Of a DNA stretch of 37,848 nucleotides, positions 1 to 37,848 are shown one piece after another. A program made the translations under genes and the position numbers. Every line of letters begins with the position of its first letter. Position 1 is the stretch's first letter. The DNA lies in the NCBI GenBank assembly GCA_902789445.1, contig CADAOB010000014.1, positions 5,756 through 43,603 on the forward strand, read 5' to 3'. The DNA is from an uncultured Bacteroidia bacterium. GTDB taxonomy: Bacteria > Bacteroidota > Bacteroidia > Bacteroidales > UBA932. A model generated the notes under the pieces. It saw only the letters and a list, made by a program, of their open reading frames with translations. It was not told the origin of the DNA and did no database searches.

Positions 1-15
1 GCGCCACTTGGCGCG

Positions 16-44
16 AAAAAAAGAGACGCTCCGAAGAACGTCTC
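16..44 (-). terminator. Rho-independent terminator of the nqr operon
   Basis: Read on the minus strand, about 24 bases after the nqrF stop, GAGACGTTC pairs with GAGCGTCTC (9 bp, one G-U) around a TTCG tetraloop closed by C-G, followed by seven T. This is a textbook intrinsic terminator. A second small palindrome (GCGCCA-CT-TGGCGC, 1-14) lies beyond it at the window edge. Confidence 0.9.
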
Positions 45-67
45 CTTTCGTATTGTACCGGCGGGGG

Positions 68-1339
68 TTAACCACCGAAGTTGTCGTAGAGGATGCTTTC
101 GGGCGCGACACCGAGGGAATCGAGGAGCGCGTTGACGGAAGCGACCATCATCGGCGGACCGCACATGAAGTACTTGATGTCCTCCGGCGCTTCGTGGTTC
201 TTGAGATAGGTCTCGTTCATCACGTTGTGGACGAAACCGGCGGTGTATTTCACGCCGGCGGCATCGGCGGCCGGGTCGGGACGGTCGAGGGCCAGGTGGA
301 AATGGAAGTTCGGGAATTCATTCTCGATCTCCGCGAAATCCTCGAGGTAGAAGGCCTCGACGAGGGCGCGGGCACCGTAGAAGAAGTGAACTTCCCGCTT
401 GGTCTTGAGCGTCTTGAACAGGTGCATGATGTGGCTGCGGAGCGGAGCCATGCCGGCGCCGCCGCCCACGAAGATGTACTCCTGGCTGTCCGGATCGTCC
501 TTCGGGAGCAGGAACTCGCCGTAAGGACCGCTGATCCACACCTTGTCGCCCGGCTTGCGGGAGAACACGTAGGTGGAAGCGATGCCCGGAGGCACGGGCA
601 GCATCTTGAACACGCCCTTCGGCTGGCTGCGGTCGAACGGCGGCGTGGCGATACGCACGTTGAGTTTGATGACGTTCTTCTCGGCCGGATACGAAGCCAT
701 CGAGTAGGCACGGATGGTCGGAACGGTGTTCTTGTACTTGATGCCGAAGAAACCGTATTTCTCCCAGTCGGCCCGGTAGATGGGATCCACATCCATGTCG
801 GCGAAATCCACGTCATAGGCCGGGATGTCGATCTGGATGTATTCACCGCTCTTGAACTCAATATCCTCGCCTTCCGGCAGTTTGACGGTGAATTCCTTGA
901 TGAAGGTAGCCACGTTCTTGTTGGAGATGACCTCGCACTCGAGCTTCTTGACGCTGAGCGCGGAGTCGGGCACCTGGATCTTGAGGTTGTCCTTGACTTT
1001 CACCTGGCAGCCGAGACGCCAGTTGTCGGCGATCTGCTTGCGGGTGAAGAAGCCCGTCTCAGTGGGGAGGATCGATCCGCCGCCCTCGAGCACCTGGCAC
1101 TTGCACTGACCGCAGTTGCCCTTGCCGCCGCAGGCGGACGGCAGGAAGATCTTCTGCTCGGCCAGCGTGTTGAGCAGCGAGCCGCCCTGCGGCACGTCGA
1201 GCACTTTCTTGCCGCCGTTGATATCGATCTTGACGGTTCCCGAAGGGGTGAGTTTGATCTTGATGAACAGGAGCAGGGCCACGAGAATGAGCGTGACCAC
1301 GACAATCACGAGGATTGCTGCAAGAATCGTATTTGTCAT
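68..1339 (-). CDS. nqrF: Na+-translocating NADH:quinone reductase subunit F
   Basis: NqrF is the NADH-oxidising entry subunit of the sodium-pumping NADH:quinone reductase in the inner membrane. The 423-aa product starts with one membrane helix (about residues 5-27), then a plant-type [2Fe-2S] domain with Cys70, Cys76, Cys79 and Cys111, then a ferredoxin-reductase module with a flavin-binding region (RAYSMASYP) and an NAD-binding GGGAGMAPLRS motif, ending in an aromatic residue two from the C-terminus as in FNR proteins. Length is normal for the family (about 405-425). It is the last gene of the nqrABCDEF operon, 17 bases after nqrE, and is followed by a strong terminator. The product and start are secure. 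Confidence 0.97.
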   Translation of the reverse strand: MTNTILAAILVIVVVTLILVALLLFIKIKLTPSGTVKIDINGGKKVLDVPQGGSLLNTLAEQKIFLPSACGGKGNCGQCKCQVLEGGGSILPTETGFFTRKQIADNWRLGCQVKVKDNLKIQVPDSALSVKKLECEVISNKNVATFIKEFTVKLPEGEDIEFKSGEYIQIDIPAYDVDFADMDVDPIYRADWEKYGFFGIKYKNTVPTIRAYSMASYPAEKNVIKLNVRIATPPFDRSQPKGVFKMLPVPPGIASTYVFSRKPGDKVWISGPYGEFLLPKDDPDSQEYIFVGGGAGMAPLRSHIMHLFKTLKTKREVHFFYGARALVEAFYLEDFAEIENEFPNFHFHLALDRPDPAADAAGVKYTAGFVHNVMNETYLKNHEAPEDIKYFMCGPPMMVASVNALLDSLGVAPESILYDNFGG

Positions 1340-1356
1340 AGCTTATTCCTCCCTCC

Positions 1357-1971
1357 TTACAGTGAAATACCCATGAACGTCATGAAGGCCATACCCATCA
1401 GGCCCACCACCATGAAGGTGATGCCCAGGCCCTTGAGCGGAGCCGGTACCTTCGAGTAGGCCATCTTCTCGCGGATGGCGGCCAGGGCCACGATGGCCAG
1501 CCACCAGCCGATGCCCGAACCGAGCGCGTAGGAGGCAGCCTCGCCCACATTGAGGAACTCGCGCTGCTGCATGAAGAGCGAGCCGCCCAGGATGGCGCAG
1601 TTGACGGCGATCAGCGGCAGGAAGATACCCAGTGACGAATACAGGGCCGGCAGGAATTTCTCCACCACCATCTCGACGATCTGCACGAAGGCGGCGATCA
1701 CCGCGATGAAGAGGATGAAGCTCAGGAAACTCAGGTCCACGTCCGCGAACTTCGGTCCCAGCCAGGAAAGCGCGCCGGGCTGCAGGACATATTTGTCGAG
1801 CAGGTAGTTGAGCGGAAGCGTGAAAAGGAGCACGAAGATAACAGCAACACCCAAACCATTTGCTGTCTTGACATTTTTGGATACCGCCAGGTATGAGCAC
1901 ATACCCAGGAAGTATGCAAAAATCATATTGTCAACGAAAATTGACTTTACGAACAAGCTGATGTATTCCAT
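1357..1971 (-). CDS. nqrE: Na+-translocating NADH:quinone reductase subunit E
   Basis: NqrE is a six-helix inner-membrane subunit that, with NqrD, forms an inverted pair of homologous half-channels; the pair binds an iron cofactor in characterised enzymes. The 204-aa product begins [15 protein letters not shown] and contains [15 protein letters not shown], the helix carrying the conserved Cys, and a second Cys-bearing helix (VNCAILGG) in the other half. The protein is hydrophobic throughout, with length matching the family (about 200). It lies between nqrD and nqrF in the usual order with 17-19 base gaps. Confidence 0.97.
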
Positions 1972-1990
1972 ATCTGATTTGAGTTAAGTG

Positions 1991-2596
1991 TTATTTCTCC
2001 TGCAGGTCCTTCTGGATGGAGCGCTGGACCCAGACAATGCAGCCCAGGATGATCAGCGCCATCGGCGGAAGGATCACGAGGTTGTTGGGGACATAGCTGG
2101 CGGGCAGCACGCGCAAGCCGAAGAGGGTGCCGCTGCCGAGCAGTTCACGGAAGAAGGCCACGATGATCAGGATCATGCCGTAGCCGGCGCCGTTGGCCAG
2201 GCCGTCGAGCAGCGAGGGGATGGGTTTGTTGCCCAGGGCGAACGCCTCGATGCGGCCCATCACGATACAGTTGGTGATGATCAGGCCGATGTACACCGAA
2301 AGCTGCTTGTCGATGGCGTAGGCGTAAGCCTTGAGCACCTGGTCGACGAGGATCACCATCAGGGCGACCACCACCAGCTGCACGATGATGCGCACGCGGT
2401 TCGGAATCGAGTTGCGGAGCAGCGAGACCACGAAACTGGAGAGGCCCGTGACGATGATAACCGAAAGGGCCATCACGAAAGCACCCTTGAGCTGGACCGT
2501 GACGGCCAGCGAGGAGCAGATGCCGAGCACGAGGACCGTGATCGGGTTACCCTTGAAAATCGGGTTCAACAAGGTTTTCTTGAGATCTTCATTCAT
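1991..2596 (-). CDS. nqrD: Na+-translocating NADH:quinone reductase subunit D
   Basis: NqrD is the membrane partner of NqrE and shares its fold. The 201-aa product has six hydrophobic helices, with the expected conserved Cys segments VLGICSSLAVT and IITNCIVMGR in opposite halves. N-terminal MNEDLKKTLLNPIFKGNP is typical of the subunit. The start lies three bases after the nqrC stop, implying translational coupling. No anomalies seen. Confidence 0.97.
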   Translation of the reverse strand: MNEDLKKTLLNPIFKGNPITVLVLGICSSLAVTVQLKGAFVMALSVIIVTGLSSFVVSLLRNSIPNRVRIIVQLVVVALMVILVDQVLKAYAYAIDKQLSVYIGLIITNCIVMGRIEAFALGNKPIPSLLDGLANGAGYGMILIIVAFFRELLGSGTLFGLRVLPASYVPNNLVILPPMALIILGCIVWVQRSIQKDLQEK

Positions 2597-2599
2597 GGC

Positions 2600-3478
2600 T
2601 TAACCCTCCTGATGATTATGTTCGTGATCGTGGTGATGGTGCGCGTGGTCGTGACCATGGTCGTGATCGTGGTCATGGCCTTCGCAGCAGCCGTCTTCGC
2701 AGCAGCCGTCTTCGCAGCAGTCGTCACCAGTGGCGGCAGCGGCCTTCTTCTGGAGGAAAGGCATATAAGCCTTGGCCCAGGTATCGATGGCGGCATCCAG
2801 GCCGTTGCAGGTCATCGTGGCGCCCGTGATGGCGTCGATGGCACTGAGGTTGTCGGCGGGCGCACCACCCTTGACGATGTCGAACGGATTGTCGGGGTTG
2901 TCGAAATTGAGCTTCTTCCCCTTGAACTGTTCGCGGAACGAGGGCTCGTCCTTGATCTTGGCGCCAAGGCCCGGCGTCTCGCTGTCGTGGTCGAAATAGG
3001 CGCCAAGGATTTCCGTGCAGTCGGCATTGAAGGCCAGATAGCCCCAGATCGGGCCCCAGAGGCCTGCGCCGTAGCAGGGGATCACATTGATGTCCTGTCC
3101 GTCTTTTTCGAACACATAGACCGGAAGCGAAGGGTTTCCGTTCTGGATATTCTTGTTCTCAAGCTTCAGGTTGTCCTGGAGTTCGATGCCGGAGACCTCG
3201 GTCTCGAGTTCGCCGGTCTTGTTGCCTTCGGCGTCGATCAGGAAGGCGGTCTTGATGTTCTGGCTGTACATGGCCAGAACCTTGTCGTTGCCAAGTTTGG
3301 CAAGGTCTTCCTTGCTCGAGAAGCCCGCGGCCGTAAGCATCTGGCTGATGGTCTCCGCTTTGATGTTAGCCTGCTGCTTGGGCTTGAGCGCCATCGCCGC
3401 GATGGACAGGATGGCGGCCGCTACGACGACGATGAGCGTCGTGTAGACAATCGTATATACGTTGCTGTTGGTATTCAT
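2600..3478 (-). CDS. nqrC: Na+-translocating NADH:quinone reductase subunit C with Cys/His-rich C-terminal tail
   Basis: NqrC anchors a periplasmic FMN domain by one N-terminal helix (about residues 9-30). The covalent FMN site is visible as TGAT, residues 218-221, within AIDAITGATMT. The core ends near residue 248, where most homologues known to me stop. Here about 40 residues follow: three CC pairs (Cys254/255, 259/260, 264/265) spaced by EDG, then 13 histidines between residues 268 and 289 alternating mainly with Asp. The topology of characterised NqrC places this tail in the periplasm, so it should bind transition metals there; that role is inference. It overlaps no neighbour: nqrB ends two bases upstream and nqrD starts three bases downstream. 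The gene assignment is secure; the function of the tail is unknown. Confidence 0.95.
   Translation of the reverse strand: MNTNSNVYTIVYTTLIVVVAAAILSIAAMALKPKQQANIKAETISQMLTAAGFSSKEDLAKLGNDKVLAMYSQNIKTAFLIDAEGNKTGELETEVSGIELQDNLKLENKNIQNGNPSLPVYVFEKDGQDINVIPCYGAGLWGPIWGYLAFNADCTEILGAYFDHDSETPGLGAKIKDEPSFREQFKGKKLNFDNPDNPFDIVKGGAPADNLSAIDAITGATMTCNGLDAAIDTWAKAYMPFLQKKAAAATGDDCCEDGCCEDGCCEGHDHDHDHGHDHAHHHHDHEHNHQEG
2681..2725. repeat. Three tandem 15-bp repeats encoding the CC-EDG units of NqrC
   Basis: The unit TTCGCAGCAGCCGTC occurs at 2681-2695 and 2696-2710, and as a one-base variant at 2711-2725. It is in frame on the minus strand and encodes the repeated Cys-Cys-Glu-Asp-Gly block in the NqrC tail. 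Slipped-strand expansion could change the number of Cys pairs without breaking frame. Confidence 0.9.
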
Positions 3479-3480
3479 GG

Positions 3481-4659
3481 CTAGACGGTTTTAGCCCGCT
3501 TCAGGCGGCGGTTGACATTGGCGCTGACCACATAGTGGTCGATCAGCGGTGCAAAGGTGTTCATCAGCAGGATGGCCAGCATCATACCCTCCGGATAGCC
3601 CGGGTTGAAGAGACGGACCGTGATGCAGAGCGCACCGATCAGGAAACCGTAGATCCACTTGCCGGTCTCGGTCTGGGCCGAGGTGACCGGGTCGGTGGCC
3701 ATGAAGACGGTACCGAAGGCGAAGCCGCCCATCAGGAGCTGTTCCCAGCAAGGGATGTCGGTTACGCCGAACGAAGTGCCGAGCCAGCCCACGAAGAGGG
3801 CGCCCAGCACGGAGGAGCACATGATCTTCCAGCTGGCCACGCCGGTGCAAAGCAGGATGCACGCACCGATGAGGATGGCGATGACGCTCGTCTCACCGAC
3901 CGCACCGGGGATGTCGCCCAGGAAAAGGTTCCAGGCGCTGGTGCCAGCGGCGGACAGGCCGTCGAGGGAGGCGTGCGAAAGCGGGGTGGCACCCGAGAGG
4001 GCATCCACGACCTGGCCGCCCTTCCAGGGCGTTCCGCCGGCGAGGGCCTTGCTCAGGCCGCCGACCCAGATCGAGTCGCCAGACATCTTGCTCGGGTAGG
4101 AGAAGAACAGGAAGGCACGCGCCAGCAGCGCGGGATTCCAGATATTCATGCCGGTTCCGCCGAAGACTTCCTTGCCGATGATCACGGCAAAGGCGACGGC
4201 AATGGTCAGCATCCACCAGGGAACGTCGACCGGCACGATGAGCGGAATGATGAAACCGCTCACCAGATAGCCTTCGCTCACTTCGTGGCCTTTCATCTGG
4301 GCGGAAGCGAATTCGATGCCCAGGCCGACGATGTAGGAAATCAGGTAGAGCGGGATGATCTTCACGAAACCGTACCAGACCATCTGCCAGAAGCCCCAGC
4401 CCAGGCCGAAGACCTTGCTGTGCTGGAAACCGAGGTTCCAGATACCGAAGAGCAGGGCCGGCACCAGGGCGATCACCACGATGATCAGCAGGCGTTTCAG
4501 ATCGACGCAGTCCTTCACGTGCGTGCCGCCCCGGCGGGGCGTCGTACGCTTGGGAACGAAGAAGAAGGTCTCGAACGCATCGAACGAGGAATGGAGCCAA
4601 CTCAGTTTTCCGCCTTCGGAAAAGGTCGGCCGCACTTTATCGAAAAAATTCTTTGCCAT
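3481..4659 (-). CDS. nqrB: Na+-translocating NADH:quinone reductase subunit B
   Basis: NqrB is the largest membrane subunit; in characterised enzymes it carries a covalent FMN and riboflavin and forms the sodium path. The 392-aa product has a soluble N-terminal segment and about ten membrane helices. The FMN attachment motif SGAT lies at residues 222-225 (T225). The conserved EVFGGTGMNIWNPAL segment (about 164-178) is typical of the RnfD/NqrB family. It lies between nqrA and nqrC with gaps of 13 and 2 bases. Length agrees with the family (about 385-415). Confidence 0.97.
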   Translation of the reverse strand: MAKNFFDKVRPTFSEGGKLSWLHSSFDAFETFFFVPKRTTPRRGGTHVKDCVDLKRLLIIVVIALVPALLFGIWNLGFQHSKVFGLGWGFWQMVWYGFVKIIPLYLISYIVGLGIEFASAQMKGHEVSEGYLVSGFIIPLIVPVDVPWWMLTIAVAFAVIIGKEVFGGTGMNIWNPALLARAFLFFSYPSKMSGDSIWVGGLSKALAGGTPWKGGQVVDALSGATPLSHASLDGLSAAGTSAWNLFLGDIPGAVGETSVIAILIGACILLCTGVASWKIMCSSVLGALFVGWLGTSFGVTDIPCWEQLLMGGFAFGTVFMATDPVTSAQTETGKWIYGFLIGALCITVRLFNPGYPEGMMLAILLMNTFAPLIDHYVVSANVNRRLKRAKTV

Positions 4660-4672
4660 TGCGGGTTCCTCC

Positions 4673-6019
4673 TTACATTTCTTTCATCATCAGTTCAATG
4701 CCTTCGCGGACGATCTTCTGGATCTCGACCTTCGAAGGGCAGACATATTCGCAGAGCGCGACATCTTCCTCGATGACCTCGTAGATGCCGAGCTGCTCCA
4801 TCTTGTCGAGGTCGCCGGCGAGGCAGGCCTTGAAGAGGTAGAGCGGGTAGATGTCCATCGGGAGCACCTTGTTGTAAACATCGTTCATCAGGAACGGGCG
4901 TTCACCGCCGTTCTCGTTGGTGTCCATCTCATATTTCTTGCGGCGCAGGAAGGCCGGATAGGCATGCGAAACGGAGAATTTCTTGCTGCGCAGCGGATTG
5001 ATCCAGCCGAACATCTCGTAGTAGTTGCCTTCCTTGAGCACGCTCACCTGGTCGTGATAGAATCCCAGGAAGCCGTCGGGACCGACAGCCTCACCCGAAA
5101 GGACGTCACCGCTAATGATGCGCACTTCGTCCTCCCCGAAGAAAGCGGCCAGGTCTTTCATGCAGACGCCGGCGGGAACTTCCGCATAGGAAGGATTCTT
5201 GGCGGCAGGGCCCGCGACCGCAATCGTGCGGTGGGCGTCATACACGCCTTTGAGGAAGAAGCGTCCGATGACGGCCACGAGCGGGAGGCTGACCGTCCAC
5301 ACCACTTCCCCTTTGTTGATGGGGCTGATGTGGTTGATCTGGACGCCCACGTTGCCGGCCGGATGCGGCCCTTCGAACTGATGGAATATCACGCCGCTGA
5401 GCTTGTGGAACTCGCTGCCGGCGTAGTTCTTCGACGAAAGGGAGAGGTGGACGCCGCCTTTGGTCAAACGGCCGAGGGCGTCGATGCCTGCCTGCACGGC
5501 GGCAAGATCCTCTTTCAGGGTGAAATCCCAGTCGGCGCCGAGGGGCGCCGTATTCATCGCCGAAATGAAGATGGCCTTGGGTTCGGCCGCGGGATCGGCC
5601 ACGGTACCGAACGGGCGCTGCTTGAGGCAGGGCCAGAGGCCGGCCTGGAGCAGGAGGTCTGTCATCCCTTTCTTGTCGAGCGAGGCAGCCTTGGGCACGT
5701 CAAACTTGACAGCGTCATTCTTTCCGTCGGCTTTCACGCGCACTTCGAGAAGCTTGCGCTTGTCACCGCGGACGACCGCGTCAACCGTACCGCTGACCGG
5801 CGAGCAGAACACCATCTCGGGGCACTTCTTGTCGGCGAAAAGCGGCGTTCCCGCCTTGACGGCGTCACCCTCCTTGACCAGGAGGCGGGGCACCATGCCG
5901 CGGAAATCAGTCGGTTTGACAGCCACCAGACCCGGAGCAACCCGACGGGTCACCTCGCAAAGGGCCGCTCCCGCAATGGGAAGATCCAGGCCCTTTTTCA
6001 ATCTGATCTGATCTGACAT
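4673..6019 (-). CDS. nqrA: Na+-translocating NADH:quinone reductase subunit A
   Basis: NqrA is the cytoplasmic-side subunit of the Na+-NQR complex and has an Rnf-C-like fold. The start at 6019 gives MSDQIRLKKGLDLPIAGAA, matching the conserved NqrA N-terminus, in preference to an upstream in-frame ATG at 6064 that would add 15 unrelated residues and overlap the promoter. The resulting 448 aa match the usual length. The conserved PALVAVKP-like region reads VAPGLVAVKPTDF here. It is the first gene of the operon; a TAnnTTTG box ends about 43 bases upstream of the start. Confidence 0.97.
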   Translation of the reverse strand: MSDQIRLKKGLDLPIAGAALCEVTRRVAPGLVAVKPTDFRGMVPRLLVKEGDAVKAGTPLFADKKCPEMVFCSPVSGTVDAVVRGDKRKLLEVRVKADGKNDAVKFDVPKAASLDKKGMTDLLLQAGLWPCLKQRPFGTVADPAAEPKAIFISAMNTAPLGADWDFTLKEDLAAVQAGIDALGRLTKGGVHLSLSSKNYAGSEFHKLSGVIFHQFEGPHPAGNVGVQINHISPINKGEVVWTVSLPLVAVIGRFFLKGVYDAHRTIAVAGPAAKNPSYAEVPAGVCMKDLAAFFGEDEVRIISGDVLSGEAVGPDGFLGFYHDQVSVLKEGNYYEMFGWINPLRSKKFSVSHAYPAFLRRKKYEMDTNENGGERPFLMNDVYNKVLPMDIYPLYLFKACLAGDLDKMEQLGIYEVIEEDVALCEYVCPSKVEIQKIVREGIELMMKEM

Positions 6020-6061
6020 TGAAATTATTGTGTTAATAGTAAATGTTTTACAAAAGTGGGG

Positions 6062-6069
6062 CAAAGATA
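6062..6069 (-). promoter_or_regulatory. -7 element of the nqr operon promoter
   Basis: TATCTTTG on the minus strand matches the Bacteroidetes -7 consensus TAnnTTTG exactly. The predicted transcription start is near 6058, giving a 5' UTR of about 40 bases before nqrA. No clear -33 TTTG lies about 19 bases upstream, but the region there is A/T-rich. Confidence 0.7.
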
Positions 6070-6095
6070 CCTATAAAAAGTCACTAAAAAAAGTA

Positions 6096-6103
6096 TAATT
6101 TTG
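6096..6103 (+). promoter_or_regulatory. -7 element upstream of the UvrD/PcrA helicase gene
   Basis: TAATTTTG matches TAnnTTTG. Its last base is only 7 bases before the ATG at 6111, so the predicted transcript would start about 4 bases before the start codon. It is divergent from the nqr -7 box 26 bases away. Confidence 0.6.
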
Positions 6104-6110
6104 CAGCATT

Positions 6111-8663
6111 ATGAACAATTCGCAAACAGACCTGTTCGAAGGGTTGAACAGCGCGCAGAAAGCCGCTGTCCAGTGTACGGAAGGCCCCTCGCTGATCATC
6201 GCGGGAGCCGGTTCCGGAAAGACAAGGGTGCTGACCTGCCGGGTCGCACATATTTTGGAGGGAGACTGCAGGCCTGGTGAGGTGATGGCCCTGACATTCA
6301 CCAAGAAGGCGGCAGGAGAAATGAAGGAGCGCGTGGCACGGCTCGTCGGCGAGCGGAAGGCGCGGTGGATCCAGATGGGCACCTTTCATTCGATCTTTAT
6401 CCGTTTCCTGCGGGAATATGCCGACCGGCTCGGCTATCCCGAACACTTCACCATCTACGACCAGACCGACTCCCGGAGCGTCATCAAACAATGCATCAAG
6501 GAGCTGGAACTGGATGACAAGAACTACAAGCCCGCGGTGGTGCAGAGCGCCATCTCGCGGGCCAAGAACGATCTGCTGACCGTTAACGGCTACCGGGCCG
6601 ACGTCGAGTCGATGGAGCGCGACCAGGCCGCCCGGCGCCCCCGCCTGGCCGACGTCTATGCGCTCTACCAGCAGAAATGCCTGGCGGCCGGCGCCATGGA
6701 TTTCGACGACATCCTCCTGCAGATGAACATCCTGCTCAAACGCTTCCCCGATGCCTGCCAATCCATCGCGGGCCGTTTCCGCTACATCCTCGTGGACGAG
6801 TACCAGGACACCAACCGGGCCCAGTATCTCATCCTGCGCCGCCTGGCCGAGCCGCATCACAACCTCTGCGTGGTGGGCGACGACTCCCAGAGCATCTACG
6901 GCTTCCGCGGCGCCCGGATCGAAAACATCCTGCGTTTCAAGCAGGACTATCCCGAGGCGAAGGAATTCCGTCTGGAGCAGAATTACCGCTCCACGCAGAC
7001 CATCGTCGAGGCCGCCAACAGCCTGATCGCGCACAACGAAAGGCGCCTGCAGAAGAAATGCTTCTCGCAGGCGGGCAAAGGCGAGCCGATCGGCGTGATC
7101 AAGGCCTACACCGAAAGCGAGGAGGCCCACCTGATCGCATCCGCCATCGTCGAGCGCATCTACAGCACGAAAGCCTCGTACGACAGCTTCGCCATCCTCT
7201 ATCGGACCAACGCCCAGTCGCGCGCCTTCGAGGAAGCGCTGCGCAAACGGAATCTCCCCTACCGTATCTACGGCGGACATTCCTTCTACGAGCGGGCCGA
7301 GATCAAGGACATGCTCGCCTACTTCAAGCTGGCCGTCAATCCGCAGGACAACGAGTCCTTCCGCCGGGTGATCAACGTGCCGGCCCGCGGCATCGGCGAT
7401 ACCACCATCGAGCGCCTGTCCGCCGCAGCTTCGACTGCCGGCTGTCCGCTCTACAACGCACCGCTGCTGGAAAACGAAAAGCTCTATGCCGTAGGCTTGA
7501 AAGACACCGCCATCAAGAAGCTGCGGGATTTCGTCGCGATGATGGAACCGCTGGCCGAAATGACGGAGACGAGCGACTGCTACGAACTGGCCGCCCGGAT
7601 CGGCGACGCCACCGGCTACCTGCTCTCGCTCAAGAACGACAACTCCCCGGAAGGCCTCGGCCGCTTCGAAAACGTGGAGGAACTGTTCAACAGCATCAAG
7701 GAGTACAGCGAAGAAGAGGCCGAGATGCGCCAGGTGCTCGCCGAAGACGGCGAGGAAGCGGTCGATACGACCGTCACCCTGGGCGATTACCTCGAGAACA
7801 TCTACCTGCTGAGCGAGGCGGAAAAAGACGACACCCAGGATCCCGACCGCGACCAGACCAACAAGATCGTCCTGATGACGGTCCACGCGGCCAAAGGCCT
7901 GGAGTTCCCCTATGTCTTTATCGCCGGCATGGAGGAGAACCTCTTCCCCTCGGAAAGCATGAACGACACGCCCGACAAGATCGAGGAAGAGCGGCGGCTC
8001 TTCTACGTAGCCCTCACCCGGGCGGAAAAAGCCGTCACCGTATCGTATTCCCAGAACCGGCGGAAATGGGGCAGCGAAGAATCGAACCGGCCTTCGCGCT
8101 TCCTCAGGGAAATCGACCGGCAATACTACGCCATCGAACCCGACAGCGACGAGAACCGCTACGACCCGTTCCCGCAGACCCGCTTCGGCCGCTCGGATTT
8201 CGAGACCTTCCGCCGGCCGTCGGCCGGACGCGGAACCTCGTCCGCCGGCTGGCAGTCTGCGTCTTCCGGCTGGCAGTCTGGGGCCTCCGGACGGCAGTCG
8301 CCGTCTTCCGGACGGGGATACGCCGGTGGAAGCTATTCCGGCGGGAATCCGGCCGGAGGCCGCCCCGCCGCTGGCCGACCGACGTCAGGTTCGGCGGCTG
8401 CCAGCCGCCCCACTGCCGGCAGTCCAGCGACGGGAAGCCGCCCCACCTCTCGCCCGGCGGCTGCGCATACGCCCAGCCCGGGCTTCGCTCCCTCCCCCGT
8501 CGCCGACCTGCAGGTCGGCCAGCGCGTCGAGCACGACCGCTTCGGTTACGGGACCATCCTCTCGATGGAAGGCGACGGTCTCAACCGGAAAGCCGTCGTC
8601 AGCTTCGAAAACAGTGGAGAAAAGACACTTCTGCTAAAATTTGCTAAACTTCGCATCGTTTAA
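6111..8663 (+). CDS. UvrD/PcrA-family ATP-dependent 3'-5' DNA helicase
   Basis: This is a superfamily 1A helicase used in nucleotide excision repair, recombination control and replication restart. The 850-aa product has the Q-motif start LNSAQKAAV, Walker A AGAGSGKT (residues 31-38), motif Ia ALTFTKKAA, Walker B VDEYQDTN (about 226-233), motif III GDDSQSIYGFRGA, motif IV QNYRST, motif V TVHAAKGLEFPYVFIAG (about 590) and motif VI VALTRAEK. After residue about 700 comes a low-complexity Ser/Gly/Ala/Arg/Pro linker with repeated GWQS-like units, then a Tudor-like C-terminal domain (VGQRVEHDRFGYG to the end), as in PcrA/UvrD. PcrA and UvrD cannot be separated with certainty from sequence alone. 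It stands alone, divergent from nqr. Confidence 0.95.
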   Translation: MNNSQTDLFEGLNSAQKAAVQCTEGPSLIIAGAGSGKTRVLTCRVAHILEGDCRPGEVMALTFTKKAAGEMKERVARLVGERKARWIQMGTFHSIFIRFLREYADRLGYPEHFTIYDQTDSRSVIKQCIKELELDDKNYKPAVVQSAISRAKNDLLTVNGYRADVESMERDQAARRPRLADVYALYQQKCLAAGAMDFDDILLQMNILLKRFPDACQSIAGRFRYILVDEYQDTNRAQYLILRRLAEPHHNLCVVGDDSQSIYGFRGARIENILRFKQDYPEAKEFRLEQNYRSTQTIVEAANSLIAHNERRLQKKCFSQAGKGEPIGVIKAYTESEEAHLIASAIVERIYSTKASYDSFAILYRTNAQSRAFEEALRKRNLPYRIYGGHSFYERAEIKDMLAYFKLAVNPQDNESFRRVINVPARGIGDTTIERLSAAASTAGCPLYNAPLLENEKLYAVGLKDTAIKKLRDFVAMMEPLAEMTETSDCYELAARIGDATGYLLSLKNDNSPEGLGRFENVEELFNSIKEYSEEEAEMRQVLAEDGEEAVDTTVTLGDYLENIYLLSEAEKDDTQDPDRDQTNKIVLMTVHAAKGLEFPYVFIAGMEENLFPSESMNDTPDKIEEERRLFYVALTRAEKAVTVSYSQNRRKWGSEESNRPSRFLREIDRQYYAIEPDSDENRYDPFPQTRFGRSDFETFRRPSAGRGTSSAGWQSASSGWQSGASGRQSPSSGRGYAGGSYSGGNPAGGRPAAGRPTSGSAAASRPTAGSPATGSRPTSRPAAAHTPSPGFAPSPVADLQVGQRVEHDRFGYGTILSMEGDGLNRKAVVSFENSGEKTLLLKFAKLRIV

Positions 8664-8699
8664 CCGATGCCAGGCGATCGACTTGGCATAGGTTTTGCA

Positions 8700-8747
8700 A
8701 TGAAAACAACCGAAGTTTTTCATAGTTTAAGTTTAAGTTTAGGTTAG
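8700..8747 (+). CDS. Possible 15-codon leader peptide
   Basis: An ATG follows a weak promoter-like sequence (TAGGTTTTG at 8689-8697, one base off the TAnnTTTG spacing). It opens a 15-codon frame (MKTTEVFHSLSLSLG) with three Ser-Leu repeats, ending TAG three bases before a hairpin at 8751. The arrangement resembles an attenuator leader, but no biosynthetic gene follows. It may equally be chance. Confidence 0.25.
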   Translation: MKTTEVFHSLSLSLG

Positions 8748-8750
8748 TAG

Positions 8751-8783
8751 GAAGGGTCAAGCGCCGGTAGCACTTGGCCCTTC
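8751..8783 (+). other. Hairpin after the possible leader peptide
   Basis: GAAGGGTCAAG and CTTGGCCCTTC form an 11-bp stem with one G-U pair and an 11-base loop. No T-run follows, so it is not a standard terminator. It could be an RNA structural element linked to the short frame at 8700-8747. Confidence 0.45.
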
Positions 8784-8864
8784 TGAAATTATACCCCGGC
8801 CGCTCCCCGGCCGCTCCCCGCCGTCTTCCGCTCCATCGCACATCCTCCCGCCACCCAGGCATCC

Positions 8865-8981
8865 TTCCGCTGCAACGGACACATCTGACAATCAGTCACT
8901 TGTGTAAACTGACCCCCTCTGATTTCGAGGGGGTCACATCGTGTAAATAGCTGACTATCAATTGCGTCCGTTGCAGCGGAA
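8865..8981. repeat. Nested inverted repeat, candidate miniature mobile element
   Basis: A perfect 16-bp inverted repeat (TTCCGCTGCAACGGAC at 8865-8880 and its complement at 8966-8981) encloses 85 bp. Near the centre lies a second perfect 10-bp inverted repeat, TGACCCCCTC (8910-8919) and GAGGGGGTCA (8927-8936), with a 7-base loop. GTGTAAA occurs on both sides of the inner hairpin (8902-8908 and 8941-8947). No transposase is present. The layout suits a MITE, a solo IS end or a protein-binding palindrome. Confidence 0.6.
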
Positions 8982-9026
8982 AGAGCGCGTTGCGGCGGAA
9001 AGAGCGCGTTGCGGCAGAAAGATACG
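8970..9026. repeat. Three 19-bp tandem repeats
   Basis: The unit GTTGCGGCGGAAAGAGCGC appears at 8970-8988 (one change), 8989-9007 (exact) and 9008-9026 (diverged at the end). The first copy overlaps the right arm of the 16-bp inverted repeat. Regular spacing of nearly two helical turns would suit iterons for a regulator, though simple slippage is the plainer explanation. Confidence 0.75.
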
Positions 9027-9071
9027 TCCAGACATGCCGCCGTGGCACGGAAAAAAGGCCGCCGGGTCGCA

Positions 9072-9096
9072 TCCCGAATCTTTTAACGATTCGGGA
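9072..9096. other. Perfect 9-bp hairpin upstream of the peptide-fimbrillin genes
   Basis: TCCCGAATC (9072-9080) and GATTCGGGA (9088-9096) are perfect complements around TTTTAAC. It sits 45 bp upstream of the -7 box at 9141 and is not followed by a T-run on the plus strand, so an operator is as likely as a terminator. Confidence 0.5.
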
Positions 9097-9140
9097 CACA
9101 TGTTTTGTGAAGGCGGGACAAGGAGAAGGTGCGTGCGCCA

Positions 9141-9148
9141 TATCTTTG
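9141..9148 (+). promoter_or_regulatory. -7 element upstream of the 53-aa peptide and fimbrillin-like genes
   Basis: TATCTTTG is an exact TAnnTTTG match. The predicted start near 9153 leaves a 5' UTR of about 20 bases before the ATG at 9172. No TTTG lies at the usual 19-base spacing; the nearest (9104-9107) is 33 bases away, suggesting that an activator may be needed. Confidence 0.65.
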
Positions 9149-9171
9149 TCGGCAAACCAACACAAACGACT

Positions 9172-9333
9172 ATGGCCAAAACAAATCTGAAAAAAATGTA
9201 TGTCACACCTGAAATCCAGGTGTTGAGACTCCAGATGCGAAAGGAAGTCCTTACGATCAGCGGTAATGCCGCCGGCCTGTATGGAGCCGGTGTGGATGAA
9301 AGTAATGCGGATAATAACGGAAACATTTGGTAG
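9172..9333 (+). CDS. 53-aa conserved-type small protein upstream of a fimbrillin-like lipoprotein
   Basis: The short product begins MAKTNLKKMYVTPEIQVL, then a charged patch (RLQMRKEV), LTISGN, and a Gly/Asn-rich acidic tail ending GNIW. Bacteroidales genomes often encode short proteins with the pattern K-x-Y-x-x-P-E near the start and an S-G step followed by a variable polar tail; I recognise the pattern but know no established function. It has no clear signal peptide. The ATG follows an exact -7 box by 23 bases, and the stop is four bases before the lipoprotein start at 9338, so the two are probably co-translated. It could be a processed peptide precursor, a regulator or a leader for the downstream gene. 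Confidence 0.7.
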   Translation: MAKTNLKKMYVTPEIQVLRLQMRKEVLTISGNAAGLYGAGVDESNADNNGNIW

Positions 9334-9337
9334 CGTT

Positions 9338-10720
9338 ATGAAGAAGTCTTTTTTAATCGCATCTCTCGCCCTCTTTGCCGTTTTGACGGCCGGATGCATG
9401 CAGGAATTACGGGACACGCCGGAATCCGGGAATAAGACGACACTCACCGTTTCTGCCGTCACCAAGAGCCAGAATGTCAGCGAGGAAGCCGGGACCAAGG
9501 TTTCTTATGGCGCCATCGACGCCACCTGGGAAACGGGGGACCGGATTTACCTGATCAAAAACGACGGAACGACCATCACGCTCACCCTCATCGGCGGAGC
9601 GGGGACCGCTACAGGTAGTTTTTCATCGACGGACCCGGTAGTAGCGGGCACTTATATCCCGTACGCCGTCAGCAAATCCTCTCTGGACAAAGGCTTTGTA
9701 AGCGTATCGTCAGGTGTCATCACCCTGAACCTGAGCACCCCGGGCGGCGGCTCACTGGCCGAAGCCCTGGAGCATGATATCCTCAAAGGCTCGCCCGTGG
9801 TCCTGACCGCCGATCAGACAACAGCGACGATCGGGGACCTTACCACGCACATTTTGAGCTATCTGCGTTTCCGTTTCACGAGTACGACCAAAGCCATCTC
9901 GACGATCGGAATGGATTCGGCCGGCGGCGTGTACAGGACGGTGAACATTGCCGCTAATGGTACAGTTAGCGGAAATAATCCCTCAACTGATGTGGTCAAT
10001 GTCACGGCGTCGGACGACGGTGCCGGGACCTACGCCGGCTACTTTGCCGTTCTGGGCAGCACCTCCACCAGCCTGATGGCACATGCCGAGGATGAGGACG
10101 GGGGCAAATACACCCGACTTGTATCCACGAAAACAGCCAACTATACGGCCGGGACGGTCTATGGAAAGACAATCACCCTAACCGCCGATATGGTAACGGC
10201 GGCCGCAAGCGGCTCCCTGAGCGAACATCCCTGGAAAAACCTGGGACTGAGCGTGAAATGGGCCGAGTTCAATGTTGGGTCGTCCAGTGAGTATTCATAT
10301 GATTATAATATCAGTAACGTTGCTGGGAATTCTGCCGGTATCGCCGTTGCAGCGGGGTGGATCGGATGGCGTATTCCGACCCGCGCCGAGGTGCAGGAGC
10401 TCTTCTATGCCAGCGAACGCCAGTGGGTTACCGGGTCCAACAACGGCGTAAGGTTCAATTGCAACGGCAGCTATGTGGCTATGGGAGCTGGAGGATATTG
10501 GAGAACGCGAGATGATAGCTACACAGATGACTGTTATCAAAAAGGAAATGTAATATTCTATATCAATGAAACTACGCCCAGTAACGGTTCTTATGCGCAG
10601 TTGTGGGCAAATATAAGCAGTTCCGGGGCATCGCTGGGCTTCGGTTCCGCAAATTTAGGGACTTACGTGCACTCTTTCGACAACTTTGCCCCCATGCGCC
10701 TGGTCTGCGACTACGAATAA
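9338..10720 (+). CDS. Fimbrillin-like surface lipoprotein with C-terminal Fibrobacter-major-paralogue-type domain
   Basis: The start at 9338 gives a 460-aa protein with a lipoprotein signal (MKKSFLIASLALFAVLTAGC, Cys20); an upstream in-frame ATG at 9266 would place 24 hydrophilic residues ahead of it. Residues about 50-290 resemble fimbrillin-family proteins: TKVSYGAIDATWETGDRIYL matches the usual T-x-x-S-x-x-x-x-x-x-W-x-x-G-D pattern, followed by Thr/Ser-rich beta segments. From about residue 297 the pattern NLGLSVKWAEFNVG, WRIPTRAEVQEL, GYWR and a final MRLVCDY matches the Fibrobacter succinogenes major paralogous domain common in Bacteroidales surface lipoproteins. A role in adhesion or carbohydrate-surface display is inferred. 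The 3' half is more AT-rich than its neighbours, hinting at transfer or rapid change. Confidence 0.8.
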   Translation: MKKSFLIASLALFAVLTAGCMQELRDTPESGNKTTLTVSAVTKSQNVSEEAGTKVSYGAIDATWETGDRIYLIKNDGTTITLTLIGGAGTATGSFSSTDPVVAGTYIPYAVSKSSLDKGFVSVSSGVITLNLSTPGGGSLAEALEHDILKGSPVVLTADQTTATIGDLTTHILSYLRFRFTSTTKAISTIGMDSAGGVYRTVNIAANGTVSGNNPSTDVVNVTASDDGAGTYAGYFAVLGSTSTSLMAHAEDEDGGKYTRLVSTKTANYTAGTVYGKTITLTADMVTAAASGSLSEHPWKNLGLSVKWAEFNVGSSSEYSYDYNISNVAGNSAGIAVAAGWIGWRIPTRAEVQELFYASERQWVTGSNNGVRFNCNGSYVAMGAGGYWRTRDDSYTDDCYQKGNVIFYINETTPSNGSYAQLWANISSSGASLGFGSANLGTYVHSFDNFAPMRLVCDYE

Positions 10721-10725
10721 TTCGC

Positions 10726-10733
10726 TATCTTTG
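10726..10733 (+). promoter_or_regulatory. -7 element abutting the start of the Kelch/AraC gene
   Basis: TATCTTTG is an exact consensus match. The GTG start follows only five bases later, so transcription would begin at or within a base or two of the start codon, giving an essentially leaderless mRNA. Confidence 0.6.
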
Positions 10734-10738
10734 TAAGC

Positions 10739-12346
10739 GTGAAGCGCTTGCCCCTCATACTGCTCACCCTTCTCGCCGTCGCGTGCTCGCGCAGCAGCGG
10801 CGGCGGGGCGGAGCGGTGGCCGGACCTGCCGGAGCCGCTGTCCACCCCGTATGCAATGGTCCTCAATGGGGAGCTGACCCTTTTTGGCGGGCATACGGAC
10901 GGCTTTCTGTTGTCGCAGTCTGCCTGGTACCTCAAAGGCGGAGCCTGGCACGAGGTGCCGATGATATATGCGCACGACCATGCTTTCTGCACCCTCCTTC
11001 CGGACGGCCGGGTGATGCTGGGCGGCGGCAGTGCGGAGGCCTTCGGCATCGGCCAGAGCTGGGGCGTTGAGATCTATGACCCGGCCACGCACACTTTCTC
11101 GGCCGAGGGCATCCTGGACCGCAAGCGCGCCGGGGCATCGGCCCTGGCCCTGCCGGACGGCAAAGTGCTGGTGAGCGGCAACTGGTACGCGCCCGACGCA
11201 ATGGAGGTTTATGAGCCGGGGAAGGGATTCTCCTTCCTGAGAGAGGTGGCCGCAGAGCGCGGCACCCCGTTTATCCTGGCATCGGCCCCGGACAACGCCG
11301 TCGTCTTTTCCGGGCTGGACAACTACGGCAAGCCCTCTGACGGCACGGTGGACCGGCTGCAAGGAGACACTTTCCATGAACCCCTGCTGGACGAGTGGGA
11401 ACCCTGGGGCACCCCTCAGGCCGATCTTTCCATCGGCGAGTATGCCTATCTGCTGCTTGCCCGGCACCGGAAAAGCCGGGAATGGGGCATCCTCCGGATT
11501 GTGGGAGAACAGTTTTCCCTGCTGGAAACTGACCATCCCCTGCCCCTGCGTTCCGACGACGGAGGGTACATCTGGGGGCAACTGGCTGTGGACCGCAGCC
11601 GTCGGAGCGCCTATACGCTGGGAATCGATACGGAAGGGAACATCTGCGTGGCCCGAATCTGCTACGATCCCGTTTTCGATGGCGGTAAGGCCGAAGTTAC
11701 CCTGACGGAGGTTCGCGGCCCTTTTCCGCTTACCGCCGCTTCCGCCCTGCTCCCGGACGGAACACTGGTCATGGCCGGCGGCTCCGGCGTTTCTCCCGTG
11801 GATGACTTCCCGGCTGGGAACAACTTCAAAAACAGCCGGGAGGTCTGGGCCTTCCCCACCGAGGATGCGCCCGCCAAGGCCACTTTGCCGTGGCCCTGGT
11901 TCCTTGTCATCGGCCTGCTGCTTCTGACGGCAGGCGCTCTGCTTTTCCGCCGGAAAAAGGCCGCGCTTGTCCAGCCGGAAGAAACCGATGTCATTCCCGC
12001 TGCTCCCCTCCTGAAAGAACAGCTGTCGAAAATCATTGAGGAAGAAGAACTTTTCAAGCAACCTGACCTCCGCGTCACCGACATCGCCGCCCGCCTGGCC
12101 ACCAACCGGACCTACGTCAGTGCCATCATCAAGAGTCTGTCCGGCGATAGTTTCTCCACCCTCGTAAACGGCTACCGCGTCCGCTATGCGCAGAAGCTGA
12201 TGCAGGAGCACCCGAAAATGAGCGTCACGGAAATCGCCGAAGAAAGCGGATTCTCCTCCCGCAGCGCCTTCTACCGCAACTTCAAGGACATAACCGGCCT
12301 GAGCCCCGCCGAATGGAAGAGAGCGGCACGCGAATCCCGGCCCTGA
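10739..12346 (+). CDS. Membrane-spanning Kelch-type sensor with cytoplasmic AraC-family DNA-binding domain
   Basis: The 535-aa product begins (GTG start) with a signal peptide, MKRLPLILLTLLAVACS, whose A-V-A-C step could also be a weak lipobox. Residues about 25-375 carry Kelch-like beta-propeller blades (MVLNGELTLFGGHTDG, LPDGRVMLGGGSAEAFG, LPDGKVLVSGNWYA, LLPDGTLVMAGGSG). A single helix WFLVIGLLLLTAGALLF at about 383-400 is followed by RRKK, placing the rest in the cytoplasm. The last 110 residues are an AraC helix-turn-helix pair (DIAARLATNRTYVSAIIK and VTEIAEESGFSSRSAFYRNF ending in GLSPAEWK). The layout predicts a periplasmic ligand sensor coupled directly to transcription, like hybrid systems without kinase domains. 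It follows the fimbrillin-like gene by 18 bases and probably regulates it. Confidence 0.85.
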   Translation: MKRLPLILLTLLAVACSRSSGGGAERWPDLPEPLSTPYAMVLNGELTLFGGHTDGFLLSQSAWYLKGGAWHEVPMIYAHDHAFCTLLPDGRVMLGGGSAEAFGIGQSWGVEIYDPATHTFSAEGILDRKRAGASALALPDGKVLVSGNWYAPDAMEVYEPGKGFSFLREVAAERGTPFILASAPDNAVVFSGLDNYGKPSDGTVDRLQGDTFHEPLLDEWEPWGTPQADLSIGEYAYLLLARHRKSREWGILRIVGEQFSLLETDHPLPLRSDDGGYIWGQLAVDRSRRSAYTLGIDTEGNICVARICYDPVFDGGKAEVTLTEVRGPFPLTAASALLPDGTLVMAGGSGVSPVDDFPAGNNFKNSREVWAFPTEDAPAKATLPWPWFLVIGLLLLTAGALLFRRKKAALVQPEETDVIPAAPLLKEQLSKIIEEEELFKQPDLRVTDIAARLATNRTYVSAIIKSLSGDSFSTLVNGYRVRYAQKLMQEHPKMSVTEIAEESGFSSRSAFYRNFKDITGLSPAEWKRAARESRP

Positions 12347-12360
12347 AAAACGCAGAGCAC

Positions 12361-14838
12361 CTAGAGTTTGTCGCCGAAGAGGATGGCGTTGGCCAGGATG
12401 GGGTTGGTGCCGAGCCAGTAGGCGCGGTAGGCCAGGTCTTCCTGGATGCAGAGGACGCTGCCCTTGCCCTGGGGTTTGCGGGCGATGACGGGGGCGCCGG
12501 CAAAACGGGCGAGATTCTCGGGGGTCACATAGCCGGAGCGATAGGGTTCGGCCGTGTAGCGGAGCAGCACTTCGGCCTCCGGCGAAACCGTCCAGACCGT
12601 CGCATTGCCTTTGAAAATATCGATCGTGTCCTGCTTGTAGCCCCAGAAAAGCGGACTCTTGCCGCACATCTCAGCGCTGAGTACCAGGCCGCTTACGCCC
12701 CGTCCGGTCTCAGCGGTGACGGCGTCTTCACCGATGGCCCCCGACACCTTATGGGCCTCTCCCAGCAGGATCAGCGTGCCGCCGGCTTCAACCCAGTCGG
12801 CCAGCTTCTTCCAGGCAGCCTCCCCCGCCTTCTCAAGCGGAACACCCCCGGCAAAAACCATCACGTCGTACCGTCCGATGTCAAAGCGTTCTCCGGCGAA
12901 GGTATCAAAGTCCACCAGCGAATGGTTCATCGCATAGTGGCAGTCGAGCAGATGCCACAGCGCGCCCATCTGGATGGATGCACCGGTATTGCTGATCAGG
13001 GCCGTCCGCGGCTGGCGCACCGCCGACCGCAGCGGCACATACTTGTCGAGCGTCCTGCGGCGGCCGCCCGCAAGCGAGGTAATATCGACCGAGCATTCCG
13101 CAGCCAGGTCCGACAGCAGGCCGAGCAACGGTTCCTGTTCGAGCGGCTGGTCCGCCACGGGAACGACCAGCAGCCCCTCCGGCGAAACCTCCACGCGGAC
13201 CCCCGCACGCTGCAGCGCCGTGATCAGATAGGGAACATAAAAATCCCCGGCCCGGAAGGTGTAGCCCAGCGAACTGAGCCCGCCTTGCACATGGCCTTCC
13301 GGCAAATGCGCTTCGACAATCCGTCCGCCGACAACCGGCGCCTGGGCGACCGCCTTGTAATCCAGGTTATAGGCCCGGGCGGGCGACCAGGTGGAGATAT
13401 CGTAGAAACGGTCGTCCTGGAACGAGGTGATATCTTCGAAAATCCCCTTGACCTTGTAGTAATGCTTCTGGCGGAAAGGGACAAAGAAACGGCCCTCCTC
13501 CCCGGCTATGGGATAGACCTCGATCTGGTGCAGCAGCAGATTCTGCAGGAAATTGAAGGCGAAACCCCGGCCGCCCCGGGCCTCGAACACATAGCCCGCA
13601 TCCGGATCAGCCTCCGCGGCGCGGGCCGCATCCTGGAAGAAGCGGCGCTGGTAGTCCTTGAGCCCGGCCGCGTTCGCCAGCGCGCCGTCAACCACGCCGA
13701 TCGTCGCAACGCCTTGCCAGCGGACCGTCTCGCCGAACGTGTGGATGCCGAATTTGCCGAAATCGCGCAAATGACCGCGCGGTGAGGACAGTTCATGCAG
13801 GATGCAGACGGAACCCTGGATATCGCCGTAGCAGGCACCCTTGCCGATGAAGAAGTCGTCGTAGCCCCGTCCCGTGAAATACGGCACGGCGATGGAATCC
13901 AGATAATGGCTCGTCGTCTGGCTGATGGCAAGCGTCAGGTCCTGGTTTTCCTGGGGAATGTACGAATAGGTACGGTTCGGATCGCCCGGACTGAAGTAGT
14001 ACAGGCCGTCGCGGGCGCTGCCCATCTCGTGCAGGTCGAGCAGCACGTTGGGCATCCAGTATTCATACATTGTCACCAGGTTGCGGCCCTCCGGATACTG
14101 GGCCGTGAGCCAGTCGCGGTTGGTGTCCATCCAGTAGTGGTTGGCCCGGGAGGAAGGCGAAGCCTCATGGTATTCACGGGCCTGGTTGTCAAGGAAATGA
14201 TGGACGCTCGCGTTGGAATTGACCCAGGTCGCGAAACGGCTCATGCCGTCCGGGTTCTGGGCAGGGACCACGAGCAGCACCGTACTGTCCAGCATCTGCT
14301 CCACCGCCGGATCCTGCACGGCCGCATAATGGAACATGACGGCCAGCAGGGCCTGCGCCCCGGAGATCTCGTTGCCGTGGATCGTGGCACGGAGATCGAC
14401 CACCAGCGGAAGTGCATCCAGATCGAGCCGTCCGGACACGGAGGCGTCGGTCACCTGCAGATGCGCCTGCCGGATCTCCTCAAGGTGCTGCTGGTTGCGC
14501 GGCGATGTGATGCATACCTGCAGGAACTGCCGGCGCTCGAAGGTATAGCCGAAGCGCTTGACCGAGACGCGCGGCGACACGCCGGCCAGATAATCGACAT
14601 AGCGGGTAATGTCGCCCCAGTCGGCCAGGCGCTCGTCCAGTTCAAAACCGAGGAAGGCTTGCGGCGACAGGATATCCTGCGCATACTGTGCATCCTGTAC
14701 GGCAAGATAATACATGACTGACGAAGCCGGCGAAGGGGTCCCGGCTGCCTTGCCCGGCTGGGCATACGCGATTCCGGCGGCCGCCAGCAGCGCTGCAGCC
14801 ACGGAAACAGCAAGAAACATGGAACGGAGATATTTCAT
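12361..14838 (-). CDS. Secreted M14-family zinc carboxypeptidase
   Basis: The 825-aa protein has a signal peptide (MKYLRSMFLAVSVAAALLAA, cleavage near AYA-Q at 26-27) and an M14 peptidase domain. Zinc ligands are His154 and Glu157 (HGNE) and His270 (LLDLHEMGS), and the substrate-binding NR pair is Asn240-Arg241 (DTNRDW). The long C-terminal part (about 400-825) includes beta-rich segments and a Rossmann-like region (GGTLILLGEAHKVSG) seen in the large Bacteroidetes M14 enzymes of about 820-850 aa. It probably trims peptides in the periplasm or at the cell surface. It overlaps the upstream methyltransferase gene by four bases (ATGA), so translation is coupled. Its end faces the AraC gene 14 bases away. 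Confidence 0.9.
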   Translation of the reverse strand: MKYLRSMFLAVSVAAALLAAAGIAYAQPGKAAGTPSPASSVMYYLAVQDAQYAQDILSPQAFLGFELDERLADWGDITRYVDYLAGVSPRVSVKRFGYTFERRQFLQVCITSPRNQQHLEEIRQAHLQVTDASVSGRLDLDALPLVVDLRATIHGNEISGAQALLAVMFHYAAVQDPAVEQMLDSTVLLVVPAQNPDGMSRFATWVNSNASVHHFLDNQAREYHEASPSSRANHYWMDTNRDWLTAQYPEGRNLVTMYEYWMPNVLLDLHEMGSARDGLYYFSPGDPNRTYSYIPQENQDLTLAISQTTSHYLDSIAVPYFTGRGYDDFFIGKGACYGDIQGSVCILHELSSPRGHLRDFGKFGIHTFGETVRWQGVATIGVVDGALANAAGLKDYQRRFFQDAARAAEADPDAGYVFEARGGRGFAFNFLQNLLLHQIEVYPIAGEEGRFFVPFRQKHYYKVKGIFEDITSFQDDRFYDISTWSPARAYNLDYKAVAQAPVVGGRIVEAHLPEGHVQGGLSSLGYTFRAGDFYVPYLITALQRAGVRVEVSPEGLLVVPVADQPLEQEPLLGLLSDLAAECSVDITSLAGGRRRTLDKYVPLRSAVRQPRTALISNTGASIQMGALWHLLDCHYAMNHSLVDFDTFAGERFDIGRYDVMVFAGGVPLEKAGEAAWKKLADWVEAGGTLILLGEAHKVSGAIGEDAVTAETGRGVSGLVLSAEMCGKSPLFWGYKQDTIDIFKGNATVWTVSPEAEVLLRYTAEPYRSGYVTPENLARFAGAPVIARKPQGKGSVLCIQEDLAYRAYWLGTNPILANAILFGDKL

Positions 14839-16139
14839 AGGGAATAAGATTTTCGGATTCGGCGGCCTGCGGGAAGCAACGAATTGGTCCGGTTTCCCAG
14901 GTTCTTGACAAAGCCCAGGCCGAGCCCTTCGAAGGTCAGCAGCAGATAACCGCGCGGGGCATCGGGCAGCGGCAAGGCTTCCCGCGAAAGGAAACGCAGG
15001 GCATCTTCCCGGGAAAGATCGACACAGGCATACGACAGGCCGTCCACACCTTCCCGCCTGACAGCCAGGGCATAATCAGCTTCGGGTATGAGGTCGCGGC
15101 CCTTGCGGAGCGCGACGGCCGTGCCGGAGGCGATCACTTTCAGACTCTTTTCGAGGCGTTCCAGATCGCGGAGAAAGGCGGCGGGGAACTGTTTCAGCAA
15201 ATCGCGGCGGGCCACAAGCGTCAGCGCAGCCTGTACAGCCGATGCGGAAGCCGGAGCACTGGCGGCGGGATTCGCAACGCCTCCCGCTTTCCGGAGCAGC
15301 GCGGCGAAGAAACCCTCGCCCCGGTCCTCTCCCGGATAGAAATGCCGCAGCTGGAGGCACTCCGCACCCAGTTCGGACTGGATCCATGCCACATTGTCCT
15401 CGTTCTCAAGGCGGTTGAAGGTACAGGTCGAATAGATCAGGAAGGCGCCCGGGGCGAGCGACGGCCAGACGTCGGCCAGGATCCGGCGCTGCCGCGCCGC
15501 ACAGAGCCGCACCGTGTCAAGCGACCATTCGGCCACGGCCCGTTCATCCTTGCGGAACATGCCCTCACCGGAACAGGGAGCGTCCACCACGGCGATGTCG
15601 AACAGGCCGCGCAGCGGCGTGAAGGCAGACGGGTCCGACGAAGTGACCACCGCGTTGGCGCAGCCCCAGCGGGCCACATTCTCGGCCAGCACCGTAGCGC
15701 GGGCCGGCACCACCTCATTGGCCACCAGCAGCGAAGTGTCATCCAGATGGGAAAGCAGCTGCGTCGTCTTCCCGCCCGGGGCCGCGCACAGGTCGAGGAC
15801 GCGCAGTCCACCGCGCCGGCCCAGCAACGAGAGCGCCTGCTCAAACAGCGCGCCGACATACATGGAAGAAGCCTCCTGCACATAATAGGCACCCGCGTGG
15901 AACAGCGGATCGAGCGTGAACGACGGACGGTCCGTCAGGTAGAAGCCTTCGCCCGCAGCCCAGGGCACCGCCTCGCCGGCAAGCGGGCCGAAGTGCCGCC
16001 GCAACTGCGCAGGCGTCAGCTTGAACGGATTGGTGCGCACGGAGACTTCGGGCTCCGAAGCCAGGGCTGCCAGTACCCGCTCCGCCCGCGACGGGCCGAT
16101 ACTTTCGCGCAAAGCGTTGATAAATTCCGCAGGAAACAT
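14835..16139 (-). CDS. RsmB/RsmF-type RNA (cytosine-5) methyltransferase
   Basis: This SAM-dependent enzyme makes m5C in rRNA or tRNA. The start MFPAEFINALRE (16139) is preferred because an in-frame ATG at 16169 falls inside the -7 box. The 434-aa product has the SAM motif DLCAAPGGKT (about 116-125), motif IV DAPCSGEG with Cys189, and motif VI STCTFN with catalytic Cys239, the two-cysteine pattern of the NOP2/RsmF family. A C-terminal PUA-like/FAU region (about 300-434) resembles RsmF. The exact target base (for example 16S C1407) cannot be read from sequence. Its TGA overlaps the start of the M14 peptidase gene. Confidence 0.9.
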   Translation of the reverse strand: MFPAEFINALRESIGPSRAERVLAALASEPEVSVRTNPFKLTPAQLRRHFGPLAGEAVPWAAGEGFYLTDRPSFTLDPLFHAGAYYVQEASSMYVGALFEQALSLLGRRGGLRVLDLCAAPGGKTTQLLSHLDDTSLLVANEVVPARATVLAENVARWGCANAVVTSSDPSAFTPLRGLFDIAVVDAPCSGEGMFRKDERAVAEWSLDTVRLCAARQRRILADVWPSLAPGAFLIYSTCTFNRLENEDNVAWIQSELGAECLQLRHFYPGEDRGEGFFAALLRKAGGVANPAASAPASASAVQAALTLVARRDLLKQFPAAFLRDLERLEKSLKVIASGTAVALRKGRDLIPEADYALAVRREGVDGLSYACVDLSREDALRFLSREALPLPDAPRGYLLLTFEGLGLGFVKNLGNRTNSLLPAGRRIRKSYSL

Positions 16140-16147
16140 TACTTTTG
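16140..16147 (+). promoter_or_regulatory. -7 element of the NUDIX gene
   Basis: TACTTTTG matches TAnnTTTG. The predicted start near 16151 leaves a 5' UTR of about 30 bases. The box begins one base from the methyltransferase start codon on the other strand. Confidence 0.6.
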
Positions 16148-16166
16148 CAGCCGCTAAGACAAGAAA

Positions 16167-16174
16167 CAAAGATA
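16167..16174 (-). promoter_or_regulatory. -7 element of the methyltransferase-M14 operon
   Basis: TATCTTTG on the minus strand; predicted start near 16163, 5' UTR about 23 bases. It lies downstream of the NUDIX -7 box, so the two promoters face and cross each other. Confidence 0.65.
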
Positions 16175-16182
16175 AGAAAAAA

Positions 16183-16659
16183 ATGCAGACCGTTTACTTC
16201 GAACGCGAGTCCATCCGTGTGGAAGATGCCGATTTCCCGGAATTCTGTTCTCATTTTCAAGAAATCCCCGCTGGCGGCGGCCTGGTCCGCAACCGCGACG
16301 GCCACTTCCTGCTGATCTACCGGCACGGGCTCTGGGACCTGCCCAAAGGGAAACAGGAACCCGGTGAGGGCATCGAGACCTGCGCCCTGCGCGAAGTCGA
16401 GGAGGAAACCGGCCTGCACAGCCTCAAACTGGGCGAGCTTATCTGCGTCACCCACCACACCTACCACCTCAACGGCGTCAAATGCCTCAAGCACACCTGG
16501 TGGTACCAGATGTCAGACGAGCGCGAGGAACCGCTCCTGCCCCAGGCGGAAGAAGACATCTCCCGGGCCGAATGGGTAAAAAAAGAAAGCCTCCCAGACT
16601 ATCTGGAAGGCACGTATCCGTCGATTGTCGAGGTTTTCGTCAGCGCAGGTCTGTTATGA
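16183..16659 (+). CDS. NUDIX hydrolase
   Basis: NUDIX enzymes hydrolyse nucleoside-diphosphate derivatives. The 158-aa product carries a complete NUDIX box from Gly56 to Leu78 (G-x5-E-x7-REVEEETGL), preceded by the GGGLVRNRDGHFLLIYR strand pair. Its first about 28 residues (MQTVYFERESIRVEDADF) are of the kind seen in Bacteroidetes NUDIX proteins. ATG 16183 is chosen because it lies downstream of the -7 box and the in-frame sequence before it is non-coding in character. Substrate is unknown. The 3' end overlaps the convergent LolA-like gene by 20 bases. Confidence 0.9.
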   Translation: MQTVYFERESIRVEDADFPEFCSHFQEIPAGGGLVRNRDGHFLLIYRHGLWDLPKGKQEPGEGIETCALREVEEETGLHSLKLGELICVTHHTYHLNGVKCLKHTWWYQMSDEREEPLLPQAEEDISRAEWVKKESLPDYLEGTYPSIVEVFVSAGLL

Positions 16660-17071
16660 TGGTATCGTCCCCGAAACTCTCGGGGTCGATGATGAAGAAG
16701 GTCGCGGACCAGGGTTCGGCGGCTTCCTTGATGCCTGTAAGGGTGATCGTGTAGGTGTCGTACATCACCACGGCGGACCCGTCGGCCGCCTTGCTGACGG
16801 AAATGTCCTTGAGGAAGGACACGTCGTTCTTCTCGATGACCAGTTCGTCGCTGCCCGGCGAATAGATCCAGCGGTCCTTGCCGTTGCAATAGACTTTCAT
16901 CCAGTCGGTTTCCAGCCGGTAACATTCGTCCTGGACAAAGCCCTTCCCCTCGGCCACGGTTTTTCCGGAGACATTGTCCACCATCTTGAACGAGCAGGAA
17001 AAGCGCTGCTGGGCACCGGCTGCGATACACAGCAGGACGGCAGTCACAAGGAGAATCATTCTTTTCATCAC
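16640..17071 (-). CDS. LolA-like periplasmic lipoprotein carrier protein, short form
   Basis: The 143-aa product starts with a signal peptide (MMKRMILLVTAVLLCIAAGAQQ, cleavage before QQ) and continues with LolA-like beta strands: FKMVDNVSGKTVAEGKGFVQDECYRLETDWMKVYCNGKDRWIYSP, then DISVSKAAD and a final strand. LolA proteins shuttle lipoproteins across the periplasm. This one is shorter than the usual 180-210 aa. The second Met (17068) is an alternative start. It is nine bases downstream of ftsK in the same orientation, a pairing common in Bacteroidetes, which supports the call. Confidence 0.75.
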   Translation of the reverse strand: MMKRMILLVTAVLLCIAAGAQQRFSCSFKMVDNVSGKTVAEGKGFVQDECYRLETDWMKVYCNGKDRWIYSPGSDELVIEKNDVSFLKDISVSKAADGSAVVMYDTYTITLTGIKEAAEPWSATFFIIDPESFGDDTIITDLR

Positions 17072-17080
17072 GCAGTCTTT

Positions 17081-19612
<2,532 letters not shown>

Positions 19613-19615
19613 CCG

Positions 19616-20263
19616 TTATTTCTTCCGTTTCCAGTTGCGGTTCTTCTTGCCTCCGCCGCCGAAGTTGCCGCCGGCATTCTGCGTACCTACGCTGATGCCC
19701 GGGCGGGAGAAATTGGCGTTCTGCGCAATGGCGCCCAGGTGCACGTCTTCCGGGACTTTGAGCTTGCCGTCGGACAGGCGCTCGATGTCGGCGAAGATGG
19801 TCTCTTCGGCCACGTTGTCCTTGTTCCAGATGAGGTACTGCTGGCGCATGTACAGGGCCAGCGTCCGGATCATCTCTTTCTTGATGTCGTCATCCTCGCG
19901 GTCGGCGATCAGGCCGATCATATTCTCGATATTGCGGCCGTAGCAGGCGGCCTTGACCGGTTTTTCCGGCAGTTTGATCACGTCGGGACGCGCCTCGAAC
20001 TGCTGGGGCGTGGGCGCGGGATACGGGGCGTCGATATCCAGGTCGAAGCCACCGATCACCTGGGCGTGATCCCAGAGTTTATGCTTGTAGTCGTTGAATT
20101 CCCGGATCTGCGGGTTGAGAAGGCCCATCACCTGCACTACGGCGCGCATCTGCTCGCTGCGTTTTTCCTTGTCTTCGATGGCTTTCACCTGCTCGATCAT
20201 TTTCTGCACGTGCCGGCCGTATTCGGGCAGCACAAGTTTCTCTCTCTGCGTGTTGTAATCCAT
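19616..20263 (-). CDS. DUF4290-family protein
   Basis: The 215-aa product matches DUF4290, a Bacteroidota protein family of unknown function: MDYNTQREKLVLPEYGRHVQKMIE at the N-terminus, GLLNPQIREFNDYKHKLWDH, YGRNIENMI and MRQQYLIWNKD. It is mainly helical, with no signal peptide, and ends in a basic Gly/Lys-rich tail (GGGKKNRNWKRKK) that could bind nucleic acid. It is the first gene of the ftsK operon, with an exact -7 box about 28 bases upstream, so a link to chromosome segregation or division is plausible but unproven. Confidence 0.85.
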   Translation of the reverse strand: MDYNTQREKLVLPEYGRHVQKMIEQVKAIEDKEKRSEQMRAVVQVMGLLNPQIREFNDYKHKLWDHAQVIGGFDLDIDAPYPAPTPQQFEARPDVIKLPEKPVKAACYGRNIENMIGLIADREDDDIKKEMIRTLALYMRQQYLIWNKDNVAEETIFADIERLSDGKLKVPEDVHLGAIAQNANFSRPGISVGTQNAGGNFGGGGKKNRNWKRKK

Positions 20264-20291
20264 ATTCGCGCTTTTGTCTCAAATTAACTTA

Positions 20292-20299
20292 CAAAGATA
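20292..20299 (-). promoter_or_regulatory. -7 element of the DUF4290-ftsK operon
   Basis: TATCTTTG on the minus strand, exact consensus; predicted start near 20288, 5' UTR about 25 bases. It is back to back with the rfbD -7 box, 14 bp away. Confidence 0.7.
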
Positions 20300-20313
20300 C
20301 TTCTTTTATTTTG

Positions 20314-20321
20314 TATCTTTG
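20314..20321 (+). promoter_or_regulatory. -7 element of rfbD
   Basis: TATCTTTG, exact consensus; predicted start near 20325, 5' UTR about 12 bases before the ATG at 20337. Confidence 0.7.
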
Positions 20322-20336
20322 CATAAAATTTTTGCA

Positions 20337-21203
20337 ATGGAGAAAGTATTGGTCACAGGCGCCCTCGGGCAACTCGGCACGGAGCTCCGGCTGCTGACGG
20401 CCGGACGTCCGGAATTCATTTTCACTGATATCCGCGAGGAAGACGGGATCCGCCGGCTAGACATCTGCGATCCCGCCGCCGTCGCCGCGCTGCTCGACGA
20501 AGCATCGGTCGGCACGATCGTCAACTGCGCCGCCTACACCGATGTCAACCGCGCTGAAAGCGACCGGGCGCTCTGCCAGGCCATCAACGCCGACGGGCCT
20601 GGCGTCCTGGCCCGCGCCGCCGCCAGGCGGGATGCGGCCCTGGTCCAGATTTCGACCGAATACGTCTTCGACGGCCGCAATCCGAAGGGCTACACCGAAA
20701 ACGCACGCCGCCATCCCCTTTCGGTCTATGGCAGCAGCAAGCGCGACGGTGAGGACCGCGTGCGCCGCAGCGGCTGCCGCGGCATCATCCTGCGCACCTC
20801 GTGGCTCTATTCGCCTTTCGGCAGGAATTTCGTCAAGACGATGCTCCGGCTGGGCGCCGAGAAATCCGAAGTCAGTGTCGTGGACGACCAGGTGGGCAGT
20901 CCGACCTATGCCCGCGACCTGGCGGAAGCCATCCTGGCCATCTGCCCCAAGATCGGGACGCGGCGCGGAGAATACTACCACTTCACCAACGACGGTGTCT
21001 GCTCCTGGGCCGGTCTGGCCGCGGCCGTCATGCGGGAAGCCGGCCTGCCCTGCCGCGTGCGGCCCATCTCCACGGCGGAATACCCTTCCCCTGCCGTACG
21101 GCCGGCCTGCTCCATTCTCTCGAAGGAGCGCACCTGCCGCGATTTCGGCATCCGGCTCAAAGCCTGGGAAGACGCGCTCAGAGACTGTCTGAAGCGTCTT
21201 TGA
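20337..21203 (+). CDS. rfbD: dTDP-4-dehydrorhamnose reductase
   Basis: RfbD (RmlD) performs the final NAD(P)H-dependent reduction that yields dTDP-L-rhamnose for surface polysaccharide. The 288-aa product has the extended-SDR nucleotide motif GALGQLG (residues 8-14), STEYVFDG (106-113), and the catalytic Tyr131-Lys135 pair in YGSSK. The start MEKVLVTG is the natural N-terminus; an upstream ATG at 20274 would span the promoter. Its 3' end overlaps rfbC, which is read from the other strand, by 26 bases. rfbA and rfbB are not in this window. Confidence 0.93.
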   Translation: MEKVLVTGALGQLGTELRLLTAGRPEFIFTDIREEDGIRRLDICDPAAVAALLDEASVGTIVNCAAYTDVNRAESDRALCQAINADGPGVLARAAARRDAALVQISTEYVFDGRNPKGYTENARRHPLSVYGSSKRDGEDRVRRSGCRGIILRTSWLYSPFGRNFVKTMLRLGAEKSEVSVVDDQVGSPTYARDLAEAILAICPKIGTRRGEYYHFTNDGVCSWAGLAAAVMREAGLPCRVRPISTAEYPSPAVRPACSILSKERTCRDFGIRLKAWEDALRDCLKRL

Positions 21204-21729
21204 TAAAAGGCGCGCGGGCGTCTTTCTCGGAAAGAATCACCTCGTCGGGCGAAATGCCCCAGTCGATGGCGAAGAAAGGGTCGTTCCAGCGGTACGATCC
21301 CTCCGCCTGGGGCGCGTAATAATTATCGCATTTATAGACAAACAGCGTGTCGTCTTCCAGCACCAGGAATCCGTGGGCGAAGCCGCGCGGAATGAAGAAC
21401 TGGCGCTTGTTCTCTCCGCTCAGTTCCACGGCCACGTGACGGCCGAAGGTCGGCGATCCGGGCCGGATATCCACGGCCACGTCGAGCACCTTGCCGCGCA
21501 CCACGCGCAGCAGCTTGGCTTGCGCCGCCTCCCCTTTCTGGAAATGCAGGCCGCGCAGCACGCCCCGCCGGGCGGAGTAAGATTCATTGTCCTGCACGAA
21601 ATCCACCGGGCCGGCGTGGGCCACGAAATCCCGCAGGGAGAATGATTCGAAAAAATACCCGCGATGGTCTCCGAATACCCGCGGTTCGAGGATCAGCGGA
21701 CCTTCTATATCAGTTTTCAGGTAATTCAT
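21178..21729 (-). CDS. rfbC: dTDP-4-dehydrorhamnose 3,5-epimerase
   Basis: RfbC (RmlC) epimerises the 4-keto sugar ahead of RfbD. The 183-aa cupin protein shows RGVLRGLHFQ with active-site His62, DVAVDIRPGSPTFG, FFIPRGFAHGF and the end-of-family segment YYAPQAEGSYRWNDPFFAIDW. Length is standard. It is convergent with rfbD, the two stops lying inside each other's coding sequence; co-expression must therefore rely on separate promoters, both of which have -7 boxes. Confidence 0.95.
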   Translation of the reverse strand: MNYLKTDIEGPLILEPRVFGDHRGYFFESFSLRDFVAHAGPVDFVQDNESYSARRGVLRGLHFQKGEAAQAKLLRVVRGKVLDVAVDIRPGSPTFGRHVAVELSGENKRQFFIPRGFAHGFLVLEDDTLFVYKCDNYYAPQAEGSYRWNDPFFAIDWGISPDEVILSEKDARAPFIKDASDSL

Positions 21730-21750
21730 CGTTTTTACTTAACAACTGTA

Positions 21751-21758
21751 CAAAGATA
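21751..21758 (-). promoter_or_regulatory. -7 element of rfbC
   Basis: TATCTTTG on the minus strand, exact consensus; predicted start near 21747, 5' UTR about 18 bases. Back to back with the flavoprotein -7 box, 12 bp away. Confidence 0.7.
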
Positions 21759-21770
21759 CGCTTATTTTCC

Positions 21771-21778
21771 TAACTTTG
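21771..21778 (+). promoter_or_regulatory. -7 element of the fused flavoprotein gene
   Basis: TAACTTTG matches the consensus; predicted start near 21782, 5' UTR about 23 bases before the ATG at 21805. Confidence 0.65.
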
Positions 21779-21804
21779 TAGGGATTTGCCAACAAAACAC
21801 TTCT

Positions 21805-24800
21805 ATGTACAAAATAACATCCCACCCGATCCTGGATATCCCCGAAGAGGATCTCCACGAATTTCTCTTTGAAGGTAAGACGGTCCGCGGCCAGAAGGGC
21901 CAGACCATCGCAGCGGCCCTGCACCAGGCCGGTTTCCCGGTCCACCACCACAGCCTGAAAGACCGCAAGCGCACCATGGAGTGCGGCATCGGCAAGTGCG
22001 GCGCCTGCGAAATGCTCGTGGACGGGCATATCCGGCGCATCTGCATCACCAAGATCGACGGCATCCGGGAAGTCCGGCGCGTCGGCAAGGAGAGTTTCTC
22101 GCTGGTGGACAGCAGCACCACCCGGCAGCAGGACAAGAAAAAGGTCTATCGTACGGCCGTAGCCATCATCGGCGCGGGTCCGGCGGGTCTCGCCGTCCGC
22201 GAGGAACTCAACAAAGCGGGCATCGACAACCTGGTGCTCGACAACAACGACGCCATCGGCGGCCAGTTCCAGATGCAGACGCACCAGTTCTTCTTCTTCG
22301 AAAAAGAGCAGAAATTCGGTGGGATGCGCGGTTTCGACATCGCCAAGACCCTGGCCGGCGATTCGCTGGAAGGCATCATGCTCAACTGTGTGGTCTGGGA
22401 TATTCTGGAAGGCAAGCGGCTGGCCGTCAAGAATGTCGTCTCGCAGGAAATCTTCTATGTCGATGCCGAGCAGCTGGTGGTGGCCGCCGGTGCCCTGCCC
22501 TTCATGCCGGCCTTCAAGAACGACGACCTGCCGGGCGTGTTCACCGCCGCCGTGGTGCAGCGGATGATGAACAAGGAATTCACCCTGCTGGGCAGGAACA
22601 TCCTCACGGTGGGTGCCGGCAACATCGGCTACCTGACCTCCTACCAGGCCATGCAGGCCGGCGCCAGGGTCAAGGCCATCATCGAGGCCATGCCCCACGA
22701 AGGCGGCTTCCCCGTCCAGGCCAACCGGCTCCGCCGGCTCGGCGTACCGATCATGACCTCCTATACGCTGGTGGAAGCCATCCCCAATGAAGACTGGACC
22801 GGCGTAACCGGCGCCATCATCGCCAAATGTGAAAACTTCAAGCCGGTTCCGGGAACGGAAGTCCGCATCGACGGGATCGACTGCATCAATATCTGCACCG
22901 GCCTGCTGCCCGACAGCCAGCTCCTGCGCAAAGGCAGCGAAATCTTCGGCACCGCCTGCCACGGCGTCGGCGATGCCGTGCGCATCGGCGAAGGCACCTC
23001 CGCCGTGCTGCGCGGCCGCCAGTGCGCCTTCGAGATCCAGCAGGCGCTCGGCCGCCGGATCGACTACAATGCCTATCTGGCCGTTTCGAAAGAATACATC
23101 GACTCCCAGCAGCGGCCGCAGCGCTTGCTCGACGAGCCCCGCAAGCCTTCGGCCGAACGCATGCGCAAAGGCGGCTTCGTGATCGCCGACTGCCTCTACG
23201 GATTCGCCTGCAACCCCTGCTCGTTCGCCTGCAAGCAGGGCGCCATCACCAAGAGTTCCACCTCCGTCACGCCGACCATCGACTTCGACAAGTGCATCGG
23301 CTGCATGGAATGCGTGGCCCACTGCCCCGGCCTGGCCATTTTCGGCTACCGGCCCGAGAAGCGGCAGATCTTCCTCCCCGTCGAATTCGCGGTGGAGGCC
23401 GGCGCCGAAGTGTTCCTGGTGGACGACAATGGCCGGAAAGTGGGCGAAGGCGTCATCGAACGCCTCATCCGCAAGCCCAACAAGACCAACGTGGCCGTGG
23501 TCAAGGCCGGAAAGATCTACGCCGGCGACAGCGACGAGGCCCTGCTCGAAGCGCACGGCTTCATCGTCAAGGACCAGTATCCCGAGCCGCTCGAGATGAA
23601 TCCCACCGAACTCAACGACGACTTCACCTACATCTGCCACTGCGAAGACGTGCGCCTGCGGGACCTGCTCGCCCTGCTCAAGGGCCGCACCAGCATCACG
23701 GCGCAGGAACTCAAGCATATCTCCCGCCTGGGCATGGGCCCTTGCCGCGGCACGCGCTGCCTGCCGCGCGCCAAGCAGGCCCTGAGCGCCTACGGCATCC
23801 AGATCACCGGCGACTTCACGCCCCGCGGCCCGATGGCCAACCTCGTGGAGATCGGCAACGTGACCAATCCTTCGCGCCAGGTCGAGCTGATCACCAATCC
23901 CAAGTGCACCGATGTGGAGATCCACCGCGTGGGCGCCTTCGTGGCGGGCGGCGGCATGGCCGGCACGGCCCTGTTCCGCTACCTGGCCGAAGCCGGGTTC
24001 AAACCCGTGCTGGTCAACAACGAGCACGGCAGTTCCTGGCGCTGCATCGCCGGCGGTCGTCCCGCCTTCTCGCTGCCGGCCCTGGCCGACATCGCGACCC
24101 ACAACCTGGAGATTTTCCGCAGCGTCCAGGCCCTGCGCAACATCGACCTGAAGATGACGCGCTATGTGAACTTCGTCCACGACGAAGAGACCTACCGTTC
24201 GCTGGACGCCTCCCGGGCCTGGTCGAATGCCTATATGGTGGACAAAAAGGATTTCGCCAAAGAGATCTCGCCGTACATCAATCCGGACCTCAACCTCTAC
24301 AGCCACGCCCTGATCTCGCTCGACTGCTGGCAGGCTACGCCGGGCAAGACCATCGACACGGTCCGCCAGCTGGGCATCCAGGCCGGCGGCCAGGTCTTCG
24401 AAGACACCGAAGTCATCCACGTCGAGAAGAACGGCGGCCTCTACCGCATCACCGTGCGGACCCGCGCGGGACGCTACGTGCGCTATGAGACCGAGGTGTT
24501 CGTCAATGCGATGGGTGCCGGCGCCGAGAAGTTCGCCCGGCAGCTGGGCATCGAAACCGGCCTGTATCCGGTGCGGCACCAGGCTTTCATCACCAAGCGC
24601 CTGCCGCTCATCGGCAAGGACGGCGACTCGCTCGACATGCTCATCGACCGTCGCCATTACAAGGGCTTCTCGGCCGTCTATGGCCAGCAGCTGGCCGAGA
24701 CCGGCCAGATCATCGGCTGCGCCTCCCCGGCCCAGGATGCGACCGACGCCGCCAAGAACCTGAAGGTCAACACGCAGGAATTCCTGGAGATTGCCTCGGA

Positions 24801-25053
24801 AGTCTTCACCGAATGGATCCCGCAGCTCAAGGGAATGAGTTTCCAGGCCACCTGGTGCGGCTACTACACGGAACCGCGTTACATCATCGACCCGTCGCTC
24901 GGCCTGTTCGTCGGCATGCGCGGCCACGGCTTCATGCTTTCGCAGTATATTGCCAAGCTGTATGTGGACGCCCTGTTGGGCCGGCCGGTCCCCGACTATT
25001 TCAAGGACCTGGCCCTCGGCGGCAGCGGCCTGAGCGAGAACGCGTTCAAGTAG
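21805..25053 (+). CDS. Fused multi-domain iron-sulfur flavoprotein, putative proline/hydroxyproline-type dehydrogenase
   Basis: One 1082-aa chain joins modules that are separate subunits in HcnABC-type enzymes and archaeal dye-linked L-proline dehydrogenases. In order: a plant-type [2Fe-2S] domain (Cys60, 65, 68, 80); an FAD/NAD(P) disulfide-reductase-like domain with GAGPAG (123-128) and a second nucleotide motif GAGNIG (270-275); two [4Fe-4S] sites (Cys463, 469, 472, 476 and Cys497, 500, 503, 507); a BFD-type [2Fe-2S] site (Cys611, 613, 647, 652); and a D-amino-acid-oxidase-like FAD domain beginning GGGMAG (715-720) and running to the end. No signal peptide is seen, so it is cytoplasmic. 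The start MYKITSHP follows a -7 box; the frame upstream crosses that promoter. The P5C dehydrogenase gene nearby suggests that the substrate is proline or hydroxyproline; other imino or amino acids, or glycine, remain possible. Confidence 0.85.
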   Translation: MYKITSHPILDIPEEDLHEFLFEGKTVRGQKGQTIAAALHQAGFPVHHHSLKDRKRTMECGIGKCGACEMLVDGHIRRICITKIDGIREVRRVGKESFSLVDSSTTRQQDKKKVYRTAVAIIGAGPAGLAVREELNKAGIDNLVLDNNDAIGGQFQMQTHQFFFFEKEQKFGGMRGFDIAKTLAGDSLEGIMLNCVVWDILEGKRLAVKNVVSQEIFYVDAEQLVVAAGALPFMPAFKNDDLPGVFTAAVVQRMMNKEFTLLGRNILTVGAGNIGYLTSYQAMQAGARVKAIIEAMPHEGGFPVQANRLRRLGVPIMTSYTLVEAIPNEDWTGVTGAIIAKCENFKPVPGTEVRIDGIDCINICTGLLPDSQLLRKGSEIFGTACHGVGDAVRIGEGTSAVLRGRQCAFEIQQALGRRIDYNAYLAVSKEYIDSQQRPQRLLDEPRKPSAERMRKGGFVIADCLYGFACNPCSFACKQGAITKSSTSVTPTIDFDKCIGCMECVAHCPGLAIFGYRPEKRQIFLPVEFAVEAGAEVFLVDDNGRKVGEGVIERLIRKPNKTNVAVVKAGKIYAGDSDEALLEAHGFIVKDQYPEPLEMNPTELNDDFTYICHCEDVRLRDLLALLKGRTSITAQELKHISRLGMGPCRGTRCLPRAKQALSAYGIQITGDFTPRGPMANLVEIGNVTNPSRQVELITNPKCTDVEIHRVGAFVAGGGMAGTALFRYLAEAGFKPVLVNNEHGSSWRCIAGGRPAFSLPALADIATHNLEIFRSVQALRNIDLKMTRYVNFVHDEETYRSLDASRAWSNAYMVDKKDFAKEISPYINPDLNLYSHALISLDCWQATPGKTIDTVRQLGIQAGGQVFEDTEVIHVEKNGGLYRITVRTRAGRYVRYETEVFVNAMGAGAEKFARQLGIETGLYPVRHQAFITKRLPLIGKDGDSLDMLIDRRHYKGFSAVYGQQLAETGQIIGCASPAQDATDAAKNLKVNTQEFLEIASEVFTEWIPQLKGMSFQATWCGYYTEPRYIIDPSLGLFVGMRGHGFMLSQYIAKLYVDALLGRPVPDYFKDLALGGSGLSENAFK

Positions 25054-26038
25054 TAATCGATCCAGATACTTCACGAAAAGATGGATTTTGCCGCCTATCT
25101 TGCGTAGGGGCCAGCTGGGCGAGCAGGACGGCCGCGAAGACCAGTGCGCAGCCCAGCAGCTCGCGGGACGTCAGGCTTTGCCGGAGGATGAACCAGCCGG
25201 CGAGGGCCGCAAAAACCGACTCGAGGCTCATCAGCAGCGAGGCGACCGTCGGATTGAGCCCTTTCTGGGCGATGATCTGGAGCGTGTAGCCTACGGCGCT
25301 TGAGAGGATGGCGGCGTAAAGCAGCGGAATCCAGGCGTTCCAGGAAGTGAACGCGGCACCCCACGCGGCCAGGCCGACCGGCCGGATGTCCGTGAAAACC
25401 ATGACGACGGATGCCAGGACACCGCAACTGAGGAACTGGATGGCCGAGAGCTTGAGCGCGTCAAAGCGCGGGGAGAAGCGATCGATGGCCAGGATCTGGA
25501 ACGAATAGCCCAGGGCACAGAGGATCAGCAGCAAGTCGCTCAGTTGCAGGGAAAGGGATTCCTTGTCGATGCACAGCAGATAGAGTCCGGCCAGGGCGAC
25601 AGCCACGCCGATCCAGATGAGTGGATTCGTTTTCTTTCTGAAGATCAAAAGGTTCAGAATCGGAACCAGTACGATGTAGGTGGCCGTGACAAAGCCTGCC
25701 TTGCCGGCGCTTGCGCCCTGGGCGATGCCTTCCTGCTGCAGCAGGCTGGCCACGCAGAGCAGCGCACCGAGGATGATGCCGGCGCGCCAAAGTGATGCCC
25801 GGTCGGCGCCGGGCACTGCGTCACCCCCGGCTTGACCGGGAGTCCCGGCGGCTTTGCGCCGGCGGTCGGCAATGTATATAAAAGGATACAGGGCTGCGGC
25901 CGCCATGAGGAACCGCAACCCTGTAAAGGTGGAGGAGCCCATATAGGCGCTCCCTTCGCTCTGCGCCACGAACGCCACGCCCCAGATGAGGGCCGTGAGC
26001 GTCAGCAGCAGTGAGTTTCTCCACGTCCTGGCAGCCAC
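25046..26038 (-). CDS. EamA/DMT-family transporter
   Basis: The 330-aa protein has about ten membrane helices in two EamA repeats: the first starts LTALIWGVAFVAQSEGSAYMG, the second LLYAAILSSAVGYTLQIIAQKGLNPTVASLLMSLESVFAALAGW, which is the most conserved EamA stretch. A hydrophilic loop of about 30 residues follows helix 2. The family exports or imports small metabolites, often amino acids; substrate unknown. It lies six bases downstream of P5C dehydrogenase in the same operon, hinting at an amino-acid-related solute. Its 3' end overlaps the flavoprotein gene by eight bases. Confidence 0.9.
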   Translation of the reverse strand: MAARTWRNSLLLTLTALIWGVAFVAQSEGSAYMGSSTFTGLRFLMAAAALYPFIYIADRRRKAAGTPGQAGGDAVPGADRASLWRAGIILGALLCVASLLQQEGIAQGASAGKAGFVTATYIVLVPILNLLIFRKKTNPLIWIGVAVALAGLYLLCIDKESLSLQLSDLLLILCALGYSFQILAIDRFSPRFDALKLSAIQFLSCGVLASVVMVFTDIRPVGLAAWGAAFTSWNAWIPLLYAAILSSAVGYTLQIIAQKGLNPTVASLLMSLESVFAALAGWFILRQSLTSRELLGCALVFAAVLLAQLAPTQDRRQNPSFREVSGSITT

Positions 26039-26044
26039 AGCCTG

Positions 26045-27670
26045 CTACTTCATGTAAGGATACTTGAAGCCGCGGGCCGGAACCAGTGTTTCCTTGATGG
26101 CACGCGGGATCGCCCAGCGGATGAGGTTGAATTCGCCGCCGGCCTTGTCGTTGGTGCCCGACTTGCGCGCACCGCCGAAGGGCTGCATGCCGACCACGGC
26201 GCCGGTGGGCTTGTCGTTCACGTAGAAGTTGCCGGCTGCGTAGCGCAGGCTGTCGGCGACGCGCTGGACCATCAGGCGGTCCTGTCCGAAGACGGCGCCG
26301 GTAAGGCCATACGGCGAGGTGGTGTCGCAGAGTTCGACGGCCTTGTCCATATCGGCATCGTCATAGACATATACCGTCAGCACCGGACCGAAGATCTCTT
26401 CTTCCATCGTCTTGAAGTGCGGGTCGGTGGTCACGATGACCGTCGGCTCCACGAAGTAGCCCTTGCTCTTGTCGCAGCCGCCGCCGATGACGATCTCGGC
26501 GTCCGGGGACTTCTTCGCATAGTCGATGTTGCGGGCGATATTGTCGAACGAAGCCTCGTCGATCACGGCATTGATGAAGTTGTCGGGATCGCAGACGTCG
26601 CCCATCTTCGCTTCGGCAGCGAAAGCCTTCATCCCTTCCAGAATCTTCGGCCAGAGCGATTTGGGCGCGTACATGCGCGAAGCGGCCGAACACTTCTGGC
26701 CCTGGAACTCGAAGGCGCCGCAGAAAGCGGCCGTCGAGACGTCTTCGGCCACGGCCGAGGGCGTGACGAAGATGAAGTCCTTGCCGCCGGTCTCGCCCAC
26801 CAGGCGCGGGTAGTTCAGATAGTTGTCGATGTTCTCGCCCACCTGGCGCCACAGGGTGTTGAAGGTGGCGGAGGAGCCGGTGAAATGGACGCCTGCCAGA
26901 TACTTGGATGCGAAGATCTCCTTGCCGATGACCGAGCCCTGGCCGGGGATGAAGTTCACCACGCCGTCGGGCAGGCCGGCTTCCTTGTAGATCTGCATCA
27001 GGTAGTAGTTGGAGAGGATGGCCGTGGTCGAAGGTTTCCAGACCGTCACGTTGCCCATCAGGACCGGCGACATGTTGAGGTTCGAGGCGATGGAGGTGAA
27101 GTTGAACGGCGTCAGGGCGAAGACGAAGCCTTCGAGGGCGCGGTATTCCACGGTGTTGATCTGGCCCTTGGCGCTCTTGGGCTGGAATCCGTAGATTTCC
27201 GAAGCGAAATGGGCGTTGTAGCGCAGGAAGTCGATGAGCTCGCAGGTGGAGTCGATCTCGGCCTGGTAGAAGTTCTTGCTCTGGCCGAGCATCGTGGCGG
27301 CGTTCATCAGGGCGCGGTATTTCGTGGAAATCAACTCGGCGGCTTTCAGCAGGATGGCGGCGCGCACGGTCCAGTCGGTCTCGGACCACTGCTTGTGGGC
27401 TGCCATGGCCGCATCGATGGCCATCCGGACTTCAGCGGGACCGGCCTTGTGGTAGGTGGCCAGCACGTGCTGGTGGTCGTGGGGCATCACCACCTTGCCG
27501 GTATTGCCGGTGCGGACTTCCTTTCCGCCGATGATCAGCGGAATCTCGATCTCAATGGAACTTTGGCGTTTGAGCTCTTTCTCGAGGGCTTCTCTTTCGG
27601 GTGAACCTTTCAGGTAGGTCTTGACCGGCTCGTTGGCCGGATCCGGGAATGCGTAGATGGCGTCTCTCAT
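26045..27670 (-). CDS. pruA: L-glutamate gamma-semialdehyde (P5C) dehydrogenase
   Basis: This NAD-dependent aldehyde dehydrogenase oxidises the product of proline dehydrogenase to glutamate. The 541-aa protein is the stand-alone form found in Bacteroidetes and eukaryotes (about 540-545 aa), not the PutA fusion. Visible are the general-base region LVGETGGKD (near residue 292), the catalytic Cys in FQGQKCSAAS (near 325), EEIFGPVLTVYVYDD, and the C-terminal GGARKSGTNDKAG segment. It is the first gene of an operon with the EamA transporter and converges on the fused flavoprotein gene. No classical TIM-barrel proline dehydrogenase is present in the window. Confidence 0.95.
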   Translation of the reverse strand: MRDAIYAFPDPANEPVKTYLKGSPEREALEKELKRQSSIEIEIPLIIGGKEVRTGNTGKVVMPHDHQHVLATYHKAGPAEVRMAIDAAMAAHKQWSETDWTVRAAILLKAAELISTKYRALMNAATMLGQSKNFYQAEIDSTCELIDFLRYNAHFASEIYGFQPKSAKGQINTVEYRALEGFVFALTPFNFTSIASNLNMSPVLMGNVTVWKPSTTAILSNYYLMQIYKEAGLPDGVVNFIPGQGSVIGKEIFASKYLAGVHFTGSSATFNTLWRQVGENIDNYLNYPRLVGETGGKDFIFVTPSAVAEDVSTAAFCGAFEFQGQKCSAASRMYAPKSLWPKILEGMKAFAAEAKMGDVCDPDNFINAVIDEASFDNIARNIDYAKKSPDAEIVIGGGCDKSKGYFVEPTVIVTTDPHFKTMEEEIFGPVLTVYVYDDADMDKAVELCDTTSPYGLTGAVFGQDRLMVQRVADSLRYAAGNFYVNDKPTGAVVGMQPFGGARKSGTNDKAGGEFNLIRWAIPRAIKETLVPARGFKYPYMK

Positions 27671-27705
27671 TTCAGTATGCTTTGTTTGATTGTTTCACGA
27701 ATCTT

Positions 27706-27713
27706 CAAATTTA
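27706..27713 (-). promoter_or_regulatory. -7 element of the pruA-EamA operon
   Basis: TAAATTTG on the minus strand matches the consensus; predicted start near 27702, 5' UTR about 32 bases. Confidence 0.6.
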
Positions 27714-27727
27714 CGAATTTTTTTATG

Positions 27728-27735
27728 TAACTTCG
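27728..27735 (+). promoter_or_regulatory. -7 element of the deoxynucleoside kinase gene
   Basis: TAACTTCG differs from TAnnTTTG at one base; predicted start near 27739, 5' UTR about 25 bases. Confidence 0.45.
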
Positions 27736-27763
27736 CAAATCAAGCCGTAAAATCGTAACAAAA

Positions 27764-28378
27764 ATGCACATCGGAATCGCCGGCAACATCGGCAGCGGAA
27801 AGACCACGCTCACGCGGATGCTCGCCCAGCACTATGGCTGGACCCCGAAATACGAGGCCGTGACCCACAATCCCTTCCTCGAAGACTACTACAAGGACAT
27901 CCAGCGCTGGTCTTTCAACTTGGAGGTTTATTTCCTGACCCAGCGTTTCAAGGACGTGATGGAGATCGCCCGCAGCCGCGAGACCATCATCCAGGACCGC
28001 ACCATCTTCGAAGGCGTCTATGTCTTCGTGGCCAACAACGTGGCCATGGGCAATCTCTCCCAGCGCGATTACGATGCCTATATGGATCTCTTCCAGGTGA
28101 TGATGCAGATGGTCAAGCTGCCCGACCTGCTGATCTATCTCAAATGCTCGATCCCCCACCTGGTGGCCCAGATCCAGAAGCGCGGCCGGGAATACGAACA
28201 GTCGATGAGCCTCGAATACCTCGGCGGCCTGAACCGGCGCTACGAGGAATTCATCACGCAGGAATACAAGGGGGAAGTCCTGACCATCAATGCCGACGGC
28301 CTGGACTTCCAGAACAATCCCGAAGATTTCGCACAGATAACGGACAGGATCGACGCCCGCCTGTTCGGTCTGTTCTAA
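27764..28378 (+). CDS. Deoxynucleoside kinase
   Basis: This family phosphorylates deoxynucleosides for nucleotide salvage. The 204-aa product opens with the P-loop GNIGSGKTT (residues 7-15) and has the conserved EAVTHNPFLEDYYKD substrate segment, an FLTQRFKD helix, the DRTIFEG motif equivalent to DRS, and a lid region with RGREYEQ. Length fits bacterial dNK/dGK enzymes (about 200-215). Base specificity (dA/dG/dC) cannot be told. It stands alone, divergent from pruA, with a 30-bp gap before the convergent S9 peptidase gene that contains a small hairpin (28389-28403). Confidence 0.92.
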   Translation: MHIGIAGNIGSGKTTLTRMLAQHYGWTPKYEAVTHNPFLEDYYKDIQRWSFNLEVYFLTQRFKDVMEIARSRETIIQDRTIFEGVYVFVANNVAMGNLSQRDYDAYMDLFQVMMQMVKLPDLLIYLKCSIPHLVAQIQKRGREYEQSMSLEYLGGLNRRYEEFITQEYKGEVLTINADGLDFQNNPEDFAQITDRIDARLFGLF

Positions 28379-28408
28379 CGGCCTCCATTCCGCTTCGAGC
28401 GGACAGGT

Positions 28409-30322
28409 CTACAGATAATCGTTGAAATACATCGTGACTTTGTCCATGAGGTGGACGCGGTCCACACCGCGGACGTTGTGCGGATGGGTCGGGTACGGGA
28501 AGTAATCGACCTGCACCTTGTTCTTGATGCAGCTTTCCACGAAACTCAGGCTGTGTTCCCAGACGACGGTATCGTCGATGGCGCCCTGGCAGATGAGCAG
28601 CTTGGCCTTCAGGTCTTTGGCGCGCGGGATCAGCGAGGTCTTCGCAAAACCTTCCGGATTGGTGGCTTCCGTCTCCATGTAGCGCTCACCGTACATGACC
28701 TCATACCATTTCCAGTCGATGACCGGACCGCCCGCGACGGCAACCTTGAAGACGTCGGGATAGTTGACGGCCAGGGAGATGGTCATGAAGCCGCCATAGC
28801 TCCAGCCGTGGACACCGATACGGTCGCGGTCCACCCAGGGATGCGACATCAGCCATTTCATGCCTTCCATCTGGTCGGCCATCTCGGCCTGGCCGCACCG
28901 GCGGTGGATGGCTTTCTCATATTCCGCACCCCGGTTGGGCGTGCCGCGGCCGTCCATCGTGAAAACGATGTAGCCGTGCTGGGCCATGTAGATATCCCAG
29001 CGGGACATGCCGCCCTGATACACGTCGCGGATAAGCTGCGAATGCGGGCCGCCGTACACATAGAGGATCACCGGGTATTTCTTCGAAGGGTCGAAATCGA
29101 TGGGATAGACCAGTCCGTAATGGTTGTCGTACTTGCCGTCGGCGCTCTTGACGGTTCCCGTCTCGATGCGGCAACTGGTCAATTGCGGAGCCGGCTCCGG
29201 GGCCCGGTAGAGTTCCGTGAACTTCTTGCCGTCGGTGGTCCCCCACCCCGTGACGCGGGGCACGTCGAGCGACGACCAGCTGTCCAGGAAGTATTTGCCG
29301 TCGGGCGAAATCTGGCACATGTGCCAGCCTTCCTCCCGCGTCAGACGCAGTTTCTTCCCGGTCTTGAGATCCACCCGGAAAAGATGGTTCTCCACCGGCG
29401 AGACCTCGGCGGAATAATAATAGATGTAGCGTCCGCGCTGCGCGACGAACGAGCAGTCGGCGTCCACATCGGTCAGGCGGCGGGGTTCGGACTTGCCGCT
29501 GGCCGAGCAGAGATAATAGTTCTTGTAGCCGTCGCGGTTGTCGGTAAAATAGAGGAAGCTGTCGGGATCGGATTCGAGGAACACGAGCGGCTCCTGCGGT
29601 TCCACCCAGCGGTCATTGTGCTCGGTCAGCAGGGTTCCCAGGCATTTGCCGTCCGCCGCGTCATAGACATTGAGGTGAACGTTTTTCTGGGGCCGGTCGA
29701 GCACCTGGATGTAGAGGCGGTCACTGCCGGGGCCCCAGGTCACGTTGGTCAGATAGCGTTCCTCGTCGAAATCGGTGACATCCAGCCAGACGGTCGTCCC
29801 GGATGCGATGTCATAGACACCCACGGCAATCTGCTCGGAAGTCATCCCGTTCATCGGATAGCGGATTTCCCGCAGGGTGCCGGTACGGGTAGTGATGTCC
29901 AGCAGCGGGAACAGGGTCACGGCCCGCTCGTCCTTGCGGTAAAACGCGATCTTGCTGCTGTCGGGCGAGACGAAGATGCCGCCGCTGATGCCGAATTCGT
30001 TGCGGCTGACGCTCTGCCCGCACACGATGCCGGGATCGGCGTAAGCCGTGATGGCGTGCTCAACGCCCTGTTTATCCTTGTAATACAAGTTATTGCCTCG
30101 CGTATAGGCCAGCGGCGCGGGACGCTGGCGGCGCGGTGCGGCGCCCGGTTCATCCTGCGCCACGACCGCCTTGTCGCCGGTCCAGTGCCAGGAAGGAGAT
30201 TGTACCATCAGGCCGCGGCCCAGCACGGCCTCTTCCATTGTCATCACCCTGCGCGCTTCCTGCGCGAAGGAAAGCGGCCCGGCAAGCAGCAGGACCAGCA
30301 GAAGGAGCGAAATTCGTTTCAT
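28409..30322 (-). CDS. Secreted S9-family (DPP-IV-like) serine peptidase
   Basis: The start at 30322 gives a signal peptide (MKRISLLLLVLLLAGPLSFAQ, cleavage after SFA); longer in-frame starts would pass through the upstream promoter region and add 135 non-homologous residues. The 637-aa protein has a beta-propeller (about 25-380) and an alpha/beta-hydrolase peptidase domain. The nucleophile is in GWSYGG (near residue 507), the acid in GAIDDTVVW (near 582) and the His in THPHNVRG (near 617). DPP-IV-type enzymes of Bacteroidales remove X-Pro or X-Ala dipeptides in the periplasm; they are usually about 700-740 aa, so this is a compact version with a shortened N-terminal region. TATCTTTA (30327-30334, minus strand; one mismatch to the consensus) is a possible -7 box right at the start codon. 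Confidence 0.9.
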   Translation of the reverse strand: MKRISLLLLVLLLAGPLSFAQEARRVMTMEEAVLGRGLMVQSPSWHWTGDKAVVAQDEPGAAPRRQRPAPLAYTRGNNLYYKDKQGVEHAITAYADPGIVCGQSVSRNEFGISGGIFVSPDSSKIAFYRKDERAVTLFPLLDITTRTGTLREIRYPMNGMTSEQIAVGVYDIASGTTVWLDVTDFDEERYLTNVTWGPGSDRLYIQVLDRPQKNVHLNVYDAADGKCLGTLLTEHNDRWVEPQEPLVFLESDPDSFLYFTDNRDGYKNYYLCSASGKSEPRRLTDVDADCSFVAQRGRYIYYYSAEVSPVENHLFRVDLKTGKKLRLTREEGWHMCQISPDGKYFLDSWSSLDVPRVTGWGTTDGKKFTELYRAPEPAPQLTSCRIETGTVKSADGKYDNHYGLVYPIDFDPSKKYPVILYVYGGPHSQLIRDVYQGGMSRWDIYMAQHGYIVFTMDGRGTPNRGAEYEKAIHRRCGQAEMADQMEGMKWLMSHPWVDRDRIGVHGWSYGGFMTISLAVNYPDVFKVAVAGGPVIDWKWYEVMYGERYMETEATNPEGFAKTSLIPRAKDLKAKLLICQGAIDDTVVWEHSLSFVESCIKNKVQVDYFPYPTHPHNVRGVDRVHLMDKVTMYFNDYL

Positions 30323-30373
30323 CTGGTAAAGATAATCATTTTCCAGCAGATTCGGATATTTGCAAAATATCGC

Positions 30374-30381
30374 TATTTTTG
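30374..30381 (+). promoter_or_regulatory. -7 element of the lipid/envelope operon
   Basis: TATTTTTG matches the consensus; predicted start near 30385, 5' UTR about 68 bases before the ATG at 30453. Confidence 0.5.
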
Positions 30382-30452
30382 CACAATTTTTCGAAAAGTC
30401 AAACATTTGCCCCGCTTTTTGTAGTAAAGACGGTTTTATAAATTTGAAAAAC

Positions 30453-31160
30453 ATGGATAAAAAAGCTGAACGGATCCAGACCTCGTTCCTCAACGGCGTC
30501 GAGAAAAAAGCGTTGGTCTGGCTTGCCCAGCGGCAACCGAAATGGGTCACTTCCGATATGCTTACGTGGATCGGCACTTTCGGGTCTATGCTCATCGCGC
30601 TGGGATACATCCTTTCCCACATCAATGTCAACTGGCTGTGGCTCAGTTCATTCGGGCTGATTGTAAACTGGTACGGCGACTCGCTCGACGGGACGCTTGC
30701 CCGCGTGCGGAAGACCCAGCGGCCCATCTACGGCTACTACCTCGACCACACGGTGGACGGCATCAACGAGACTTTCATGTTCGTCGGTATCGGCCTGTCC
30801 CCTTTCCTGAACCTCTACACGGCCCTGGCCATGCTGGTGGTTTACCTGCAGCTGACCCTCAACGTCAGTATGAACGCGCACCTGAAATCGGAATTCAAAC
30901 TGACCTACGCCGGCCTCGGCCCGACCGAATTCCGCGTGGCCGCCATCCTGCTCAACACCCTGCTGATCCTCATCAAGCCCTGGCAGCAGTTCGAACGGGT
31001 CTTCACCATCTTCGGCAAGACGGTTTACGTACACGCGCTGGACTATCCCGGCCTGGCCATCCTGGCCATCCTGCTGCTGGTCTATTTCGTGACCGTGTGG
31101 AACGACATGCGCTATTACGCCAAGATCGATCCGCTGCCCAAGCGCAAAGAAGATGAGTAG
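30453..31160 (+). CDS. CDP-alcohol phosphatidyltransferase family membrane protein
   Basis: The family transfers phospho-alcohols from CDP-linked lipids, making phospholipid head groups. The 235-aa protein has about six helices and the catalytic motif D79-G80-xx-A83-R84 ... G94-xxx-D98-xxx-D102 in full. The start MDKKAERIQ is chosen because the in-frame extension to 30360 crosses the promoter. The acceptor alcohol is not evident. It is the first gene of a five-gene run with overlapping ends (8 bp with the GtrA-like gene), consistent with membrane-lipid or glycan-lipid synthesis. Confidence 0.88.
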   Translation: MDKKAERIQTSFLNGVEKKALVWLAQRQPKWVTSDMLTWIGTFGSMLIALGYILSHINVNWLWLSSFGLIVNWYGDSLDGTLARVRKTQRPIYGYYLDHTVDGINETFMFVGIGLSPFLNLYTALAMLVVYLQLTLNVSMNAHLKSEFKLTYAGLGPTEFRVAAILLNTLLILIKPWQQFERVFTIFGKTVYVHALDYPGLAILAILLLVYFVTVWNDMRYYAKIDPLPKRKEDE

Positions 31161-31641
31161 CCGGCTGATCGACCTTTTCAAGCGTTTCATCGGTTACGTT
31201 AGCGTAAGCCTGATCGGCACGGCCGTGGATACGGCCGTGCTGTGGGTATGTTCCCACCTGCTTTTCAGCGGCAGCTATTTCGGGCGGAACATCCTCTCCC
31301 CCACCATCTCCTTCGAGTGCGCCGTCTTCGTGAATTTCTGCTCCTGCTACTTTTTCGTGTGGAAGGACCGGATTTCCCAGCGCGGCACCCGCTCCTTCTT
31401 CCGGCACTACGCCGGATACAACGCATCCTGCACCGGTGCCTTCCTACTCAAAATGGGACTGCTTCAGCTCGTCCTCTGGATCACCGGCCTGGACGTGGTG
31501 TGGTGCAACCTCATCGCCCTGTGCTTCTCCGGCCTGTTCAACTTCACCATGAGCGACCGGGTCATTTTCAAAAAGAAAAAAATCTTCCCCGATGCCAGTC
31601 TTGACCGTACAGGAAATCCGGCAGCTGATTCCGAAACTTGA
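31153..31641 (+). CDS. GtrA-like membrane protein
   Basis: GtrA proteins have four membrane helices and are thought to flip or handle polyprenyl-linked sugars. The 162-aa product shows FIGYVSVSLIGTAVDTAVLWV, a second helix around FECAVFVNFCSCYFFVW, and FSGLFNFTMSDRVIFKK, the typical end of the family. About 24 further residues (KKKIFPDASLDRTG...) extend into the next gene. The start overlaps the previous gene by eight bases, and the last 50 bases overlap the acyltransferase gene in another frame. Confidence 0.88.
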   Translation: MSSRLIDLFKRFIGYVSVSLIGTAVDTAVLWVCSHLLFSGSYFGRNILSPTISFECAVFVNFCSCYFFVWKDRISQRGTRSFFRHYAGYNASCTGAFLLKMGLLQLVLWITGLDVVWCNLIALCFSGLFNFTMSDRVIFKKKKIFPDASLDRTGNPAADSET

Positions 31642-32446
31642 CAGCGACCGGTATGAGCGTCTGATCCGCCGGGTGATGCACCTCGCTTCGCTCGACCGGG
31701 TCAACGAACTGTACGACCGCAACTGTCAGTGGCAGGGTACGGACTTCGCCGAAGCCATCCTCAAGGATATCGGCGTGGACTACCAGATCGGCAATCCCGG
31801 CCGGCTTGAAACCTTGCCAGACGGTGCTTTCATCACCATAAGCAACCACCCCTACGGTCACATCGACGGCATCATGCTGGTCGATCTCTTCGGCCACATC
31901 CGGAAGGAATATAAAGTGATGGTCAATGAAATGTTGGCGCACATCCGGGCGATGAGTCCCAGTTTCATCAATGTCGTCCCCAAGGGCGCCGAGGATACCG
32001 GGCCGAAAGCCGCCAGCCTGGGCGGTGTCCGCGAGACGCTCGGCCACCTGCGCGACGGATTTCCGGTGGGATTCTTCCCTGCGGGCGCCGTATCCGACCT
32101 CAGCCTCAAGGACCGCTGCATCCGGGACCGGGAGTGGCAACAGCCCATCCTGCGGCTCATCCAGAAGGCCCGCGTCCCCATCGTCCCGGTCCGCTTCTTC
32201 GACCGCAATTCCCTGTACTACTACAGCCTCGGCCTGATCGACTGGAAGGTGCGGATCCTGCGCCTCTGCGGCGAGGTCTTCAACAAACGGGGAAAGACCA
32301 TCCGGCTGGGCATCGGAGAGACCATCTCTCCGGAGCAACAGGCCGCCTGTCCGGACACCGATGCGCTGGGAGCGTTCCTGCGCAAAAGCGTCTATGAGAT
32401 GCCCCTGCCCGAATCATTCATCTCTCGCAGCGAAATCAAATTATGA
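31592..32446 (+). CDS. Lysophospholipid acyltransferase-like protein (PlsC superfamily, hemolysin/OlsA-like)
   Basis: The 284-aa protein has the acyltransferase motif SNHPYGHIDG (H-x5-D form, as in the hemolysin/ornithine-lipid branch) at about residues 88-97, and FPAGAVS, the counterpart of the FPAGRVS block in that branch. A third conserved block VPIVPVRF follows. It has no clear transmembrane helix and is probably membrane-associated. The start MPVLTVQEIRQLIPKL resembles the family N-terminus, so the 50-bp overlap with the GtrA-like gene appears genuine. It shares ATGA with the next gene. The acyl acceptor is unknown. Confidence 0.85.
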   Translation: MPVLTVQEIRQLIPKLDSDRYERLIRRVMHLASLDRVNELYDRNCQWQGTDFAEAILKDIGVDYQIGNPGRLETLPDGAFITISNHPYGHIDGIMLVDLFGHIRKEYKVMVNEMLAHIRAMSPSFINVVPKGAEDTGPKAASLGGVRETLGHLRDGFPVGFFPAGAVSDLSLKDRCIRDREWQQPILRLIQKARVPIVPVRFFDRNSLYYYSLGLIDWKVRILRLCGEVFNKRGKTIRLGIGETISPEQQAACPDTDALGAFLRKSVYEMPLPESFISRSEIKL

Positions 32447-34086
32447 AAAGAGCAGAAACCTTTCTGTCCGGCATCCTCTGCGGCCTGGCACTGCTGGCGG
32501 CGGGATGCACGCCGAAAGACGGAGTCCGCTTCGACGCGGATTTCGAATCCGGCGCCCTGGGCAAAGTGGAACGGATCGACCGCAGCCGCATCCGACTGAC
32601 GGACGAAGAAAGCCTGACCAGCCTCTCCTACGCCGTCCACGGCAGTTTCGACCCGAAGAATCCCGTGGACACAGCCCTTTATCCCAGTGCCAACTGGTAT
32701 TATTTCCGGATGACCGGCGTCAAGGGAAAACAGATCTACCTGACCGGCGTGCACAACAGCGTCCCGCGCACCTCCTATTCCTACGACGGCGAGCACTGGG
32801 CCCATCTCCCGCTGGGGGAATCGGACCGGCTCCTGCTCGACAAATACTTCACCCGCGACACGGTGTTCCTCGCCCTGTATGAGCCCTATACCTACAGTTA
32901 TCTGCAGGAACGCCTCCAGACCTGGACGGCACGGCCGGACGTGACACTCGACACCATCGGGCTGAGTCACGAAGGCCGTCCGCTGCAGCTGATGCACATC
33001 ACCGACCCGTCCGTCCCGGCCGAAAAGAAAGCCCGCATCTGGATCCACGGCCGGCAGCATCCCTCCGAGACACCGGCCTCCTACCTGGTGGACGGACTGG
33101 TGGAATACCTGACATCCGACACGCCGGAAGGCAAGGCGCTCCGCCGGCAGCTCGACACCTATGTGCTCCCCTTTGCCAACCCGGACGGCGTGGCGGACGG
33201 CCTCTCCCGCTCCAATGCCCTGGGCGTGAACCAGGAGATCAACTTCGGACGCAGCGACGACAGCACGGTCGTGGAAGTGAAAGCCATCAAGGAAACCCTC
33301 ACCCGGCTGACCGCGGAGCGGCCCTTCGACTTCCTGCTCAACAGCCATTCCCAGCATGCCGAATCGGCCACCTTCTGGATGCACCGGGGCAGCTGCTCCT
33401 CCCCGGCCTATTTCCGCAAACAGTGGGCCTTCACCGGGCTTGTCAGCAGCTTCAACCCCTGCATCCGGCCCCTGGACATGAATTTCTCCGACATAGCGCC
33501 CCGCTATGTGGAAGGCTGGAGCTGGGAGCGCTTCGGCGACAGGACCATCGCCCTGACCATCGAGACGACCTATAACTGCTATTCCTTCGACCGCGACGGC
33601 CTGTGGGCCGACAACGACAACATCCGGAGCTTCGGGAAACGGACGCTGCAGGCCATGGCCGAGTACCTCGGACTCTCCCTGCCGGGCCGGTATGTGGTCG
33701 AGACGCCCGCCCGGATGGCGGCCGGCTGGGAAGCCTTCCCGGACGAAAGCCGCTCCTACCTGGGCCAGAACGCCTGGCAGGCGACCCGCAGCGGCGCCGC
33801 CGTCAATTATACACTGGACCAGCTCCCGGCCGGACGCTACGACATCTACCGTTACGTCGCGGGCGACTGCATCGAACCGGAAGGCCAGTCCGACCTCCGG
33901 GTTCCGGATTCGGACCGCTGGACCGATCCCGGCATCCACGGCTGGGTCTATGAGGCCACGGTCAGCCAGCCCCGCAGCGGCCGGTTCACTTACACCTACA
34001 AGGCCAAAGAAGCCGGCGACACGGCCGACGCCCTGCTCGTACTCCGCTGCGACCCGCAGGCTCCGGCCGCCGGAAACCGGCCCTGA
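32443..34086 (+). CDS. M14-family carboxypeptidase-like lipoprotein (cytosolic-carboxypeptidase-like branch)
   Basis: The 547-aa product has a lipoprotein signal with Cys22 (LALLAAGC). Residues about 25-155 form a beta-sandwich like that preceding the peptidase in CCP/Nna1-type enzymes (NWYYFRMTGVKGKQIYL). The zinc motif is HPSE, His206 and Glu209 in IHGRQHPSE; the third ligand is in NSHSQHAE, and the general base is probably in TIETTYN. Oddly, the substrate-binding NR pair is replaced: GVNQEINFG (261-269) stands where GVNLNRNW-like sequence is expected. A C-terminal beta domain (about 400-540) follows. Substrate may be unusual or activity altered. It is the fourth gene of the operon, starting inside the acyltransferase stop (ATGA). 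Confidence 0.85.
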   Translation: MKRAETFLSGILCGLALLAAGCTPKDGVRFDADFESGALGKVERIDRSRIRLTDEESLTSLSYAVHGSFDPKNPVDTALYPSANWYYFRMTGVKGKQIYLTGVHNSVPRTSYSYDGEHWAHLPLGESDRLLLDKYFTRDTVFLALYEPYTYSYLQERLQTWTARPDVTLDTIGLSHEGRPLQLMHITDPSVPAEKKARIWIHGRQHPSETPASYLVDGLVEYLTSDTPEGKALRRQLDTYVLPFANPDGVADGLSRSNALGVNQEINFGRSDDSTVVEVKAIKETLTRLTAERPFDFLLNSHSQHAESATFWMHRGSCSSPAYFRKQWAFTGLVSSFNPCIRPLDMNFSDIAPRYVEGWSWERFGDRTIALTIETTYNCYSFDRDGLWADNDNIRSFGKRTLQAMAEYLGLSLPGRYVVETPARMAAGWEAFPDESRSYLGQNAWQATRSGAAVNYTLDQLPAGRYDIYRYVAGDCIEPEGQSDLRVPDSDRWTDPGIHGWVYEATVSQPRSGRFTYTYKAKEAGDTADALLVLRCDPQAPAAGNRP

Positions 34087-34092
34087 TACACC

Positions 34093-34875
34093 ATGGAAAA
34101 CCTGCACGGAAAAACCGTCCTGATCACCGGTGCCAGTTCCGGCATCGGCGCCGCCCTGGCCCGGGAATTCGCCCGGCGGGGCGCCTCGCTCATCCTGCTG
34201 GCGCGCAACCGGCAGCGGCTGGAAGCCGTCCGCGACAGCTGCGCCGCATGCGGAGCCGGAGCCATCCGGCTGGTGGAAGCAGACACCACCGACTATGCCG
34301 CCATCGACGCCTTCGCCCCGACGGTGGAAGGCTGCCTGGACTACCTCGTCCTCAACGCGGGAATCTCCCAGCGCTCCCTGGCCGTCGAGACCGGCGAAGC
34401 GGTGGACCGCCGCGTGATGGAAGTTGACTTTTTTGCGCCGGTCCGCCTGACCAAGGCACTCTATGCCGCCGGAAAATGGGACCGGCACACGCATATCGCC
34501 GCCACATCCTCCATCTCCGGCCTGTTCGGATTCCCCCAGCGCTCAGCCTACTGCGCCGCCAAGCATGCCCTCAAGGGCTTCTTCGAAGCGCTTCAGCTCG
34601 AAATGGACATGAAGGTCACGCTGCTCTTCCCGGGCCGCATCAACACGCCCATCAGCCTCAGTGCCCTGGAAGCCGACGGCAGCGCCCACGGCAAAATGGA
34701 CCCCGGCCAGGCCGGCGGAATGGACGCAGACGCCTGTGCGCGCAAATGCGTCCGCGGCATCCTCCGGGGCAAGCGGCAGGTCCGCGTGGGCGGCAAGGAG
34801 ATGATTTCCTGCTTCATCTACAAATGGTTTCCCGGAATTTTCTTTAAATTTGCAGGAAAGGCTTCCGCCGTTTAA
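34093..34875 (+). CDS. Short-chain dehydrogenase/reductase
   Basis: A classical SDR of 260 aa: nucleotide motif TGASSGIG (12-19), NAG (88-90), catalytic Ser near 139-140 and Tyr153-x3-Lys157 in YCAAK. An Arg cluster after the second strand (LARNRQRLE) suggests NADPH preference. The C-terminal KWFPGIFFKFAGK segment is hydrophobic/basic and may touch the membrane, as in DHRS7-like lipid-active members. It is six bases downstream of the M14 gene in the same operon. Substrate unknown. Confidence 0.88.
   Translation: MENLHGKTVLITGASSGIGAALAREFARRGASLILLARNRQRLEAVRDSCAACGAGAIRLVEADTTDYAAIDAFAPTVEGCLDYLVLNAGISQRSLAVETGEAVDRRVMEVDFFAPVRLTKALYAAGKWDRHTHIAATSSISGLFGFPQRSAYCAAKHALKGFFEALQLEMDMKVTLLFPGRINTPISLSALEADGSAHGKMDPGQAGGMDADACARKCVRGILRGKRQVRVGGKEMISCFIYKWFPGIFFKFAGKASAV
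34845..34852 (+). promoter_or_regulatory. -7 element inside the SDR 3' end, for the plug-domain gene
   Basis: TAAATTTG matches the consensus within the last codons of the SDR gene; predicted start near 34856, 5' UTR about 39 bases before the ATG at 34895. Confidence 0.45.
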
Positions 34876-34894
34876 CCCTTAACACTGACGAACC

Positions 34895-35434
34895 ATGAAA
34901 CGATTTCTGCTCATCCCCGTCCTGATGCTGGCCCTCGGCAGCTGCGGTTCCCACAAGAACATCAGCGTCCCCGCCGAAGAAAAACCGCTGCTGACAGACG
35001 GTTACATCGATATCCACCCCGATTCGAAGACCAACGCCATCCAGCACGTCGAAATGAAAGACACGGAGAAAGTGTCTTACCGCAACTTCCAGGACTATCT
35101 GCAATCCCACGTTTCCGGCGTGGACATCACCGCTTCGGGCGGCATCGTCATCCGCGGAATGGGAACCTTCAACGGCTCCTCCGACCCGCTGGTCCTGATG
35201 GACGGTACCGAGATCCAGGACCTCGATTCCATCAACCCCTACGACATCCACTCCATCGACGTGATCAAGGACGGCGGAACGGCTGCCTACGGACTGCGGG
35301 GCGCAAACGGCGTCATCCTGATCACTTCGGAAAGCGCCTACCAGCTCAAGAAGGCCGAACGGGAGGCCCGGCAGCGCGAAAAAGAAGCAGCACGCGCCGC
35401 AAAAGCCGCCAAAAAGGCCGCCAAGAAAAAATAA
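34895..35434 (+). CDS. Stand-alone TonB-dependent receptor plug-domain lipoprotein
   Basis: The 179-aa product has a lipoprotein signal (MKRFLLIPVLMLALGSC, Cys17). Residues about 60-148 form a SusC-type plug: YRNFQDYLQSHVSGVDI, IVIRGMGTFNGSSDPLVLMDG, INPYDIHSIDVIKDGGTAAYGLRGANGVILITS. No beta-barrel follows; instead there is a charged Lys/Ala/Glu helix (about 152-179, KKAEREARQREKEAARAAKAAKKAAKKK). The reading frame is closed by a normal stop, and the next sequence is a tRNA promoter, so truncation at the 3' end would have to be old. As a membrane-anchored plug with a basic tail it could act as a periplasmic decoy, a partner of a barrel encoded elsewhere, or a peptidoglycan-contact protein. 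Function unknown. Confidence 0.85.
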   Translation: MKRFLLIPVLMLALGSCGSHKNISVPAEEKPLLTDGYIDIHPDSKTNAIQHVEMKDTEKVSYRNFQDYLQSHVSGVDITASGGIVIRGMGTFNGSSDPLVLMDGTEIQDLDSINPYDIHSIDVIKDGGTAAYGLRGANGVILITSESAYQLKKAEREARQREKEAARAAKAAKKAAKKK

Positions 35435-35445
35435 GCGCAGGAAAT

Positions 35446-35476
35446 TTTGTCGGATTGAGAAAAATCGCTACATTTG
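35446..35476 (+). promoter_or_regulatory. -33/-7 promoter of the tRNA genes
   Basis: TTTG at 35446-35449 and TACATTTG at 35469-35476 are separated by 19 bases, the full Bacteroidetes consensus arrangement. Predicted start near 35480, seven bases before the mature 5' end of tRNA-Pro. Confidence 0.75.
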
Positions 35477-35486
35477 CGGTCCACTT

Positions 35487-35562
35487 CTGGATGTGGCGCA
35501 GTTGGTAGCGCACCTGGTTAGGGACCAGGAGGTCGCTGGTTCAAGTCCAGTCATCCAGACCA
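35487..35562 (+). tRNA. tRNA-Pro, anticodon AGG
   Basis: The 76-base gene folds perfectly: acceptor CTGGATG/CATCCAG, D stem GCGC/GCGC, anticodon stem CCTGG/CCAGG with loop TTAGGGA, T stem GCTGG/CCAGT with TTCAAGT loop, A73 and encoded CCA. The anticodon at 35520-35522 is AGG, read as Pro. C1-G72, A73, G35-G36 and G37 agree with bacterial tRNA-Pro identity. A34 is unusual in bacteria, where a wobble A (inosine) is normally confined to tRNA-Arg(ACG). Related tRNA-Pro genes would be expected to carry TGG or GGG. Confidence 0.93.
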
Positions 35563-35564
35563 TC

Positions 35565-35598
35565 AAGCATGGCGGCCCTTCGCCGACATGCTTTTTTT
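35565..35598 (+). terminator. Terminator-like hairpin between the two tRNA genes
   Basis: AAGCATG (35565-35571) pairs with CATGCTT (35587-35593), with an inner GGCG/CGCC stem, followed by seven T (35592-35598). It ends four bases before tRNA-Ser. The last eight bases plus G (TTTTTTTG, 35592-35599) are also one mismatch from a -7 box positioned to start at the tRNA-Ser 5' end. Confidence 0.75.
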
Positions 35599-35602
35599 GA
35601 AA

Positions 35603-35689
35603 GGTGAGTTGTCCGAGTGGTTGAAGGAGCCTGCCTCGAAAACAGGTGTGCGGGTGACCGTACCGGGGGTTCGAATCCCTCACTCACCG
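35603..35689 (+). tRNA. tRNA-Ser, anticodon CGA
   Basis: Class II tRNA with a long variable arm. Acceptor stem GGTGAGT/ACTCACC, anticodon loop CTCGAAA (CGA, reading UCG), T loop TTCGAAT, discriminator G73 as required for serine. The top of the anticodon stem has a C-A mismatch (C31-A39). CCA is not encoded: the bases after G73 are CAA, so the end must be added by the CCA-adding enzyme, unlike the neighbouring tRNA-Pro. Confidence 0.95.
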
Positions 35690-35696
35690 CAAAGCA

Positions 35697-35812
35697 GAAT
35701 GGCATCGCAGCGCAGCTGCGGTGCTTTTTTGATGTCCGGCCGTTGCAAGCTTGCTTGCATAAGGACGGACATCGGAAAAGCACAGGAGGGCCGTAGGCCC
35801 GGGATGCCATTC
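35697..35812. repeat. 116-bp palindromic element foldable as a four-way junction
   Basis: Outer stem P1: GAATGGCATC (35697-35706) with GATGCCATTC (35803-35812), 10 bp. Inside are three arms: P2 GCAGC-GCA-GCTGC (35707-35719); P3, 18 bp with 16 Watson-Crick and two G-T pairs, 35721-35738 with 35766-35783, carrying an apical hairpin TGCAAGC-TT-GCTTGCA (35744-35759); and P4 GGGCC-GTA-GGCCC (35788-35800). It begins eight bases after tRNA-Ser. It could be a structured RNA, a cruciform, or a tRNA-linked mobile or recombination sequence. Confidence 0.75.
35702..35730 (+). terminator. Terminator of tRNA-Ser
   Basis: GCATCGCAGC (35702-35711) pairs with GCTGCGGTGC (35715-35724) with one G-T, loop GCA, then six T. 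It uses bases that also belong to stems P1, P2 and P3 of the four-way-junction element, so the two folds exclude each other. Confidence 0.8.
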
Positions 35813-36016
35813 AATCCTTTGCAAGGGCCCCTCCGGCGAGGAGCCAGGGATGTCGCGCCCTGCGCGACAATCCCGCCCCGCTTGTTTGATCCCACCCGCC
35901 ACGACACAAAGAAAAAGTCTGGGTACAAGCTCCCGTGCTTTCTAACCGATGCACATTCTATGTTTCTTTCCCGCAAAGAATTCGTATATTTGGTTCCCGA
36001 ATACTGACTCTTTCTT
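35813..36016. other. 204-bp intergenic region after the palindromic element
   Basis: No gene is visible. It contains a CCTTTGCAAGG palindrome (35817-35827), a strong hairpin at 35847-35874 (GGGA plus TGTCGCGC pairing with GCGCGACA plus TCCC, with one bulged A), and then about 100 bases of plain sequence leading to the -7 box of the next gene. Confidence 0.6.
35985..35992 (+). promoter_or_regulatory. -7 element of the C_GCAxxG_C_C gene
   Basis: TATATTTG matches the consensus; predicted start near 35996, 5' UTR about 20 bases before the ATG at 36017. A TTTC at 35963-35966 may serve as a weak -33 element (18-base spacing). Confidence 0.6.
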
Positions 36017-36439
36017 ATGGAATCTCGCAAACACCTCGCAGCCGGGAAGAAACGCTGCAACTCACATAACTGCGCCCAGGCGGTCGTATGCACCTATTGT
36101 GACCTTGTAGGCCTTCCGGAGCAAACCGCCCTGGACATCGCCGGAGCCTTTGGTATCGGGATGGGCAATATGGAAGGCACCTGTGGCGCCCTTGTCGGTG
36201 CCGGCATGATCGTCGGCCTGCTGAGCAAGGACAGTACCCTCGCCCGCTCCCGGATGAAGCAGATCATGACGAAGTTCCAGGAACGGAACGGCGCCACCCG
36301 GTGCAAGCTCCTGAAGGGCGTCGGGACCGGTCAGCCCCTTCGTGACTGCCCGGACTGCGTCGCAGATGCTTCCGAGTTCCTGGAAGAAATACTGGAGAAT
36401 AATGGGAAAGGACCTCTCGTCCCGTGTCGTGCGCATTGA
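36017..36439 (+). CDS. C_GCAxxG_C_C family putative redox protein
   Basis: The 140-aa product has the cysteine pattern of this small family: Cys14, Cys19 (NCAQAV), Cys25, Cys28, Cys56 in GTCGALVGAG, Cys96, and the Cys111-x2-Cys114 pair (CPDC). Such proteins are predicted redox or metal/cluster proteins of unknown role, common in anaerobes. There is no signal peptide. The stop lies 38 bases inside the truncated hydrolase gene that follows; the final residues KGPLVPCRAH may reflect a rearranged 3' end. Confidence 0.85.
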   Translation: MESRKHLAAGKKRCNSHNCAQAVVCTYCDLVGLPEQTALDIAGAFGIGMGNMEGTCGALVGAGMIVGLLSKDSTLARSRMKQIMTKFQERNGATRCKLLKGVGTGQPLRDCPDCVADASEFLEEILENNGKGPLVPCRAH

Positions 36440-37043
36440 CACGCAGGCGGGGAAGATGCGCATGCGGGTCCTTCAGCCCAAGGAAGCGGACATCCCCGTC
36501 CCGGGCATCCTCTGGATCCATGGAGGCGGGTATATGCTCGGCGGGGCCTATATGGTGGACATGTCCTGCGGGAAGATGCTGGCCGAGGAGTACGGCGCCG
36601 TCGTCGTTTGCCCCAATTACCGTCTGGCCGGAACAGCTCCTTACCCTGCCGCCTTGGAAGACTGCTACGCTGCGCTGGCGTGGATGTATGCGCATGCCGA
36701 TGAGCTTGGCGTTGACCGGGGCCGGATCGTCGTCGGGGGCGAGAGTGCCGGAGGCGGGCTCACGGCGGCCGTATGCCTGTACGCCCGCGACAAGGGAGAG
36801 GTTCCCGTCACCCTGCAGCTGCCCCTCTACCCGATGCTGGACAGTGAGGACACAGCCTCCTCGGCTGATAATCACGGGAAGGTCTGGAACACCCGGCGGA
36901 ACCACTGGGGCTGGAAGCACTACCTGGGGGATCTCTACGGGACGGATGAGGTCAGCAAGTACGCCTCCCCCGCCCGGGAGACGGACTCTTCCGGCATTCC
37001 GCATAAGCGGGCTTGTTCTCCAGCTGGCGATGTTCCATCATAA
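36402..37043 (+). pseudogene. Truncated alpha/beta hydrolase (HSL-type esterase/lipase)
   Basis: From ATG 36402 the frame encodes MGKDLSSRVVRIDTQAGKMRMR, then oxyanion motif HGGGY (40-44) and nucleophile GESAGG (Ser115), typical of the hormone-sensitive-lipase family. Homology runs to KYASPARETDSSGIP and breaks near 37002. Thirteen unrelated residues follow to a stop at 37043. The catalytic Asp and His, and about 90-100 residues of a normal 300-aa enzyme, are missing. The break leads almost directly into an aldo/keto reductase fragment, indicating a deletion. Its start overlaps the preceding gene by 38 bases. Confidence 0.8.
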
Positions 37044-37072
37044 GGATGCTGACAAAGAGGAAAAGAGCCGTC

Positions 37073-37366
37073 ATGGCGACAGGGGCCAGTGATGGTATCG
37101 TCAAGAACGAGAAGCTCGCCGCCATTGGTGCAAAATACGGCAAGAGTGCCGCCCAGGTGGCGCTTCGCTGCCTCACCCAGCGCGGCATCGTCGCCATCCC
37201 CAAGTCCTCGCACAAGGAGCGGATGGAGCAGAACCTTAATGTACTGGACTTTACCCTCACCGCCGAGGAAATGGCTGCAATTGCCGCTCTCAATGAACAC
37301 GACAGCGGCCTTGTCAACTTCGGGGATCCCCAGTTTGTGAAGTACCTGATTGAGAACTACGGCTAA
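37073..37366 (+). pseudogene. Aldo/keto reductase C-terminal remnant
   Basis: The frame encodes the last third of an aldo/keto reductase: KNEKLAAIGAKYGKSAAQVALRC, RGIVAIPKSSHKERMEQNLNVLDFTLTAEEM and a natural C-terminus. The N-terminal barrel strands, catalytic Tyr and Lys are absent. Upstream sequence (from about 37002 to 37090) matches neither this family nor the hydrolase. Any Met at 37013 or 37073 would give a short, surely inactive protein. Confidence 0.8.
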
Positions 37367-37803
37367 TACCAGTCGTGTTTTTCATTGCGGTTGAGCGAAG
37401 CAATCCTGTCCATCTCGTCATCGGTCAGTTCAAAATCGAAGATGTCGTGGTTCTCGGCGATATGGGCGGGATTACTGGATCCTTGAGCAGTTCTCCCTGA
37501 AAGCCGCGCCCTCCGAGCGGGTACCACGCCTGCACGACGATATCATTCTTGAGAATGAAGTCAACGTTTGTGCCCGGATGATGCAGGAGCATGATGTCTA
37601 TATAGCCGATGTCCAGCTTGGAAAGCGCCAGTTCGATGGCTTCCTCCCAGTGTCTCTTTTTTCAATGCGACGAAAACACTGTCAGAATCCTTGTCGATTT
37701 CCATGTGACTACCCTGGCGAGGGACACGTGCACCGCCCTTTCTTTGGCTACAGGCAGTAAAGCAAATGAGGGTTACTGCCATCAAAAACATTGCTTTTCT
37801 CAT
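37363..37803 (-). pseudogene. Second aldo/keto reductase remnant with lipoprotein-type signal
   Basis: On the minus strand the sequence starts with an intact lipoprotein signal (MRKAMFLMAVTLICFTACSQ, 37803 down). After about 50 residues a frame change is needed to read HWEEAIELALSKLDIGYIDI and MLLHHPG of an aldo/keto reductase, then NDIVVQAWYPLGGRGFQGE. A second frame change gives IFDFELTDDEMDRIASLNRN and the natural end EKHDWY with a stop at 37363-37365. At least two internal segments are missing. The stop overlaps the stop of the plus-strand remnant by four bases. Confidence 0.75.
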
Positions 37804-37848
37804 ATTGTCCGGAGTGTTTCGTGCAGGGCACTGGTCTCTGCCAAGACC

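What the first reader, a model, noticed from the sequence alone, without database searches (positions are those of the whole stretch)
2603..2725. NqrC with a periplasmic Cys-pair and poly-His tail
The NqrC core ends near residue 248, yet the frame continues with three CC pairs in tandem EDG-spaced repeats and 13 His within 22 residues. Known NqrC topology puts this in the periplasm. A metal-binding tail on a respiratory sodium pump is not something I know to be described. It could store or buffer Zn, Ni or Cu, supply metal to another protein, or tune the pump by metal status. The 15-bp DNA repeats allow rapid length change.
Basis: partly seen in the sequence, partly recalled or inferred. Interest (0 to 1): 0.72.

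Follow-up and report, generated by a model that had tools for sequence, protein, structure and literature searches.

The report
Metal-binding-like tail on NqrC
A sodium-pumping respiratory enzyme of a gut (probably rumen) bacterium carries a floppy tail crowded with cysteines and histidines; related bacteria seem to have gained such tails several times, which suggests a useful, still untested, metal-holding job outside the cell membrane.

Summary
NqrC (2600-3478, minus strand, 292 aa) has an ordinary core (NCBIfam nqrC, residues 4-244) and then a tail with three CC pairs and 13 His in 22 residues. It is no assembly error: of 30 NqrC loci fetched from the genus, own copy included, 28 have tails with 4-11 Cys. 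In 192 distinct NqrC sequences tail Cys counts are bimodal: 0-2 in 150, 3 in none, 4-15 in 42. A tree of 58 cores needs 8 changes of the trait, at least 7 forced by well-supported branches; repeated gain is likeliest. Cys and His are the best-kept tail residues. The tail is predicted disordered.

Best explanation: a disordered periplasmic chelator of soft or borderline metals, like SlyD tails, buffering metals near a pump known to be silver-sensitive. Metal binding and benefit are inferred. Rivals: thiol redox, iron supply in place of NqrM, repeat-slippage filler. The conserved C-terminal QEG may reflect the nqrD ribosome-binding site. Nine literature searches found no description. New variant of a known kind.

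The parts
2600..3478 (-). nqrC, 292 aa plus stop; Na+-translocating NADH:quinone reductase subunit C
   Evidence: TIGR01938 186.7 bits, residues 4-244; Foldseek hits 8ad0_C, 7xk3_C and 3lwx
2732..3478 (-). NqrC core: N-terminal helix, FMN-binding domain with TGATMT (T221 aligns with the FMN-bearing T225 of V. cholerae), last helix 221-249
   Evidence: T225, alignment
2603..2731 (-). C-terminal tail, residues 250-292: 6 Cys, 13 His, 14 Asp/Glu, no Lys or Arg, none of F W Y I L M V; predicted disordered
   Evidence: composition; mean pLDDT 37-55 per block
2684..2719 (-). Cys block CCEDGCCEDGCC (residues 254-265)
2680..2725 (.). 15-bp tandem repeat, 3.1 copies, coding the Cys block
   Evidence: Tandem Repeats Finder
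2612..2677 (-). His block, residues 268-289, 13 His in 22
2605..2610 (-). AGGAGG inside the last codons of nqrC, 8 nt before the nqrD ATG: possible ribosome-binding site of nqrD
   Evidence: also in the main-clade relatives shown whose tail ends QEG
68..6064 (-). nqrABCDEF operon (A 4673-6064, B 3481-4659, C 2600-3478, D 1991-2596, E 1357-1971, F 68-1339)
   Evidence: a subunit-specific NCBIfam match over cut-off for each of the six

Best explanation
The tail is a disordered, metallothionein/SlyD-like chelating appendage on the periplasmic domain of NqrC. Cys thiolates, alternating His and Asp/Glu bind several soft or borderline metal ions (Zn2+, Cu+, Ni2+, Cd2+, Ag+) at the outer face of the pump. 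It most likely acts as a local metal sponge or buffer that protects NQR, and perhaps the surrounding periplasm, from metals. Selection keeps ligand number and composition rather than exact order. Shown here: the tail, its recurrence, its composition, predicted disorder, retention of Cys and His. Established by others: periplasmic place of the NqrC domain, and silver sensitivity of NQR. Inferred: metal binding, which metal, and the benefit.
For: Core and operon are normal NQR. The NqrC domain carrying the tail is periplasmic in V. cholerae (PMC12174285 and PMC10643135, passages). Tail Cys counts are bimodal. After the first Cys the 45 distinct tail-bearing sequences are 19.6% Cys, 11.1% His, 24.8% Asp+Glu, 14.4% Gly and 0.3% aromatic. 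At least 7 changes of the trait are forced on the 58-core tree. Identity at aligned tail positions in three clades is 0.80 for Cys and 0.78 for His, against 0.21-0.59 for the other residues with more than 100 comparisons. His-rich runs of the same look occur in the same genus in a CobW/ZigA-like GTPase and a CDF transporter, families whose names tie them to metals. E. coli SlyD has an unstructured tail rich in His, Cys, Asp and Glu and binds up to 7 Ni(II) (PMC7055735, passages). NADH:quinone activity of membranes of the rumen bacterium Prevotella bryantii is half-inhibited at about 0.75 uM AgNO3 (PMC6560451, passages). The RnfG paralogue of the same genome (TIGR01947, 140.6 bits, cut-off 102) has no such tail.
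Against: No metal binding was or could be tested. Two same-genus NqrC loci (L021, L023) and all 107 fetched loci of 18 other genera of the family do without it. Tails of g31 other than L194 have Cys and no His, others have 2 Cys and several His, so there is no single ligand set. No metal-transport or metal-regulator gene was among the 17 window proteins scanned; not every ORF was scanned, and the contig left of the window was not looked at. The silver data are from membranes, and the silver target is recalled to be cytoplasmic NqrF, so a periplasmic tail would protect only by lowering periplasmic metal. Prevotella, where silver was tested, has a short tail-less NqrC (210 aa), so silver sensitivity does not by itself call for a tail. 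Alignment scoring rewards Cys matches and may inflate Cys retention. Low pLDDT in the tail also reflects a thin alignment there.
Confidence: 0.5

Rival explanations
1. Thiol redox tail: the CC pairs are reversible dithiol/disulfide groups within reach of the NqrC FMN, linking the periplasmic thiol state (or an electron outlet) to the pump.
For: The tail follows directly on the helix that starts at the FMN threonine T221 (residues 221-249). Cys is the commonest tail residue after the first Cys and some tails are Cys-only. The main clade also has a Cys three residues after the FMN threonine (C224).
Against: His, Asp and Glu enrichment is not needed for redox. Core Cys 135/154/224 do not track the tail outside one clade. 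No CXXC motif is common to the tails (by eye).
Confidence: 0.13
2. Maturation aid: the tail collects iron for the NqrD/NqrE [2Fe-2S] cluster, doing the job of NqrM, which this lineage seems to lack.
For: PF04400 (NqrM) gave 0 of 41 genomes, own included. NqrM seems to be required for inserting the cluster in V. cholerae (PMC12174285 passage).
Against: NqrM was not found in 16 genomes of other families either. G002 (same genus, L023) and G044 (another family, L276) have neither an NqrM match nor a Cys tail, so lack of NqrM does not predict a tail. The NqrM search had no positive control that rang. A Cys/His mix suits Zn, Cu or Ni better than Fe(II) (general knowledge).
Confidence: 0.08
3. Neutral filler: the NqrC C-terminus tolerates low-complexity expansions by repeat slippage, and Cys/His-rich tails are one chance outcome.
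For: A 15-bp tandem repeat codes the Cys block. Other genera have long tails without Cys, rich in Ala/Gln/Pro or Glu/Arg/Ala (g25 and two of g35). Tail length varies widely.
Against: Bimodal Cys counts, repeated appearance with unlike arrangements, Cys and His best kept among tail residues, mixed synonymous codons in the tails: TGC/TGT 240/56 and CAC/CAT 97/73.
Confidence: 0.17
4. Nickel or zinc reservoir feeding a specific metalloenzyme (storage and delivery, as proposed for the SlyD tail).
For: Resemblance to SlyD and UreE tails.
Against: No partner gene is fused or seen among the window proteins scanned, apart from a Peptidase_M14 (zinc carboxypeptidase) ORF 9 kb away with no sign of a link; a periplasmic store would need its own uptake partner.
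Confidence: 0.07

Closest known systems
Canonical NqrC (V. cholerae 7xk3/8ad0; Parabacteroides 3lwx)
   Same: Core fold, N-terminal anchor, FMN threonine motif, operon place
   Different: In 7xk3, 9u5g, 3lwx and 4u9s the match ends at residue 243-244. The 4xa7 chain matches on to residue 283, but its end there is [24 protein letters not shown]-like, which I take for an expression tag, not a natural tail. 4xhf matches to 251; its alignment was not shown
SlyD C-terminal metal-binding tail (E. coli, H. pylori)
   Same: Unstructured, C-terminal, rich in His/Cys/Asp/Glu, variable between species (PMC7055735 passages)
   Different: On a peptidyl-prolyl isomerase tied to hydrogenase maturation, not on a periplasmic flavin subunit of a pump
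UreE His-rich C-terminal tail
   Same: C-terminal, His-rich; binds most of the nickel yet is not needed for delivery in K. aerogenes (PMC7055735 passages)
   Different: The tail printed there has no Cys; urease chaperone
Bacterial metallothioneins
   Same: Cys-rich, almost no aromatic residues (tail; metallothionein side recalled)
   Different: Free-standing small folded proteins (recalled); this is a tail
NqrM (DUF539)
   Same: NQR accessory for the membrane [2Fe-2S] cluster; conserved Cys recalled
   Different: Separate protein; no PF04400 match in this protein

Membership tests
NqrC (TIGR01938) | Score over curated cut-off | tested here: met
   186.7 bits, cut-off 144
NqrC (TIGR01938) | FMN-binding domain with the S/TGATxT flavinylation motif | tested here: met
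   PF04205 58.3 bits, cut-off 22; TGATMT, T221 and T223 invariant in 34 sequences; flavinylation itself not testable
NqrC (TIGR01938) | Place between nqrB and nqrD in a full nqrABCDEF operon | tested here: met
NqrC (TIGR01938) | Periplasmic topology | not testable with these tools
   Follows from homologues; N-terminal helix predicted
SlyD-type Cys/His metal-binding tail | Unstructured C-terminal tail rich in His, Cys, Asp, Glu | tested here: met
   (disorder predicted only)
SlyD-type Cys/His metal-binding tail | Binds several Ni or Zn ions | not testable with these tools
   needs a bench assay
SlyD (protein family) | FKBP-type isomerase domain | tested here: not met
   Pfam gives only FMN_bind over its cut-off
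Metallothionein | Small free-standing Cys-rich metal-binding protein | tested here: not met
   tail of a 292-aa protein with an N-terminal helix
NqrM / DUF539 | PF04400 domain | tested here: not met
   no match

The most novel reading that the evidence does not exclude
The NqrC tail is a periplasmic metal or thiol sensor-brake: by binding metal (or forming disulfides) it changes the swing of the NqrC domain between NqrD/E and NqrB, so that several lineages of one Bacteroidales family have independently made their sodium pump respond to periplasmic metal or redox state.
Probability: 0.1. Interest if true: 0.8.

Novelty: new variant of a known kind. Interest (0 to 1): 0.5.

Why it matters
If the tail binds metal, a respiratory ion pump doubles as a periplasmic metal buffer, a combination not described in the papers that my searches listed. 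Repeated gain of unlike Cys/His-rich tails at one protein terminus in one bacterial family would be a clean case of convergent evolution of disordered metal-binding segments. It would also give a natural handle (metal load of the tail) for asking how NqrC movement is controlled; a recent review says the energetics of that movement are not yet understood (PMC12174285, passage).

Tried and rejected
Assembly or sequencing error: rejected, since other assemblies of the genus carry tails. Tail as compensation for loss of NqrM: weak, because NqrM was not detected in 41 genomes, 16 of them of other families (the control set did not ring either, so absence is not proven). Conserved C-terminal QEG as a protein motif: not accepted, because it codes AGGAGG 8 nt before the nqrD ATG; a GGAG-type site lies at the end of nqrC in 38 of 52 tail-bearing and 51 of 150 tail-less loci. 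Core Cys 135/154/224 as partners of the tail: C224 is Cys in 21 of 45 tail-bearing and 3 of 147 tail-less distinct sequences, C154 in 20 and 10, C135 in 20 and 36; for C224 this is mainly one clade, so I do not take it as linkage. A PDB sequence search with the tail alone gave 0 matches, uninformative for low complexity. DNA patterns for CC-spacer-CC gave 46+49 matches in the own genome against 31+40 for the reversed pattern, so they give no count of other Cys-rich proteins; only 30 of those 95 were looked at in frame. The 23 other HxHxHxH matches in the own assembly look like non-coding frames or have no ORF of 80 aa, judged by eye. Host: of the 14 tail-bearing contigs, 7 titles name a ruminant, 3 bear RUG (recalled to mean rumen) and 4 name no host; sampling is biased and I did not use it. 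Sampling limits: of 273 family genomes with a match, I fetched 123 loci outside the genus (two genomes gave two each); genera g24, g27, g29 and g37 were not looked at, g38 by 4 loci plus L284; G056 (g18) and, in the genus, G019 and G025 matched but were not fetched. L281 of another family has 3 Cys in its tail plus one in the helix before it, under my rule of 4, so I do not count it.

Full report
OBSERVATION. The window holds a complete nqrABCDEF operon on the minus strand, each subunit over the cut-off of its NCBIfam model. NqrC (2600-3478) has 292 residues; the family model ends at residue 244. AlphaFold2 on 47 sequences (window plus 46 loci) gives a confident core (21 of the first 25 ten-residue blocks above 90), a last helix at 221-249, and block means of 37-55 from residue 251 on. 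Its best structural matches are solved NqrC chains. The tail, residues 250-292, holds 6 Cys in three CC pairs, 13 His, 14 Asp/Glu, no Lys or Arg, and none of F, W, Y, I, L, M, V. The Cys block is coded by a 15-bp tandem repeat.

REAL AND RECURRENT. The same-genus search matched 36 of 40 genomes, own included. I fetched 30 NqrC loci from them; 28 have tails with 4 to 11 Cys and 2 (L021, L023) have none. Of the 29 other than the window's, 16 also have 4 or more His. Family-wide, 273 of 299 genomes matched TIGR01938; I fetched 123 loci from outside the genus. Cys-rich tails occur in g18 (2 of 2 fetched) and g31 (7 of 14, plus L194 with 2 Cys and 6 His), and in none of 107 loci of 18 other genera. 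Four genera were not looked at. A scan of public genomes gave 49 loci, of which 14 are tail-bearing by my rule of at least 4 Cys, or at least 6 Cys plus His. That scan was seeded partly with the tail's own peptide, and 7 of the 14 (L032-L038) have the contig length and tail of loci already counted. In total 52 of 202 sequences (45 of 192 distinct) are tail-bearing. One oddity: L194, filed under g31, matches L038 in contig length and tail, and L038 groups with the main g1 clade, so that bin may hold a foreign contig.

OUTSIDE THE FAMILY. At order level 124 of 149 genomes matched. I looked at 21 loci (L264-L284), chosen mainly for long or odd frames; one (L284) belongs to the window's own family. 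None reaches 4 Cys in the tail; L281 comes closest with 3. At phylum level 50 of 247 matched and 30 loci were given; in the 29 other than the window's, none had more than 1 Cys after the FMN motif.

SELECTION. Tail Cys counts in 192 distinct sequences are 0-2 in 150, 3 in none and 4-15 in 42. A FastTree of 188 cores needs 8 changes of the trait, 5 forced by starred branches (one short row, L180, dropped). A careful IQ-TREE of 58 chosen rows (26 tail-bearing, 32 not) also needs 8, 7 forced, and none of 200 bootstrap trees needs only one. Parsimony cannot tell gain from loss, but the tails of different lineages share no arrangement that I can see, which favours repeated gain. In three clades (29 sequences) aligned tail positions keep Cys at 0.80 and His at 0.78, against 0.25 for Ala, 0.45 for Asp, 0.52 for Glu, 0.56 for Gly and 0.59 for Asn and Gln. 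The alignment rewards Cys matches, so this is supportive, not decisive.

A CAUTION ABOUT THE END. The most constant part of the tail in the main clade, QEG, is coded CAG GAG GG, giving AGGAGG 8 nt before the nqrD start. That constancy may come from the ribosome-binding site. Bacteroidota are recalled to rely little on such sites, so this too is inference.

CONTROLS. The RnfG paralogue of the same genome lacks a tail. Among 30 gene-like ORFs of the window picked by codon-position GC, none of the 29 others has more than 3 Cys or 3 His in its last 40 residues. Elsewhere in the genus His-rich runs are found in a CobW/ZigA-like GTPase, below the ZigA and CobW cut-offs, and in a CDF transporter, over the CDF superfamily cut-off but below that of ZitB.

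MECHANISM. The NqrC domain is periplasmic and swings between NqrD/E and NqrB during turnover in V. cholerae (PMC12174285 and PMC10643135, passages). A disordered chain after the last helix would ride on that domain. The composition matches known chelating tails, SlyD above all (PMC7055735, passages). NQR is silver-sensitive: half-maximal inhibition near 0.75 uM AgNO3 in Prevotella bryantii membranes (PMC6560451, passages). I therefore rate a local metal buffer or sponge as most likely (0.5). Metal identity, affinity and benefit are unknown. Thiol redox, iron supply, storage for a client and neutral filler remain open, with the weights given.

LITERATURE. Searches for NqrC with C-terminal and histidine-rich (0 papers), with NqrM, with cysteine, periplasmic and zinc, with metal-binding and tail, with cysteine-rich, and for NQR with C-terminal extension and Bacteroides (27 held, 20 listed) showed no paper that describes such a tail in its title or the abstract start listed. 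Searches looked for background. I read passages only of PMC10979944, PMC12174285, PMC7055735, PMC10643135 and PMC6560451; the C-terminal extension in PMC10979944 concerns another protein. The library is open-access only.

VERDICT. Ordinary subunit, unusual and recurrent tail of a known biochemical type in a place I found no report of. New variant of a known kind.

Noticed in passing
window 2594-2614: The last codons of nqrC contain AGGAGG 8 nt upstream of the nqrD ATG; the conserved QEG C-terminus of the main clade may be an RNA-level feature.
   Followed up: yes
L155, L162, L164, L166, L173, L183, L188, L202 (g25); L182, L203 (g35): NqrC of other genera carries long low-complexity tails without Cys (Ala/Gln/Pro-rich, or Glu/Arg/Ala-rich): the NqrC C-terminus looks like a hot spot for added tails.
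   Followed up: partly
L281: An NqrC from another family of the order has a short tail with 3 Cys (a fourth lies in the helix before it), possibly a further independent case.
   Followed up: partly
L285 216-1427; L295 535-1755: CobW/ZigA-like GTPase of the same genus with an Asp run followed by alternating His-Asp and a poly-His stretch.
   Followed up: partly
L286 64-999; L291 921-1862: CDF transporter of the same genus with a poly-His N-terminus and a short Cys/His-containing C-terminus.
   Followed up: partly
window 8239-8311: 21-bp tandem repeat coding a Ser/Gly-rich stretch in the C-terminal part of a UvrD/PcrA-like helicase (6111-8663).
   Followed up: no
window 21664-25053: 1129-aa ORF that combines Fer2_4, Pyr_redox_2, Fer4 and DAO domains, an apparent fused oxidoreductase.
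   Followed up: no
L194 and L038: Contigs of equal length with the same NqrC tail; filed under genus code g31 but grouping with the main g1 clade: possible binning error or transfer.
   Followed up: no
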